A stretch of 64,000 nt of DNA from assembly GCA_016779205.1 (NCBI GenBank), contig JADHOC010000017.1:1-64000 (forward strand), read 5' to 3'. The notes beneath the pieces are model-generated. The model did no database searches. It was given only the letters and a program-made list of their open reading frames with translations, and was not told the origin of the DNA. This DNA comes from Planctomycetota bacterium (GTDB taxonomy: Bacteria; Planctomycetota; UBA1135; GCA-002686595). Numbering within the stretch: the stretch's first letter is position 1; every line of letters begins with the position of its first letter. Shown in pieces: positions 1 to 64,000 of the stretch. Made by a program: the position numbers and the translations under genes.

Positions 1-99
1 GAATCGAAGCCCCACCGAGGCCTGAGTTCGGCCGCATCTCTCGAGGTGCCTAGCGGGGGTCGCTTCGTACCGGCGACCTCACCCGCCGTCCCGGGCACG

Positions 100-135
100 A
101 AAAAAGAGGACCCAGCCGGGAAGGGCCGAGTCCTC
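100..135 (-). terminator. Rho-independent terminator after tRNA-fMet
   Basis: Read on the minus strand, GAGGACTCGGCC (135-124) pairs over 12 positions, with two G-T wobbles, with GGCTGGGTCCTC (117-106). The loop is six bases and six T residues follow (105-100). It lies nine bases beyond the 3' end of the tRNA, so it should end that transcript. Confidence 0.85.
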
Positions 136-144
136 TCTTAGAAG

Positions 145-221
<77 letters not shown>

Positions 222-257
222 ACGCGTGCAGGAAGAATAGCGGTCCGGGAGGTGAGG

Positions 258-3212
258 TCAAGCTCCGTCCCCGGAACCCGAGCTCTGTTCCGTTTCCCGG
301 TCGGGCGGCCCCGGCTGCGGAGCCTCAGCGGGCGCCTCGGCCCCTTCCCGAGCTCCCCCATCGCCCATGGAGCGAGTGGTGGCGAGGTCCGCCTTGACCT
401 TCGCGAAGGCCTCCGCATCGGCGGAGGCGAGGGACGAGCGCCACGCCGCCACCGCCGCGGCCTGACTGCTCATCCGCTCGTCGAGGAAGGTGACGGTCTC
501 AGCCCGCGCCTCCTCGTCCGCGCCCACCTGAACGAGCCGCAGCAGGGCGTCGAGGTCCGCCAGCTGGACGGCGGGGAGCTCGCCGGACCATCCCTCCTGC
601 CCGATGAGGCCCAGGAGCCCGCGCGCGGCGAGGTCCGCGCGGGCCTGAACCGTCGGCAGGAACTCCGGGGCGCCCGGCCCCTCGACGCCGTTCGGCGCCG
701 AGGCCGCGTCGATGGCCTCCAGGGTCTGGACCACCAGCAGGCGCACCGCGCGTCCCGAACGCCCAGCCACCTCCGCGTCCGCCCCCTCGAAGAGGGACTC
801 GGTCCGGACGAGCGCGGCCTCGTTCCGCCCCATGCGGCGCAGCAATTCGATGCCCTCGAGCCCGAGGTCCACGGGGTTCCACCCCAGCCGGTCCACCGGC
901 TCGGAGGCGGCCATGGCCGAGTCGAGCTCGCCGAGCGCCCGCTCGGCCCTGCGAGCCCGCTCCGCGGCGATCACGTCCCCGTCGACCCCCGCCGGGGCCG
1001 AAGGGCCCTCCCGGAGTTCCGCGGCGAGGTCATCGGCCTCGAGCAGCGCGCGGGCCAAGGAGACCAGGGCGACGTCCGCCCCGTCCTCGGCCCCCTCATC
1101 CCCGCGGAGCCTCGCCACATGGAGGGTGCGCAAGTTCGCCCGGTCCTCCGGCTTCAGCTGGCCGAGCGCAAGCACGGGGTACGCCCTGCGGAGGTCCACC
1201 GCCGCGGCGACCACCCAGCGACTGTCCTTCACCGGCAGCCCGGAGACCTGTGCAGCGTCGAGCCCGAGCACCAGCTGAATCCCTGCGCGCAGGCGAGCCA
1301 CGCGGGTGGGATCGAGGGCCGAGGGGGCCCCGAGCGGACCGGCGACGCGCCGCGCCAGCCGGAGCAGGGGCGACGGGTCGGCCGGATCGTGAATGGCCAG
1401 CGCGGTCTCGCAGAGCGCCCTCGCGAGCCGAGGATCCGGACCGATCACCTCCTCCGCGAGCCCCTCGCGTCCGAGCAGGAGCTCGAGCGTCTCGACGGTC
1501 CCGATGCGCGCCAGCAGCGACAGGAGCTGGAGACGGAGCTCCTCCGAGGGCTCGGCCTGGAGGCGCAGCACGGTCCAGCGCGCCGAGGTCTCCCGGGCCT
1601 CGTGGGCCAGGAGCGGTGCGAACTCGTCGGAGAGCAGCAGCTCGAGGGAGAGCCGCCGGCGGTCGAAGTCGGGTTCGGCCACGAACTCGAAGAGCCGATC
1701 GAGCACCGTCTCGGCCGCCTCGCTCCCCGGCGAGAGGCTGCCCGCCACCACCTTGAGCGCCCCGAGGAGCTCGTAGCCGAGCGCCTCCCGCGCCTCGGGA
1801 GACTGCATGAGGTTGACCAGCTGCAGGGCGTCCCGAGCGGCGGACGAGAGGGTCAGGGAGCTCGCGGCCGCCCGACGGACGCCAAGCGGCAGCCCCTGGT
1901 CCACCACCAGCGCCCGGAGGTCCCGCATGAGGAGCCGGACGCCCGTCTGTCGATCACGGACGTTGGAGACGCCGCTGGCCACGTCGCGCATGGCGAGCAC
2001 GGCGCCCTGCAAGGCGTCGGGGTCGATGGGTCGCGATCGCCGGGCCTCCAGCGCGCCGCGGAAGATGCGGACCGCAGTCTCCAGCGCGGCCAGGCGCTCC
2101 GCGTCCCCGCCTTCACCCGAGGGGTACTGCAGCCGGCGAAGAGCCCCGAGGGAGACCCACGCGAAGTCCGGGCCCGCCCAGAGCGACGCGTCCGCCACCG
2201 ACAGCACCGTGTCCCTCGTGCTGCGCGCGGCGGGGCTCTCCGCATCGGCGCCCTGCGCGAGGTCGATCAGCACGCCGAGGCGCGCGTGGAGCTCGCCGGG
2301 GTCGGCCACCTCGCCGAGCCCATCCACGAGCAGTCGCCGGGCATCCTCTGGGTCCAGAGCGCCGCCCGCCACCGCACGCCCGAGGGTGCGCGCGGCCCGC
2401 GCCGCCATCTCCGGGTCGACCCAGTCCAGGGGCGCCTTGTCGAAGCGATCGGGCGCCAGCTCGAGCAGCGCGAGGGCGCGCCCGTTGCCGGCCTCCAGCG
2501 CCGCGCGAAGCTCGTCTCGGCCCGTGGACTCGGGGCTCCTCCCCTCCAGCTGGGGCCAGCGGGCCTCGAAGGCCGCGAGGGTGTCGAAGGACCGGGCGTA
2601 GAGCCGGAAGAGCGCCGTCTGCGCGCCCTTGCGGACCTCCGCCGAGGCTCCCTCGTCCAGAAGCCGGGCGACCGCGGGGGCGTGGGCGATCAGCTCGAGG
2701 TCGGCCACCACGAAGGAGGCGGCGATCTCGAGCTCGGGAATCGACGGAGCTCCCGCCCCTCCCGAGGACAGCGCGAACGCGAGGCAGGCGTCCACGTGCT
2801 CCCGGCCGGGGCCCGACTCGCGCTCTCGAACGAGCCAGGCGAGGGCCTCCTTGGCCCTCGCGCTGCGCTGCGCCCGGCGGGCGGCCGCCAGACCCGGCGG
2901 GACGGGCCGCCCCGCACGGAGGATGACCGCGAGGGTGAGGTCCTCGGGGACGCTCGCCCGATAGGCGTTCGCCGCCCGGTCCAGGGCCTCCGCGTCCAGG
3001 TTCAGGAGCGCCGCTGAGATCTCGGTGATGCGCCGGATGCGCCGCAGGTCGAGCGCCCCGGCGGCGAGGCCACGCCCGGCTTCCACCGACGCAGCGGGCC
3101 GACCGGAGGGGTCCACGGGGACAGGGGCGCCCTCGGCGACGGTCGGCAGGAGCGGGCAACAAAGGGCGAGGAGCAGGGCTCTCGTTCGCGACTTTTGACT
3201 TCCAGCTACCAC
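258..3212 (-). CDS. Secreted alpha-helical repeat protein of unknown function
   Basis: 984 residues from the chosen GTG start. The N-terminus has basic residues followed by RALLLALCCPLLP and an AEG-A region, a good signal peptide, so the protein is probably exported. The rest is built of Leu/Ala/Arg/Glu-rich helical segments resembling HEAT- or TPR-like repeats, without an enzymatic motif that I can recognise. The tail is a Pro/Glu/Gly/Ser-rich disordered segment. An in-frame upstream start at 3284 exists, but it would bury the signal peptide 24 residues further in. A TGC-TACATT extended -10 box ends just upstream of the GTG, so the mRNA may be leaderless. It lies 139 bp after aroK in the same direction. 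Function unknown. Confidence 0.8.
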   Translation of the reverse strand: MVAGSQKSRTRALLLALCCPLLPTVAEGAPVPVDPSGRPAASVEAGRGLAAGALDLRRIRRITEISAALLNLDAEALDRAANAYRASVPEDLTLAVILRAGRPVPPGLAAARRAQRSARAKEALAWLVRERESGPGREHVDACLAFALSSGGAGAPSIPELEIAASFVVADLELIAHAPAVARLLDEGASAEVRKGAQTALFRLYARSFDTLAAFEARWPQLEGRSPESTGRDELRAALEAGNGRALALLELAPDRFDKAPLDWVDPEMAARAARTLGRAVAGGALDPEDARRLLVDGLGEVADPGELHARLGVLIDLAQGADAESPAARSTRDTVLSVADASLWAGPDFAWVSLGALRRLQYPSGEGGDAERLAALETAVRIFRGALEARRSRPIDPDALQGAVLAMRDVASGVSNVRDRQTGVRLLMRDLRALVVDQGLPLGVRRAAASSLTLSSAARDALQLVNLMQSPEAREALGYELLGALKVVAGSLSPGSEAAETVLDRLFEFVAEPDFDRRRLSLELLLSDEFAPLLAHEARETSARWTVLRLQAEPSEELRLQLLSLLARIGTVETLELLLGREGLAEEVIGPDPRLARALCETALAIHDPADPSPLLRLARRVAGPLGAPSALDPTRVARLRAGIQLVLGLDAAQVSGLPVKDSRWVVAAAVDLRRAYPVLALGQLKPEDRANLRTLHVARLRGDEGAEDGADVALVSLARALLEADDLAAELREGPSAPAGVDGDVIAAERARRAERALGELDSAMAASEPVDRLGWNPVDLGLEGIELLRRMGRNEAALVRTESLFEGADAEVAGRSGRAVRLLVVQTLEAIDAASAPNGVEGPGAPEFLPTVQARADLAARGLLGLIGQEGWSGELPAVQLADLDALLRLVQVGADEEARAETVTFLDERMSSQAAAVAAWRSSLASADAEAFAKVKADLATTRSMGDGGAREGAEAPAEAPQPGPPDRETEQSSGSGDGA

Positions 3213-3220
3213 CGAAGGTG

Positions 3221-3229
3221 AATGTAGCA
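3221..3229 (-). promoter_or_regulatory. Candidate extended -10 promoter for the secreted helical protein
   Basis: On the minus strand TGCTACATT matches an extended -10 (TGn plus TACATT, five of six to TATAAT). No -35 hexamer is visible. Transcription starting about seven bases downstream would begin within a few bases of the GTG at 3212, i.e. a leaderless message. Confidence 0.35.
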
Positions 3230-3351
3230 CCGCTGGCCCCCGATCCCAGGGGCGCGTGCTCTCTCCGGTGGTCTTATCGAGCACCGCCTGGCTTCATCTT
3301 GCGCGGATCCGGCCACTCGCGCGGGGAACCGAGGGCAGGTCCCCCGGCGGT

Positions 3352-3891
3352 TCAACCGCGCCAGATCCCGTCCAGCGCCGCCGCGAGGTCCCCTGGTGCC
3401 CGGTCGCCCACGTCGAGGACCACGTCGGCGGCGGCCTCGTACAGCGGACCCCGACGGCGATCCAACGAGATGAACTCATCTTCATCTCCGGGCGTGATCC
3501 TCGGCCTCGCGGAGGTCGGGTCGTCCCCCATCCGCTGGCGCAGGACCCCCAGGGGCGCCCGCAGCCAGACCACGAAGGCGTCCTGCCGGAGCCGCTCCAC
3601 CGAGCCCGCCGACTCCACCGCCCCCCCGCCCGTGGCGAGGACCGTCCGGTCCCCCGCGGTCTCGAGGACCCTCGCCAGCGCCGCCGATTCCAGCTCCCTG
3701 AAGCGGTCCAGCCCGAGCTCCTCGATGACCTCTCCCGCCGACCCGAGCCCCGCCCGTGAGGCGACCTCCTCGTCCAGGTCCCGGAACGCCGCCCCGCTGA
3801 GCTCCGCCAGCGCCCGCCCCACCGTGGTCTTGCCCGAGCACCGCAGCCCCACGAGGGCGAGGACCCTCCGCCCGTTCCCCGCCCCGCTCAC
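3352..3891 (-). CDS. aroK: Shikimate kinase
   Basis: 179 residues, normal for AroK. It phosphorylates shikimate at the 3-hydroxyl with ATP in the pathway to chorismate, in the cytosol. The Walker A loop GLRCSGKTT is at residues 15-23, the shikimate-binding D-x-D at 38-40, an arginine in LDRFRELE near 65, GGG at 88-90, and the lid/adenine region RRRGPLYEAA near 146. The start is GTG at 3891, which overlaps the TGA of aroDE (GTGA). The reading frame stays open upstream, but that stretch runs through aroDE in another frame. It directly follows the enzymes that make shikimate, so product and substrate enzymes are translationally coupled. Confidence 0.95.
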   Translation of the reverse strand: MSGAGNGRRVLALVGLRCSGKTTVGRALAELSGAAFRDLDEEVASRAGLGSAGEVIEELGLDRFRELESAALARVLETAGDRTVLATGGGAVESAGSVERLRQDAFVVWLRAPLGVLRQRMGDDPTSARPRITPGDEDEFISLDRRRGPLYEAAADVVLDVGDRAPGDLAAALDGIWRG

Positions 3892-5429
3892 GGGCGCCGC
3901 TCCCCGAGCCAGTCGTCCAGCGCCCGCCCCATGGCCGCCATCGCGGCCGAGGAAGTCCGCTCGGGGGGGCCGGCCGGTCCGAAGCGGGCGTGGTACCCGC
4001 GGCGGAAGATCACGAGGTGCTGGAGCCACGCCTGGCGGAGGAACCACTCGGTGCCCTCCACGGCCTTCGCCCCCGCCGACCGGGCCCGCCGCAGGAGCTC
4101 CGTCTCCCGGGGGCGGTAGACCGCGTCGAGGACCGTGACCCCCGGCGCGAGCAGCGTGTCCGGGACGGGGGCGTGGCCCCGCCCCTCGGCCCCCAGCGGG
4201 GTGGCGTGCACCATGACCGTCGGGTGGACGTCGCCCAGGTCCTCGAGCGTCACCGCCCGATCCGGACCGAGGTCACGAGCGGCCTCCAGCCGACGGGCCG
4301 CCACCACGACCGTCGCCCCCGCCTCGCGGAGCGCGTGGACCGCCGCCCGCGCTGCCCCTCCGGCGCCGATCACCAGAGCCGTCGCCCCCGCGAGCTGCGC
4401 GCCGGCGGCCTCGAGCGCGAGGCGGATGGCGGGGGCGTCCGAGTTCGACCCCCGGCCCGCGCCTGCGCCCTCCACCTCGATCGTGTTCAGGGCGCCGATG
4501 GCGTCGGCCGCAGGGGAGGACTCCCCCACGAGCCCCATGGCGCCGACCTTGTAGGGCGCCGTGACGGAGAGCCCGACGAGCCGGGGAGCGAGCCCGAGGA
4601 CCTCCCCGGGCGATGCGAGGGTCGGCGCGAGCACGCCGTCGACGCCCGTCGCACGGAGGGCGGCGCCGTGGACCACGGGCCCTGCGGAGTGGCCGATGGG
4701 GTCGCCGCAGACCAGCGCCACCTCCGTCGCCTCAGAGGGGGCTCGACCGGGCCACACGGTGCGCACGTGACCGGCGGCGAGCTGGCCGGGGGCGGCGATC
4801 GGCAGGTCCTCTCCCCCCACCGCCGCGGGTGCGGCGAACGTCAGCGCGCCGCCGAAGGCGGGGGCCAGGAGCCGGGTGAAGGAGCCGGCGGCCCCCGTGG
4901 AGATCGCCACCGTCGTCCCCGCTTCACGCCGCCCGAGCCAGCGGAGGAGCTCGATCCCCTGGGCCGCGGTCTCGGCGGGGGGGGCCAGCTTGATCAGGTC
5001 ACGACCGGGCACCGCGAGGCCCTCGAGCTCCGCGGCGAGCGCGTCGAGCTCCGACGCCGTGGCGGCCGCGCGATGGGTCGAGAGGATCCGTCCCACCCCG
5101 AGGTCTCCGATCTCCCGGGCGAAGCGCTCGTCGACGTCGACCCGGACCGCTCCGGCCGACACCGCCGCCCGCAGCAGCTCGCGCCTGGCGTGGACGTCCC
5201 CCGTGAACCCGCCGAAGCCCTCGTCCCCGTGGAGCGCAGCGAACACCGGTCGCCCCGCCCGGTTCACCAGCGAGCGCAGTCCTCCCGGGTCTCGCTCGAC
5301 CTCATGGGCGAGGTGATCGAGCCGAAGCTCGACCGCGTCCGCGTCCGCGTGAGCCCCGCCCTCGAGCGCCCGCCCCAGGGACTCGAAGGTCCTCGGTAGA
5401 AGCGAGACCACCAGGGGGCCGGGGTTCAC
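3888..5429 (-). CDS. aroDE: Bifunctional 3-dehydroquinate dehydratase / shikimate dehydrogenase
   Basis: 513 residues with two enzymes fused. The N-terminal half (about 1-225) is a type I dehydroquinase: VELRLDHL near 33, a catalytic His in ILSTHR (119) and the Schiff-base lysine in LIKLAPP (147). The usual FTxR arginine is not obvious; AALHGDEGFGG stands there. The C-terminal half (about 235-513) is NADP shikimate dehydrogenase: CGDPIGHS at 241-248, VTAPYK with catalytic Lys294, ALNT at 313-316, NSD with Asp331 and the nucleotide loop GAGGAA at 355-360. Together they convert 3-dehydroquinate to shikimate. The GTG start at 5429 overlaps the upstream TGA, and the gene ends in a GTGA overlap with aroK. 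Such fusions are known in plants and in some bacteria, including planctomycetes. Confidence 0.95.
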   Translation of the reverse strand: MNPGPLVVSLLPRTFESLGRALEGGAHADADAVELRLDHLAHEVERDPGGLRSLVNRAGRPVFAALHGDEGFGGFTGDVHARRELLRAAVSAGAVRVDVDERFAREIGDLGVGRILSTHRAAATASELDALAAELEGLAVPGRDLIKLAPPAETAAQGIELLRWLGRREAGTTVAISTGAAGSFTRLLAPAFGGALTFAAPAAVGGEDLPIAAPGQLAAGHVRTVWPGRAPSEATEVALVCGDPIGHSAGPVVHGAALRATGVDGVLAPTLASPGEVLGLAPRLVGLSVTAPYKVGAMGLVGESSPAADAIGALNTIEVEGAGAGRGSNSDAPAIRLALEAAGAQLAGATALVIGAGGAARAAVHALREAGATVVVAARRLEAARDLGPDRAVTLEDLGDVHPTVMVHATPLGAEGRGHAPVPDTLLAPGVTVLDAVYRPRETELLRRARSAGAKAVEGTEWFLRQAWLQHLVIFRRGYHARFGPAGPPERTSSAAMAAMGRALDDWLGERRP

Positions 5430-6289
5430 GCGCCTCCCCCTTCCGGTCGCCCTCGGTCGACCATGTCCAGGGCAGCACGGCGGACCGCGGCGTGGAGCGC
5501 CTCCACGGAGAGGCCACCGAGGACCCGGTCGTGCAGCTCGAGGGTGGCCGCGTCCCCCCGCGCCACCGGGCCGGTGAGCACGTCCCGACCGGGACCGTCG
5601 CTGGCGTTCACCGCCGCGGTCATGGCCAGGCGCCCGAAGGCCTCCCGGAACGCGGCCCGCTGGCTGTCGTCCGCGGCGAGGGTCTCGGCCGCCCGGTCCA
5701 CGAGGGACACCGTGCCCGTGGCCACCATCGTGGCGAGGGCGTGGTAGCGGGCCTTGGTCTGCTCCGAGGAGTCCGGGAGCCCGATGGGCTCTCCACCGAG
5801 CCGTTCCACCAGCTCCCGCGCCCGACGCGCGGCCACCTCGCCGGTGGTCTCGATGACGAAGGGCGCGTGGGTGAAGAAGCCGGGGACCGCGGCCGGCGGC
5901 ACGGCCACGAGCGGGTGGATCGACCCCACCTCGACCCCCGGGACCTCCAGCAGCGGCGCGAGGGAGCGCGCGCCCGTCGTCGCGCCGCTGGTGTGCAGCA
6001 CGCAAGTGACCGAGCCCTCCGCCCGCGGCGCCGCGCCGAGCTCCCTCGCGAGGGCCCCGGCGACCCCGTGAATCGAGTCGTCGCTCACGGCGATGACAAT
6101 CAGCCCGCGCGCCGCGACGCCCGCGAGGTCAGGATCGCTGGAGACCGTGGGTCCCTGGGGCGAGAGCTTCAGTCGTTCCGGACGGCGAGCGTGGAGTGAC
6201 AGCTCGAGGTCCGCCCCCAGGCTCGAGGCCAGGGCCGCCGCGACCCGGCCGCCTCCGATGATGCCGAGCTCGTGGATGGGTTCAGCCAA
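5426..6289 (-). CDS. Rossmann-fold DUF2520 oxidoreductase-like protein
   Basis: 287 residues. An N-terminal dinucleotide-binding fold starts with LGIIGGGRVAAALASSLG (8-25) and is followed by LHTSGATTGA and GSIHPLVAV motifs. The C-terminal helical half has the KARYHALATMVA and GP-(V)-ARGD features of the DUF2520 family, which resembles 6-phosphogluconate/ProC-type dehydrogenases. The activity of the family is not established as far as I know. It sits between ispE (8-base overlap, TTG start at 6289) and aroDE (GTGA overlap). In several actinobacteria, as I recall, the same family sits beside panC and folK, also close here. A pantothenate or folate role is therefore a reasonable guess, not shown. 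Confidence 0.85.
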   Translation of the reverse strand: MAEPIHELGIIGGGRVAAALASSLGADLELSLHARRPERLKLSPQGPTVSSDPDLAGVAARGLIVIAVSDDSIHGVAGALARELGAAPRAEGSVTCVLHTSGATTGARSLAPLLEVPGVEVGSIHPLVAVPPAAVPGFFTHAPFVIETTGEVAARRARELVERLGGEPIGLPDSSEQTKARYHALATMVATGTVSLVDRAAETLAADDSQRAAFREAFGRLAMTAAVNASDGPGRDVLTGPVARGDAATLELHDRVLGGLSVEALHAAVRRAALDMVDRGRPEGGGA

Positions 6290-7220
6290 GGTCGACCCCC
6301 GGCACCGTGGTGAGCGCGGAGCCCGCGGGGCGGGTCACGAGGGAGAGCCGGATCCCGAGCCCCTGCGCGGCGGCGCTGGCCTCGATCCGCCCGAGGGTCT
6401 CCCGCGCCGACGGCTCATCATCGAAGAGCCCGAAGAAGCTCGAGCCGCTGCCCGCGAGGCGGAAGTGCGCCGCAGACTCGGCCTCGAGGAGCGCGAACCA
6501 GGGCTGGAGCTCCGGCACCGCCGCAGAGGCGGCCGGCTCGAGGTCGTTGGCGAGCGCCTCCCTCGCCTCCAGGGCGGAGAGCCCGAAGAGCTCGCGCGCG
6601 CCGGACTCTGCCCGCACGCGCCAGCCCGGCGTGGGCGCCGCGGGCCCGGCGGCGAGGGCGCCGTAGACCGCGGGTGTGGAGCACTCCACTTCGGGCGTGA
6701 GCAGCGCGACCCACCAGCCGCGGGGCCCCTCCAGGGGGGTGATCTCCTCGCCCCTCCCAAGGGCCAGCGCGGCGCCCGTTCTCCGTGCCGCCTGGAAGAA
6801 GGCGCAGTCCGAGCCGAGGGCCCCGAGCCGGCCGCCGAGGCATCCGTCTTCCTCCCCGAGCTCCACCACCGCGGCGCGCGCGGCGGCCGCGGCGTCGGAG
6901 CTCCCGCCCCCCAGCCCGGCGCGGCTCGGGATGTTCTTGATGACCTGAACGGAGAGCCCCTCCGCGGATCCTGCGGCGTCGCGTCCGAGCAGGGCGCCAC
7001 GGACGGCGAGGTTGCTCCCGTCGGTGGGGATGTCAGGCGAGGCCAGCTCCCCGCGCACCGTCGCCTCGACCCCGGCGCCGTCGGAGAGGGAGACGGACAC
7101 CACGTCCCCGAGCTCGAGGGCGAGCATGGTGGTGACGAGCTCGTGGAAGCCGTCCTCCCGGCGACCCAGCACCCGCAGGGTCGGGTTGATCTTGGCGTTC
7201 GCAAGCAGGGTGATGGTCAC
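6282..7220 (-). CDS. ispE: 4-diphosphocytidyl-2-C-methyl-D-erythritol kinase
   Basis: 312 residues, a GHMP-family kinase of the MEP isoprenoid pathway that phosphorylates CDP-methylerythritol at position 2. ANAKINPTL (catalytic-region Lys10) is at the N-terminus, the ATP loop GLGGGSSDAAA at 102-112, and GSDCAFF carrying the catalytic Asp138 follows. The late glycine motif AGSGSSFFGLF is near the C-terminus. The start is GTG at 7220 overlapping the TGA of folK-panC (GTGA); longer in-frame starts run inside panC and are rejected. It ends in an 8-base overlap with the DUF2520 gene. Confidence 0.95.
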   Translation of the reverse strand: MTITLLANAKINPTLRVLGRREDGFHELVTTMLALELGDVVSVSLSDGAGVEATVRGELASPDIPTDGSNLAVRGALLGRDAAGSAEGLSVQVIKNIPSRAGLGGGSSDAAAAARAAVVELGEEDGCLGGRLGALGSDCAFFQAARRTGAALALGRGEEITPLEGPRGWWVALLTPEVECSTPAVYGALAAGPAAPTPGWRVRAESGARELFGLSALEAREALANDLEPAASAAVPELQPWFALLEAESAAHFRLAGSGSSFFGLFDDEPSARETLGRIEASAAAQGLGIRLSLVTRPAGSALTTVPGVDLG

Positions 7221-8599
7221 CGCGCGTCCCCGTCGAACTCCATGTTGTCGATCAGCCGCACGCCGCCCACGTTGGCCGCGACGAGGCCGACGGCCCGCTC
7301 CAGTGCCCCCGTGGGTTGCCCCGGCGTCCAGCGCTGCGGGTCGCGCACCTCGGCGTACTCCAGGTCGACGCTCGGCTGCGAGGCCCCCTCGCGGAGTCGC
7401 TGCGAGAGGGAGCTGGCGTCCCGCTCCCCCGCCACCCAGGCGTCCCTGGCCGCGGAGAGCCCGCGGTGCAACGCACGCGCCGCCTCCCGGGCACCATCGT
7501 CGAGTAGCGCGTTGCGCGAGGACATGGCGATCCCCGTCGACTCCCGCACCGTGGGGCAGCGGACGATCTCCGGAGCGCCGCCCCGTCGATCGGCCACGTG
7601 CTGAACCACGAGGCACTGCTGGAAGTCCTTCGCGCCGAAGTAGGCACGCGTCGGCTCCACCACATCGAAGAGCCGGTCGACGATCGTCGCGACCCCGTCG
7701 AGGTGGCCCGGGCGGAACTCGCCCTCGAGCCCGGCGGCGCTTGGCCCGGGGGGGACGTAGGCCGCGGCGGGGAGCGCCCCGTCCACCAGCTCGCCGGGGA
7801 AGAAGCCCTCGAGGGTCCCGGTGAACACCATGGCGCAGCCAACGCCAGCGAGGAGCCTGGCGTCGCCCTCGAGGTCGCGGGGGTACTTCTCCAGGTCGGC
7901 GGGGTCGTTGAACTGGAGCGGGTTCACGAACACCGAGACGCAGGCGAGGTCGTTCTCCATGGCCGCCCGCCGGACGAGCTCGAGGTGTCCCTGGTGCAGC
8001 GCGCCCATGGTGGGCACGAAGCCGATGGTCGCGCCCGCCGCGCGCGCGGCCTCGCACCAGGCCCGCGCCTCGGCGGGAGATTCGAGGCGAGCCAGTCCGC
8101 CGCTCTCCTCGAGGAAGTCGAGCTGCTCCGCCACCGTGCGCCCCGACCGGGGCAGGCGCTGGGCCGGGGCGATCTCCTTGAGCGGTGCAAGGACGAAGGG
8201 CCGCTCCTCCATGCGGGGATGGGGCAGGTGAAGTTCGTCGCCGTGCTCCGCGAGGAAGGCCCCCTCCTCGTCCAGCGCGTAGAGCAGGTCGAGGTCGAGG
8301 ACGCGCGGTCCGCGGCGCTCCTCGTTCGCGCGGTCCCGCCCCAGGTGGGCCTCGATGCCGTGGAGCCGCTCGAGGAGGGCCCCGGGGGTAAGGGTGGTCT
8401 CCACGAGCACCGCCCCGTTCGTGTAGTCCGGCTGCTCCGCCGGCCCCCCCACCGCGTCGGTCCCGTGCCAGTGCGACCGCCGGAGGATCTGCACGTCGCC
8501 GTCCCGCTCCAGCAGGGAGAGGGCGCGCTTGAAGCTCCGCTCTGGCTCCCCGACGTTGGCGCCCAGGGCGATGGCCGCCGTGATTCTCGACCTCACCAT
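7217..8599 (-). CDS. folK-panC: HPPK / pantothenate synthetase fusion
   Basis: 460 residues with two complete enzymes. Residues about 5-165 are 2-amino-4-hydroxy-6-hydroxymethyldihydropteridine pyrophosphokinase (folate): ALGANVGEP near 11 and the HPPK signature RGPRVLDLDLL at 96-106. Residues about 170-455 are pantoate-beta-alanine ligase (pantothenate/CoA): PTMGALHQGH with the ATP-binding HxGH histidines (196-205), FVNPLQF at 224-230, YFGAKDFQQ and STGIAMSSRN. Both parts keep their active-site motifs. ATG start; 13 bases downstream of pssA; ends in GTGA with ispE. I do not know this fusion as a common arrangement. folK and panC are often near one another in other bacteria. Confidence 0.93.
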   Translation of the reverse strand: MVRSRITAAIALGANVGEPERSFKRALSLLERDGDVQILRRSHWHGTDAVGGPAEQPDYTNGAVLVETTLTPGALLERLHGIEAHLGRDRANEERRGPRVLDLDLLYALDEEGAFLAEHGDELHLPHPRMEERPFVLAPLKEIAPAQRLPRSGRTVAEQLDFLEESGGLARLESPAEARAWCEAARAAGATIGFVPTMGALHQGHLELVRRAAMENDLACVSVFVNPLQFNDPADLEKYPRDLEGDARLLAGVGCAMVFTGTLEGFFPGELVDGALPAAAYVPPGPSAAGLEGEFRPGHLDGVATIVDRLFDVVEPTRAYFGAKDFQQCLVVQHVADRRGGAPEIVRCPTVRESTGIAMSSRNALLDDGAREAARALHRGLSAARDAWVAGERDASSLSQRLREGASQPSVDLEYAEVRDPQRWTPGQPTGALERAVGLVAANVGGVRLIDNMEFDGDAR

Positions 8600-8612
8600 C
8601 TCGATCGCGCCG

Positions 8613-10816
<2,204 letters not shown>

Positions 10817-10872
10817 TCGGTCCGGTCTGAGCCCTTGACCCCCAAGGGGCCCCACCATGGCCTCGCAACACG

Positions 10873-10905
10873 GGCGGGCCTCCCCCTCGGGAGGCCCGCC
10901 TTGCT
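10873..10905 (+). terminator. Terminator after enolase
   Basis: A perfect 12-bp stem (10873-10884 with 10889-10900) with a four-base loop, then TTGCTGCTTG. The T tract is interrupted, but the stem is very GC-rich and lies in the expected place after eno. Confidence 0.75.
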
Positions 10906-10932
10906 GCTTGTAGACAGGGGCCGTCATGTCCC

Positions 10933-11253
10933 ATGCTGAGAGCCATGGCGACCGTCCGCCCCATCCCCTCCCCGCTCCCGATCCGCATCTTCAAGTCGGC
11001 GATCGCCTGGTCGCCGGTCTGGGTCCCGGCGCTTCTCTTCTGGCAGATCTCGGTCGGGGGGCTGCGCCCTGCCCTCGCGGAGCAGAGGCGCCTCGAGCAG
11101 GAGCGCCCGGTGGTCGAGGAGCGGCACGAGCAGACCTCGCAGGAGTTCGAGGTCATGTCAGCGGAGCACCGGGCGTGGGACGACCCGGTCTACCAGGAGC
11201 GGCGGCGCCGCGCCGCCCAGACCGAGGACACGCCCGAGACCGGCACCCGCTGA
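10933..11253 (+). CDS. Small FtsB/DivIC-like membrane protein
   Basis: 106 residues (102 if ATG at 10945 is used; GAGAG just before it favours that). One hydrophobic segment (about 25-42, SPVWVPALLFWQISVGG) is followed by a charged heptad-like stretch rich in Glu, Arg and Gln (about 45-80), then an acidic-basic tail. This layout and the position after enolase match septum-formation initiator proteins (FtsB/DivIC), which follow eno in many bacteria. Sequence similarity itself is too weak for me to prove it. A cell-division role is an inference from topology and synteny. Confidence 0.6.
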   Translation: MLRAMATVRPIPSPLPIRIFKSAIAWSPVWVPALLFWQISVGGLRPALAEQRRLEQERPVVEERHEQTSQEFEVMSAEHRAWDDPVYQERRRRAAQTEDTPETGTR

Positions 11254-11380
11254 GCGCCCCCCCCGCTCATCGGCACGCCTCGACGCGGCCCGCCCCTGGG
11301 GCTGGTGCCGGGGGGCCGACCTGATCCTCGCACGAGTCCCGCCCTCGCCACCGGGAGCACTTCGTGGCATCGTCTCCCCC

Positions 11381-13585
11381 ATGGGCCCCCACCCCACCAC
11401 CTGGATCTGGTTGACGCTGGCCGCTCTGGCGTCGCCGTCCGCGGGCGCGGCCTCGACGTGGGCGCCGGTCCGGCTCGCCACCGCGGACGAGGGGCCGCTC
11501 AGGAACAGCACGCCCCTCCCTGACCAGAACATCGCGGCGGCCGCACTCCGGACGGGCGATGAGGCCTGGGGAACATCGCTCTCGGCGAGCGAAGCCGACC
11601 GTGACTCGGCGCGCGTGCGCGCCTTCGATGGCTGGCGCAATGCGCTCCTGCTCTCGAGCGCGGGCGACGGGATCCGGCTCCTCCCCGACCCCGACGCGAG
11701 ACTGGACTGGCTCCCCGACCCGAACCTGACCCACTCCCGCCGCTCCGAGGACGCTGCGGTCGCCGTTCAACGACGCCTCGCCGCGATCTCCGCGGGGGCA
11801 AGGAGCGCCTGGGTCGCGCGCTTCGCGCCGGGGGCGGACGCCGCCCTCCGCCGAGAGATCGAACGGGAGACCGTGTCCCCCGCCGGCCTGGCCGGGGTCG
11901 AGCGGACGTTCCCGTGCACGCCAGCCGCCTGCCGCGCAGCCCTCGCCCTCGTGGACCTCGAGCTCGAGCAGGGGCGCCCCGTCAGCGCCACCGTCTGGGC
12001 CGGCCGCGCCACACGCCACGCCGAGCTCGGCGGAGCCGCTTGGGGGGACCGCGCTCGCGACGAGGTCCTCGCGGCGGTGGCCCGGCGCCGGCGCACGATC
12101 GCCTCCCAGGGGGCAGCCACCTTCGTCGGAGACCACACCCGCCCACAGGCCGCGTTTCCGGGGCCGAACGTGGTGACGGGGGCTCCCCCGGCGCTGCGGC
12201 TGGAGGCATGCCGGCGCATCTCCGGCATCGACAGGACCCCCCAGGAGCCCTTCGGCCGCGGCCTCGGTTCCGGGCTGGCCTTCTTCATCGACGGGAGCCT
12301 CCTGGTCCAGGGCGCATACGGGGTCCTCCTCGTTGGTGAAGAGAACGACGGATGGGAGGTGCACGCCCGTAAGGGCCTCGATGAGGTCTTCGGGACCAAC
12401 CGCCCGATCGTGCGGGCCTCGTCCTCGGCCGGCGGTTGGAAGTCCTACCCCGCGAGCGACGGCGAGTACGCCGCGCTCGTCTTCGGCCGGGGGGACCGGC
12501 GGCGCCCCTTCCTCGACGTCGAGGTCCCGCCCGCGGGGAACATGCTCGGCCTCCTTCGCCACGCGCCGAACGAACAGGGCCTCGACACCGAGTGGGTGCT
12601 CCGCGACGGGTACCAGGTGAGCCGCCCCGCCCCCAAGGCCCAGCCCTCGGACGAGCCGGCCGCGCCCCTCGTCAGCAGATCCGGCCGGATGGTCGAGGGC
12701 TGGAGCTTCGGTCGCGGCTGGGAGTTTCAGCCCGGGCCGGTCATGGTCGACGACTCGATCTTCGTGCTCGCCCGCGGAATGGGCGACTCGACGCACGAGG
12801 AATCGGACCACGCCGACGAGGTCCGCCTGCTATCGATCCACGCTGGCACAGGCGACGTGCGGTGGTCTCGGGAGGTCACCACCGAACGCGGCATGATCGA
12901 CCCGGCCATGCGCGGCAGGGCCGGCTCGTTCGCGACGACGACGATGCCCCTCAACGTCGACCGCTCCACCGGGCACCTCCTGGTGGGGACGAACGTCGGC
13001 CTTATCTGCGCCTACGACGTGGCCGACGGCCGGCTCGCCTGGGCCATCCAGACCCAGCGCCGCAAGGCCTCGGATGGCGGCTGGCCCGGGTCACGGCCGG
13101 CCATCGTGGTCGGGGACACCGCGTGGTTCACCCCCTTCGACTCCGAGTTCGCCTACGCGCTGCCCACCGGGCCCGCCCCCCTCGACGGCGAGCTCCTCCG
13201 CGAGCCGCCCCGGGCTCGCCGTGGCGCCATCGACCTCGCCGCCGTGGCACCCGGCCCCGAGGGCGAGGCCTCCCGCCTGGTGCTCCTCGGCCGGGACGGC
13301 CGCTTCAGCGCCGTCCTCGTGGAGGAGCCCGGTGGCACGAGGCAACCCGCCACCTACCTCGCCCCCGACGAGCGCTTCGCCGGGAGGCCAGCCGTGGGGC
13401 CGAGGGGCCTCCTGTTCGCGGGGACGCGGGAGGTGGGCATCCTGAGCCTCGCCGCCGACCTGCGACTGGTCGCCGCTGCGGCCCTCCCGAGCCGCGGCGC
13501 CGGCCGAGGTGGAGATGTGGTCCTGCTGGGCAACAGGGTCCACGTCATCGGGCGGGACACGATCTGGATCTGGGACCGCGAGTGA
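11381..13585 (+). CDS. Secreted PQQ-type beta-propeller protein
   Basis: 734 residues. A signal peptide ends near the AGA-A motif at 21-24. An N-terminal helical region of about 250 residues precedes a C-terminal beta-propeller with PQQ-like repeats such as LSIHAGTGDVRWSREV and CAYDVADGRLAWAIQ, each pairing a D/H-x-x-x-G turn with a Trp. No catalytic residues of PQQ dehydrogenases are evident, so a binding or scaffolding role outside the cytoplasm is likely. It resembles in design the 1617-residue protein of the downstream operon and lies 307 bp before moxR in the same direction. Function unknown. Confidence 0.8.
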   Translation: MGPHPTTWIWLTLAALASPSAGAASTWAPVRLATADEGPLRNSTPLPDQNIAAAALRTGDEAWGTSLSASEADRDSARVRAFDGWRNALLLSSAGDGIRLLPDPDARLDWLPDPNLTHSRRSEDAAVAVQRRLAAISAGARSAWVARFAPGADAALRREIERETVSPAGLAGVERTFPCTPAACRAALALVDLELEQGRPVSATVWAGRATRHAELGGAAWGDRARDEVLAAVARRRRTIASQGAATFVGDHTRPQAAFPGPNVVTGAPPALRLEACRRISGIDRTPQEPFGRGLGSGLAFFIDGSLLVQGAYGVLLVGEENDGWEVHARKGLDEVFGTNRPIVRASSSAGGWKSYPASDGEYAALVFGRGDRRRPFLDVEVPPAGNMLGLLRHAPNEQGLDTEWVLRDGYQVSRPAPKAQPSDEPAAPLVSRSGRMVEGWSFGRGWEFQPGPVMVDDSIFVLARGMGDSTHEESDHADEVRLLSIHAGTGDVRWSREVTTERGMIDPAMRGRAGSFATTTMPLNVDRSTGHLLVGTNVGLICAYDVADGRLAWAIQTQRRKASDGGWPGSRPAIVVGDTAWFTPFDSEFAYALPTGPAPLDGELLREPPRARRGAIDLAAVAPGPEGEASRLVLLGRDGRFSAVLVEEPGGTRQPATYLAPDERFAGRPAVGPRGLLFAGTREVGILSLAADLRLVAAAALPSRGAGRGGDVVLLGNRVHVIGRDTIWIWDRE

Positions 13586-13892
13586 TCCCCGCCGGCGAGG
13601 GGCTCCCTCGAAGCTCTCCCACGGAAGCGACGAACCTCGGATCCGACTCGCGACGCCTGTAAAGCTCTGGTCGCGGTTCGGGGTAACGCCCGCGCCCGGC
13701 TAAGTTAGGGATCGATGCCTGGCGCCCAGCCAGCGCACGGCCGGGCCTGGAATCGATGTAGGCCCGGATCAGCGGGTCGGCTAGCCCACCCCGCAAGCCA
13801 TGGGGCCCACCCGGGCGGCGCTCACCGCGGGCGTTTCCCTCCGTATCCCGCACTTCTCGAATCCCATCCGAATCCCGGGACGACTTCCCAGC
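13586..13892 (+). other. Intergenic region ahead of the moxR operon
   Basis: About 307 bp between the PQQ-propeller gene and moxR. Apart from a short direct repeat of ATCGATG (around 13710 and 13754), I see no convincing promoter hexamers, hairpin with a T tract or small gene. The in-frame open stretch from 13800 into moxR is not needed for the conserved protein. Confidence 0.4.
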
Positions 13893-14924
13893 ATGCTCGA
13901 ATCCAAGCTCGAACGCCTCCGCACGGTCCACTCGTCCATGAAGGGCGAACTTCAGCGCGTGATCGTCGGTCAGGAAGACGTCCTCGACGAGCTCCTGCTC
14001 GCCATCCTCACCCGCGGGCACTGCCTCCTCGTGGGTGTTCCCGGCCTCGCCAAGACGCTGATGATCTCCAGCCTGGCGAAGACGATGGACCTCTCCTTCA
14101 ACCGGATCCAGTTCACCCCGGACCTGATGCCCTCGGACATCACCGGCACCGAGCTGCTCCACATCGACCCGGAGACCAGCGCCCGGTCCTTCCGCTTCGA
14201 GGCGGGGCCCCTCTTCGCGAGCGTCATCCTCGCGGACGAGATCAACCGGACGCCGCCGAAGACCCAGGCCGCGCTGCTCGAGGCGATGCAGGAGCGCCAC
14301 GTGACCTCCGGCGGGACCACCCACGCGCTGCCGGAGCCGTTCTTCGTGCTCGCGACCCAGAACCCCATCGAGCAGGAGGGCACCTACCCCCTGCCCGAGG
14401 CACAGCTCGACCGCTTCATGTTCATGGTGCAGGTGGGCTACCCCGACGCGGACGAGGAGCGAGAGATCCTGAAGCGCACCACCGGCGGGGGCAGCGCCGA
14501 GGTCTCCAGCGTCGTCTCCGCGGACGAGCTCCGCGAGCTGCAGGAGGCCATCCGTGAACTCCCGGTGGCCGACGCGGTCTTCGACTACGCCCTCGGGCTG
14601 ACGCGCGCCACCCGCGTGCGCGCGGGAGACCCGCTGCCGTTCATCCGCGAGAACGTCTCCTGGGGAGCCGGGCCGCGGGCGAGCCAGTTCCTGATCCTCG
14701 GCGCCAAGGCCCACGCGGCCCTGGCGGGTCGCACCCACGTGGCCATCGAAGACGTGCGCGCCGTGGCCAAGCCGGTCCTGCGCCACAGGATCGTCACCAA
14801 CTTCACCGCGCAGGCCGAGGGGATCACCTCCGACCACCTGATCGACCGCCTCATCGAGGAGATCGATCCGGCCCAGGCCGTCGGGGCCGGGCTGCCCGGC
14901 GTCCGTGACCAGTCCGCGAGCTGA
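13893..14924 (+). CDS. MoxR-family AAA+ ATPase
   Basis: 343 residues. The core AAA+ module has Walker A GVPGLAKT, Walker [21 protein letters not shown], the sensor region [20 protein letters not shown] and [10 protein letters not shown] with the arginine finger region. A helical lid (AAA_lid_2) follows. MoxR proteins act as chaperone-like ATPases working with VWA-domain partners. The ATG at 13893 begins MLESKLERL, where the family similarity starts; an upstream ATG at 13800 is possible. It opens a long co-directional operon in which DUF58 and two VWA proteins, the usual MoxR partners, follow at once. Confidence 0.93.
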
Positions 14925-14944
14925 GGCCAAGCGCGCTCCCTCCC

Positions 14945-15850
14945 GTGGCCCGTTCCAGCGGCACCATTGACCCCGCCGTCCTCGACAAGCTGTCGGGGCT
15001 TGAGCTCGTCGCGAGGCGGGCGGTCGAGGGTTTCATGGCGGGCGTCCACGCCTCGCCCCAGCGCGGCAGCTCCGTCGAGTTCGCCCAGCACCGCGCGTAC
15101 GCCCCCGGCGACGAGGTGCGGAAGGTGGACTGGAAGGTGTTCGCCCGCTCCGAGCGCCTCGTGGTGAAGGAGTACGTCGAGGAGACCAACCTCTCGCTCA
15201 ACCTGCTGGTGGACGCCTCGGAGTCCATGGGGTTCGGCTCCACCGGGTGGACCAAGTTCGACTACGCCCGCTGGGGAGCCGCCGCCCTCGCTCACCTCGT
15301 CCTCGGGAAGCGGGACACCGCCGGGCTCGTGGTCTTCGACGACGGCATCCGCGCCAAGGTCCCCCCCGGAAACGGCGCCCCCCAGGAGGCCGCCATCCTC
15401 CGCTCGCTGGAGGAGGCCTCGCCAGGCGGGCCCACCGCGGTCGGCGAGGTGCTGCGGACCCTCGTGCCCCGCATCCGCCGCCGCGGGATCACCGCAGTGT
15501 TCTCCGACTTCTTCGACGACATCGACTCCATCCTCGAGGGGATCAAGCGCCTGGTCCATGAGGGACACGAGCCGATCCTGTTCCAGGTGGTCGACCCACT
15601 GGAGACGTCGTTCGACCTGGACGCCCTCGTGAAGCTCGAAGGGCTCGAGGGCGCGGGGAACCTGAAGGTCGACCCCAAGGCCATCCGCGAGGCCTACCTC
15701 GAGGAGATCCAGGCCCACACCCGCGAGCTCGCCCAGCGCGCCCGCGCGCTCTCGGTCGACTTCGTCCACGTGGTCACCGACGAGCCCCTCGACGCCGTCC
15801 TGGCCGCTTACCTGTCCCGCCGCCTCGCGCGGGCTCGCTCCGGCGGCTGA
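14945..15850 (+). CDS. DUF58 (VWA-like) protein
   Basis: 301 residues, GTG start 20 bp after moxR. It has the DUF58 hallmark around YAPGDEVRKVDWKVFARS followed by NLLVDASESMGFG, a metal-site-like D-x-S-x-S. Cytosolic by sequence, with no membrane segment. Family members pair with MoxR and are thought to hand it a client or sense state; the exact job is unknown. This short form lacks the N-terminal transmembrane domain found in some DUF58 proteins. Confidence 0.9.
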   Translation: MARSSGTIDPAVLDKLSGLELVARRAVEGFMAGVHASPQRGSSVEFAQHRAYAPGDEVRKVDWKVFARSERLVVKEYVEETNLSLNLLVDASESMGFGSTGWTKFDYARWGAAALAHLVLGKRDTAGLVVFDDGIRAKVPPGNGAPQEAAILRSLEEASPGGPTAVGEVLRTLVPRIRRRGITAVFSDFFDDIDSILEGIKRLVHEGHEPILFQVVDPLETSFDLDALVKLEGLEGAGNLKVDPKAIREAYLEEIQAHTRELAQRARALSVDFVHVVTDEPLDAVLAAYLSRRLARARSGG

Positions 15851-15940
15851 CCCCGCCGCGCCCATCGGCGAGGCCGCCCCACCCGGCCCCGACCTCCCCC
15901 TCCCTCCACACCGCCCACTGCACCGCCCTCAGAGGCACCC

Positions 15941-18190
15941 TTGATCGAAGGCTTCCTGAACCCAGGACTCGCGATCGGCGCGACGCTCGCCGCCGTCCCG
16001 CTCGTGATCCACCTGCTGAATCGTCAGCGCCACCGCCCCCAGCGCTGGGCGGCGATGCGGTTCGTGCTGGCGGCGTACAGGAAGACGCGACGCAGGGTGC
16101 AGCTGGAGAACCTGCTGCTCTTGCTGCTGCGCATGCTCGCGGTGGCGGCCCTCGCCTTCGCGGTGGCGCGCCCCTTCGCGTCCGGCGACAGCCCGCTGGT
16201 CGGGCTCCAGGAGGAGCGGCGTGACCTCGTCCTGGTGATCGACGGCTCGGCGTCCACCGGCTATCGGGCCGAGGTGGAGAGCGTCTTCGATCGCATCCGG
16301 GAGCGCGCCGGAGAGCACCTCGAGGGGCTCGACGACGGGCGCGGAGACCGCGTGCGTCTCATCCTCGCGGGCGAGCGGCCGCGCGTCTTCCCCTGGACCG
16401 ATCCCGCCGACGCGCGCTCGATCCTGCAGTCCATCGAGCAGCCCCTCGACGAGTCCCTCGACCTGGCCCTCGCCCTCGGTGAGGTGGCGACCGTCTTCGA
16501 GGAGAGCGCCCAGCGCGGCGCCGGGGGTGGCGCGGAGATCCGGCTGCTCACCGACCTCCAGGAGAGCGCCTTCCTCTCGATCGCCTCGACCCAGGACACC
16601 GAAGGCGGGGAGACGCCGCCCGCCCTGGCCGAGCAGCTCGCGCGCATCGACGCCCTGGACCTCGCGGTCCTGGTCGAGGACATGGGTCCCAAGGAGCTCA
16701 CGCCCCCCAACCTCGCGGTGGAGTCGATCCTCGTCCTCGGCGAGGGGCCCCGGGCCGGGACGCCCTTCGAGGTGGCCGTGGGGGTGAGCAACCACGGCGA
16801 GCGAGAGCTGCTCGCCGAGCGCGTCGCCCTCCATGTCGGCGGCGAGCGACTCCCCAGCCAGCGCGTCGACGTCCCCGCGCGCGGCAAAGCGGAGGCCGTG
16901 TTCACCGTCACGCTGGAGGACGCCGGCTATCACGACATCGTCGCGAGCCTCGAGGGGGACCGCCTGAGCGTGGACGACAGCCGCGCCAGGGTGGTCCTGG
17001 CGCCTCCGCCCCTGGAGGTCCTGGTGGTCAACGGCGCCCCCTCGGACCGGGTGGAAGAGGACGAGGCGGGCTACCTGCTCGCCGTGCTCGAGCCGCCCAC
17101 CGACGAGCTCGGCGTCGACGGCGAGGCCCGGAGACCGTTCCGGGTCCGGTCGCTCTCACCGGCGGAGCTCGAGGCCGCGGACTCCCCCATCGAGGAGGCC
17201 GACCTGATCGTCCTCGCCAACGTCCCCGCCCTCCCCAGCGCCGCGATCACGCGGCTGGAGGAGCGCGTCGCCGCGGGCGCGGGGCTCCTCATCACCGCCG
17301 GCGACCGGCTCGGGGACCTCTCCAGCTGGAGCGAGGACCTCTTCCGCGCCGACGGGACCGGGCTGCTCCCCGGCGAGCCCGTGCGGCGCGTCTCCGCCGC
17401 GGACCGCACCCGCTACTACCGGGTGAGCGAGTTCGATGAGACCCACCCTGCGCTCAACTTCTTCGGCGACGAGCGCTGGCGCCCGCTGCTGGCCGAGGCG
17501 CCCTTCTACGACTTCGTCGCGTTCACCCCATCGCCCACCGCCCGGGTGCTGGCGACCTTCGACGACGCCGCGCGGAGCCCGTTCCTGATGGAGCGCGCCT
17601 ACGGCGACGGCAAGGTCACCCTCTGGACCAGCAGCCTCGACCGCGCGTGGAACCGCGTGCCGGACTCACCCGGGACCTTCGTGCCGCTGGTCCTCGAGCT
17701 CGTCCAGGACCTCGGCGCGCGCTTCCAGCAGGAGCGCAACCTCGCGGTGGGCACCGGCCTCGAGCTCGTGGTCGACAGCTTCCCCCGCGGGGCGACGCTG
17801 CTCTCCCCGTCGGGGGCCCAGCGCCCCATCGAAGGGGACTCCACGGAGCGCCCGGACCGCCGCTGGGCGCTGCCGATGCTCGACGGGAGCTGGATGGAGT
17901 CGGTGGGCGTCTACGCCGTCCGCACCGAGGGCGCCCGCTCCGAGCCCCTGGCCGTCCAGCTCGACGCCCGGGAGAGTGACCTCGCGCGGGCGACGGCCCT
18001 GGAGGTGGAGGCGATCCACCCGGCCCTGCGGGTCGCGACCGTGACCGAGGGGGACGGCAACGCCGCCCCCGAGGCCGCGCCGCGCCAGGGCGAGCTGTGG
18101 CGCTGGCTCGCCCTCGCAGCCCTCGTCTTCCTGGTGGCCGAGTCCCTCTGGGGCGCCTGGATCGGCACCCGCCGGAGGACCACCTCATGA
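15941..18190 (+). CDS. BatA/VWA membrane protein with amidotransferase-like domain
   Basis: 749 residues. The TTG start at 15941 follows AGAGG at a good spacing. The N-terminus is a BatA double-membrane domain (about 1-85: first hydrophobic segment 5-25, then VQLENLLLLLLRMLAVAALAF). A VWA-like domain follows, with LVIDGSAST as a D-x-S-x-S metal site near 102. A CARDB-like beta region (VGVSNHGERELLAERV) and a class I glutamine-amidotransferase-like fold without a recognisable catalytic Cys lie behind. A C-terminal membrane helix ends the protein. Most of it should be periplasmic. It overlaps the next gene by ATGA. Confidence 0.88.
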   Translation: MIEGFLNPGLAIGATLAAVPLVIHLLNRQRHRPQRWAAMRFVLAAYRKTRRRVQLENLLLLLLRMLAVAALAFAVARPFASGDSPLVGLQEERRDLVLVIDGSASTGYRAEVESVFDRIRERAGEHLEGLDDGRGDRVRLILAGERPRVFPWTDPADARSILQSIEQPLDESLDLALALGEVATVFEESAQRGAGGGAEIRLLTDLQESAFLSIASTQDTEGGETPPALAEQLARIDALDLAVLVEDMGPKELTPPNLAVESILVLGEGPRAGTPFEVAVGVSNHGERELLAERVALHVGGERLPSQRVDVPARGKAEAVFTVTLEDAGYHDIVASLEGDRLSVDDSRARVVLAPPPLEVLVVNGAPSDRVEEDEAGYLLAVLEPPTDELGVDGEARRPFRVRSLSPAELEAADSPIEEADLIVLANVPALPSAAITRLEERVAAGAGLLITAGDRLGDLSSWSEDLFRADGTGLLPGEPVRRVSAADRTRYYRVSEFDETHPALNFFGDERWRPLLAEAPFYDFVAFTPSPTARVLATFDDAARSPFLMERAYGDGKVTLWTSSLDRAWNRVPDSPGTFVPLVLELVQDLGARFQQERNLAVGTGLELVVDSFPRGATLLSPSGAQRPIEGDSTERPDRRWALPMLDGSWMESVGVYAVRTEGARSEPLAVQLDARESDLARATALEVEAIHPALRVATVTEGDGNAAPEAAPRQGELWRWLALAALVFLVAESLWGAWIGTRRRTTS

Positions 18191-20607
18191 GCCCGTTCCT
18201 CGCCCTCCTCCAGTCCGCTGGCGAAGCCGCGTCGCCCGCCAGCCGGGCAGCCGCCGACTCGGTCCAGGAGACCTGGCGCCTGATGGATCTCCCGGCCCTC
18301 TGGGTCGTGGTGCTCATCCTGATCCCCGGCGCGTTCGGCGTGGCGTACCTCGCGTACTGGCGGGAGTCGATCTCCTCCGGCGCGCGCTGGACCATGGTCA
18401 CCCTGCGCGCCCTGAGCTTCCTCCTGCTGATCGCGGTCCTCGCCCGCCCTGTCCACGTGCGGCAGCAGCAGAACGTGATCTCGCCGGAGGTCCTGCTGCT
18501 GTTCGACGACTCGGGTTCCATGACCCGGGAGGACCCATACACCGGGGACCCGGAGGCGCGCGCTGCGCTCCAGGCCCTCACAGGGAAGCAACCCGAGACG
18601 CTCCGGCGCACGGACATCGCCCTCGCCGTCCGGGACCGGGTCGAGCAGCTCGCGGTGGACCGCGGCTACATCCCCCGCACGTTCCGCTTCTCCGACGACC
18701 TCGAGCCCCTGGCCTCCGGCAGCTCCCTCGACGGGAAGGGCTCCGCGACCGCCATCGGCGACGCCGTCCGGGCGGCGCTCGCGGGCCACCGCGGCCGCTA
18801 CGTGTCCGACGTGGTGATCGTCAGCGACGGCCGCTCGAACACCGGTTCCGCCATCGAGGAGGCCGTCGGCGCCGCCGGGGTCGCTGGGGTGGCGCTCAAC
18901 ACCGTGGTCGTCGGAGACGACCGGACGGAGGTCAACCTCGCCATCGAGCTGGTCGACTCCCCGAGCTCCGTGCTCGAGGGCGACCAGATCGAGATCGCCG
19001 CGCGCGTGTCGGCCCGGGGCACCGAGGGCGGCAGCGTCATCCTGCAGCTCGAGGAGCTCTCGACCACGGGCTCGGACGAGGTCCGCATCGTCACCTCCGA
19101 GGAGGTGCCGCTGGTCGACTCGGGGGACCGGGTCGTGCTCGTGGCCGGGCGTGACGCCCTGGACTACGGCTCCAGCGAGCGGCGCTTCCGCCTGCGGGTC
19201 GACCCCCTCGAGGGCGAACGCGTGACGGACGACAACCAGCTCACGCTGTCCGTGACGGTCACCCGGGAGAAGGTTCGCGTCCTCTATGTGGAGGGCTATC
19301 CGCGCTACGAGTACCGCTTCCTCAACACGGAGCTGCGGCGCATCGACGACCGGATCGACGTCCAGCTCTACCTGCTCTCCGCGACCCCGGACTTCCAGCA
19401 GGACAGGACCCGGGGGCTCCCCTCCCTCACGGCCGTCCCCACCTCACGCGAGGAGCTGCTCGAGAACTACGACGTCATCATCCTCGGGGACATCAACCCC
19501 TACGACATCTCCCCTGACCCCGCCCGCGGTGAGGAGTTCGTGCGCTCGCTGTTCGAATTCGTCGAGCGCGGCGGCGGCCTGTGCGTGATCGCGGGCCAGT
19601 ACGACATGCCGCGTTCCATCGCAGGCACCGAGTTCGCGGACCTCCTCCCGGTCGAGCTCGACCGGGCGGGGGTGTCCATGCTCGACGTGCCGACGTCGAA
19701 GGAGCACCGGTACACCCTCGAGGACCCCGGGGCCCCCCACGAGATCGTGCGGCTGGAGCAGGACCCGGAGGCCAACCGGGCGCTCTGGGAGAACGAGCGC
19801 GGGCTCCGCGGGTTCTACTGGCACTACCCCGTGCGCGGTGCCAAGGCGGGCGCCCAGGTGCTGCTCCGCCACCCTACCGCCTCCCTCGCGGGAGGCGGAG
19901 AGCGCGACCCGCTCCTGGTCACGGGGTACTTCCCCTCGGGGCGCACGCTGTTCCTGGCTGTGGAGGCCACCAACCGCTGGCGCTTTCGCTTCGGCTACCG
20001 CTACTACGAGGCGTTCTGGCGGAACGCCCTCCGCTGGCTCGCGCTCGGCCGGATGCGCAGCGGCGACCGGCGCTTCGAGCTCGAGTCCCTGCGCACCGAG
20101 TACGACATCTCCGATCGGGTGACCCTCGAGGCGCGCGTGCTCGACGAGGACTTCCAGCCCAGTGAGGAGCCCTCCCAGGAGGTCCTCCTCCGCACGCCTG
20201 ACGGCGATGAGACCCAGCTCGTGCTGTCCGGCGTCGAGGGTCGCCCCGGCCTCTACCGCGGCACCTACCAGCCCGAGCGCCCTGGCCGATACGTCTCACT
20301 GGTCGAGTCCGAGACCGGCGGTGAGCGCGTCCGGACCGAGTTCGACGTCCTCCTCCCGTCGCGGGAGAACGCCGACCCCAGCCCTGACCCCGTGCTCATG
20401 GAGCGCCTCGCGTCCCTCACGGGCGGGGTGGCCACCTCTGCGGCGAGCCTCGAGGTGATCGAGGACGCGTTCCCTCCCGACCAGGAGCGCCGTGAGCCCG
20501 TCTCGAGCCAGCTCGAGGACGCCTGGGACCGCTGGGCCACGCTGATCCTCGCGCTCGTGCTGCTCGGATCCGAATGGCTCCTTAGAAAACGGATGGAGCT
20601 CATCTAA
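18187..20607 (+). CDS. Membrane VWA-domain protein, Bat-like
   Basis: 806 residues from the ATG overlapping the previous stop (ATGA). Two N-terminal membrane segments (LWVVVLILIPGAFGVAYLAY and LRALSFLLLIAVLAR) precede a VWA domain with the metal site LFDDSGSM and VVIVSDGRSNTGS. An Ig-like/CARDB-like part and an amidotransferase-like fold (VRVLYVEGYPRYEYRFLNTE, then IILGDINPYDISP) follow, then a C-terminal membrane anchor ending RKRMELI. The paralogous layout to the preceding protein suggests that the two form a complex driven by MoxR. Confidence 0.88.
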   Translation: MSPFLALLQSAGEAASPASRAAADSVQETWRLMDLPALWVVVLILIPGAFGVAYLAYWRESISSGARWTMVTLRALSFLLLIAVLARPVHVRQQQNVISPEVLLLFDDSGSMTREDPYTGDPEARAALQALTGKQPETLRRTDIALAVRDRVEQLAVDRGYIPRTFRFSDDLEPLASGSSLDGKGSATAIGDAVRAALAGHRGRYVSDVVIVSDGRSNTGSAIEEAVGAAGVAGVALNTVVVGDDRTEVNLAIELVDSPSSVLEGDQIEIAARVSARGTEGGSVILQLEELSTTGSDEVRIVTSEEVPLVDSGDRVVLVAGRDALDYGSSERRFRLRVDPLEGERVTDDNQLTLSVTVTREKVRVLYVEGYPRYEYRFLNTELRRIDDRIDVQLYLLSATPDFQQDRTRGLPSLTAVPTSREELLENYDVIILGDINPYDISPDPARGEEFVRSLFEFVERGGGLCVIAGQYDMPRSIAGTEFADLLPVELDRAGVSMLDVPTSKEHRYTLEDPGAPHEIVRLEQDPEANRALWENERGLRGFYWHYPVRGAKAGAQVLLRHPTASLAGGGERDPLLVTGYFPSGRTLFLAVEATNRWRFRFGYRYYEAFWRNALRWLALGRMRSGDRRFELESLRTEYDISDRVTLEARVLDEDFQPSEEPSQEVLLRTPDGDETQLVLSGVEGRPGLYRGTYQPERPGRYVSLVESETGGERVRTEFDVLLPSRENADPSPDPVLMERLASLTGGVATSAASLEVIEDAFPPDQERREPVSSQLEDAWDRWATLILALVLLGSEWLLRKRMELI

Positions 20608-20614
20608 GAGGGTC

Positions 20615-23600
20615 ATGGTGGATCGAGCGGAAACATGGCGGGCCGTATGCGGCGCGGGCAGGCACCTGCTACTCGCGGCGTCGACCACGTTGTGCCTCTC
20701 GTCGAGCGCCGCCGCGACCCCGCCGCTGCAGGACGAGCCCGACGAGAACTTCCGTCCGCGCGCCTTCCAGCTCTACGACACCCAGGCCGCCCGCGCCCTC
20801 GCCAACGAGGCCGCCGACCACGTGGCCGCTGGCCGCTGGTCCGAGGCCATCGTCGGCCTGCAGGCACTCATCGAGGATCACCGAGGGGAGGTCCTCGGCG
20901 CCCAGCGCCCCCGCGCCCTCGGAGCGCTTCAACCGTCCCAGACCGACGTTCATCCCGGCGCCGCCAGCTGGGCCGCGCGGGCCCTCTTCGACCTGCCCCC
21001 CGAGGGCCAGGACCTGTACCGGGAGCGCTTCGGGCGCCGCGCGCGCCTGGCCCTCGAGCGGGCCATCGCCGCCGGCGACCGCGGCGGCCTCTCGGACGTG
21101 GCGCGCCGCTGGCCCCTCACGGAGTCGGCGGAGCGAGCGTGGTGGGCCCTGGGTGACCTCGAACTGGAGCTCGGCCACGCGGCCGACGGACTCCGTGCCT
21201 GGGCCCGCGCCGCGGCGCTGCGCCTGCGGGAGCCCCAGCGGGTGACCGTGAGCCGCGACGACTGGGCGGCGCTGCGGACCGACCTGGGTGAGGGCGCCCC
21301 CGGCGCGCTCGCCCGCGCCGACCTGGCCATGGGCCTGCTCGAGGCGTCAGGGAGCGAAGGCGGCTCGCGCGCCTCCCGTGAGGCGAGCTTCTCGCGCGGC
21401 CCCGCGACCTCCGTGGCAGCCGCGTCGATCACCTCCTCCGTCCGCGAGGGCGAGGACGGGTCGGCGGGTTGGCCCGCCCCCTTCCCGTTGCCCCGCGGCC
21501 CCTTCGCCAACCTCAACGGCGCCAGTCGCCTCTTCCCGCAGCGCATCGGCGACGTCGTCATCGTCAACACGTCGCGCAGCGTCCACGCCGTCGACGCCTT
21601 CGACGGGTCCGGGCTGTGGAGCCTCGAGTCCTCGGCGCTGGGCTGGGACAACGTGCGCGGCAAGAGCGACTTCGACGACGCCGTGGACACCTCCGAGCGC
21701 GTCGTCACCGTGGCCGCAGGGCGGGGCATCGTCGTCGCCCCCCTCCAGATCCCCTTCTCCTTCGAGCAGCGGGACCAGTACAACGAGATGTCGATCATCG
21801 AGGAGATCCCCGAGCGTCGACTGATCGCCCTCGACCTCGCCACTGGCGAGCCCCTCTGGGACACGATGCCCCCGCCCGCCTGGGACGGGGACTCGGGGTC
21901 CTTCGCGGAGCGCATGACGGTGGTGGGCCCCCCCACCGTCGTCGGAGCCCGCGTCCTCGTCCCGATGGCTCGCCTGCGAGGGAGGATCGAGCTGCACCTG
22001 GGCTGCTTCGACCTCGCCACAGGTGAGGTCCTGTGGTCCGCCCCCGTGGTCACCGGTCAGCGCACGCTGAACATGTTCGGCCGGGCCAACGTGGAGTTCT
22101 CCGCCCCTCCCCCGGTTGTGCTCGGCGACACGATCATTGTCGCCACCCAGCTCGGACTCGTCGCGGCCCTCGACCTGTTCACGGGGGAGACCCGCTGGGA
22201 CGCCCTCTACGAGCAGGTCCCGATCCAGCCGCCCCAGTACTACGCCGCGGGGTGGATCGCCAACCGTTGGCGGAACGCGCCGCCGCTCATCGTGGACGAC
22301 ACCGTGCTGGTGGCGCCCTTCGACGGCGAGGCCCTGATCGCCCTCGACGCGGAGACCGGCGCGACCCTCTGGTCCGTGGACCAACGGCTCCTGACACGGC
22401 AGCTGGGGATCCGCTCGACCACGAGCCGTCGCGGCCCCGGCGCGGGGCTCGAGCTCCTCCTGGCCGCCGACGACCGGAGCGTGCTCCTCGGCGGCACCGC
22501 CGTCGTCTCCGTGGAGTTCCCGCGGGGCACCCGGCTCGGCCCGCCCCTCAGGCGCGCCTGGGCCTGGCCCCTCGAGGGGACGCTCCGGGGCGACGCCGGC
22601 TTCCCGGCGGTGGACGCCGACAGCGTCTTCGTGCCCACCGGCAAGGGCGTGGTCGTCCTGGATCGCCAGAGCGGACGGGTCCGGGAGGAGGTCACGGGAG
22701 GGCGGCTCGGCGCGGGCCAACTCCTCGTGGCCGACGGGATGCTCTTCTCGACGGACGGCGACTTCCTGAACGCGCGCTTCGAGTGGGCCGCCATGGTGGC
22801 CCGGGCTCGCGCCGCCGCGCAGGCCCCCGGTGCCTCGGGGGCCGAGACCTACGGCCTCGTGAGGCTGCTCCTGGAGCGCGCGGAGGCGCTGCTCGAGCGC
22901 GGGGCGATGATCGAGGAGGCCCTGGGTCTCATCGACGAGGCCGAGGCCGCCGTCGCGGCCTTCGACGCCGGGGGCGCCGACGACCCCGAGCGGGTGAGCG
23001 GGGCGGCCATGCGCCGGTACCAGGTCCACCGCGGCTTCCTCCTGCGGTCGCGCGGCGAGCGCCTGCGCGGAGACGCCGACGCCGCGCGCGCCGCCGCCCG
23101 GGATGCTGTCGAGTTCAGCGCCTCCCGCCCCCTGCGGCTCGAGGCGCTCCTCGCGCTCCACGAGATCGAGCGCACCCGCGACCCGGCCGCACGCGCCGCG
23201 ATCGTGGACGGGATCCTGGAGCGCCACGCCGGGCTCGATGTACCGGTGGAGGCCACCTCCCTGGGCGCCCAGTGGAGCGCCGAGAGCGCGCTGGGCCGCG
23301 TCATGGAGGCGGCCCGGGAGGACGCCGGCACCGGCGGCCGCCTGATGACCGCATCCCTCTGGATCGATCCGTGGGAAGGCCCCGTGACCCCCCGGTCCGC
23401 CTCGCTGCGCCCCGAGTCCGAGAACATCGGTGGCGTGGTCTCCGCCCGCATCCCCGCGGGACTCTTCGCGCGCATCAGTCAGGTGGAGATGGCTCGGGCG
23501 CTCCCGGACCTCGAGGCCGCGCTGAAGGCCGAGCTCGCGGCGCTCCACGCCGTGCTCCGCGACTACCCTGCGGAGCGGCTGTTCGAGACGACGAGCGCCC

Positions 23601-25468
23601 AGTGGGCCGCCGCGCGGATCTTCGCCATCCGCATGCTCCACCAGGGATCCGCCGCCATCGCGGACCTCGAGATCGAGGCGGACGAGGCGCTCGCGAGCGC
23701 CCGCTCCGCCTACACCAGCACCGGCTCCGATGAGCTGCTCGAGCGGCTCCCCAGGCTCTATCCCGGCTCGGCCGCCGCGACCCGGGCAGCTGAGGACCGG
23801 GTGGAGTTCGCCATCGAGCGGGGTAACCCCGAACAGGTCGCGCAGCTCGTCATCTCGGCCCTCTCCTTCGACTGGCACCCGGCCCGCTGCACGGCGCGCG
23901 AGGCCTCCCAGCTGGTGCGGCTGGCCGAGGTCATGGGCGAGGCGGGCAACCTCGAGCTGCGCGCCAGCATCGCCCTGAACCTCGCCCGCTACCGCCCCTC
24001 GCTGGAGGTGCAGCTGGCCTCCGTCGGGACCATGCGCCTCGAGGACCTCGCCACGCGCTGGCAGGCCGCCCTCCCCTCCGTGGAGCCCGTGAGCTCGACC
24101 TTCGACCAGCAGGTCACCATCGATGACGCCGCGAGCCGGGCCGGGGACTTCACGCCCGTCGGCTCCCTCCGGCTGAGCGGGGACCCCGCGCGCGAGATCC
24201 CGGCGGGCACCCAGGTGCTCTTCGCCGCGTCGCGGGACCAGTTCGCGGCGGTGTCGCCCGACGCCGGCGTCCGCTGGGCCCACCCCGCGGACCTCGGCCT
24301 CGGTCGACGGGACAGGGCGCCCCGCGTCTGCCCCACCGGGGACAGCGTGATCGTGGCCGAACGGGATCGCGTGATCAGCCGCGACGCTGCGACGGGTGAG
24401 CCGCGGTGGGAGTTCGAGATCCCCGACCGCGGCATCACCTCGGCCACGGTCTCCGGCGGGGTCGCGGTCATCGTCTCCCGCTTCCTCGATACGGGGAAGC
24501 CGGCGGAGGTCTACGGCCTGGACACGGTGCTGGGGATCCAGCTCTGGAAGCTCGGCGTGATCGGTGATCGCTTCCACCCCGAGATCAAGGTCTCGGACGG
24601 CCGGTTCGTCCTCCTGCCGCTCCGCGGGACCCAGGCCGGGGTGCACGACCTCTCCACCGGGCAACCCCTGTCGGCTCCGAACACCGGTCAGCTCAACGCA
24701 CGGGAGGCCCAGTCCGCATGGGCTGACGGGAGGCACCTCGTGCTCGCCACCATCGAGGGGGGCTACAACACCCGCTCGGAGAACCGAGTGGTGGCCTTCG
24801 ACCTCGACGACGGCCTCGAGGTGTGGAAGGTGGACCTGGACCGCTTCGATGGAGGGCTCCACAACCTGGTCGGCCTGGTGGACCTGCCCAGGGAGGTCGG
24901 CAGCACGGAGCGGGTGCGGCTCGCGATGCTGGAGCGGGTCGGCAACTCCGGGTCCCGTCGCAGCAACCTGACCCGCCCCCAGCTGGGCCTGCACGTCATC
25001 GACGAGGAGAACGGGATCATCCGTCGCGCGCCGCTCGCGGCGATCGACAGCAAGACCCACCTCGTGGGCGTCAACATCCGCGTGCGCGTGGTGCTCGACA
25101 GCCCCCTGCTGATCGGCATCACGGAGAACGGTGAGGCCCCTCCGCTGCTGGAGGGCATCCACGCCAGCCGCGGGGTCATCTGGCGGCAGGCCTCCGCTCG
25201 ACCGCTCCAGGCCTCCGGCGTCGAGAGCCTGGCCGCCCCGGCGCTTGGGGACGGCGTGGTCGCGATGCTGGTCCGCCAGACCACCGGACAGAACCGATCG
25301 GTTCGGCCCGATATGCGGCTGATGTTCCTGGACAGCGCCACGGGCCGGCACGTGGAGACACGCCCCGTCGAGTCCGGCGGGATCTCCGCCCGCTGGCGGA
25401 ATCTGAGCGGGATCGGCGGGTCCCTGGTCATGATGGGCGCCCGGCGGATGGCCGTGATGCAACGATGA
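20615..25468 (+). CDS. Giant secreted double PQQ-propeller protein
   Basis: 1617 residues. A signal peptide is present (HLLLAASTTLCLSSSAAA). A helical TPR-like part (about 45-230) is followed by a first propeller (about 290-720) with clear PQQ repeats: ALDLATGEPLWD, CFDLATGEVLWSAP, ALDLFTGETRWD and ALDAETGATLWSV. A long helical middle (about 725-1160) precedes a second propeller (about 1190-1610): SRDAATGEPRWEFE, AFDLDDGLEVWKV and others. No dehydrogenase catalytic residues are evident, so this is likely a large binding scaffold in the periplasm. It starts 7 bp after the VWA gene and overlaps the toroid gene by ATGA. Confidence 0.85.
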   Translation: MVDRAETWRAVCGAGRHLLLAASTTLCLSSSAAATPPLQDEPDENFRPRAFQLYDTQAARALANEAADHVAAGRWSEAIVGLQALIEDHRGEVLGAQRPRALGALQPSQTDVHPGAASWAARALFDLPPEGQDLYRERFGRRARLALERAIAAGDRGGLSDVARRWPLTESAERAWWALGDLELELGHAADGLRAWARAAALRLREPQRVTVSRDDWAALRTDLGEGAPGALARADLAMGLLEASGSEGGSRASREASFSRGPATSVAAASITSSVREGEDGSAGWPAPFPLPRGPFANLNGASRLFPQRIGDVVIVNTSRSVHAVDAFDGSGLWSLESSALGWDNVRGKSDFDDAVDTSERVVTVAAGRGIVVAPLQIPFSFEQRDQYNEMSIIEEIPERRLIALDLATGEPLWDTMPPPAWDGDSGSFAERMTVVGPPTVVGARVLVPMARLRGRIELHLGCFDLATGEVLWSAPVVTGQRTLNMFGRANVEFSAPPPVVLGDTIIVATQLGLVAALDLFTGETRWDALYEQVPIQPPQYYAAGWIANRWRNAPPLIVDDTVLVAPFDGEALIALDAETGATLWSVDQRLLTRQLGIRSTTSRRGPGAGLELLLAADDRSVLLGGTAVVSVEFPRGTRLGPPLRRAWAWPLEGTLRGDAGFPAVDADSVFVPTGKGVVVLDRQSGRVREEVTGGRLGAGQLLVADGMLFSTDGDFLNARFEWAAMVARARAAAQAPGASGAETYGLVRLLLERAEALLERGAMIEEALGLIDEAEAAVAAFDAGGADDPERVSGAAMRRYQVHRGFLLRSRGERLRGDADAARAAARDAVEFSASRPLRLEALLALHEIERTRDPAARAAIVDGILERHAGLDVPVEATSLGAQWSAESALGRVMEAAREDAGTGGRLMTASLWIDPWEGPVTPRSASLRPESENIGGVVSARIPAGLFARISQVEMARALPDLEAALKAELAALHAVLRDYPAERLFETTSAQWAAARIFAIRMLHQGSAAIADLEIEADEALASARSAYTSTGSDELLERLPRLYPGSAAATRAAEDRVEFAIERGNPEQVAQLVISALSFDWHPARCTAREASQLVRLAEVMGEAGNLELRASIALNLARYRPSLEVQLASVGTMRLEDLATRWQAALPSVEPVSSTFDQQVTIDDAASRAGDFTPVGSLRLSGDPAREIPAGTQVLFAASRDQFAAVSPDAGVRWAHPADLGLGRRDRAPRVCPTGDSVIVAERDRVISRDAATGEPRWEFEIPDRGITSATVSGGVAVIVSRFLDTGKPAEVYGLDTVLGIQLWKLGVIGDRFHPEIKVSDGRFVLLPLRGTQAGVHDLSTGQPLSAPNTGQLNAREAQSAWADGRHLVLATIEGGYNTRSENRVVAFDLDDGLEVWKVDLDRFDGGLHNLVGLVDLPREVGSTERVRLAMLERVGNSGSRRSNLTRPQLGLHVIDEENGIIRRAPLAAIDSKTHLVGVNIRVRVVLDSPLLIGITENGEAPPLLEGIHASRGVIWRQASARPLQASGVESLAAPALGDGVVAMLVRQTTGQNRSVRPDMRLMFLDSATGRHVETRPVESGGISARWRNLSGIGGSLVMMGARRMAVMQR

Positions 25469-26667
25469 AGCTCCCCCTGCAACAACTCAAGTCGATCGCC
25501 GTGGCGGCCGCTGGCCTGGTGGCCGCGGGCGCGGGCGGCGTGGAGCTCTCCGGCCTGCCCCCCTCCGGCTCGCCCCCTTCCGGCCTCGCCGCCTCCCCCG
25601 CCGAGGCGCCCGCTCGCCTCGATGACGGTCGGGGGACCGCGACGACGCGGGGCGTGAAGATCACCCCCGAGCAGGAGCGCGCCACCGAGCGTGGGCTCGC
25701 CTGGCTCGCCAGGGAGCAGAACACCGACGGGTCATGGACCGCCGCCGTGGGGTTCAAGCTCAACAACTCCTACCGCTCGACCAGCTCCGCCGCGGCCCAC
25801 GTCGGTGTCACCTCACTGGCGGGCATCGCCTTCCTCGCGGGCGGGCACCTGCCCGGCCGTGGCGAGTACGGAGAGGCCCTCGATCGCGCGGTGGACTTCG
25901 TGCTGGGCTGCGTCCAGGAGGACGGTTACATCACGTTCGCCGGGACGCGGATGTACAGCCACGCCTTCGCCACCCTCTTCCTGGCCGAGATCTACGGCAT
26001 GACCCACCGGGAGGACGTCCGCCTGCGCCTCCAGAAGGCCGTCGACTTCATCGTCAAGTGCCAGAACGAGGAGGGCGGCTGGCGCTATGTCCCCCTCGCC
26101 CGCGAGTCGGACATGTCCATCGTCGTCTGCCAGGTGCTGGCGCTCCGCGCCGCCCGGAACATCGGCATCCGCGTGCCCAAGTCCACGGTCGACCTCGCGA
26201 TCCGCTACGTCGTGGACTCCGCGGTGACGGGGAACCAGCGCCGGTCGGTGCGCTACAGCGCCCTCGGCACCTTCAGCTACCAGCGCCAGGCGCAGTCCCG
26301 TTCGACGTTCCCCCTGACCTCCGCGGGGGTCACGGCGCTCAACGGGCTCGGCATCTACTCCGACGAGCTGATCGACCGCGGCATCGACTTCCTGAACTCG
26401 CAGTTCGACAGCTTCAACCGGCGATACGGCGCCGTCGGTCACTACTTCTTCTGGTACGGCCACTACTACGGGGTGCAGGCCATGTACACGAAGGGCGGGC
26501 ACGACTGGGTGAACTACTTCACCCGCCTGCGCGAGCTCCTGATCCGCTACCAGCGGGCGGACGGGTCCTGGCCCAACGAGACTGGACCCGGCGGCGCCTT
26601 CAGCACGGCCATGGCCTGCTTGATCCTCGAGATCCCCTACGACTTCCTCCCCATCTTCCACCGCTGA
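25465..26667 (+). CDS. Secreted alpha/alpha-toroid protein (squalene-cyclase fold), first copy
   Basis: 400 residues. A signal-like hydrophobic N-terminus (SIAVAAAGLVAAGAGG) precedes a Pro/Ser/Gly linker (about 28-55). The rest is an alpha/alpha barrel with QW-type repeats: REQNTDGSW, CQNEEGGWRY and YQRADGSWPNETG. The DxDD acid motif of squalene-hopene cyclases is absent, so it is probably not a terpene cyclase; secreted proteins with this fold are frequent in planctomycetes and uncharacterised. It ends FLPIFHR, nearly as does the protein at 33085. ATGA overlap with the giant propeller gene. Confidence 0.88.
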   Translation: MKLPLQQLKSIAVAAAGLVAAGAGGVELSGLPPSGSPPSGLAASPAEAPARLDDGRGTATTRGVKITPEQERATERGLAWLAREQNTDGSWTAAVGFKLNNSYRSTSSAAAHVGVTSLAGIAFLAGGHLPGRGEYGEALDRAVDFVLGCVQEDGYITFAGTRMYSHAFATLFLAEIYGMTHREDVRLRLQKAVDFIVKCQNEEGGWRYVPLARESDMSIVVCQVLALRAARNIGIRVPKSTVDLAIRYVVDSAVTGNQRRSVRYSALGTFSYQRQAQSRSTFPLTSAGVTALNGLGIYSDELIDRGIDFLNSQFDSFNRRYGAVGHYFFWYGHYYGVQAMYTKGGHDWVNYFTRLRELLIRYQRADGSWPNETGPGGAFSTAMACLILEIPYDFLPIFHR

Positions 26668-26674
26668 TTACCGG

Positions 26675-29056
26675 ATGAGCGCAAAGGACACGAGCAGCGC
26701 CCCCGCGGGCCAGCGCGGAGTGGAGGGAGCCACCGCGCGGGTGGAGACCCCGCGCCTCAACGCCCTGCTGCGGCGGCTGCGGGGATCGCTGTCACGCGGT
26801 GTCCTCCTCCACGGTGTGGGCACCGTCGTGGCGGCGGGCGCGGCCTGGCTGCTGTTCATGTATGCGGCCGACCGCCTGCTGCGGCTCCCCGCGCCGGTGA
26901 GGATCCTCCACCTGACCGTCCTCGCTGGCGGCACGCTGTACCTGCTCCGCCGGAGCCTCTTCCAGCACGTCCGCGCCCTGCCCGGCCGCGCGGAGCTTGC
27001 CATGCTCGCCGAGCGCGCGGTCGACCGAGACCGCCAGCAGGACCTGTTCGTCAGCGCGGTGCAGCTCGACGGCTCCGTCCCCGCCGACTCGCCGGCCGCC
27101 GAGCTCGTTCGCGACGTGGCCGCCCGCGCCGAGGAGCTGGCGGCGAGCGTGGACCTGCGCCGGGTCACGGATGGACGAGGCCCGAGGCGACGCATGGCCA
27201 CCGCGCTGGTCGCGCTGGCCGCCGCCGCGGCGGGCCTCTCCGCCGAACCGGCCATGGCCCGCATCTTCGCGGCCCGGATGCTCGGCGCCAACGTGGCCTG
27301 GCCCCGCGCGACGACCCTGGAGGTCACGGTTCCGGACGACGCGCCGGGCCTCGAGGTCCAGCGGCCTGACGAGGAGATGATCCTCGTGCGGGCGGCGCGC
27401 GGGAGCGACGTGCCGCTCCTCGTGACCGCCCTGGGCGACCAGCCCGAGTTCGTCACCGTGACCTTCGAGAGCGGGACCTCCATCGAGGTGGGCCCGAGCG
27501 GCCCTGGTCAGTATCGCACGCTGCTCCCCTCCCTCCAGGAGTCCACCTCGCTCACCGTCGTGGGGGGCGACGACGACCGGCGCGTCCCGAAGATCGTGGT
27601 CGAGGTCCTCCAGCCCCCCGACATCGCAGGGCTGGCGTTCGTGATCGAGCCGCCCGCCTACGCGGGCCTGCCGATCCGCACCGAGTCCGAGACCAAGGTC
27701 TCCGTCCTCGCCGGCTCCCGCGTCACCGTTCACGTGAAGACCGACCCCGTGGACGCCACGGGCATCGCCCGGACCTTCCCGGATGACCAGGTGCGAGAGC
27801 TCGAGTCGGTCCCGTTCCCCCGGCTCGGCCCCGCCCCCACCGAGGGCGAAGCCCCCGACCCCAGCCCAGGGCTGAGCTTCTCGGACGTGATGCTCCAGTC
27901 GCTCCGCTTCCGGGTGGAGCTCACGGACGCCGCGGGCCTCGAGAACCCGGACCCTGCGCTCTTCGGGATCGAGGTGGTGCCGGATCGGCGCCCCGAGCTG
28001 CTCGTGCTGGCGCCGGGCCGTAGCGAGACCGAGGTCGTGGAGAGCGGCGTGGTGCCCCTCCGGGTCCTGGTCCGCGATGACTTCGGCGTCGGGGGCGTCC
28101 GACTGGAGGGCCGCGATGCCGCGACCGACGAGGTCCTCGATTCCCGCCCCCTCGACGTCACCATGGTCGCGGACCCCACGACCGCCTCCGAGGGGCGCAC
28201 CCGCGTGGCCGCCCTCGCCTCGACCCCCATGGAGGTCAAGGCCCTCTTCCCCGCGGCCGAGTCCCTCGTGGGGAGCGTGACCGCGCTCTTCGTCGAGGCC
28301 AAGGACTCCCGAGAGCCTGAACCCAACGTCTCCCGCACCAGCGCGCTCCTCGTCCGCGTGGTGAGCACGGACGAGTTCATGCGCGGCCAGCGTGACGGCC
28401 TGAGCGCCGCGGCCGAGGCCGTCGAGCGTCTCGACCGGACGATGGAGCCCGCCAAGCGGGACCTGCAGGCGCTGCTCGCCTCCCTCTCCGGGGACGCCGC
28501 AGAGCTCCCCGACCCGGGGGCCCTCGTCCGCGCCGCCAACGAGGCTCGACGCCAGCGCGGGGACCTGCGCTCGATCGCGAGGGACCTGTCCGGACTCGCC
28601 GAGGCGATGATCTACTCGCGACTCGACGAGCGCTCCGGCGCCCTCGAGCGCCGCCTGGTGGAGCTCACCGCGGCCTCGACCGAGCGGAGCTTCGACGACG
28701 AGGCATGGGCTGCCATCTCGGACGAGCTCGCGGCCGGTCAGCTCGGCAACCCCGAGCGTGCCGGAGACCTCGTGCGCATCGTCGGGCTCGCCTTGGAGGC
28801 CACGGGGCCGCGCATGGAGGCCTGGATCTCCTCGCTCGAGGCCGTACGGGACGCGGGGGACCTCGAGAGCGCCAGCAGCGCGCTCGCCGAGGCAGACCTG
28901 CGGCTCACCGAGCTCCGGGCGACCATGGACCGGCTCACCGGAGAGCTCGGAGAGTGGGACAGCCTGCAGTCGGTGCTCTCGCTCACCCGGGACATCCTCA
29001 GCCGGCAGAAGAACCTCAAGGAGCGGACCCGCAAGGCAGCGGAGAACGACCGATGA
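26675..29056 (+). CDS. DUF4175-like membrane protein
   Basis: 793 residues. Two adjacent membrane segments near 45-90 and a third near 167-185 (MATALVALAAAAAGLSA) anchor a large periplasmic region of beta-sandwich-like segments (about 205-560). A helical, charged C-terminal third follows. This matches the DUF4175-type proteins found in MoxR/Bat loci; no enzymatic motif is visible. It begins 7 bp after the toroid gene and overlaps the coiled-coil gene by ATGA, so it is part of the same unit. Confidence 0.75.
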   Translation: MSAKDTSSAPAGQRGVEGATARVETPRLNALLRRLRGSLSRGVLLHGVGTVVAAGAAWLLFMYAADRLLRLPAPVRILHLTVLAGGTLYLLRRSLFQHVRALPGRAELAMLAERAVDRDRQQDLFVSAVQLDGSVPADSPAAELVRDVAARAEELAASVDLRRVTDGRGPRRRMATALVALAAAAAGLSAEPAMARIFAARMLGANVAWPRATTLEVTVPDDAPGLEVQRPDEEMILVRAARGSDVPLLVTALGDQPEFVTVTFESGTSIEVGPSGPGQYRTLLPSLQESTSLTVVGGDDDRRVPKIVVEVLQPPDIAGLAFVIEPPAYAGLPIRTESETKVSVLAGSRVTVHVKTDPVDATGIARTFPDDQVRELESVPFPRLGPAPTEGEAPDPSPGLSFSDVMLQSLRFRVELTDAAGLENPDPALFGIEVVPDRRPELLVLAPGRSETEVVESGVVPLRVLVRDDFGVGGVRLEGRDAATDEVLDSRPLDVTMVADPTTASEGRTRVAALASTPMEVKALFPAAESLVGSVTALFVEAKDSREPEPNVSRTSALLVRVVSTDEFMRGQRDGLSAAAEAVERLDRTMEPAKRDLQALLASLSGDAAELPDPGALVRAANEARRQRGDLRSIARDLSGLAEAMIYSRLDERSGALERRLVELTAASTERSFDDEAWAAISDELAAGQLGNPERAGDLVRIVGLALEATGPRMEAWISSLEAVRDAGDLESASSALAEADLRLTELRATMDRLTGELGEWDSLQSVLSLTRDILSRQKNLKERTRKAAENDR

Positions 29057-32000
29057 AGCGAACCCTCCCCACGATGATGCTCCTGCTCGTCACGGCGGTG
29101 GGCACCGCTGGCCCGGCGCTCGCTGCGCCCCAGGACGACCGTTCCCGGGACCGGCGCGCCCTCGCGGACGAGCAGCTCAGTCTCCAACGGCAGATCAAGC
29201 GCCTGCGCGAGAAGATCGTGAAGCTCGCGCCCCGCTACGAGGCGGAGCAACGCCCGGGCGCCGCGGCGCTCCTCCGCCAGGCACTGGAGTTCCTCGACGA
29301 GCGGCCCACCGACGCCGACGGCCGGACCATCGAGGAGCTCATGAACAACTCGAGCGAGGACCTCGAGGGCAACCGGGTCCTCGCGGCGCTCGAGCGGCAG
29401 GAGCGCATCATCGGGCGCGTCGCCAGGCTGCTGGACATCCTCACGGAGCGAGATCGGCAGGAGTCGATCGAGGAGGACCTCCAGCAGATCAGGGAGATTC
29501 GCGCCGAGCTGAACGCGATCGCCAGCGAGGAGCAGGAGATCCGCGAGGACACCGAGGCCCTGCGCCAGGACGCCACCACCCCCGAGCAGCGGGAGGTCCT
29601 CGACCGAATCGACGGCGCCATCGAGGAGCAGCAGCGCCTCTTGCGCGAGAACGAGGAGCGCTCGAGGGCCTCCGGTCTGCTCGACGCCGAGCGGCTCCTG
29701 AGCGAACTCAAGGCCCTGGAAGCCGAACAGCGAGCGCGCGCCGAGGAGCTCCGCGCCGCCAACGCGGGGGACCGGGCCATGCTGGAGTCCATGCGCCCCT
29801 CGCTGGCCGCGGCGCGCTCCGATGAGGCTCGCGCGGCGGACCTGGACCGCGCAGCCGCCGCCCTCGAGGAGGCCTCGACGAGCGCCTCCCCCACCACCGC
29901 CACGCCCGAGGCCGCCGCGGAAGCTGCCGCCGAGCTGGATCGAGTGGCTGACGACCTCGAGCGGCGCGGCGAGCTCGCCGGCGATGACGAGGTGCTCGAG
30001 GCCGCGGGGGAGCTCCGCGAGTCCGCGCAGGAGATCGCCCAGAGCGCGGCCGAGGGCGCGGACCCGAAGGCGCGCGCGCAGGCCACCGAGGCCGCGGCCG
30101 AACGCGCCCGGGACGCCCGCGCGGCGGCGGCCGAACGGAGGGCAGCCGCCAGTGAGGCACGCCGCGAGGCCCAGGACACGGCCGAGGCCCTGGCGGAGGC
30201 GGCCGAGGCCGGCGAACGCCGCTCCACCGCCGACCAGGCCGCCGAGATCGGGGCCGCCCTCGAGCGAGCCGAGGCCGCGAGCGCCGCGCGCGAGGAGGCC
30301 GAGCGCGAGGCCTCGGGGACCCCGGGTGACTCCCGCGCCGCCCGCGAGGCCGAGGCTCGTGCACGGGAGGCGCGTGTGGCCACTGCGGAGGCCCTCGCGG
30401 CCCTGGACCGGGCCCTCGGCCGCGCGGCTGGTCAGGCCGACCGAGCCAGAGAGCGCCAGGAGGGCGCCGCTCAGGCGGCCGCCGAGCTCGAGCGTGAGGC
30501 ACGGCGCGCCGCGGAGGCTGGTCCGGAGGGAGCGATCCCTGGAGCCTCCGAGGCGGCCGCCGCGCTGGAGCGCGCCCGCGAGGCCATGGAGAGGGCTGCT
30601 TCCGCCGCGCGCGACGCCGCAGCCGCTGCGGCCCAGCAGAGCGGTCAGCAGCAGAGCGGTCAGCAGCAGAGCGGTCAGCAGCAGAGCGGCCAGCAGCAGA
30701 GCGGCCAGCAGCAGAGCGGCCAGCAGCAGAGCGGCCAGCAGCAGAGCGGCCAGCAGCAGGGTAGCTCCTCCCCCTCCGAGGCGAGCCAGCGCCAGCAAGA
30801 AGCCGAGCAGGCGGCCGAGCAAGCCGCGGAGGAACTGGCCGCCGCCCGCGAGGCCCTCGAGGAAGCGATCCAACAGGCCACCGGCCCCGAGGGACAAGCC
30901 GAGACCGAGGCCGCTCAGGCGGCGCAGGAGGCCCTCGAGGCCGAGGTTGGTGAGATCGCCGAGGCCGCGCAGCAGGCGGGCATGAGTCCCGAGGCCTCCG
31001 CCGCCGTCGAGGAGGCGATCGAGCGCGCCCAGCAATCCATGGGTGAGGCGAGCGAGGCCCTCGAGGAACCCAGCGGGAGCATGGCCGCGGCCGAAGCCCA
31101 GCGGGAGGCCGTCGACGCCCTCCGTGATGCGGCCCGGGAGGCGCAGCAGGGCGCGCAGCCCCAGACCGAGGAGCAGCAGCAGCGCGCCGAGGAGCTCGCC
31201 GAGCGCCAGCGCGCCCTCGAGGAGAAGCTCCTCGCCCTCGCCGAACGGAACGAGGAGCGCAACGAGATGGCGGACTCCAACCAGGCCCTCAGCGAGGCCG
31301 CGGAGAGCGCGTCCGAGGCCTCCGAGGCCCTGGAGAGCGGCGACCTCGACCAGGCGGAGGCCAAGGAAGAGGAGACCGAGCAGAAGATCGAGGAGGCCCT
31401 CGACGAGCTGGAGGAAGAGGAGGAACAGTACGACTCGCTCCGGCAGGAGGAGCTGCTCTTCCAGATCAAGGAGGAGGTGATCGAGATCGAGGCCCTGCAC
31501 CGGGTTCAGATGCAGGAGACCCGCGAGCTCGACGCCACTCGCAAGGCGCGGCCCTCACGCAGCGAGAAGATCCGTCTACGGAACATCTCCCGCGAGGAGG
31601 AGGCGCTCGCGACGCGCATCGACGGCATCGTCGAGGCCATCCGCGCCGAGGGCACCCTCGTCTTCGCCGAGGTCCTGGACCGTGCGGCCCGTGACCTACG
31701 CCGCGTCGTAGAGGACCTCTCCGACGCCGGCGGCTACCGCTCGGGCGAGCGGACCCAGGCCCTGCAAGACGACGTGGCCGACGGGCTCGCCCTGCTCCGC
31801 GAGGCGCTCGAGGATGAACTCGAGCGGCGCGCCGAGGAGGAGCAAGAGCAGGATCAGCAGGAGCAGCAGAACCAGGAAGAGCAGCAACAGCAGGACTCGA
31901 ACCAGCTGATCCCGGACGTCGCCGAGCTGAAGCTCCTCGCCAAGCTTGAGGAGGACCTGCTGCAGCGGGTGGATCAGCTCTACGACCTCTACCCGGAGAT

Positions 32001-32172
32001 CGCCGCCGGTGAGGAACTCGACCCGCTGATCCTGCGCGACATCGCGAGGCTGGCCAGCCAGCACGAGCGGATCCTCGAGCTCTTCACCGACATGCGACAG
32101 CGTCTCGGGTTCGGCCAGGGCCAGGAGCCGGTGCAGGTCAAGGGTCCGGATCAGGAGAGCGAAGACCGATGA
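29053..32172 (+). CDS. Secreted Glu/Ala/Gln-rich coiled-coil protein with QQQSG array
   Basis: 1039 residues from the ATG overlapping the previous stop (the open frame upstream runs inside that gene). The signal peptide is LPTMMLLLVTAVGTAGPALAA. Nearly all the rest is predicted long helices: Glu/Arg/Ala heptads (about 30-525), then a QQQSG tandem tract (about 528-570), further acidic helices, a QEQDQQEQQ run (about 932-955) and a more ordered C-terminal part rich in Leu. It probably forms a long periplasmic rod or filament. Composition is biased, so homology claims would be unsafe. ATGA overlap with the next gene. Confidence 0.85.
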   Translation: MKRTLPTMMLLLVTAVGTAGPALAAPQDDRSRDRRALADEQLSLQRQIKRLREKIVKLAPRYEAEQRPGAAALLRQALEFLDERPTDADGRTIEELMNNSSEDLEGNRVLAALERQERIIGRVARLLDILTERDRQESIEEDLQQIREIRAELNAIASEEQEIREDTEALRQDATTPEQREVLDRIDGAIEEQQRLLRENEERSRASGLLDAERLLSELKALEAEQRARAEELRAANAGDRAMLESMRPSLAAARSDEARAADLDRAAAALEEASTSASPTTATPEAAAEAAAELDRVADDLERRGELAGDDEVLEAAGELRESAQEIAQSAAEGADPKARAQATEAAAERARDARAAAAERRAAASEARREAQDTAEALAEAAEAGERRSTADQAAEIGAALERAEAASAAREEAEREASGTPGDSRAAREAEARAREARVATAEALAALDRALGRAAGQADRARERQEGAAQAAAELEREARRAAEAGPEGAIPGASEAAAALERAREAMERAASAARDAAAAAAQQSGQQQSGQQQSGQQQSGQQQSGQQQSGQQQSGQQQSGQQQGSSSPSEASQRQQEAEQAAEQAAEELAAAREALEEAIQQATGPEGQAETEAAQAAQEALEAEVGEIAEAAQQAGMSPEASAAVEEAIERAQQSMGEASEALEEPSGSMAAAEAQREAVDALRDAAREAQQGAQPQTEEQQQRAEELAERQRALEEKLLALAERNEERNEMADSNQALSEAAESASEASEALESGDLDQAEAKEEETEQKIEEALDELEEEEEQYDSLRQEELLFQIKEEVIEIEALHRVQMQETRELDATRKARPSRSEKIRLRNISREEEALATRIDGIVEAIRAEGTLVFAEVLDRAARDLRRVVEDLSDAGGYRSGERTQALQDDVADGLALLREALEDELERRAEEEQEQDQQEQQNQEEQQQQDSNQLIPDVAELKLLAKLEEDLLQRVDQLYDLYPEIAAGEELDPLILRDIARLASQHERILELFTDMRQRLGFGQGQEPVQVKGPDQESEDR
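30634..30762 (+). repeat. 15-bp tandem repeat encoding QQQSG
   Basis: Eight in-frame copies of a 15-base unit (CAGCAGCAGAGCGGT/C) encode QQSG, then seven QQQSG, then QQQG. The first copies use GGT for glycine and the later ones GGC, which suggests expansion from one end. Being a multiple of three, changes in copy number would not break the frame. Confidence 0.95.
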
Positions 32173-33065
32173 GAACCATGAGCATGAACTCGACCGCGCC
32201 CCACCTCCGCCGAGCCGGCGTCAGCGCCTGTGCGCTGATGCTCGCCGCGCTCGCCGCTGCGCAGGAGACCTCGGCCCCGCCGACGCCCCCCGCGGAGGGA
32301 CCGGTCCAGGAGGGCGAGGCCCAGGAGACCGCCCCCCCTGCCCCCGAGCAGGATGAGACCGACCTGCGCGGGCTGAACCCCTTCGCTCCCCCCGGCGGAG
32401 CCGGGGGGCCGGAGGACCTGGAGCAGCTCTTCCTCAAGGTGGAGAAGCGTCTCCAGCGGGTCACCGACCTCCTCTACGAGGCCAGCAGCGGCGACGTCTC
32501 TGGCGCCGACGACATCGGAAGCGCGGGGATCGACGAGCTGATCCGCGAGGCAGAGCAGGGCGCCGCGGGAGCCTCTTCGGGCATGGCGCGCATCCTCGGG
32601 GCGACCCGGAGCCAGAGCGAGGCCACGCTCGATGACATCCAGAGGATCCTCGAGATGGCCGAGCAGCAGAGCAGCAGCTCCAGCAGCAGCAGCAGCTCGA
32701 GCCAGAGCCCCTCGAGCCAGGGCATGCCCCAGCAGGGCCAGACCCCGTCCGGCAGCCGGAAGCAAGAGAGCGGCGAGCGGCCGCCCGAGCCCGGTGAGGG
32801 CCAAGAGCAGCAGGGAGACCCCAAGGACGGCCAGCAGCCCCGCGGCAACCAGGAGTCTGACGCCGGCCAGGATGGCCAGTCCGACGCCCCGCCCCCCGGC
32901 GAAACCGGCGCGCCCTCGGGGGCCACCGGCGCGGAGGAGTGGGGCGACCTCCCGGTCCACCTGCGGAAGGTCTTCCAGAACGGGGTCAGCGAGGACGTGC
33001 CGCCCCGCTACCGCGACTGGGTGGACTCGTACTACAAGCGACTCAACAAGGGCAACAAGCGCTGA
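32169..33065 (+). CDS. Small secreted low-complexity protein of the Bat-like operon
   Basis: 298 residues, ATGA overlap with the coiled-coil gene (a second ATG six bases later is possible). The signal peptide is VSACALMLAALAAA. A Pro/Glu-rich stretch is followed by a short helical domain (about 80-165). A poly-Ser/Gln tract lies near 166-182, then a disordered Gln/Gly/Pro/Asp region. The last 40 residues are ordered: WGDLPVHLRKVFQNG, then EDVPPRYRDWVDSYYKRLN. A similar P-x-R-Y-x-x-x-x-x-x-Y-Y-x-x-L ending is, in my memory, shared by proteins of planctomycete MoxR loci and may be a docking motif. Confidence 0.8.
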   Translation: MRTMSMNSTAPHLRRAGVSACALMLAALAAAQETSAPPTPPAEGPVQEGEAQETAPPAPEQDETDLRGLNPFAPPGGAGGPEDLEQLFLKVEKRLQRVTDLLYEASSGDVSGADDIGSAGIDELIREAEQGAAGASSGMARILGATRSQSEATLDDIQRILEMAEQQSSSSSSSSSSSQSPSSQGMPQQGQTPSGSRKQESGERPPEPGEGQEQQGDPKDGQQPRGNQESDAGQDGQSDAPPPGETGAPSGATGAEEWGDLPVHLRKVFQNGVSEDVPPRYRDWVDSYYKRLNKGNKR

Positions 33066-33084
33066 GCCAGCGACCTCGCTCCTG

Positions 33085-34350
33085 ATGCGCGTTCGCCCCT
33101 CCGCCCGTGGCCTCCTGGTGCTGCTCTCTGTGAGCGTGTGCGCCCACTCGGCCACGCTCGCGGACGAGCGCAGCAAGGGTGGCGACCCGGCCCCCCAGCG
33201 CGAGCTGCTGGGTGCACCGCAGCTGTCCGGGGACGACTCCCTGCTCCCCTACCCCAGAGAAGGCGACGCGGAGAGAGTGTCGGCCATCGGCCAGGGGCTC
33301 GCGTGGTTGGCCACGCGACAGAGCTCCCGCGACGGCTCGATCGAGGTCGGCGACGCCGAGCCCGGTCAGCGGGCGCCCCTCGCGGTCACCTCCCTCGCCG
33401 CGCTGGCCTGGATGTCCGGCGGCTCGACCCTGACCCGCGGCGAGCACCAGGACAACGTGAAGCGCGCGGTGGAGTACCTGCTGGCGAGCACGCACCGCGG
33501 GGCCGACGAGTTCCCCGGCTTCATCGAGGACCGGGGGGACAACATCTCCCGGACCCACGGCCACGGGCTCGCGACCCTCGCGCTCGCCCAGGCGTACACC
33601 GTCTCCCCCAACACCCCGCTCGGCAAGCGCATCGGCGAGACCTTGCTCATCGCCATCGAACGCATCCAGGACTCCCAGGGCGCCGAGGGCGGCTGGTACT
33701 ACTCCGCGGGTCGGTCGATCCAACACGAGGGGTCGGTGACCGTGGCGATGGTGCAGGCCCTGCGCGCCGCCAACGACGTCGGCATCCGGGTGGACCCCGG
33801 CGTGGTCGCCGAGGCCGTGAAGTACGTCACGCGCCTGCAGGTGATGGAGCTCCCCACGGAAGAGGACCCCGCCGTGGATGACCCGGAGGCCGAGCGGAAG
33901 CGCGCGAGGCAGACCCTGGGCGGCTTCAAGTACGGCCTGGATGACCCGCAGACCTCGATCGCCCTCACCGCCGCTGGCCTCGTCACGCTCCAGGCGAGCG
34001 GGACGTACGACGGCCCGCGGATCGAGGAGGGCTACGACTACGTCTGGCGGAAGCTCCTCGAGCGCACCGAGGACGGCGCCGCGGCGGCGGACCCCTTCCC
34101 CTACTACGAGCGTTTCTACCTGAGCCAGGCCCTCTGGCACCACCGGGACACGAGCCACTACCGCCGATGGGCCGAGCCCTTGATGCGGGAGCTCTGCGCC
34201 TCACAGGAGAGCTCAGGCTCCTGGCAGGACGTGCGGTTCAACGCCAGCGGGCGCCGCTTCCTGAACCGCTACGGCGCAGCCTACGCGACCGCCTCGAACG
34301 TCCTCTTCCTGGCGCTCCCCGACGACACCCTGCCGCTCTTCCACCGCTAG
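33085..34350 (+). CDS. Secreted alpha/alpha-toroid protein (squalene-cyclase fold), second copy
   Basis: 421 residues from ATG 33085; the signal peptide is GLLVLLSVSVCAHSATLA. Toroid repeats are recognisable: WLATRQSSRDGSI, DSQGAEGGWYY and ASQESSGSWQDV. No DxDD motif, so a cyclase reaction is unlikely. It ends TLPLFHR, matching FLPIFHR of the first copy. It lies 19 bp after the low-complexity gene and closes the operon. Sequence conservation with the first copy is modest outside the repeats. Confidence 0.88.
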   Translation: MRVRPSARGLLVLLSVSVCAHSATLADERSKGGDPAPQRELLGAPQLSGDDSLLPYPREGDAERVSAIGQGLAWLATRQSSRDGSIEVGDAEPGQRAPLAVTSLAALAWMSGGSTLTRGEHQDNVKRAVEYLLASTHRGADEFPGFIEDRGDNISRTHGHGLATLALAQAYTVSPNTPLGKRIGETLLIAIERIQDSQGAEGGWYYSAGRSIQHEGSVTVAMVQALRAANDVGIRVDPGVVAEAVKYVTRLQVMELPTEEDPAVDDPEAERKRARQTLGGFKYGLDDPQTSIALTAAGLVTLQASGTYDGPRIEEGYDYVWRKLLERTEDGAAAADPFPYYERFYLSQALWHHRDTSHYRRWAEPLMRELCASQESSGSWQDVRFNASGRRFLNRYGAAYATASNVLFLALPDDTLPLFHR

Positions 34351-34354
34351 GTGA

Positions 34355-34372
34355 CGCCGCCTGGAGGCGGCG
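34355..34372. terminator. Hairpin between convergent genes
   Basis: A 7-bp GC-only stem (CGCCGCC/GGCGGCG, loop TGGA) in the 30-bp gap between the second toroid gene and the opposite gene. There is no T tract on either side, so its role as a terminator is uncertain. Confidence 0.35.
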
Positions 34373-34380
34373 CGGAGCCC

Positions 34381-35676
34381 TCAGTTCTGCAGCGCGAGGT
34401 TGGCTTCGAAGATGCACTTCATGAGGTCCTGCTTCTGGGCGAAGCGCTCGTCCCCGAGGTCCAGCCCCTGAACCTCGGTGAAGACCGACGCGAGCCCCGG
34501 GTCCACCTCCTTCCGCGCTCTGGTGCGACGAAGCTCACCCTCGGTCTGTTCCAGCAGCCCCGCGAGCTTCGCGATCCGACGCTCCAGCTGATTGGTCTCT
34601 CGACGGCTCTCCGCCCGCCGCTCGTCCCGAGCCCGGCTCCGCATCTCGCCCAGCTCCTCGAGGGCGACACGCACCACCTCGCGCTCCAGCTCGGGGTCCC
34701 GGTTCACCGCGCGGGAAGCGAAGACCGCACGCAGTCGGCGCTCGAAGGAGTCGTCCTCGACCCCGGGGTCGCGGCCGTCCAGTCGCCGCTCCTTCTCCTC
34801 CAGCTCGGCCCGTCGTGCCTCGAGCTCGGCCCGCAGCCGGTCGAGGTCGGCGAAGGCGCTGGACTCGGCCTCGGCGTCCACGCGGCCCGACATCTCCTGG
34901 CGCGCGAGCTCGAGGAAGCCCGCGCGGGCGTTCGCCGAGAGGGAGAGGGCGTCGTCGGTGTCCCCCTCGAGGGTCCGGGCGATGAGTTCGCGGTTGATCG
35001 CCTTCTCGATGAGGGAGGCGATCCGCGACATGCTCACGCTGCGAACGCGCTTCACCCCGCGGGCCTCGAGCTCCTTGGGCGTGGTCGGCTTGGCCCACCG
35101 TCGAATGGTGGCGGTGAGGGTGCTGTCGAGCCCTTCCCGGCGCAGGTCTCGTGTGGGCTCCGCCGGCGCGGCTTGCACTGCGGCGGCTTCCACTGCGGCG
35201 GCTTCCACTGCGGCGGCTTCCACTGCGGCGGGCTCTTCTGCGGCGGGCTCTTCTGCGGCGGGCTCTTCTGCGGCGGGCTCTTCCGCTGGCGCCTCGGGGC
35301 CGGGACGCGGAGGCTCCAGCTCCTCCACCGGGTCGCTCACTGGCTGTGCGATCCCCGCGGGATCCGCGGCAGCTTGCACGGGGGACGCGGCGCCCGACGT
35401 CGACTCGGGGTCCTCGACGGGGTCGCCTCCGCTCCCTTGATCCACCGCCGCCCGATCGGAGAGCAGCGGGGCCAGGCCCCGGCCCGTCCCCAGGGCGACG
35501 CGCGCGAGGGGGTGCGGCGCCGCGGGACGCGGGGTCGTCGTCCCCCCCAGCCCGCCAGCCTCGCGCAGGTCCTCGAGCACCCTGGCCAGGGCGCTCCCCC
35601 TCGGAGCGCGCGGCGTGGTGCCTGACGGAGCCGGAACCGGCTTCGCCTTGGTCCGTGTCAACTTATCGCTGGTCAT
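34381..35676 (-). CDS. Pro/Ala-rich coiled-coil protein of unknown function
   Basis: 431 residues (436 if the ATG at 35691 is used). No signal peptide, so probably cytoplasmic. The basic N-terminus is followed by a disordered Pro/Ala/Glu region with tandem pentapeptides AAEEP and AAVEA (about 131-167). A folded-looking part (about 180-260) has RVRSVSMSRIASLIEKAIN. Long helices rich in Glu and Arg (about 270-400) end in a short tail, CIFEANLALQN. It resembles no family I can name. It is isolated on the minus strand between two plus-strand operons. Its frame is open far upstream, but that part is antisense to the NHL-propeller gene and is rejected. Confidence 0.75.
   Translation of the reverse strand: MTSDKLTRTKAKPVPAPSGTTPRAPRGSALARVLEDLREAGGLGGTTTPRPAAPHPLARVALGTGRGLAPLLSDRAAVDQGSGGDPVEDPESTSGAASPVQAAADPAGIAQPVSDPVEELEPPRPGPEAPAEEPAAEEPAAEEPAAEEPAAVEAAAVEAAAVEAAAVQAAPAEPTRDLRREGLDSTLTATIRRWAKPTTPKELEARGVKRVRSVSMSRIASLIEKAINRELIARTLEGDTDDALSLSANARAGFLELARQEMSGRVDAEAESSAFADLDRLRAELEARRAELEEKERRLDGRDPGVEDDSFERRLRAVFASRAVNRDPELEREVVRVALEELGEMRSRARDERRAESRRETNQLERRIAKLAGLLEQTEGELRRTRARKEVDPGLASVFTEVQGLDLGDERFAQKQDLMKCIFEANLALQN
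35176..35285 (-). repeat. 15-bp tandem repeats encoding AAEEP/AAVEA
   Basis: About seven copies of a 15-base unit in two versions: three to four of CACTGCGGCGGCTTC, then four of TTCTGCGGCGGGCTC (plus-strand reading). They lie in frame in the minus-strand gene and encode Ala-Ala-x-Glu-x pentapeptides. Confidence 0.9.
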
Positions 35677-35844
35677 GTGGCGGTGCGGCATCGAGCCCCT
35701 GGTCCGCCGTGCGGAGCGTGACCGGGGGTCGGTGACGAGGGATCGTAGCGACTCGATTCCCGATCCCGATGAACGAAGTGTGGCCGCGAAGAATGGACTC
35801 CTGCACCCCTCGGGAGCGGGCCGCGCCCGGCTTAGACTCCAGGG

Positions 35845-37842
35845 ATGCTCGTCACGCTCGCTCTCCTCCTGGCCCCCGCGGCGGCCCCCCAGCAGCCCGC
35901 AGGGGAGGGGCCCTCCCACCTCGGGGCCTACCTGTCGACGGTCGCGGGGCTCGCCCGCCCGGTCGCCGTCGCGTTCGGCCCTCACCTGGAGCGGCCCCAC
36001 GCGCTGTTCGTCGCGACCAGGGGAGCCGGGGATTCCTCGCCCCCCCTGATCCAGGTGTTCGGCGCCGAGGCGGACCCCGACCGATCCGCTCCGCTCCTCG
36101 GCAGCCTCGGCGAGGGCTGGCTGGAGCGCCCCGCCGGGCTCGCGGTCTCCGGTGAGGGTGACGTGTTCGTGACCGACGCGCTCCAGCGCACGCTCTGGCA
36201 CTTCCCCTCCGGTGGCGGGGAGCCAGCAGCGGCGGCGAGCGCGCCGGCGTTGACCACCCCCGCCGGAGTGGACGTGACCGGGTCCGGTGACGGGCAGCTG
36301 GTCGTGGTCGCTGACCCAGGAGCCGGGTCCGTCAAGCTCTTCCGAGCCGGCTCTCCATCGCCCGAGCCCCTCGGCGAGGGGATCCTCGTCCGCCCCCGGG
36401 GCGTGTGCTTCATCGACGGTCCTGCAGGGCAGACGCAGATCGCGGTCTGTGACAGCGCGACCCACCGCATCCACGTGTTCCAGCTGGATGGAACCCACGT
36501 GCTCGGCTTCTCCCAGCTCGGCCCCCACCCGTCGCTCCTTTCCGGCCCCGCCGACCTGGAGTTCGCCGACGGCAAGCTCTTCGTCGCGGACCGCGAGAAC
36601 CACCGCGTACAGGCCTTCCACTCCGGCGCGTCGATCGGCGAGCTCGCGTACCGCTTCGGCGTGCACGCGATCCGCCCGGGGGAAGGCGCCGGCGCCCTCC
36701 ACTACCCCGCGGCGCTCGCCGTGTCCGAGGATGGAGCGCTGCTCGCGCTCGCCGAGCCCATGGACGACCGGGTGCAGCTCTTCGGGAGGGCCCCTGGCGC
36801 GGAGCCCGTCGAGGACCCCAGCCGGGCAGCCATCGGTCCCCCCGCGGCCCACTTCGGACCCGACATCTCCAGCAGCGGGGTCTACGTCGCGACGGTCTCT
36901 CCGGAGAGCCACCAGATCCAGATCCATGACCTGCGCGGAAAGGAGCCCGCCAAGATCTCCGACGTGGCCAGCTTCGGCACCCGGTTCGGCATGTATCGGA
37001 CACCTCGCGCCACCTGGCTCTCCTCGGGAGGGCAGGCCTTGCTGGCCGTGGACGAGGGCAACTCGCGGCTGACCCGCTCGGCCCTGCGGGTCCGCCCCCA
37101 GGAGCCGCTGAACGCGGACCCCGAGCTCGCCCGACACCTGGACGGGGTCGACCTCGGCGCGGTCACGGGGCGCCCCTTCTGGCCGGGCGCGGTCGCCGCG
37201 CTCGCACCTGGCACCAACAACGAGCTGATCCTCGTCACCGACCGCGCCACGGACTCGGTCCTGATGCTCGACAAGGACCTCGTGCCCATCGGCACCCTCG
37301 CGGGCGACGAGGAGACCGGCCCCATCCGCGGCGTGGCGGGCCTCTCGCCCGCGACCCTCGGAGTGGCGAGCACGATCCTCGTTGTGGACTCCGGCGGGCA
37401 CGGGGCACGGGGAGCGCCACAGGGCCGCGTCTTCGAGTTCGGCCCGAGCGGCGCCGTGCTCCGGACGTTTGGCGAGGGCATCCTGGTGGAGCCGGACGGC
37501 GTCACCGCCCGCGAGAACCGTATCTGGGTCACCGACCGGGCCACCGATCGCATCGAGCGCTTCGAGCGGCAGCCCGGGGGCGCCATCGAGCACGTGGGCG
37601 GCTTCGGAGGACGCGGGCTGGGACCGGGCGAATTCCACGACCCGCGCGGCATCCTGGCCATGGATGATGGGCGGCTCATCGTCCTGGACCACGGGAACCA
37701 CCGCGGGCAGATCTTCGACCCCGACCACCTCACCCTGATCGCGGGGTTCGGGGGCAGGCTCTACATCGAGCCGCTGAAGTCGGCGGCCACCTGGGTGCCC
37801 CTCCAGCCGAAGTCCGACCGCAATGGAGATCAAGGCCGATGA
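35845..37842 (+). CDS. Secreted NHL-repeat beta-propeller protein
   Basis: 665 residues, with a short signal peptide (MLVTLALLLAPAAA). NHL-type blades recur: ERPAGLAVSGEGDVFVTDA, RPRGVCFIDG, LFVADRENHRVQAF, EPDGVTARENRIWVTDRATDRIERF and DPRGILAMDDGRLIVLDHGNH. Two propellers, or one large one, are possible. Such proteins bind ligands or other proteins outside the cell. The 153-bp divergent gap upstream separates it from the minus-strand gene. It overlaps the lipoprotein gene by ATGA and probably forms a three-gene unit with the dihaem peroxidase. Confidence 0.85.
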   Translation: MLVTLALLLAPAAAPQQPAGEGPSHLGAYLSTVAGLARPVAVAFGPHLERPHALFVATRGAGDSSPPLIQVFGAEADPDRSAPLLGSLGEGWLERPAGLAVSGEGDVFVTDALQRTLWHFPSGGGEPAAAASAPALTTPAGVDVTGSGDGQLVVVADPGAGSVKLFRAGSPSPEPLGEGILVRPRGVCFIDGPAGQTQIAVCDSATHRIHVFQLDGTHVLGFSQLGPHPSLLSGPADLEFADGKLFVADRENHRVQAFHSGASIGELAYRFGVHAIRPGEGAGALHYPAALAVSEDGALLALAEPMDDRVQLFGRAPGAEPVEDPSRAAIGPPAAHFGPDISSSGVYVATVSPESHQIQIHDLRGKEPAKISDVASFGTRFGMYRTPRATWLSSGGQALLAVDEGNSRLTRSALRVRPQEPLNADPELARHLDGVDLGAVTGRPFWPGAVAALAPGTNNELILVTDRATDSVLMLDKDLVPIGTLAGDEETGPIRGVAGLSPATLGVASTILVVDSGGHGARGAPQGRVFEFGPSGAVLRTFGEGILVEPDGVTARENRIWVTDRATDRIERFERQPGGAIEHVGGFGGRGLGPGEFHDPRGILAMDDGRLIVLDHGNHRGQIFDPDHLTLIAGFGGRLYIEPLKSAATWVPLQPKSDRNGDQGR

Positions 37843-38324
37843 GGAACTCACTCCTGACCCTGCTCGCGCTCACCGCCCTGGGATGCGGCCCCGACGAGGG
37901 ACCGGCCGCGGACGAAGCGGGCGGCCCCGCCACCCCCTCCGAGGAGACGCCGGCGAGCGGCGCCGCCGAGGAGGTTCGCGGTGAGACCCTGGAGGCCGGC
38001 TCCAGCGGAGGGACGTTCCTCGCCCGCGTCACGCCGCTGGTGGACCCGATCCCCATGAACGAGGCGTTCAGCGTCTCGCTCTCCCTCCTCGACCCTGAGA
38101 CCGGAGCTCCGTTCACGGACTACGACGAGGTGTCCATCGACGCCCGCATGCCCGCCCACAAGCACGGGATGCTGCGCGACGTGGGGCTCACACCGCAGGA
38201 GGACGGCTCCATGAGAGCGGACGGGCTGCTGCTGCACATGTACGGCCACTGGGAGTTGCACGTGGACATCCGCAAGGGCGCCCGCTTCGAGCGCGCGCAG
38301 ATCAGCGTGAGGCTCCAATATTGA
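37839..38324 (+). CDS. YtkA-like lipoprotein
   Basis: 161 residues. The lipobox LTALGC (Cys16) predicts a lipid-anchored protein. After an acidic linker (about 17-50), an Ig-like domain carries MPAHKHGM and LLHMYGHWELHVDI, the His/Met-rich core of YtkA/FixH-like domains. Members of the family are linked to copper or oxidase maturation in some bacteria; metal binding here is an inference from the His/Met clusters. It is translationally coupled to the NHL gene (ATGA) and to the dihaem peroxidase (TTGA). Confidence 0.85.
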   Translation: MRNSLLTLLALTALGCGPDEGPAADEAGGPATPSEETPASGAAEEVRGETLEAGSSGGTFLARVTPLVDPIPMNEAFSVSLSLLDPETGAPFTDYDEVSIDARMPAHKHGMLRDVGLTPQEDGSMRADGLLLHMYGHWELHVDIRKGARFERAQISVRLQY

Positions 38325-39664
38325 GTGTGCGGGGTCGCGTGGGCTGGCTTGCTCCCTTGGCGCTCCTCGCCGTGGGAGCGGCCTGCGGGCCGTCGCCGGA
38401 GCAGCCGGCGCCCCCGGTGGAGACCGCCGTGGGGTTCAGCGACGAGCAGGTCCGGCGGATCATGCAGATGTCGCCGCTCCCGCCGCTCCCTCCGGACCCC
38501 ACGAACCGTCACGCCGACGACCCGCGCGCCGCGCGCCTCGGACAGGCGCTGTTCTTCGACGAGCGGCTCTCCGCCGACGGGGCGGTCTCCTGCGCCACCT
38601 GCCACGACCCGGAGCGAGGCTTCACCGATGGCAAGCAGCTCGCCCTCGGCCAAAAGGTGGGGAACCGCCACACCCCCACCCTGTGGAACGTCGCCCACCA
38701 TCGGTGGCTGACCTGGGACGGCCGCGCGGACTCCCTCTGGATGCAGGCCCTCGACCCGATCGAGGACCCCCGTGAGATGGGGACCACGCGGGGGAAGCTC
38801 GCCCGGGTCATCGCTGACGACCCCGGGCTGCGCGCCGCCTACGAGGCGGTCTTTGGGCCGATGGATAGCGCCGCGCTCGGAGACCGGCCCGACGATGTGC
38901 GCCCCGCACGGGGCCGCGAGGCCGCCAGCGGCCCGACGGCGCCCGAGGCCGTCCGCGCCTGGGCCGACCTCGACGACGATCAGCGCGCGGCCATCGACCA
39001 GGTCTTCGTGCACGCCGGCAAGGCCATGGCCGCCTACCAGCGGCTCCTCGTCCGGGGTGATTCTCCGTTCGACCGCTTCGTCGAGGGCCTGCGGGAGAAC
39101 GACGGGGAGAAGGTGGAGAGCCTCTCCCCGAGCGCCCAGCGCGGGCTCGCCATGTTCATCGGCAAGGCCAACTGCGTGCTCTGCCACAGCGGGCCGAACT
39201 TCTCGGACGGAGAATTCCACAACAACGCCCTGCCCACCCTGCACGGCGGCGAGGCACGGGACCCTGGACGCTTCGACGGCGCCAGGGTCGTCGCGGCGAG
39301 CCCCTTCAACGCCGCTGGCCCCCACAGCGACGACCCCGACGGGCCCGCCGCCCTGCGGGTCCGCCAGCTCCGACAGTCCTCCGAGGCCTGGGGGGAGTTC
39401 AGGACCCCTAGCCTGCGGAACCTGGCCCACCGGGCCCCGTTCATGCACCAGGGCCAGTTTGGGGACCTCGCAGGCGTGATCGAGTTCTATTCGGAGCTGG
39501 AGGGGGCCACGGGAAGGGGACATCACCAGGAACAAATCCTCGTCCCCCTGCGTCTGTCCGTTGGAGAGAAGGAGGACCTCAGGGCCTTCCTGGCCGCCCT
39601 GGAGGGCGACCAGGCGGACCCCGGGCTGCTCGCTCCCCCGTCTCAATCTGCGCTCGGTCGCTGA
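38321..39664 (+). CDS. Dihaem cytochrome c peroxidase / MauG family lipoprotein
   Basis: 447 residues. Two haem-binding motifs, CATCH (91-95) and CVLCH (285-289), and the family blocks RLGQALFFDERLSADGAVS, NRHTPTLWNV, FRTPSLRNLAHRAPFMHQG (candidate distal Met ligand) are present. The N-terminus ends AVGAAC, a lipobox (Cys22), so it is probably anchored in the periplasm. Members reduce H2O2 or oxidise partner proteins. The start is TTG at 38321 overlapping the upstream stop (TTGA); GTG at 38327 is an alternative. Confidence 0.92.
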   Translation: MSVRGRVGWLAPLALLAVGAACGPSPEQPAPPVETAVGFSDEQVRRIMQMSPLPPLPPDPTNRHADDPRAARLGQALFFDERLSADGAVSCATCHDPERGFTDGKQLALGQKVGNRHTPTLWNVAHHRWLTWDGRADSLWMQALDPIEDPREMGTTRGKLARVIADDPGLRAAYEAVFGPMDSAALGDRPDDVRPARGREAASGPTAPEAVRAWADLDDDQRAAIDQVFVHAGKAMAAYQRLLVRGDSPFDRFVEGLRENDGEKVESLSPSAQRGLAMFIGKANCVLCHSGPNFSDGEFHNNALPTLHGGEARDPGRFDGARVVAASPFNAAGPHSDDPDGPAALRVRQLRQSSEAWGEFRTPSLRNLAHRAPFMHQGQFGDLAGVIEFYSELEGATGRGHHQEQILVPLRLSVGEKEDLRAFLAALEGDQADPGLLAPPSQSALGR

Positions 39665-39709
39665 TCGAAGACACAACACTCCCCTTACGTCCCCAGCGCT
39701 TCGTCACGC

Positions 39710-39742
39710 ACACCTAAACGGGTGTAAGGGGGTACGTTTAGG
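39710..39742 (+). promoter_or_regulatory. Overlapping inverted repeats upstream of the choice-of-anchor B gene
   Basis: A perfect 8-bp inverted repeat, CCTAAACG (39713-39720) and CGTTTAGG (39735-39742), with 14 bases between the arms. It overlaps a shorter one, ACACC (39710-39714) and GGTGT (39721-39725). The two cannot form at once in RNA. It lies 38 bp before the start at 39781, so it may be an operator or an RNA switch-like leader. Confidence 0.4.
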
Positions 39743-39780
39743 GGCACTCCCATGCCCCTCGCCAGCTCCGCCCTCGGATC

Positions 39781-42315
39781 ATGATCTTCCCCATCATCGC
39801 CGCGCTCTCGCTCGCCACACCGTCCCCCCTCGCGCTCCACGACGACGACCCCAAGATCCTCGACCGCCTGCCGCCGGTCCCCGGCACGGGCTACACCGCA
39901 GCCTCCAACGCGCCGGGCCTCAACGCCCTGACCGCGGCCGCCTCCCTCGGATTCCCGGCGGACAACTTCACGTTGCAGTCGTGGATGACCATGAGCGACC
40001 TGGGCTTCGGCGGGGCCAACGGCAACGACTGCTGGGGCTACACCTCGCCCTCTGGCCGGGAGTACGCGCTCATGCTCACCACCCAGGGCACCTCGGTCGT
40101 GGAGGTCTCCAACCCGTCGCTCCCGAACCTGGTTGGGACCATCAGCGGTCCCAACAGCACCTGGCGCGACATCAAGGTCTATGGGAGCCGCGCCTACGCC
40201 GTGTCCGAGGGCGGTAGCGGCATCCAGGTCATCGACCTCTCGAACGTGGACGCCGGCGTCGTGACGCTGGAGAACACCGTCACCGGGCCGGGCACCAGCG
40301 CCACCCACAACATCGCGCTCGATGAGGTCAGCGGCTTCCTGTACCGCACCGGCGGTGGCAGCGAGGGCCTCCGGATCTACAGCCTCGCCAACCCCTCGGC
40401 TCCCCAGTACGTCGGGTCCTGGTCCCAGCGCTACGTCCACGACGCGCAGGTCGTCACCTACACCTCTGGGCCCTTCGCCGGCCGAGAGCTCGCCTACTGC
40501 TGCGGCGGCCTGAACGGGGGCCAGACCGACACCGGGCTGACCATCGTCGACGTGACGAACAAGAGCAACCCCGTCGTCCTCTCCCAGGTCTCCTACCCCG
40601 CGCGGGCATACAGCCACCAGGGCTGGCTCTCGAACGACCGCACTCGCTTCTACCTCGGAGACGAGCTGGACGAGGGGTCGACCGTGAGCACGACGACCAC
40701 CCGCGTGTTCGACGTGAGCGACCCGGCCAACGCGACCTACATCGGCGCCTTCGACAACGGCAACGCCGCCATCGGGCACAACATGTACGAGCGGGACGGC
40801 ATCCTGTTCCAGGCCAACTACACCTCCGGGATCCGGGCCTTCGACCTGAACCAGAGCCTGAACTCCCCCCCGGAGGTCGGCTTTTTTGACACCGCCCCCA
40901 ACTCCAGCAGCGCCTCCTTCAACGGGCTGTGGAGCTGCTTCGTTGGCTTCCCGAGCGGGACGATCATCGGCAGCGACATCGAATCGGGCCTCTTTGTCCT
41001 CCGCTTCGGGCCGCCCGAGCTGGCCATCGCCCTCGCCCAAGGCGAGCCTGAGACCATCGATCCCTCCGGTGGATCCGTCTCCGTGGAGATCACAGAGTTG
41101 ATCCCCGGCTCGCTGGATCCCGCCACCCCGACGCTGACCTACAACATCGGGGGCGGCGCGACGACCGTGCCCCTCGTGGCCAACGGCGGCTCGTCGTTCA
41201 CGGCGGCGTTCCCGCCCATCCCCTGCGGTACCCAGGTCTCGTGGTATCTCAGCGCGAGTTCGCAGACGGGGCAGACGGTCAGCTCGCCTTCGTCGGCGCC
41301 CTCCTCCACCTATTCGTCCATCGTGGCCACCTCGCTCACCGTGGCGCGGGCCGATGACATGGAGTCCACCGCGGGCTGGATCGCCGGGGCGCCTGGCGAC
41401 GACGCCACCACCGGGATCTGGGAGCGCGGGAACCCCGTGGGGACCGCGGCTCAGCCGGAGGACGACCACTCGCCGGTGGGCGCGCAGTGCTGGTTCACCG
41501 GCCAGGGCAACCCCGGCGGCAGCATCGGGAGCAACGACGTGGACGGCGGGAGCACGACCCTGCGCACGCCGATCCTCGACATGTCGAGCCTGAACGACCC
41601 GACGGTCTCGTACTACCGCTGGTACTCGAATGACCAGGGAGCCTCCCCCAACGCGGACGTGTTCGTGGTGGAGATCTCCAACGACGGCGGCTCCTCCTGG
41701 AGCCTCGTGGAGAGCGTGGGACCCAGCGGCACCGGCACCGCTGGCGGCTGGATCCAGCACGCCTTCTCGGTCTCGAGCATCCTGACGCCCACGGCTCAGA
41801 TGCAGATGCGCTTCATCGCCTCGGACCTGGGCTCCGGCTCCATCGTCGAGGCCGCCGTGGACGACTTCGAGGTCTCGGACGTCAACTGCGGCGACGGGAT
41901 CGGAATTTTGTACTGCGACGCGGAGAACAACTCCACCGGGCGTGCGGCGACGGTGCTCGCCACCGGCTCCGCCGAGGCCGCGCTGAACGACCTGACCCTC
42001 ACGGTGATCGACCTGCCGTTCCTCTCGAGCGGCTACTTCATCGTCTCCCGCAACCAGGGGTTCGTCGCGAACCCCGGTGGGAGCCAGGGCAACCTCTGCG
42101 TCGGCAGCGGCACGGGCCGCTACCTGGGCCAGGTGGGCAACTCGGGCTTCGTCGGGAGCTTCTCGATCTCGGTGGACACGACCGCGATCCCCCAGCCCTC
42201 CATGTCGGTGCCCGCCCTGCCCGGTGAGACGTGGAACTTCCAGTGCTGGTACCGGGATCAGAACCCGGGCAACACGTCGAACTTCTCGCGCGGCTACTCG
42301 GTGACCTTCCAGTAG
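39781..42315 (+). CDS. Choice-of-anchor B family secreted protein
   Basis: 844 residues. A signal peptide (IIAALSLATPSPLA) precedes a beta-propeller-like region of LVIVD-type repeats (about 60-415): TTQGTSVVEVSNPSLPNLVGTI, IQVIDLSNVD, TIVDVTNKSNPVVLSQVSYP and RVFDVSDPANATYIGAF. An Ig-like part, a MAM/jelly-roll-like region (about 520-700) and a C-terminal domain starting GILYCDAENN and ending with GETWNFQCWYRD, then NTSNFSRGYSVTF, follow. That last domain is, to my recollection, widespread in one planctomycete lineage and may serve in sorting or surface attachment. Confidence 0.88.
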   Translation: MIFPIIAALSLATPSPLALHDDDPKILDRLPPVPGTGYTAASNAPGLNALTAAASLGFPADNFTLQSWMTMSDLGFGGANGNDCWGYTSPSGREYALMLTTQGTSVVEVSNPSLPNLVGTISGPNSTWRDIKVYGSRAYAVSEGGSGIQVIDLSNVDAGVVTLENTVTGPGTSATHNIALDEVSGFLYRTGGGSEGLRIYSLANPSAPQYVGSWSQRYVHDAQVVTYTSGPFAGRELAYCCGGLNGGQTDTGLTIVDVTNKSNPVVLSQVSYPARAYSHQGWLSNDRTRFYLGDELDEGSTVSTTTTRVFDVSDPANATYIGAFDNGNAAIGHNMYERDGILFQANYTSGIRAFDLNQSLNSPPEVGFFDTAPNSSSASFNGLWSCFVGFPSGTIIGSDIESGLFVLRFGPPELAIALAQGEPETIDPSGGSVSVEITELIPGSLDPATPTLTYNIGGGATTVPLVANGGSSFTAAFPPIPCGTQVSWYLSASSQTGQTVSSPSSAPSSTYSSIVATSLTVARADDMESTAGWIAGAPGDDATTGIWERGNPVGTAAQPEDDHSPVGAQCWFTGQGNPGGSIGSNDVDGGSTTLRTPILDMSSLNDPTVSYYRWYSNDQGASPNADVFVVEISNDGGSSWSLVESVGPSGTGTAGGWIQHAFSVSSILTPTAQMQMRFIASDLGSGSIVEAAVDDFEVSDVNCGDGIGILYCDAENNSTGRAATVLATGSAEAALNDLTLTVIDLPFLSSGYFIVSRNQGFVANPGGSQGNLCVGSGTGRYLGQVGNSGFVGSFSISVDTTAIPQPSMSVPALPGETWNFQCWYRDQNPGNTSNFSRGYSVTFQ

Positions 42316-42331
42316 ATCCAGGCGTCACGAT

Positions 42332-42376
42332 GAAGGCGGCCCGCGCATCCCACTGGTGGGAGCGCGGGCCGCCTTC
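42332..42376. terminator. Strong bidirectional terminator between convergent genes
   Basis: A perfect 15-bp GC-rich stem (42332-42346 with 42362-42376) continues, after one bulged A, into a 6-bp inner stem TCCCAC/GTGGGA. It lies between the choice-of-anchor B gene and the pilX-like gene. There is no long T tract, but the hairpin is very stable and can act in both directions. Confidence 0.65.
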
Positions 42377-42411
42377 GTTGCGGTGGGCGGGGTCAGGCCC
42401 CGCCCGGTGCC

Positions 42412-44211
42412 TCACCAGGCCACCACGTCCACCGTCTCCACCGCCATGGGCGTGAAGGGGGGCAAGGAGGCGAGGTCGTTGAAGTCGTCGTCGTACTCCC
42501 AGGCCCGGATGGGCGCCCGGTATCGGTCGCTGCCGTAGCGCCAGTCGCCGGTGGCGTACTGACTGTCGAAGAGGTTCACGAAGCTCCCCGAGATGTTGCA
42601 CGGTACGCCGCTCCAGTTCTCATGGAAGCGCGGGAGGTTCTCGAGCCCGCCGCTGTACCGGCCGGACTCGGTCTCGTAGGAGCCCGTGACCATCGCGAAG
42701 TTGAAGGTGGTCTCGCTGGCGCCCGGCAAGGACCCCGGCGACTTGTTCCCATCCCAGGAGTTCGAGAGGAGGTTCACGGCGTCACCGATGATAGAGGCCC
42801 CCTGCTTGTTGACCACGTTGTAGTCCCCTTGCACGTAGACGGAGGAGGGCGACACGACGGTCAAGGAGGAGGCGAGCTCCGACCCGTTCGTCAGCATGAG
42901 CCCGCTCGCGTCGGTCCCCGTACCGAGGGACTCGTGGGCCGCGTACACCAGGCCGTTCTCCGGGAAGTACCCGGAGTCCGCCAGCAGGCCGAGGTCAATC
43001 TCGATGGTCTGCACCTCGGTGGAGCCGCTGTTCGACTGGCGCATGTCCGGCACCGAGGAGAGGGTGACCGCGTCCGCCACCTCCATCGTCACGTCGTTGC
43101 CGTCGCCGTCATAGACCGTGAAGCCGTAGCCGCTGCTGTCAGCCACCACGGAGAGCCCGGCGTTGTCGTAGTAGAAGCCGCGGTCGTGATCGCCGAGGCC
43201 GGGGCCCACGAAGGAGTACTCGCCGGAGCGCGGGTTGTACTCGTAGGACCCTCCCTCCACAGACTCGTACATCTGGATCGATCCGATGGGCGGCGTCACT
43301 GCCTCCTCGACCCCGTGCTGGCCCGTCATGACCGTCTGGCCCGAGCCCTCCGTGTACCCCGAGGGCGGACTCCAGAGCTCGGTGGCACCAAACTCGAACG
43401 GGAGCCACTCCCCCGATCCAGTGAAGAACCCATCCCCGTCGAGGTCGATGCCGTCCCGGAAGTTGCTGTCGTATCCGGACAGGCTGGAGACGGGGAGCTG
43501 GGCACGGCTGAGCATCCGCTCGAACTCCGACGGCTCCGAACCATCGAAGGGGTTGGCGACCCAGCGGCGGATATCGACGTTCCCGCCGGCGGCCGTGCCG
43601 TTCCGCTTGGAGTAGCGGTAGATCCCGCCCACCGCGTGGACGTAGTTCGTGTCCATCGTGATGGTGCTCCCGCCGCCGAGGTACATGTCACGGTTGGAGT
43701 GGACCCTGCCCCGGAGGGTCATGTCGGGCCCCGCGTGAATCTCGAGGTCGCTGTTGTAGAACACCGCGAACTGGAAGAGCGGCGTCCAGGTCGCGTTCAC
43801 GATCCGGTGGGCCCGCTCACGGACCCCGTCCACCCGGACCCGGGTCTCGAGTCCGAAGGGCTGAACGAGGTTGGAGATGCCCGAGGGACCGGTGACAGTG
43901 ACCTGCTCCCCCAGCGCCGTCACGGTGTAGTCCACGTCCTCGCCCCCCACGACCTTGGTCCCGCTCAGCGTCGGGGTGTCCCAGTTGGCGAGCTCGGTCT
44001 GGAGCTCCTTCGCGACGACCCTGAGGGCGCCCTCGGCGAGGTACCTGGCCCGGGTCTTGCCGTTCTGGACGGTCGCTTGCCGGTCGCTCACGCCCGCCAT
44101 GGTGAACATGACCGAGACCATGCTCGCCACCACGAAGCTCCCGAAGACCGCGTAGATGAGCGCGACCCCGCGTCGCGACGCGGCCCCTGCTCCAGTTCGT
44201 TTCAACATCAT
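42412..44211 (-). CDS. PilX-like type IV pilus assembly / secreted protein
   Basis: 599 residues. The N-terminus RRGVALIYAVFGSFVVASMVSVMFTMAG is a PilX-type hydrophobic helix after a basic leader. A small helical part (about 45-75) and a long beta-rich region with Gly/Asn/Ser/Tyr follow. DLDGDGFFTGSG at about 245 is a D-x-D-x-D-G calcium-loop-like stretch. It belongs with the two pseudopilin genes upstream on the same strand; after a 100-bp gap it closes the group. ATG start (a second ATG follows directly); AGGG precedes it by about eight bases. Confidence 0.75.
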   Translation of the reverse strand: MMLKRTGAGAASRRGVALIYAVFGSFVVASMVSVMFTMAGVSDRQATVQNGKTRARYLAEGALRVVAKELQTELANWDTPTLSGTKVVGGEDVDYTVTALGEQVTVTGPSGISNLVQPFGLETRVRVDGVRERAHRIVNATWTPLFQFAVFYNSDLEIHAGPDMTLRGRVHSNRDMYLGGGSTITMDTNYVHAVGGIYRYSKRNGTAAGGNVDIRRWVANPFDGSEPSEFERMLSRAQLPVSSLSGYDSNFRDGIDLDGDGFFTGSGEWLPFEFGATELWSPPSGYTEGSGQTVMTGQHGVEEAVTPPIGSIQMYESVEGGSYEYNPRSGEYSFVGPGLGDHDRGFYYDNAGLSVVADSSGYGFTVYDGDGNDVTMEVADAVTLSSVPDMRQSNSGSTEVQTIEIDLGLLADSGYFPENGLVYAAHESLGTGTDASGLMLTNGSELASSLTVVSPSSVYVQGDYNVVNKQGASIIGDAVNLLSNSWDGNKSPGSLPGASETTFNFAMVTGSYETESGRYSGGLENLPRFHENWSGVPCNISGSFVNLFDSQYATGDWRYGSDRYRAPIRAWEYDDDFNDLASLPPFTPMAVETVDVVAW

Positions 44212-44311
44212 GTTCTGCCCTCGATCCCTCGTATGGCGCCGGAGGCGCCGGTCTCCTATGGCCCCTGGAGGGCGCCGCGCTTCCCCAGGAGGGACGCGCG
44301 GCTCCGCCCCA

Positions 44312-45115
44312 TCAGCCGTTGTTGTTCCTCAGTCGAACCAGCGCCTCGGAGTGCGTCCTGAACAGGTGCCCCGACTCCGTGGTGGCGCGGAAGTCGATCC
44401 GGACCCGGACCGTCCCCGCCGAAACCGTGGCCGTCCCAGGCTGGTAGGTCTCGAAGGTGAGCCGCTCCACCGAGCGCGCCAGCACCTTCCTGCCTCCGTC
44501 CCCGTTGTCGACGAGGCGGACGAGCTCGTTCTCGCCGGCCGCGGACTCGAGCACCATGTAGGCGATGTCCTCGTGGGACCAGACCAGCCGTGACTGGTCG
44601 CTGATCGTGTGGTTCTGTTCGTCCCAGATCCCCGCGACATCGGCCGGATCGTCCGAGACGATCCCGTCCCCGTTGCCGTCCAGCTCGGGGATGCCGTCGC
44701 GGTCCACGTCGATCTCCGGCCGCCCGTTGTCGTCCAGGTCGCTGGGCGCGCAGAGGACGATGGAGCACATGGGGCCGAAGTCCGACTGGCCGGGCCGGGC
44801 CGACTGCGGCGCGGGCTCGTGCTCGAACTCCGAGAAGGTCGCGTCCGGCTGACCGTTCTGGAAGACGTGCGGGTAGTCCCGCCCGTTGACCGTGTGGAAG
44901 CCCGACATCCGCAGGTCCTCCATGATCTGCTCCAGCGCCCGGTCGCTGTCCCGCTGGAGGCGCGACTCCAGGTTCCCGCTCTCCGTGAGGTGACTCACGC
45001 TCGTGGTGGCGCTGATCATGGTCTTGGCCAGGAGCGCGAGGACCGTGGCGCCGAGGATCATCTCCAGGAGCGTGAAGCCCGCGGCCCCGCCCCTCCTTCG
45101 TGTCGAATCACCCAT
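44312..45115 (-). CDS. Type IV pilin-like (PilW type) pseudopilin
   Basis: 267 residues. It has a prepilin peptidase site G13-FTLLE with the conserved Glu at mature position 5, followed by a hydrophobic helix (MILGATVLALLAKTMISA). The globular part contains DLDDNGRPEIDVDRDGIPELDGNGDG, read here as three D-x-D/N-x-D/N-G loops, a calcium-binding-like pattern (about 147-172). Acts in pilus or type II secretion pseudopilus assembly. It starts 4 bp after the preceding pseudopilin gene. Confidence 0.85.
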   Translation of the reverse strand: MGDSTRRRGGAAGFTLLEMILGATVLALLAKTMISATTSVSHLTESGNLESRLQRDSDRALEQIMEDLRMSGFHTVNGRDYPHVFQNGQPDATFSEFEHEPAPQSARPGQSDFGPMCSIVLCAPSDLDDNGRPEIDVDRDGIPELDGNGDGIVSDDPADVAGIWDEQNHTISDQSRLVWSHEDIAYMVLESAAGENELVRLVDNGDGGRKVLARSVERLTFETYQPGTATVSAGTVRVRIDFRATTESGHLFRTHSEALVRLRNNNG

Positions 45116-45119
45116 CAGT

Positions 45120-45632
45120 TCACCTCGCCACCTGCGTGGTCAGCGTCAGCCGCTGCGGGCGGCTGCGGGAGTCGAGCCAGGTCGCCTCGAGGACAACCTC
45201 GAGCGGGTCGGGGATCGCGCCGCTGCCGGAGTATCCGGAGAAGCGCGTGGAGATGGACTGCTCCCGCAGGCGGACGCCCTCGTAGCCGGGGATCGGCTGC
45301 CCCTCGGGATAGTCGACGGGGATGTTGTCGCTGGACTTGGTGAGCACCTCTTCCATGCACCGCTCGAGCTCCGTCATGGCGAGCGTCGAGTCCCGGCTGG
45401 AGTCGATGACGCCGAAGCTGGCCACCTGGCTGCCGAAGGCCGCGGCGAGGGAGATCAGGAGCACCGTGATCGCGACCAGCAGCTCGATCATCGTGAATCC
45501 AGTACGACCGGAGGCCGCCGGGCGGCCATCAGGGCGCCTGCTGTCTTCATCGCGCCAGGGCGCGAGACGATTCTGGGTCCACCTGCCCGAGGTGGAGGGT
45601 GCGGTCGTGTTCATCTGGGCACAGCCCCCCAA
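45120..45632 (-). CDS. Type IV pilin-like (PilV/GspI type) pseudopilin
   Basis: 170 residues. The prepilin cleavage motif G-FTMIE with Glu5 precedes the helix LLVAITVLLISLAAAFG. The leader before the site is long (about 44 residues; 38 if ATG 45614 is used), more than is normal, so the true start is uncertain. The remainder is a short pseudopilin-like globular domain. It is the first gene of the pilin group behind the candidate promoter at 45746-45773. Confidence 0.8.
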   Translation of the reverse strand: MGGCAQMNTTAPSTSGRWTQNRLAPWRDEDSRRPDGRPAASGRTGFTMIELLVAITVLLISLAAAFGSQVASFGVIDSSRDSTLAMTELERCMEEVLTKSSDNIPVDYPEGQPIPGYEGVRLREQSISTRFSGYSGSGAIPDPLEVVLEATWLDSRSRPQRLTLTTQVAR

Positions 45633-45745
45633 GGGCTGCTCCGGTGCCCATCCGGCGCTCCAGGAGGAGCGGCGGACGCTTCAAAATGAGGCCCCGGGAT
45701 GACACGGCGGCGAGCGCCAACTCGATCCGCGCCGCGAGGCCTGCG

Positions 45746-45773
45746 AGAATACCCTAGGAAGTCGCATAGTCAA
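45746..45773 (-). promoter_or_regulatory. Sigma70-type promoter of the pilin group
   Basis: On the minus strand TTGACT (45773-45768), a 16-base spacer and TATTCT (45751-45746). It is placed in the 193-bp gap between larE and the first pseudopilin gene, about 115 bp ahead of the latter. The surrounding stretch is locally AT-richer than the window. Confidence 0.6.
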
Positions 45774-45825
45774 ATGGATTTCCAGTTTGGGCGTTCGGTC
45801 TCCCGCGGAAGCGCCTGCCAGGGCG

Positions 45826-46638
45826 CTACTTCTGCCCGTAGACCACCAGCTCGTGGCTCTCGAAGCCGCAGGCCACGAGGCGAGTCTCGATCTGCGGCAC
45901 TAGCCCTTCGCACGCGTCGAGCTCGTCAGCCCCCACCTCCACGCGGGCGTGGGAGCCATGGTGACGTACCCGGAGCACGCGGATCCCGAGCTCCCGCAGG
46001 GCCGCCTCCGCCCGCTCGACCCTCGCCAGGCGCGCGGGGGTCACCTCTGTACCCACGGGGATTCTCGACGCGAGGCACGCCGAGGCAGGCTTGTCGGCGA
46101 CCTCCAGCCCGTGCTCCGCCGCGTAGCGCCGGACGTCGGCCTTGCTGAACCCTGCGCCGCTCAAGGGAGCCACGACGCCGTACTCGCGAGCCGCGGTGGC
46201 CCCGGGGCGGTGATCGCTCCAGTCGTCCACGATCTCTCCGAAGGCCAGCACCCCGAAGTCCTCCCGGCGGGCGAACTCCCCCATCGCGTCGAAGAGGGCC
46301 GCCTTGCAGAAGTAGCAGCGGTTGCCCGCGTTCTCCCGGTAGCGCGGGTCGTCCCCCTCCTGGGTCTTCACCTCCTCCAGCCTGGCGTCCATCTCCGCCG
46401 CGATCCGGCGGGCATCCTCGAGCTCGGCCCTGGGCAAGGACGGCGAGTCCGCGATGACGGCGACGCCGTCCTCGGGCCCGAGCACCCGGCGGGCGGCGTG
46501 CAGGAGCACGGTGGAGTCCACGCCCCCGGAGAACGCGACGGCGACCCGGCCAAAGCCCCGGAGGGCCTGGTCCAGGGCCTCCAGCTTCCGCTCGTAGGCC
46601 TCCGGCGCGGTCCGATCGTGCTCCCCCATCGCGCCCAT
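45826..46638 (-). CDS. larE: LarE, sacrificial sulfur transferase for the Ni-pincer cofactor
   Basis: 270 residues. The PP-loop FSGGVDST (36-43) activates substrate with ATP. NRCYFCK (107-112) and PASACLASRIPVG, carrying the Cys188 that donates sulfur in single-Cys LarE proteins, are both present. LarE sulfurates the pyridinium dicarboxylate precursor of the nickel cofactor of lactate racemase-type enzymes. No larB, larC or larA lies in the window. The start overlaps the TGA of the carbonic anhydrase-like gene by one base (TGATG). Confidence 0.93.
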   Translation of the reverse strand: MGAMGEHDRTAPEAYERKLEALDQALRGFGRVAVAFSGGVDSTVLLHAARRVLGPEDGVAVIADSPSLPRAELEDARRIAAEMDARLEEVKTQEGDDPRYRENAGNRCYFCKAALFDAMGEFARREDFGVLAFGEIVDDWSDHRPGATAAREYGVVAPLSGAGFSKADVRRYAAEHGLEVADKPASACLASRIPVGTEVTPARLARVERAEAALRELGIRVLRVRHHGSHARVEVGADELDACEGLVPQIETRLVACGFESHELVVYGQK

Positions 46639-47144
46639 CAGCCCAGGTACTGGGCGAACTTCTCCACGTAGCCCTGGGCGCTGCGGCGGATCGCCTCGAT
46701 CGCGCGCTCATCGACCTCGCGGACCACCTTCGCGGGGATCCCGACCACGAGCGAGCGCGGCGGGACCACCATGCCCTCCTTGACCACGGCGCCGGCGCCG
46801 ATGATGGACTCCTCGCCGATCACCGAGCCCCCGAGGAGGACCGCTCCCATACCGATCAGGCAGCGGTCTCCGACCTGGGCCCCGTGCAGGACGCAGCGGT
46901 GCCCGATGGTCACCTCCTCCCCGATGACATTGGGCACGTCCACGTCCGCGTGGATCATGGTCAGGTCCTGGACGTTGGTGCGGGCCCCGATCTTGATCGG
47001 CGCGTCGTCGCCCCGGAGCACGCAGCCGAACCAGACGTTCACGTCCTCGCCCAGCTCGATGGATCCGGTCAACGTCGCGTTCGTCGCGGCGGCGCCGCCG
47101 CCCTCCAGCCTCCGGAAGAGGCCCTGCCTTGGAAACTCGGTCAT
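46638..47144 (-). CDS. Gamma-carbonic anhydrase-like hexapeptide protein
   Basis: 168 residues, a left-handed beta-helix of hexapeptide repeats (VWFGCVLRG, VIGEEVTIGHRCVLHG, LIGMGAVLLGGSVIG, IIGAGAVVKEGMVVP). The three zinc-ligand histidines of the gamma class are in place (H65, H82, H87). The family includes carbonic anhydrases and the YrdA/PaaY type of unsettled function. It is located between larE and a CPBP protease gene on the same strand. Confidence 0.9.
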   Translation of the reverse strand: MTEFPRQGLFRRLEGGGAAATNATLTGSIELGEDVNVWFGCVLRGDDAPIKIGARTNVQDLTMIHADVDVPNVIGEEVTIGHRCVLHGAQVGDRCLIGMGAVLLGGSVIGEESIIGAGAVVKEGMVVPPRSLVVGIPAKVVREVDERAIEAIRRSAQGYVEKFAQYLG

Positions 47145-47148
47145 GGTG

Positions 47149-48027
47149 TCAGCCCGGGAGCGCGCCCCCGGTGATGAGAAGCGTGGTGAGGCCGTTGTGG
47201 ATCCCGTGGATCCCCCACGATGCGGCGAGGCTGCGTGTCCGGAGCTTCACGCCGGCGAGCACCACGGCGAGGCCGAAGATGGGCAGGAAGACCGCCTCGC
47301 CGTGCAAGATCGCGAAGAGCGCGGAGGAAAGGAAGATCCCGGCCGGGACGCCGAGGCGCGAGACCAGCAGCTCCAGCAGGAAGCCCCGGAAGATGATCTC
47401 CTCGAAGAGCGGGATGACCAGGGCGACGAGGGTGAAGATCAGCATCGGGTGCTCGGACAGCCCCTCGGCGACGAGAACCGCGGTGTCCTGCACGGGAGGC
47501 TCCCCCCCCCGGGCCATGAAGATCGCGGCGGTCAGGGCGCCGAGGCCCATCAGGGTCGGGATCGACAGCAGATACCACGCGACGGCGAAGACGCCGCGCT
47601 TGCCCGGGGTCAGGTTGCGCAGACCGACCGTGGCAGCCCCCCCCGGTCGCCTGAGCGCGAGCCCGAGCACCAACCCCACGGTCAGGGCCTGGGACCCGGC
47701 GGAGAGGCCCAGGGCGGGGATCACCCCGAGCGACTCGAGGTCGAGCTCGTCGGCGCCGATCCAGAATCGGTACGACTCCGCCACCACGGCCTGCCCGAGA
47801 ATGAACACCACGGCCACCAGCGCCAGGTCGAGGGGTTGGAAGGCGGCGGCGCGGCGCGGCGTGCCCTCCAGCAGCCAGGCGCTCGTCCTCCGGAAGAGGG
47901 GGATCATGGACGCCCCCACGGCGAAGAGGAAGGCCGCCGCGACGAACCCCTGGGCCGCCGTCATCTCGGCGGCCTCCTCGGCCGCCTCGAACAGCGGGCC
48001 AAGCGCGAGGGCGTACGGGGGCCCCAT
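47149..48027 (-). CDS. CPBP-family intramembrane metalloprotease
   Basis: 292 residues with about eight membrane segments. CPBP motifs: FEEIIFRG (EE at 209-210, R214), FAILHG with His242 and WGIHGIHNG with His274, His277 and Asn278. Homologues cleave membrane-embedded substrates or act in bacteriocin immunity. The ATG at 48027 lies 2 bp after the thiG stop; the frame upstream runs inside thiG. Substrate unknown. Confidence 0.9.
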   Translation of the reverse strand: MGPPYALALGPLFEAAEEAAEMTAAQGFVAAAFLFAVGASMIPLFRRTSAWLLEGTPRRAAAFQPLDLALVAVVFILGQAVVAESYRFWIGADELDLESLGVIPALGLSAGSQALTVGLVLGLALRRPGGAATVGLRNLTPGKRGVFAVAWYLLSIPTLMGLGALTAAIFMARGGEPPVQDTAVLVAEGLSEHPMLIFTLVALVIPLFEEIIFRGFLLELLVSRLGVPAGIFLSSALFAILHGEAVFLPIFGLAVVLAGVKLRTRSLAASWGIHGIHNGLTTLLITGGALPG

Positions 48028-48029
48028 TC

Positions 48030-48863
48030 CTAGGCGCGCGGCCCCGCTTCCTCGATCAGCCCCTCCTCCGGGGAGGAGGCGTTGGCGTAGAGGCGACGGG
48101 GGATCCTGCCCGCGAGGTGGGCTTGCCGACCGGCAGCGCAGGCGTCCCGCATGGCCGCGGCCATGCGCAGGGGCTCCCGAGCGCCGGCGATGGCGGTGTT
48201 CAGGAGGACCCCCTCGGCCCCGAGCTCCATGCACAGCGCCACGTCCGACGCCGTCCCGACGCCCGCGTCCACGATCACCGGCACGTCGATGAGCTCCATC
48301 AGGATCCGGATCGCGTTGGGGTTGAGCACGCCCTGGCCGGAGCCGATGGGTGAGCCGGCGGGCATGACCGCCGCCGCGCCGAGCTCGGCGAGCCGCACCC
48401 CCATCCGCGGGTCGTCCGAGCAGTACACCATCACGGTGAAGCCGTCGTCCACCAGCGCCTTGGTGGCCTCCAGGGTCCCGATGGGATCGGGCAGCAGGGT
48501 CTTCGGGTCACCGAGGACCTCGAGCTTCACCAGCGGCGTGTCGAGAAGCTCACGCGCGAGGCGGGCCGTTCGTACCGCGGAGTCCACGTCGTAACAGCCG
48601 GCGGTGTTCGGGAGCAGGTGGTACCGGTCGCGGTCGATGTGGTCGAGCAGGGACTCGCCCTTCGAGGGGTCGAGGTTCACCCTCCGCACGGCCACGGTGA
48701 CCATCTCCGTGCCGCTGATCTCGAGCGCCCGGGCGGTCTCCTCGAAGCTCGCGTACTTGCCCGTTCCCACCAGCAGGCGGGAGGTCATGGCGATGTCCGC
48801 TCCGATCCTGAGGGGGCTGTCCCCCACGTGCGATTGATCCGCTTGGCTCATGGTCGGTTGCAT
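48030..48863 (-). CDS. thiG: Thiazole synthase
   Basis: 277 residues, a TIM barrel that joins deoxyxylulose phosphate, ThiS thiocarboxylate and dehydroglycine to the thiazole of thiamine. The Schiff-base lysine is in LVKLEVLGD (K113). [28 protein letters not shown] and [10 protein letters not shown] are typical blocks. ATG start; thiS is 15 bp upstream. Confidence 0.96.
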
Positions 48864-48878
48864 TGTAGGTGGTCCGCG

Positions 48879-49097
48879 CTATCCCCCCCCAACGAGGGTC
48901 ACGATCTCCACGCGGTCCCCCGCCTCGAGCGTGCGCTCGGGGTGAGTGGCCCGTGGCGCCAGCTCCTGATTGACCTCCACCGCGACCTGCTCGGGGCGCA
49001 GACCCCGGGAGGCCACGAGGTCCGCGACGGTCCAGCCTGCCGCGATCTCCAGCGGCTCCCCGTTCACGTGGATCGTTCGGGTCGTTCCGGCGTCCAT
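48879..49097 (-). CDS. thiS: Sulfur carrier protein
   Basis: 72 residues from ATG 49097; the open frame further upstream runs inside the methyltransferase gene. Ubiquitin-like, with IHVNGEPLEI, VAVEVNQELAPR and a C-terminal LVGGG whose last glycines are adenylated and thiocarboxylated. It feeds ThiG, its partner just downstream. Confidence 0.92.
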   Translation of the reverse strand: MDAGTTRTIHVNGEPLEIAAGWTVADLVASRGLRPEQVAVEVNQELAPRATHPERTLEAGDRVEIVTLVGGG

Positions 49098-49108
49098 CGG
49101 GTCGCGGG

Positions 49109-50287
49109 TCAGTGCACGCGCAGAAACGCGCACTTCAGGTAGTCCGTCTCGGGCAGGGTGACCAGGTGCGGGTGGTCGCTGGAGGCCCTGGTGAGCTCCT
49201 CCATCCACACGTGGCGGCCCGAGATGCTCGCGGCCTTGCCGATGTACTCCACGAAGTCCCGGGGGCTCACGTTGTAGGAGCAGGAGGCGCTCACCACCGC
49301 CCCTCCATCGGGGGCCAGATCGAAGGCCCGGCGGTTGAGCTCGACGTAGCCGCGCTCGGCGCCCGCCACCTCCTTCTTGCTCCGGGCGAAGGCCGGCGGG
49401 TCCACGATCACGACGTCGTGGCGGTCGCCGCGCTCGGCCCGGGCGCGCATGTCCTTCATGCAGTCGACTCGATCGACCTTGATCCTGTCCTGCAGGCCGT
49501 TCCGCTCGGCGTTGGCCATGATGCGCTCGCAGGCGCCACGGTTCTGCTCGAGGCAGGTGACCTGCTCGGCCCCCGCGAGCGCAGCGTGCAGCCCGAACAG
49601 CCCGTCGTAGGCGAAGGCGTCGAGGACGCGCCCGCCGCTGGCAAGCTTCGCGGCCTTCAGGCGGTTGGCCGACTGGTCCAGGTAGTGGCCGGTCTTGTGA
49701 CCCTGGAAGACATCGACCTCGTAGAGCAGCCCGTGGTCCTGCACCAGGACCGGCCCGTCGATCGTGCCGTCCACGACCTCGACGATCTTCTCGAGTCCCT
49801 CCAGCTTCCGGACGCTGGTGTCGGAGCGGTCGATGATGGTCTCCGGCTCGAAGGGCATGGCCTCCTTGAGGAGCCCGAGCAGGAAGTCACGCATGCGGTC
49901 CGCACCCTGGGTGCCAGACTGGATCACCAACGTCTTCGCGTAGCGGTCCACGATCCAGCCGGGGATCCCGTCGGCGTCCCCTGCCACCAGGCGACAGGCG
50001 CCCGCGGGATCCATGAGCCCGAGCCGCTCGCGGTGAGCCACCGCCCGCTGCATCCGCTCCGCCCAGAACGCGCGGTTGGGCTGCTCCGCTTCCCGCGTGA
50101 CCATGCGCACCCGGATCCGGGACTGGGAGCTGAACAGCCCCCACCCGAGCGGCGCGCCGTTCGGGTCCTCCACCGGCACGAGCTCCCCGGGCGTCGCGTC
50201 GCCCGTGGCCACGTCGTCCTTGTAGATCCACGGGTGTCCGCGCAGATACCACCTGCGCCCCTTGCCCGTCAAAATCACCTTTCCCAT
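49109..50287 (-). CDS. RlmI-type 23S rRNA cytosine-C5 methyltransferase
   Basis: 392 residues. A PUA-like N-terminal domain (GKGRRWYLRGHPWIYKDDV at 8-26), then a central EEHEE-like region. The SAM-binding fold has LDAFAYDGLFGLHAALAGA (222-240), VIVDPPAF (293-300) and SASCSYN with the nucleophile Cys336. This matches RlmI/RlmK-L type rRNA methyltransferases acting on C5 of cytosine; the exact base is not certain. ATG at 50287; the longer in-frame region is rejected. thiS begins 11 bp downstream. Confidence 0.9.
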   Translation of the reverse strand: MGKVILTGKGRRWYLRGHPWIYKDDVATGDATPGELVPVEDPNGAPLGWGLFSSQSRIRVRMVTREAEQPNRAFWAERMQRAVAHRERLGLMDPAGACRLVAGDADGIPGWIVDRYAKTLVIQSGTQGADRMRDFLLGLLKEAMPFEPETIIDRSDTSVRKLEGLEKIVEVVDGTIDGPVLVQDHGLLYEVDVFQGHKTGHYLDQSANRLKAAKLASGGRVLDAFAYDGLFGLHAALAGAEQVTCLEQNRGACERIMANAERNGLQDRIKVDRVDCMKDMRARAERGDRHDVVIVDPPAFARSKKEVAGAERGYVELNRRAFDLAPDGGAVVSASCSYNVSPRDFVEYIGKAASISGRHVWMEELTRASSDHPHLVTLPETDYLKCAFLRVH

Positions 50288-50388
50288 GGAGTCGCTCCGC
50301 CGATCGTGGCGTGGCGAGCGGCCTCCACGGGTGGGCCTCTTGCCCGCCGGGAGCCGCCGCGAGGGCGATCGGGCCGGGGAGGATATCC

Positions 50389-52833
50389 TCAGTCGACCCG
50401 GACGAGGCGCCGGAATCGCGGGTCGTCCCTCAGCGAGGCGAGATCTGGATCCTCGGCGGCCCACTCCATCTGGCGGGCCCGCGACTCCTCGGTGGCGTGG
50501 TTCTGCTCGAGTTCCTTGCGGAGGAACTCCAGGGCCTCCTCCACGTCCCCCAGCAGGGCGTGGGTGCAGGCGAGGTTGTACCAGGTGCCCGGCCCCGGCT
50601 GGATGGTCCGCAGGAGCGCCCGCGCCTCGGTCTCCGCCCCGCTGCGAGCCCGGTAGCAGGCCAGGAGCGTCCGCATGAACTCGTCCTTCCGGAGGGCGTA
50701 GGCCCGCTCGTAGTACTCGCGGGCGCGCTCCGGCGCCTTGAGCCGCACGTTGGCGTTGACCGCCAGGCTCACGAGCGCCGACGCCTGCATCTCCCGGAAC
50801 CCGGAGAGAGCCGCCGGCGAGGCCCCGTTCTCAAGGAGCTGCTTCTCGATGTCCTCGATGCGCGCGACCGCGCGGAGCAGGACCTCCTCCGCCTCCTCTC
50901 CAAGCCCCTCGTCGGTGAAGGCGCTCCCCTGCAACAGCTGCGCCCGGGCGATGCGCTCGTGCCCGATGAAGAACCACCAGTTGGAGATCCCGCGGGTCTC
51001 GATGTCCTCCTCCATCCGCCGCGCCACCCGCCTCGCCTCGACCCCGCGCCCCTCCTCGGTGAGGTCCTGGGCGAACCAGAGGGCGGCGCTCCCCGGGATG
51101 CGCAGGTCGCGGACCCAGGAGCGGTCCCCGGCGCTCGGCTTCCGTTGCACGGCCTGCGCGGCCCCCATGCGGATCCGCTGCAACCGCTGGAGCGCCTCCC
51201 ACTCTCGCTCGGGGAGCAGGCCGGGCGCGCGACGCTGGGCCCGTCGATAGGCGGCGTCCGCCTCGTCGATGGCGGACTCAAGCCCCGTCAGCCTCGCCGA
51301 CCGGATGCGCTCGAGGAGCTCACGGCGCTGCGGGTCCTCGAGGGGATCGGTCAGCCGCTTGAGCAGCGCCGATTCCACCGCGCCGTCCACGGGCTCAAAG
51401 CCCGGGAGCTCGCCCGGGGAGACGGTGGCGAGGGTGCGCCCCAAGGACCCCTCGAGCCGGACGACCGCCGAGCGGTCCAGGGAGCGGCGCGTCGCCCGAT
51501 CGCTGCTCCCCCCGGCGAAGCCCCTGCGGCCGAACAGCAGCCGATAGGGAGACAGGTCTGCCGTCAGCAGGCCGTCCCATCCGGTGGTCACGTCCCCCTC
51601 GATCTCGGCGAAGACCGCCTGGGCCTCGAGGTGGGTCAGGTGCGCAGAGCGGGCCCGCTCGAGGGCCCCGATCCCGGGCTCTCCCCGCGCCAGGGCCGCG
51701 AGCGCCCGCGCCACCTCCGTCACGGCGCGCTGGTGCAGGAGGTCCACGTGGCGGAGCCGCTCCGGGCGGGAGAGCAGGTCCCTTCGCTCGGAGAGGGCCA
51801 CGTCGAGGGAGGCCGCGGCGCTCGCGAGCGACTCGGACGCCGCGGCGTGATCTCCGAGCGCGATCTCCGCGATGCCCTTGAGGTAGAGGCCCCGGAAGAG
51901 CCAGAGCTGGGACTCGAACGCGTCGGTCCTCGCGTCGGATTGCAGCAAGAGCCCCCGGGAGCGGACGAGCTCCCGGGCCGCGACCAGCGCCCCCTCGGCG
52001 TCTCCCTCGGCCGCGAGGCAGATCCGCGCCTGCTGGTAGAGCGCCACGTCCCGTCCAATGCCGATGCTCCCCAGCTTCCCCAGCAGCTGCGAGGCGCGGC
52101 CCGGGACGGCGGAGTCGATCAGGCGAGAGATGAGCCGGTCGAAGGCCGTGCGCGCGGCGGCCCGGACCTCACGCGAGGGGTGCCGCAGGCTGAAGACGAG
52201 GGGCGCGTGGTCCCCGGTGGTGGCCGTGGGCTCGTCCGCCAGCCACTGCCCGTAGCGCGGCAGCAGCTCCACGAGCACGGCCGAGCGGGGCCGCCCCTCG
52301 GTCGCCGTGGACCGTCGCACCAGCTCGCAGAGCGGGTCGATGCCGTCGGCGGCCCCCGCCAGCGCCCTGGCGGCGGCCACGGCGGTCGAGTCCATGTCGT
52401 CCTGGGTCAAGGCGCCCAGCTCGGCCGCGGCTCGGGGACCCCCGATGCGACCGAGGGCCGTGACGGCGGCCTCGATCACCCGCCGATCCGAGTCGCCCGA
52501 GGTGACCCTCCCCAGGGCGTCGACGCGCTCGCGCCTCGCCGTGGCGCCGAGGTCTGGCCTCGCCATGAGCTCCGCCGCCACGACACGGACCCCAGGCTCT
52601 CGATCCGCGAGCAGCGGGAGGGCCTCGAGGATCCGGCGGGGAGGGAGGGCCTGGGCGAGCTGCTTCGCCAGCTCCTCTCTCTGGACCGCCTCCCGCTCCG
52701 CCAGACGGACCAGGAGGTCGTCCACGTCTGCGGCCGCCGCGGCGGGCGCCTCCTGCGGCCCCTGGGGCGCGGGCGAGCCGGCGGCAGGCAGCGAGGCGAG
52801 GAGCCCCAGGGCGCAGCTGATCAGCGGGAACAT
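50389..52833 (-). CDS. Secreted HEAT/TPR repeat protein
   Basis: 814 residues. The signal peptide is FPLISCALGLLASLPAAGSPA. HEAT-like repeats occupy about 35-240 (REPGVRVVAAELMARPD, VIEAAVTALGRIGGPRAAAEL). Helical repeats follow, and the C-terminal TPR end-of-group segment WYNLACTHALLGDVEEALEFL with DPDLASLRDDPRFRRLV ends the protein. A protein-binding scaffold outside the cytoplasm; client unknown. It follows the sigma54-type regulator by 58 bp and precedes the rRNA methyltransferase by 101 bp. Confidence 0.82.
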   Translation of the reverse strand: MFPLISCALGLLASLPAAGSPAPQGPQEAPAAAAADVDDLLVRLAEREAVQREELAKQLAQALPPRRILEALPLLADREPGVRVVAAELMARPDLGATARRERVDALGRVTSGDSDRRVIEAAVTALGRIGGPRAAAELGALTQDDMDSTAVAAARALAGAADGIDPLCELVRRSTATEGRPRSAVLVELLPRYGQWLADEPTATTGDHAPLVFSLRHPSREVRAAARTAFDRLISRLIDSAVPGRASQLLGKLGSIGIGRDVALYQQARICLAAEGDAEGALVAARELVRSRGLLLQSDARTDAFESQLWLFRGLYLKGIAEIALGDHAAASESLASAAASLDVALSERRDLLSRPERLRHVDLLHQRAVTEVARALAALARGEPGIGALERARSAHLTHLEAQAVFAEIEGDVTTGWDGLLTADLSPYRLLFGRRGFAGGSSDRATRRSLDRSAVVRLEGSLGRTLATVSPGELPGFEPVDGAVESALLKRLTDPLEDPQRRELLERIRSARLTGLESAIDEADAAYRRAQRRAPGLLPEREWEALQRLQRIRMGAAQAVQRKPSAGDRSWVRDLRIPGSAALWFAQDLTEEGRGVEARRVARRMEEDIETRGISNWWFFIGHERIARAQLLQGSAFTDEGLGEEAEEVLLRAVARIEDIEKQLLENGASPAALSGFREMQASALVSLAVNANVRLKAPERAREYYERAYALRKDEFMRTLLACYRARSGAETEARALLRTIQPGPGTWYNLACTHALLGDVEEALEFLRKELEQNHATEESRARQMEWAAEDPDLASLRDDPRFRRLVRVD

Positions 52834-52891
52834 GGCCCCGCGACTCTACCAAGGAGACGCGCCCGTCGAGGGCCGGCGAACCCGAAGGGTC

Positions 52892-53923
52892 TCAGCTCGG
52901 CCCGTCCGTCTCCGCGGCCCGCTTCTGGCGATAATCGAAGGCTCTGCGAGAGAGCCCGACGCGGCGCGCCGCCGCAGCCACGTTGCCCCTGGACTCCTCC
53001 AGCGCCGCCGCGAGGACAGCGGCGTCCAGCTCCTCCAACCCCACACCCGACGCCAAGGCCTGCTGCGCGAGCTCGCTCGCCCGACCGCGGGTTGTCTCCT
53101 CGAGGAACTCGAAGTGCCCCGCCTCCAGCGCCCCGGCCGCGCCGCCCAGGACGAGGGCGCGCTCCAGCGCGTTCTCCAGCTCACGGAAGTTGCCGGGCCA
53201 GGGGTGCGCGGCCAGGACCTCCAGCGCCCCGGGGGAGAGGGGCCGGGCAGGCACACCCAGGCGAGCGGCGACCTCCGCCACGAGGGCGCCGCAAAGATCC
53301 CGGAAGTTGGGGCCGCCCGCGCCCACCCGCAGGGGTGGGACGGAGAGCGGCACCACCGCGAGTCGATAGTAGAGGTCCTCCCGGAAGGCCCCCGCCTCCA
53401 CGGCTTCCCGCAGGTCCCGGGCGGTGGTCGCGATGACCCGCACGTCCACGGCGCGGCCCGACTCGGCGCCCAGGGGCTCCACGATCCGCTCCTGGAGGAC
53501 GCGGAGCAGCTTGACCTGCAGGTCCAGGGCAAGGGTCTCCACCCCCTCCAGCACCAGGGTGCCCCCGTTGGCCAGCTCGAACCGCCCGAGGCGCGCCCCG
53601 GAAGCGCCGGTGAAGGCCCCGGCCTCGTGGCCGAAGAGCTCCGCCTCGATCAGCGAGGTCGCGAGCGCCGCCAGCTGCACCGCCACGAACGGCCCCGCGG
53701 ACCTGGGGGAGCCGTCATGGAGCCGGCGGGCAGCCCGGCTCTTGCCCGAGCCGCTCTCGCCGGTGAGCAGGACGGTCGCAGGGACCGCCGGGCCCGCCAC
53801 GCCCGAGACGGCCACGCGCTCCAGATCCGCCTCGAACGAGGTCCAGGCGCTGCCCTCGGAGCCACCGGGGTCGGAGGCCGCTCCGGTGGCGGGGACCTGG
53901 GGATCGTGGAAATCGGGCTTCAT
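52892..53923 (-). CDS. Short sigma54-dependent activator with degenerate Walker B
   Basis: 343 residues, no N-terminal receiver or GAF domain. Central AAA+ domain: Walker A GESGSGKS (55-62), [13 protein letters not shown] (95-107) that would contact sigma54, FREDLYYRL with the arginine fingers (180-188) and [10 protein letters not shown] (242-251). A C-terminal Fis-type helix-turn-helix lies at about 311-336 ([20 protein letters not shown]). At Walker B, where homologues read LFLDEI, this reads LVLEGV: both catalytic acidic positions are changed (Asp to Glu, Glu to Gly). ATP hydrolysis is therefore doubtful. Confidence 0.88.
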
Positions 53924-54109
53924 CGTCGGATCTCGGGCGGGGGCCGACTTGCGTCGACGAGGCCCCGTTGGCGGCCCCTGGAAGCGGGCCGGGAGAGGTT
54001 GACTCCCCGGACCCCCTGGACCAGACTACGCGGCGCCTGAAGACCCTACAAACTCTCCTGGACACCGCGCATTCGCGGCCAGCCTCCTTCTCATCCCTGG
54101 AGCTGACCG

Positions 54110-54152
54110 CCGCTGCGCAGCGGAAGGAGCGGGGATTCCCCCGCTCCTTTTC
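54110..54152 (+). terminator. Palindrome and terminator-like hairpin in the nusA leader
   Basis: A 14-base palindrome CCGCTGCGCAGCGG (54110-54123) abuts a 9-bp stem GGAGCGGGG/CCCCGCTCC (54126-54134/54139-54147; 11 bp with AA/TT) with loop ATTC and TTTTCT after it. It ends 20 bases before the nusA ATG. It has all the marks of a Rho-independent terminator, yet no plus-strand gene ends upstream, so attenuation of nusA is likely. Confidence 0.7.
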
Positions 54153-54172
54153 TATTGCCCCGACCTCGAGCC

Positions 54173-55231
54173 ATGAATCCCGAGACCCTCCTCCAGACAA
54201 TCGACGCGCTCCACGCGATGAAGAACATCCCTCGGGAAGTCATCTTCCGCGCCCTGGAGGAGTCGATGGCCGCTGCCGTGCGTAAGCGCTTCGGCGAGGG
54301 CGAGGACCTGATCTGCACCATCGACCGGGAATCGGGCGAGGTCACGATCGAAGACGACGAAGGTGTGTACGAGTTCGACATGGAGGATCTCGGGCGGATC
54401 GTCGCCCAGACCGTCAAGCAGGGCTTCACCCAGCGCGTTCGCGAGGCCGAGCGTGACGTCTTCTATGACAAGTACGAGGCGCGGGTCGGCCAGCTCATCA
54501 GCGGTGAAGTCCAGCGCTACGAGGGCCAGGACCTGATCGTCAGCCTCGGCGACGTGGAGGCGAACCTGATCCGCGAGGACCGCGTCCGCGGGGAGACCTA
54601 CGCCCCGGGCGACCGGATCCGCGTCATCATCGTCGAGGTCCGCAAGGACGGGAGCCGCGTCAAGGTCCTCGTGAGCCGGACCCACCCGGACCTCGTCCGT
54701 CGCCTCTTCGAGCTCGAGGTGCCGGAGATCGCCGACCAGATCATCGAGATCAAGCGAGTCGTCCGCGAGCCGGGCTACCGCACGAAGATGGCTGTCCTCT
54801 CCAGCGATCCGAAGATCGACGCCATCGGCGCCTGCGTCGGCGTGCGCGGCTCCCGGATCAAGGCGGTCATCGACGAGCTGCGCGGCGAGCGCATTGACAT
54901 CATCCGGTGGAGCGACTCCCTCGAGACCCTCGTCATGAACGGGCTCGGGCCGGCCAAGATCCACCTGGACAACATCTACCCCCACGTCGACCGCCACTCC
55001 GTGACGGTGCTCGTGGATGAGGAGCAGCAGTCCCTCGCCATCGGCAAGCGCGGCCAGAACGTGCGCCTCGCCAGCCGCCTGTGCGGATGGGAGATCGACA
55101 TCAAGACCCGCGAGGAGTACTTCGACGACGCCTCTGCGGCCCCCGCAGACGCGGTAGAGGCCCCGATTGAGGCCCCTGCGGGCCATTCGGACGCGGTTGA
55201 GGAACCTCCGGCCCCGCCGGCGGCGTCCTGA
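54173..55231 (+). CDS. nusA: Transcription termination/antitermination factor NusA
   Basis: 352 residues, the short form without the C-terminal acidic repeats of E. coli. An N-terminal RNA polymerase-binding domain (about 1-105, MKNIPREVIFRALEESM), S1 domain (about 106-170, GEVQRYEGQDLIVSLGDVEA), KH1 (about 200-260, VGVRGSRIKAVIDEL) and KH2 (about 275-315, IGKRGQNVRLASRL) are in order. A Pro/Ala/Glu tail follows. It is read ahead of infB, the common bacterial nusA-infB-rbfA order. The ATG at 54173 fits homologues; an open frame begins six codons earlier. Confidence 0.96.
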   Translation: MNPETLLQTIDALHAMKNIPREVIFRALEESMAAAVRKRFGEGEDLICTIDRESGEVTIEDDEGVYEFDMEDLGRIVAQTVKQGFTQRVREAERDVFYDKYEARVGQLISGEVQRYEGQDLIVSLGDVEANLIREDRVRGETYAPGDRIRVIIVEVRKDGSRVKVLVSRTHPDLVRRLFELEVPEIADQIIEIKRVVREPGYRTKMAVLSSDPKIDAIGACVGVRGSRIKAVIDELRGERIDIIRWSDSLETLVMNGLGPAKIHLDNIYPHVDRHSVTVLVDEEQQSLAIGKRGQNVRLASRLCGWEIDIKTREEYFDDASAAPADAVEAPIEAPAGHSDAVEEPPAPPAAS

Positions 55232-55489
55232 TCCCAGCCCCAAGGTCAACCAGAGCCCAACCCATCATCGTGATCGTCTCCCGCCATGAAGCCTGAGGAC
55301 CGCGCGCAGCAGCGCGCAATCGCCTCTGGCCTTCCTACACCCCCCAGTACAAGCCACTTCGTCCGCTTTGAGGACGATCTCCCCGCTCGGACCAGGTGAT
55401 TCTTCACGCTGGCCGATCTCGGAGAAGACCACGGCCAGCCCGGCGCTCCAACCCACCCACGAGCGCCCCAAGAACCCACCAACGAAAGT
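55232..55489 (+). other. nusA-infB spacer without ylxR
   Basis: 258 bp. A YlxR/RNA-binding gene often sits here in other bacteria; none is visible. A 37-codon ORF (55286-55399, MKPEDRAQQRAIASG at its start) is open in the plus strand but has no supported homology. A minus-strand ORF in the region is read over infB and is probably a shadow. Confidence 0.5.
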
Positions 55490-58294
55490 TTGAGCGACAA
55501 GGTACGCATCCACGATCTCGCGAAGCAGTACGGCATGCCCGGCAAGGACCTGGCGTCCAAGCTTCGAGACTTCGGATTCAGCAAGGCGAAGAGCCACATG
55601 TCCGCGCTCGACCCCTTCGAGCTCGTCCAGGCACAGGGACTGCTCGAGGCCAACGGCATCTCGCCGAGTCAGCCGGTCGAGGCGCCCGACGACGAGAGCG
55701 GTGGGCTGCGGGTCAAGAAGCGCAAGAAGGCGCCCGCGGCGGACGAGAGCGACGGCGCCCTCGCCGGGCTCCCGGGCCTGAAGCGCAGGAAGAAGACCGC
55801 GCCGGCCGAGCCCGCCGCGGCTCCCCCTGCACCCGCGGCGCCGGCCCCCGTCGAGGCGCCGGTCGAGCCGGCTCCCGCGGCAGAGCCCGCTCCCGCGGCA
55901 GAGTCCACTCCCGCGGCAGCGCCCGCTCCCGCGGCAGAGTCCGCTCCCGCGGCAGCGCCCACCCCCGCGGCGGAGACACCCGCCGCCGAGGCGGCCACCG
56001 CTGCGGAGACACCGTCCACCGAATCCGCCGAGGTCGAGGCTCCTGCCGCGGAAGCCCCCGCCACCGCTGCGCCGGCCCCGGTGGCCGCCGCTGAGGAGGC
56101 GCCGAGCCCGGAGGCCACCGCTGCGGAGGCTCCCGCTCCCGAAGCCGCCGCCACGGAGGCCGCCGCCGGCAAGACCGAGGCGGATGCCGCCTCACGGAAG
56201 GGCAACGTGGTCGGCTTCATCGATCCGTCGAGCTTCCAGCAGTCTTCCCCCAGCCGCAGCCGCCCGGATTCCCGCCGGCTGCAGTCCCGGGATGACGCCA
56301 CCCCCGACGTCCGGCCCACCTTCGGGCGGGACCGCAACCGCCAGGCAGGCCCCACGGGCCCCCGCGGCAAGATGACGGCCGCCGAGCTCCGAGAGCGCGA
56401 GCAAGGCCGCTTCCTGAGGCGCAATCGGGCCGCTGGTGGCCCTCCGGGCCGCAGGAACAGCGGCGGGCGCGGCGGCAGCCGGGATCAGGTCACGGAGTCT
56501 CCCCACAAGGGCGGCACGGTCGCGATCGAGGAGCCGATCACCATGGCCAAGCTCGCGGATGGCCTGTCCCTGAAGAGCAGCGTCGTGCAGAAGCGTGCGC
56601 TCGAGCAACAGCTCGGCATGTTCACGCTCAACACGACCCTCGACTCGGATACGGCCACGCTGCTCGCGGCGGAGTTCGAGGTGACCCTCGAGATCAAGCA
56701 GGAGGTCACGGCGGAACAGCTGATGATCGACGACGTCGCGAAGAAGCGGAGCGAGATCGAAGAGGAGCACCTCGTCGAGCGCTCCCCCACCGTCGCGTTC
56801 CTCGGCCACGTCGACCACGGCAAGACCACGCTCATCGACAAGATCCGGGAAACCAAGGTCGCCGACAAGGAGTCCGGCGGCATCACCCAGCACGTCGGGG
56901 CCTACCAGGTCCAGACCCGCCTCGGGCACACCGTCACCATCGTCGATACGCCGGGTCACCAGGCCTTCACCGCCATGCGCGCCAGGGGCGCCAAGGCCGT
57001 GGACATCGTGGTGCTCGTCGTGGCCGGCGATGACGGCGTCAAGCCGAGCACGGTCGAGGCCATCGCCCACGCGCGGGCGGCTGGCACGCCGATCGTCGTC
57101 GCCATCAACAAGAAGGACCGCCCGGAGTTCAACGCGAACTCCGTGATCCAGCAGCTGATGGGCCAGGAGCTGGTGCCCGAGCAGTACGGCGGCAACACCG
57201 CGATGTTCGAGACCTCCGGCATGACCGGGGACGGCATCGAGGAGCTCCTCGAGCACATCTTCCTGATGGGCGAGTCCGAGCTCGGCCTGCGCGCGCACCC
57301 GGACGGGCCCGCAGCGGGCGTCGTCCTCGAGGCCGAGATCCAGCAGGGTCGCGGCATCATCGCCCACCTCCTCGTTCAGGACGGCACGCTCAACAAGGGC
57401 GATGTCATCCTCGCAGGCGAGGGCTACGGCAAGGTCCGCCAGATCATCAACGACCGGGGCAAGACCCTGAAGGTCGCCGGTCCGTCGACCCCCGTGTCGG
57501 TCACCGGCCTCGACGCCCTGCCGGGCGTCGGGCAGCCCTTCCACGTGATCGAGACCCTCGCCCAGGCCAAGGAGATCGCCCAGGAGCGCGAGCGGACGAG
57601 CCGAGCGAAGATGCTCGCCTCCAAGCGCGAGCCCAGCCGCGAGCTGGAGGCCATCCTCGGCTCCGCACCCAAGACCGAGCGCGAGGTCATCAACGTCATC
57701 GTCCGCGCCGACGTCCAGGGCTCCGTCGAGGTCATCCGCCAGGAGATCGACGCCCTCGAGCACGACGAGGTCCAGGTCAAGCTGGTCCACGCCGGGGTCG
57801 GGCCCATCACGGAGAGCGACGTCGACCTCGCCTCCACCTCTGACGCCCTGCTCATCGCCTTCCACGTCTCGGTCAACCCGAAGGCGCGCCAGGCGGCAGA
57901 GCGCGGCGGCCTGGTGGTGCGGCGCTACGGCGTCATCTACGAGCTGCTCGACGACCTCCGCCGCGTCATGGAAGGCGCGCTCAAGCCGGAGTTCGAGGAG
58001 GAGATCATGGGGCACGTCGAGATCCGCCGTCTCTTCAAGTCCTCCAAGATCGGCCTCATCGCAGGCTGCATGGTCACGGATGGCACGATCAAGCGCAGCA
58101 GCAAGGTGCGCCTGATCCGGGACGGCAACGTGGTCTACACGGGCCAGATCGGCTCGCTCCGACGCGAGAAGGAAGAGGCGAACGAGGTCCGCTCCGGCTT
58201 CGAGTGCGGCATCGTCCTCAAGGACTTCCGCGACATCCGCCTGGATGACGTGGTCGAGGTGTACCGCATGAAGGAGATCAAGCGGTCGCTCTGA
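55490..58294 (+). CDS. infB: Translation initiation factor IF-2
   Basis: 934 residues; the frame opens with TTG at 55490 (TTG AGC GAC AAG), no better start is in phase, and no clear Shine-Dalgarno is visible. N-terminal IF2_N domain (VRIHDLAKQYGMPGKDLASKL), a long Ala/Pro/Glu-rich linker (about 103-228) and a basic Arg/Gly-rich part (about 250-340) lead to the GTPase core: GHVDHGKT (439-446), SGGITQHVG, DTPGH (486-490) and NKKD (540-543). IF2 domains II-IV (GVVLEAEIQQGRG, NVIVRADVQGSVE, the C-terminal fMet-tRNA-binding region) complete it. It brings fMet-tRNA to the 30S subunit. Confidence 0.97.
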   Translation: MSDKVRIHDLAKQYGMPGKDLASKLRDFGFSKAKSHMSALDPFELVQAQGLLEANGISPSQPVEAPDDESGGLRVKKRKKAPAADESDGALAGLPGLKRRKKTAPAEPAAAPPAPAAPAPVEAPVEPAPAAEPAPAAESTPAAAPAPAAESAPAAAPTPAAETPAAEAATAAETPSTESAEVEAPAAEAPATAAPAPVAAAEEAPSPEATAAEAPAPEAAATEAAAGKTEADAASRKGNVVGFIDPSSFQQSSPSRSRPDSRRLQSRDDATPDVRPTFGRDRNRQAGPTGPRGKMTAAELREREQGRFLRRNRAAGGPPGRRNSGGRGGSRDQVTESPHKGGTVAIEEPITMAKLADGLSLKSSVVQKRALEQQLGMFTLNTTLDSDTATLLAAEFEVTLEIKQEVTAEQLMIDDVAKKRSEIEEEHLVERSPTVAFLGHVDHGKTTLIDKIRETKVADKESGGITQHVGAYQVQTRLGHTVTIVDTPGHQAFTAMRARGAKAVDIVVLVVAGDDGVKPSTVEAIAHARAAGTPIVVAINKKDRPEFNANSVIQQLMGQELVPEQYGGNTAMFETSGMTGDGIEELLEHIFLMGESELGLRAHPDGPAAGVVLEAEIQQGRGIIAHLLVQDGTLNKGDVILAGEGYGKVRQIINDRGKTLKVAGPSTPVSVTGLDALPGVGQPFHVIETLAQAKEIAQERERTSRAKMLASKREPSRELEAILGSAPKTEREVINVIVRADVQGSVEVIRQEIDALEHDEVQVKLVHAGVGPITESDVDLASTSDALLIAFHVSVNPKARQAAERGGLVVRRYGVIYELLDDLRRVMEGALKPEFEEEIMGHVEIRRLFKSSKIGLIAGCMVTDGTIKRSSKVRLIRDGNVVYTGQIGSLRREKEEANEVRSGFECGIVLKDFRDIRLDDVVEVYRMKEIKRSL

Positions 58295-58329
58295 TCAGAC
58301 GAGGCCGCGGCGTCGCGGCGCTCGACCCG

Positions 58330-58354
58330 GGCGGGGCAACCCTGGTGCCCCGCC
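58330..58354 (+). other. GC hairpin between infB and rbfA
   Basis: A perfect 9-bp stem GGCGGGGCA/TGCCCCGCC with a 7-base loop in the 102-bp spacer. No T tract follows, so it may pause RNA polymerase or protect an mRNA end instead of ending transcription. Confidence 0.4.
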
Positions 58355-58396
58355 TGTCGTGACGAGAGACATCTGGACGCCCGAGCAGAACGAACC

Positions 58397-58789
58397 ATGG
58401 CAAACCCGCGCACCATTGCCCGCATCGAGGCCGCGATCCAGCGCCGCGCTGCCCACTGCCTGCAGCACGAGATCTCCGATCCCAGAGGACAGTTCATCAC
58501 GATCGTCCGCGTGGAGCTCAACTCGGACCTGTCGGTGGCGAAGCTCTTCTACTCGGTCCTGGGCAGTGAGTCCGAGCGCTCCAAGGCCGAGAAGATGCTG
58601 GAGCACGCCACGGGGTTCATCCGCAAGCAGGTGGGCCGGGTGCTGGAGACCCGCTCCATCCCCGAGCTCCGCTTCCTCGCCGACACCACCGCGTCGGACG
58701 CGGAGCAGATGGACGACATGATCGCCCAGGCGCTCCGACGGGACCGTCAGATCCGGGGAGACGAGGACGCCGGCGACACGCCGAGCTGA
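58397..58789 (+). CDS. rbfA: Ribosome-binding factor A
   Basis: 130 residues. The RbfA KH fold is evident: RIEAAIQRRAAHCLQHEISDPRGQFITIVRVELNSDLSVAKLFYSVLG (read in parts), then ATGFIRKQVGRVLETRSIPELRF. It matures the 16S 5' end in the 30S subunit. Acidic C-terminal tail. Usual partner of infB and nusA. Confidence 0.93.
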   Translation: MANPRTIARIEAAIQRRAAHCLQHEISDPRGQFITIVRVELNSDLSVAKLFYSVLGSESERSKAEKMLEHATGFIRKQVGRVLETRSIPELRFLADTTASDAEQMDDMIAQALRRDRQIRGDEDAGDTPS

Positions 58790-58834
58790 CCGGCGCGCCG
58801 TCGGGCGGTGACCGTTGCCGCTGGACCGCGCCGG
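58790..58834. other. Inverted repeat between convergent rbfA and cysS
   Basis: CCGGCGCG (58790-58797) and CGCGCCGG (58827-58834), 29 bases apart, in the 55-bp gap. It could help stop transcription from both sides, but there is no T tract. Confidence 0.3.
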
Positions 58835-58844
58835 CGGCTCGACC

Positions 58845-60269
<1,425 letters not shown>

Positions 60270-60384
60270 GGGTCGTGGAGCAAGCGGGGCTTCGTAGACT
60301 CGGAGCCCGGGAGCGCCTCCAGGCCCCAGGGCCCGTCGAAGGAGAGCCACCCGCGGACGCACAAGGTACCGATTCGGCGCCCAG

Positions 60385-63300
60385 ATGACCTCGCCCAGTC
60401 CCGCTCACGATCGTCAGCCTTCCGAGGGTGACGGAATGCAAGGCCCTCCCCCTGTGGAGCTGCTGGACGTGCACGGCCTCGGGAACACCAGCCGGGTCTG
60501 GCGCGCGCGCATGGGAGCGGACTGGGGCCCGTTCGCCGCGGGCGCGGATGTCGCGATCAAGATCCTGCGCCCGGAGCTCGCGCGGGACCCCGACGCCCTC
60601 GGCACCCTGCAGCGGGAGGCGCGGGTCTCGGCCGACTTCGCCCATGACGCCGTGGCCAGGACCTACTGGCTCGAGGAGACCTCGCCGGCCCCCCGCCTGC
60701 GCGGTGGGAGCACCGCCCCCGCCGACGCCGCGTCGGACCCGGGTGCCGACCGCGCCTGGCTGCTACAGGACTTCATCCCGGGCACCTCCCTGGCCGAGGA
60801 GCTCGACTCGACCGGCGCGCTCCCCGAGCCCACGGTGCGCGCCATCGGCGCCCGCCTCGCGACGGCCCTGGCCGAGCTCCATGCCGCCGGCTGGGTCCAC
60901 GGTGACGTGAAGCCGGACAACGTCCGCCTCGACCGTGGGGGCCGGGCCAGCCTGGTGGACCTCGGGCACGCAGAGGCTGAGGGCTCCGCGGGAGGCGCCC
61001 TCGGCACGCCGCGCTTCCTCTCACCGGAGCGGGCGAGCGGCGCCCCCGCCTCCGGGGCGGCGGACACCTTCGCCCTCGGCGCGCTGCTCTTCGAGATCGC
61101 GGTGGGCGCCCCGGCCTGCGGGGTCCCCCCGGACCTCCGGAGGCTCCGCTCCGGCGGCGTCCACCCGCCGTCCAACCTCGTCCCAAGGCTGTCGCCCCTG
61201 CTCGACGCCATCGTGCTGGCCGCCCTCGCGCCGGATCCCGCCGAGCGGCCGTCCTGCTCGACCGTGTCCGAGGTCCTGGCCCTCGGTGCGTCCTCGCCCT
61301 GGTGGCGAGCTCGCCTCTCGGAGGGCGCCGCCGAACGGGCCCGGGGCACCCCCTGGACAGGTCGACATGACCTGCCCCTGGTGGGCCGCGCCGACGAGCT
61401 CGCGCGGCTCGTGGGGGCCTGGGATGCCGCCAGCGAAGGGGGCGCGGTGGCCCTCCTGCGCGGGGACCGCGGCATGGGGAAGTCCAGGCTCGTCACCGAG
61501 TTCGTGCACCGGATCAGGGGACGGTCCGAGTCCCCGCCGATCTACATCTACGGGCGCTGCGAGCGGGTCACGGAGGAGCGACCCGGCGCCACGCTCCTGA
61601 CCCTGGTCCGTCGCTGGCTCCACCTGCCCCACGACGTCGCCCCAGGCGAGCGCTCGCGCGCCCTGATCGAAGGGGCAGTGCCCCCCCCCATCGCGCGGAC
61701 CCTCATCAACGCCCTCGATCCGGGCCCCAAGGCCCCCGAGGACCAGGAGGTGACCGAGGCAGCCGCCCTCGGGGAGTGGATGCTCGCCCTCGGGCGCTCA
61801 CGCCCCACGATCATCTTCCTGGACGACATCAACTTCGCAGGGACCACGACACTCGACGCCCTCGTGCGAGTGGCCCGCGGGCTCCCGGAGACCCGCCTGC
61901 TGCTGGTCCTCGGCGAGCGGCAGCGGGCCGGCTTCCGGAAGGCCGCGGGGCTCGCCGAGCTACGCCGGCGCGTGCAGCCGTTCACGGTCTCCATCCCCCT
62001 GGGCCCGATCAGCGAGGAGGCGGTCCTCAAGGTCGTCGAGCAGACCTTCCATCACTCGGTCCCCAGGCTCCGCCTGGCCCGGGTCCTCCACGAGCGCACG
62101 GGCGGTGTCCCGGGCAGCGTCGAGGAGGTCCTCCGCCTGATGGAGGAGCGGGGCTGGGCGCGGCCGATGGCGGGCCAGGGGCAAGGGCTCGAGCTGTTGA
62201 TCTCTCCCGACGAACTCCCCCGTCCGAAGGGGGTCCTGGAGGCCGTGGACGAGCGGCTCGCCACCCTCGACGGGCGGGCCCGGATCTGGCTCGAGCGGCT
62301 CGCCATCGTCGGGAGTCGCTTCGAGGCCGCCGTCGTCGCCAACGCGTGGGACGGCGTCCCGGTGGGCACCCGCGAGGCCGCCTTCAGCCACCTCGTGCGG
62401 ACCGAGTGGATCGTGCCCTCGGGGAGCCGCTACCGCTTCGCGGAGCCCATCGAGCGAGATGAGATCCTGGCGAAGATGTCGGCACGGCGACGACGACGCG
62501 GGCACCTCGCCGTCGCTCGAGCGCTCCGCGAGCTGGAGACCCGGCGCGGCCGGCGGCCCAGCTTCAGGCGGGCCTTCCACCTGCGCGAAGGAGAGGCCCT
62601 CGAGGAGCTCCTCTCGATCCTCCCGGGCATGCTGCGGCGCCTGGCGAGCGCGGGACACCCCCATCGCCTGGCCACCCTGGCGGGCTGGGGTCTGGAGGCC
62701 CTCGACGCAGGCGACGGCCTCGAGGGCCCGCGGGCGCTGTTCCTCGAGGCGCTCGCCGGCGCCGCCGATCGACTGGGCGAGCGGGCCGAGCAGCGGGCGG
62801 CGCTGGAGGGACTGGCGGAGCTCGACCTCGACCTCGAGCGACGGCCCGCCGAGGGAGCCCGGGTCTACCTGCTCCACGCCCGCTTCTCCATCGGCGGCGG
62901 CGAGTTCGGGCTCGCCAGGGGCCTGCTACGCAACGCCGAGGGGCTCGCCGATCGCGCAGCGCGCGAGGGCCCTGGACCCGGCCGTGGCCAGGACCAGCTG
63001 GAGCTCGACCGGGCCGAGATCGCCCGCCTGTCCGGTCGGATCGCGCTCGAGCTCGGAGACCTCGACGAGGCCCGGAGTCGGGCGAAGGAGGCGGCGGACC
63101 TGGCCCCGGACCCGGTCGCCGGCGCCCAGGCCAACATCCTCGACGCCCTGATCCTCATCTACGGGGGTGACCCAGAGGCCGCTCTCTTGACCCTCACCCA
63201 GCTCCGACGCTCCCTGCGGCGCAACGAGCGGAGCCTGGGGGCCACCGCGGCGCGGGCCGAGTCCAGCCTGGTCGCAGGGCGTGCGTGGCGCCTCATCGGC

Positions 63301-63957
63301 CGCCTCCGGCTCGCCGACCGGGCCTTCGAACGCGCCGGCGAGCTCGCCCTCCGCGGGGGCGAGGGCCGGATCGAGGTGGAGGTCGCCGCGCGACACGGTC
63401 GGCTCCTCGCCGACGTGGGGCGGGAGCGGGAGGCCGAGCTGATGCTCAGGGATGCCCTCTTCGCCGCGCGGCGGACCGAGGACCGGCGGGGCGAGGCCAC
63501 GGCGTCGCTCTTCCTCGGGATCCTCATCGCCGAGCAGGGGCTCCCCGGCGCGCGCGACCTGGTCCGCAGGTCCCACCGGCTGTCCACGGCCCTGGGCCTT
63601 CAGCGCCACCTCGCCCTGACGATCGCGGTCGAAGCCCGCCTTGCCCGCGAGGCGGGCGAGCGGGCGGAGGCCCTGCGCGGCGCCCTGCAGGCGCAGCGGC
63701 TGACCGAGGAGCACGGCGCGGAGCTCCCGGACCAGATCGTCGTCAGCGCGACCCTCTCCCTCGCCCTCGCCGAGAGCGGACGGACCAAGCTCGCGATCCA
63801 GGTGCGCCGCGGGATCGAACGCCAGATCCTCGCGGACAACGACCGGCTCGGATCCCGGCTGAAGCGGCGGCGACACCTCCGCTGGACCCGGGCGCTGCTC
63901 GAGAGCGCCCTCTCCGCGGACGGGCCCCTCTATCCCCGGGGCGTCCTGGGGAGCTGA
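60385..63957 (+). CDS. Ser/Thr kinase-AAA-TPR regulator
   Basis: 1190 residues (1173 if ATG 60436 is used, which has GAGGG eight bases upstream). Kinase domain (about 25-300): glycine-rich GLGNTSRVW, VAIK (K59), VHGDVKPDN (HGD in place of HRD; D174, N179), DLG in place of DFG (192-194), SPE (213-215). Then an AAA_16 ATPase (about 330-560): P-loop GDRGMGKS (360-367), Walker B IIFLDD (476-481). The rest is TPR-like helical (about 700-1185). No transmembrane segment. The layout is that of PknK-type signal-transduction kinases; DNA-binding domain not seen. Inputs unknown. Confidence 0.9.
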   Translation: MTSPSPAHDRQPSEGDGMQGPPPVELLDVHGLGNTSRVWRARMGADWGPFAAGADVAIKILRPELARDPDALGTLQREARVSADFAHDAVARTYWLEETSPAPRLRGGSTAPADAASDPGADRAWLLQDFIPGTSLAEELDSTGALPEPTVRAIGARLATALAELHAAGWVHGDVKPDNVRLDRGGRASLVDLGHAEAEGSAGGALGTPRFLSPERASGAPASGAADTFALGALLFEIAVGAPACGVPPDLRRLRSGGVHPPSNLVPRLSPLLDAIVLAALAPDPAERPSCSTVSEVLALGASSPWWRARLSEGAAERARGTPWTGRHDLPLVGRADELARLVGAWDAASEGGAVALLRGDRGMGKSRLVTEFVHRIRGRSESPPIYIYGRCERVTEERPGATLLTLVRRWLHLPHDVAPGERSRALIEGAVPPPIARTLINALDPGPKAPEDQEVTEAAALGEWMLALGRSRPTIIFLDDINFAGTTTLDALVRVARGLPETRLLLVLGERQRAGFRKAAGLAELRRRVQPFTVSIPLGPISEEAVLKVVEQTFHHSVPRLRLARVLHERTGGVPGSVEEVLRLMEERGWARPMAGQGQGLELLISPDELPRPKGVLEAVDERLATLDGRARIWLERLAIVGSRFEAAVVANAWDGVPVGTREAAFSHLVRTEWIVPSGSRYRFAEPIERDEILAKMSARRRRRGHLAVARALRELETRRGRRPSFRRAFHLREGEALEELLSILPGMLRRLASAGHPHRLATLAGWGLEALDAGDGLEGPRALFLEALAGAADRLGERAEQRAALEGLAELDLDLERRPAEGARVYLLHARFSIGGGEFGLARGLLRNAEGLADRAAREGPGPGRGQDQLELDRAEIARLSGRIALELGDLDEARSRAKEAADLAPDPVAGAQANILDALILIYGGDPEAALLTLTQLRRSLRRNERSLGATAARAESSLVAGRAWRLIGRLRLADRAFERAGELALRGGEGRIEVEVAARHGRLLADVGREREAELMLRDALFAARRTEDRRGEATASLFLGILIAEQGLPGARDLVRRSHRLSTALGLQRHLALTIAVEARLAREAGERAEALRGALQAQRLTEEHGAELPDQIVVSATLSLALAESGRTKLAIQVRRGIERQILADNDRLGSRLKRRRHLRWTRALLESALSADGPLYPRGVLGS

Positions 63958-64000
63958 GCGCCGCCTGCCGCCGCGCGGGCATCCACGGAGCGGCCGAAGG

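Follow-up and report, generated by a model that had tools for sequence, protein, structure and literature searches.

Few systems are known to us in which a MauG-type dihaem enzyme remakes a partner protein. In work on kynurenine, MbnH reportedly modifies MbnP so that the copper site of MbnP matures. The genes of this system lie side by side, that of the dihaem MauG-like enzyme next to that of a single partner (PMC3621798). In methanotrophs, the CorA/CorB and MopE/SACCP systems have a copper protein that is co-transcribed with a dihaem peroxidase-like protein, and their copper site consists of two His and a Trp oxidised to kynurenine (PMC3912023). Among Tyr-ligated dihaem proteins, BthA turns over peroxide, while the Tyr-His haem environment of MauG has been tied to Trp oxidation rather than to the oxidation of low-potential donors (PMC6405878). 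Copper proteins of the YtkA and CrdA types have also been described. CtaK, a membrane-anchored YtkA lipoprotein of Bacillus, is implicated in CuA assembly (PMC13344008). CrdA, a copper resistance determinant of Helicobacter pylori, is reported to be able to bind both Cu(I) and Cu(II), and has no His (PMC9182242).

Here, we describe a locus in a 64,000-nucleotide stretch of DNA from a Planctomycetota bacterium (hereafter, the window). As in MbnP/MbnH, its dihaem gene adjoins the gene of one partner protein and, as in CorA/CorB and MopE/SACCP, that partner is a candidate copper protein. Our best reading is that the pair is a variation on the known theme of a dihaem enzyme with a copper partner, the partner here being YtkA-like, unlike those of MbnH and of the CorA/MopE systems. 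ORF calling places three overlapping genes on one strand (Table 1). The NHL and YtkA-like genes share ATGA (37839-37842) and the YtkA-like and dihaem genes share TTGA (38321-38324), which confirms the first-pass annotation's description of three exported proteins joined by such overlaps. The TTG start of the dihaem gene is a guess, with an alternative in-frame GTG at 38327. An Rfam search of the window returned a tRNA as its sole match, and a palindrome between the dihaem and choice-of-anchor B genes is not preserved in its exact form in relatives.

Table 1. Genes and motifs of the locus, in window coordinates.
Feature	Position	Strand	Basis and remarks
Exported NHL double beta-propeller, 665 aa	35845..37842	+	ORF; PF01436; upstream partner, mainly in Planctomycetota
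YtkA-like lipoprotein, 161 aa, candidate copper-binding	37839..38324	+	ORF; PF13115 below cut-off; fold model
Motif MPxHxHGM, lipoprotein residues 104-111, candidate Cu ligands	38148..38171	+	Alignment, 102 sequences
Motif HMxGxW, lipoprotein residues 133-138	38235..38252	+	Alignment, 102 sequences
MauG-type dihaem enzyme, 447 aa	38321..39664	+	ORF; PF03150, 2.7e-44
First haem motif CATCH, dihaem enzyme residues 91-95	38591..38605	+	Sequence
Signature RWLTWDGRADSLW, dihaem enzyme residues 128-140 (W129, inter-haem W132, W140)	38702..38740	+	Alignments
Second haem motif CVLCH, dihaem enzyme residues 285-289	39173..39187	+	Sequence
Dihaem enzyme Tyr390, aligned with Tyr axial ligand of MauG	39488..39490	+	Alignment
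Choice-of-anchor B (LVIVD) exported propeller, fourth module gene	39781..42315	+	TIGR04312, 313.3 bits (cut-off 100)

In several phyla, a YtkA-like gene with a MauG-type dihaem gene behind it recurs as a conserved pair. A neighbourhood search, which had been proposed as a check on the trio, was strongly favourable: the YtkA-like gene is followed directly by the dihaem gene in 96/101 places within the window's order, and the pair recurs in 38/40 places in Planctomycetota outside that order and in 73 of the 80 places among the matches listed in a motif scan of named genomes. These three sets overlap, the motif-scan set sharing genomes with the order and phylum sets. Among the matches listed, the scan also extends the pair to Pseudomonadota, Myxococcota, and one Bacteroidota record. 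Within the order, the lipoprotein is present in 45 of 87 genera, and the NHL gene is the upstream neighbour of the YtkA-like gene in 50/101 places. In the window's own genome, six genes match PF03150, and NHL repeats score above cut-off at two loci. With so few such loci, neighbours in 96/101 and 50/101 places exceed chance. Motif proteins without a dihaem neighbour occur where the flanks leave sufficient room (L065, L074, L084, L102, L180, L225, L229, L234, L257, and L282) and at contig ends (L095, L170, L254, and L271). A literature search, with subscription journals mostly outside its coverage, returned no paper on a YtkA/MauG pair among the matches listed.

The three-gene unit of the first-pass annotation stands insofar as its overlapping genes are real and their arrangement recurs. 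Its core is smaller, namely the YtkA-like/dihaem pair, and its full extent is larger, with a fourth gene that had been missed and a different upstream partner in Pseudomonadota. The fourth gene, which emerged from all-against-all clustering of neighbour ORFs, encodes a member of the choice-of-anchor B family and lies downstream on the same strand in 38/101 order places, 18/40 phylum places, and 15/80 motif-scan places among the matches listed. Several other large neighbour clusters are, by reading, frames antisense to the YtkA-like and dihaem genes. We also considered whether the mature choice-of-anchor B protein begins with a His, and set this idea aside because the residue preceding the His of H[DE]DDPK varies between copies (A in 40, L in 10, G in 5, F in 1, and T in 1 of the 57 matched rows, from 96 matches in total; Leu in the window copy and Trp in the genome's second copy). 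The NHL protein matches PF01436 at 5.7e-20, and its model (pLDDT 88.8) resembles generic double propellers (LRP6 and others); four NHL-YtkA domain fusions were found. In Pseudomonadota, the upstream slot holds an amidohydrolase in 35 of 43 records, first spotted by reading two loci (L264, from Stella vacuolata, and L261) and then counted; a fold search with it returned no convincing solved relative. We propose that the two propellers in Planctomycetota and the amidohydrolase in Pseudomonadota are lineage-specific accessories.

The lipoprotein has, by reading, a hydrophobic N-terminus followed by a Cys (ALGC). It matches no NCBIfam family at E 0.1, MbnP (TIGR04052) included. As with CtaK and the YtkA domain of Bacillus subtilis YcnJ, its YtkA-type domain, predicted to handle copper, lies outside the membrane. 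CtaK is tied to Sco and CuA assembly. The window lipoprotein falls just below the Pfam YtkA cut-off (PF13115, 22.4 bits against 25.9), which its paralogue in the same genome exceeds (G000:C16, 35.9 bits). Among the matches listed, the best solved match of its structure model (pLDDT 87.5) is CrdA (Z 12.8, rmsd 2.5, 101 residues), with P19/FetP-type copper proteins as the next nearest folds. A profile match to CrdA (E 9.7e-5) aligns MP..GM and MxGxW. The predicted model and the profile thus place the lipoprotein with the CrdA-like copper proteins, which share this fold and the MP..GM loop. It differs from CrdA, which has no His, in that His is conserved at three positions and the gene adjoins that of a dihaem enzyme. 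No structure of CorA or MopE, to which the lipoprotein may nonetheless be related, appears among the 50 fold matches listed for the model.

Across 102 aligned lipoproteins, the only conserved His are H107 and H109 (102/102 each) and H133 (101/102). In the first motif, M104 and G110 are also invariant, P105 is kept in 101 and M111 in 91 sequences; in the second, M134, G136, and W138 are present in all 102. The AHKHGM and HMYGHWELH clusters had been put forward as copper ligands. Both are present and contain the three conserved His, whereas positions 137 and 141 of the second cluster are mostly not conserved (His in 21/102 and 16/102). Judged from these residues and the fold model, the lipoprotein is likely to bind copper. 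The periplasmic redox or metal-handling module suggested earlier agrees with the fold matches to CrdA and P19/FetP, with boundaries other than those proposed.

The full MPxHxHGM...HMxGxW set is absent from 18 Pfam-YtkA loci without a dihaem match in their flanks (of 19 such loci, L343, which encodes a motif protein and lies at the end of a contig, was excluded); L321 and L323 carry M(N/T)HAGM...FTMGGDW instead. W138 was rejected as a mark of enzyme-linked lipoproteins: GxW occurs in the domain of 10 of the 18 loci, MxGxW in 2, and 8 lack GxW, several of these being weak Pfam matches. CrdA also has GxW at the W138 place. A Trp there in proteins without the enzyme suggests that W138 may be a core residue, and its frequency in such relatives weakens the case for modification of the lipoprotein.

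The last gene had been described as MauG-type with two CxxCH, and this holds: the enzyme scores 151.8 bits against PF03150 (CCP_MauG; cut-off 25.6), and the C, C, and H of both haem motifs are kept in 96/96 aligned enzymes. Like MauG, it combines this domain and motif pair with the inter-haem Trp, the distal Gln/Pro/Glu, and a Tyr at the place predicted to supply the sixth ligand to the second haem, aligned with the Tyr axial ligand of MauG. This Tyr is also found in the ‘Di-heme enzyme’ chain 6e1c, which we infer to be an MbnH. The Tyr390 column holds Tyr in every non-gap row (94/96 in the order, 97/101 in other linked enzymes, and 32/32 in non-linked enzymes). Unlike MauG, the enzyme scores under the MauG equivalog cut-off (TIGR03791, 170.5 bits against 443.85). 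In alignments to MauG and other dihaem chains, it also has no counterpart of MauG surface Trp199, the docking-side Trp next to the second haem motif; the aligned stretch FIGKANCVLCH has no Trp. It likewise falls under the cut-off of the MbnH family (TIGR04039, 147.9 bits against 362.85), as does the Stella enzyme (148.7 bits).

YtkA-linked dihaem enzymes group on a single branch, marked by the Trp signature RWxxWDGRADSLWxQ, which is absent from the non-linked enzymes compared. W140 is present in 196 of 197 dihaem rows from YtkA loci (ORFs above the score limit, some genomes being present twice), and none of the residues displayed for 31 of the 32 non-linked rows is W (ORFs from the best 30 TIGR04039 loci, mostly MbnH-like). 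In a tree with the signature columns left out, the linked enzymes fall on one side of a branch with SH-aLRT 98. Its 81 rows were drawn randomly from 229 under length filters, one per locus, and W140 is found in 53/53 linked rows and 0/28 non-linked rows, a difference that sets the window enzyme apart from the MbnH-like rows compared. Within the window's own genome, the W140 signature is carried by the two YtkA-linked enzymes and missing from the other four of six. Conversely, all 15 codon-signature places in 294 genomes lie, by coordinate match, just downstream of a YtkA place.

We consider the best explanation, at a probability of about 0.38, to be a periplasmic partnership in which the dihaem enzyme matures the lipoprotein's copper site by residue oxidation, on the pattern of MbnP/MbnH or CorA/CorB, though the copper partner is an unrelated one. 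The lipoprotein would bind Cu(I)/Cu(II) through H107, H109, H133, and Met residues. The enzyme, with a predicted six-coordinate His-Tyr haem, would be activated by H2O2 (or by O2 and electrons), and its oxidising power may run through W132 and its own W129 and W140 to the docked lipoprotein. There, a residue at the copper site would be oxidised, most likely the conserved W138, and the site would thereby mature, as is said of MbnP and has been proposed for CorA. Modification of the lipoprotein is thus argued by analogy. The Tyr ligand is no proof of partner oxidation, since the non-linked enzymes (32/32) and BthA also keep it.

An electron-transfer role for the lipoprotein is possible, if less convincing to us, with its copper site as the redox centre that feeds a dihaem peroxidase. 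Azurin and pseudoazurin serve as such donors to classical bacterial cytochrome c peroxidases. Strict pairing, the His/Met ligand set, the preserved inter-haem Trp and distal residues, and peroxide turnover by the Tyr-ligated BthA all agree with this role. However, the Tyr-His haem of MauG is described as suited to Trp oxidation over low-potential donors, and the extra W129 and W140 would be left unaccounted for. We regard it as rather unlikely that the two proteins share a promoter and work side by side without contact, one chaperoning or sequestering copper, in the manner of CrdA or of CtaK with CuA, and the other removing peroxide where copper would make radicals. In favour of this are the CrdA-like fold and the implication of CtaK in CuA assembly, and the L225 motif protein adjoins cytochrome oxidase genes, which points towards plain copper delivery; yet this would leave unexplained why enzymes encoded beside the lipoprotein form a branch with a Trp signature of their own. 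Improbable, in our view, is a periplasmic cuprous oxidase, in which the enzyme would use H2O2 to oxidise lipoprotein-bound Cu(I) to Cu(II) for detoxification or for loading of a Cu(II) site: the pairing is strict and the His/Met set suits both states, both of which CrdA reportedly binds, but we know of no precedent for such activity in the dihaem family. Mere co-location of unrelated exported genes, which has only the short distances in its favour, is refuted by linkage across several phyla, the presence of the lipoprotein in 45/87 genera of the order, and the NHL-YtkA fusions.

A more specific form of residue oxidation at the copper site is offered tentatively, and we hold it somewhat doubtful: a new and widespread route to a protein-derived copper cofactor, used by Planctomycetota, Pseudomonadota, and others, in which an enzyme branch with a W129/W140 Trp relay would oxidise the conserved copper-site Trp (or a His/Met) of a YtkA-type lipoprotein. 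The amidohydrolase of Pseudomonadota may then deformylate N-formylkynurenine to kynurenine, a step to which, to our knowledge, no gene has been assigned in known systems. The occurrence of the pair in several phyla provides a predicted substrate and a search signature for MauG-like enzymes of unassigned target. The targets of such enzymes thereby become directly testable, and the records with the pair include Stella vacuolata and Vineibacter terrae, both of which are in culture. If true, the partnership would link copper proteins of the YtkA family with the partner-modifying chemistry of MauG-type enzymes.

The genes for the YtkA-like lipoprotein and the MauG-type dihaem enzyme are neighbors across many genomes. 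A lipoprotein search of the order returned 107 places in 79 of 154 genomes, of which 101 form our order set: all but the place in the window itself and the five poorest matches. A same-strand dihaem match lies immediately downstream at 96 of the 101. An NHL gene lies immediately upstream at 50, and both neighbors are present at 47. Of the trio that the first-pass annotation proposed as a module, the lipoprotein and enzyme recur together elsewhere, while the NHL protein is a frequent companion only. Among 40 places taken from the 52 listed in the rest of the phylum, 38 have the dihaem gene. The window's own genome carries a second pair (C16, locus L092) with a GTGA overlap. Since this genome encodes six dihaem enzymes of the CCP_MauG kind in 4.3 Mb, we estimate that a given gene would have such a neighbor by chance about once in several hundred cases.

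We also scanned named genomes with a DNA pattern for MPxHxHGM...HMxGxW, which matches 148 of 162 loci from the earlier searches. This identified at least 80 loci, several of them in the same genomes as the order and phylum sets. A dihaem match, partial where the locus is cut, lies downstream in 73 of 80. For the 64 loci that leave more than 1 kb for such a gene, the count is 59. By title, 27 loci are from Planctomycetota and 53 from elsewhere, although two of the latter (L217 and L252) belong to the window's own family. The remaining 51, mostly Pseudomonadota (43 by title), have the dihaem gene in 47 cases. It is present in three of four Myxococcota loci and neither of two Bdellovibrionota loci, and the single Bacteroidota locus has a partial match at its cut end.

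Some lipoprotein loci lack the enzyme. No dihaem match was found at five order places (L065, L074, L084, L102, and L095, the last at a contig end), at two phylum places (L180, and L170 at a contig end), or at seven of the 80 pattern loci: L225, L229, L234, L257, and L282, despite room, and L254 and L271, which are cut. At L225 (Oligoflexales), genes that we read from the sequence as cytochrome oxidase subunits lie beside that of a YtkA protein (2302-2574) whose His/Met/Trp motif is complete. The full motif set was not found in 18 Pfam-YtkA loci without a dihaem match. The motif protein also occurs in bins from metagenomes that bear the names Bordetella parapertussis or Klebsiella pneumoniae (L205, L221, L241, and L257), the first three also with a dihaem gene; to us these names look like loose labels rather than true identifications.

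Genes of the window and of related loci (L092, second pair of the same genome; L264, a related locus)
Feature	Position	Strand	Basis or remark
Exported NHL-repeat protein gene	35845-37842	+	ORF, domain search
YtkA-like lipoprotein gene	37839-38324	+	ORF, domain search
CCP_MauG dihaem protein gene	38321-39664	+	ORF, domain search
Choice-of-anchor B gene (fourth gene)	39781-42315	+	Downstream of dihaem gene
Amidohydro_2 gene	L264:3303-4142		Occupies slot held by NHL in Planctomycetota
PepSY_TM gene	L092:10877-11467		Overlaps stop of paralogous dihaem gene

The ORFs and junctions in the window bear out the ATGA and TTGA overlaps described for the three exported proteins. An inverted repeat (CCTAAACG / CGTTTAGG, 39713-39742), single copy in the window, separates the dihaem and choice-of-anchor B genes; close relatives retain only parts of it.

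The third protein is indeed MauG-type, with a CCP_MauG domain and both CxxCH haem motifs kept. When aligned with MauG, it retains the Tyr ligand (Y390), W132 as the Trp between the haems, and Gln142, Pro146, and Glu152 on the distal side. It has no counterpart of surface Trp199 and scores below both the MauG and MbnH family cut-offs. Of 197 dihaem rows from YtkA loci, 196 carry W140 and 190 carry W129. W140 is found in none of 28 non-linked rows (mostly MbnH-like enzymes), nor in the genome's other four dihaem enzymes. In a tree built without the signature columns, the linked rows are set apart by a branch whose SH-aLRT support is 98 (quick search, no bootstrap). A WDGRADxLWxQA codon pattern matched 15 places in 14 of 294 genomes, all immediately downstream of a YtkA place by coordinate match to the order and phylum sets; being strict, it misses many pairs.

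The window lipoprotein falls just below the Pfam YtkA cut-off, and its paralogue above it. Across 102 aligned lipoproteins, M104, H107, H109, G110, M134, G136, and W138 are invariant, and P105 and H133 have one exception each; this count excludes the pattern-found set, which repeats the motif residues by construction. The structural model (pLDDT 87.5) is nearest to Helicobacter pylori CrdA (Z 12.8 and 12.7), followed by HftA (Z 9.5), and CrdA was the sole PDB match to a 31-sequence profile (9.7e-5). The predicted fold and candidate ligands make copper the likely metal. Lipobox-like N-termini, by a crude rule, occur in 118 of 221 YtkA ORFs and 46 of 196 dihaem ORFs, so a membrane anchor is possible for both proteins in some genomes.

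Accessory genes vary. The upstream NHL gene is mostly confined to Planctomycetota, with a weak match in one gammaproteobacterial record (L206). At L058, L102, L104, and L118, the NHL propeller continues into the YtkA domain within a single reading frame, in which we saw no further signal peptide; judged from sequence, these are natural fusions. An Amidohydro_2 gene (family assigned from two scanned proteins) lies immediately upstream of YtkA in 35 of the 53 pattern loci titled outside Planctomycetota, all 35 among the 43 titled Pseudomonadota; the Planctomycetota sets (168 places) have none there. The N-termini of the copies from Stella and Vineibacter resemble signal peptides.

A same-strand choice-of-anchor B gene lies downstream at 38 of 101 order, 18 of 40 phylum, and 15 of 80 pattern places; in the order set, it accompanies 33 of 47 places with NHL and dihaem genes versus 5 of 49 with the dihaem gene and no NHL. 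The window's genome has two such genes above cut-off. These proteins have a conserved H[DE]DDPK close to the probable signal cleavage site. The residue before the His is small (A or G) in 45 of 57 matched rows (96 hits overall), so many of the mature proteins could begin with this His, although not clearly the window's copy. A PepSY_TM gene follows the pair at 12 of 101 order places and, at the paralogous pair, is a possible electron supplier. A different dihaem enzyme (L092:4273-5922) is encoded in divergent orientation a few kilobases from that pair, and likewise in several same-genus loci.

From the observed linkage, fusion, branch, residues, and fold model, we infer a partnership in which the enzyme would dock with the lipoprotein and oxidize its copper site, W138 first; the copper, docking, chemistry, and target residue are the inferred parts. 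The main rival is that the lipoprotein is an electron donor. Two observations count against partner oxidation. GxW is retained in 10 of the 18 YtkA loci without the enzyme and in CrdA. The Tyr ligand is also common to non-linked enzymes and is present in BthA, which uses peroxide (PMC6405878). Bacillus YtkA domains are implicated in supplying copper to CuA (PMC13344008). No description of the YtkA/dihaem pair was found among the matches listed from the open-access literature searched, which mostly excludes subscription journals.

The closest analogues of the proposed partnership are CorA/CorB and MopE/SACCP, in which a copper protein and dihaem partner are encoded together and a copper-site Trp is oxidized to kynurenine (PMC3912023), and MbnP/MbnH, a dihaem enzyme encoded with its partner protein (PMC3621798). 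The likeness lies in a dihaem enzyme encoded with a copper or partner protein. The theme of a dihaem enzyme with a copper partner is already known, and the YtkA pair would be a further instance of it.
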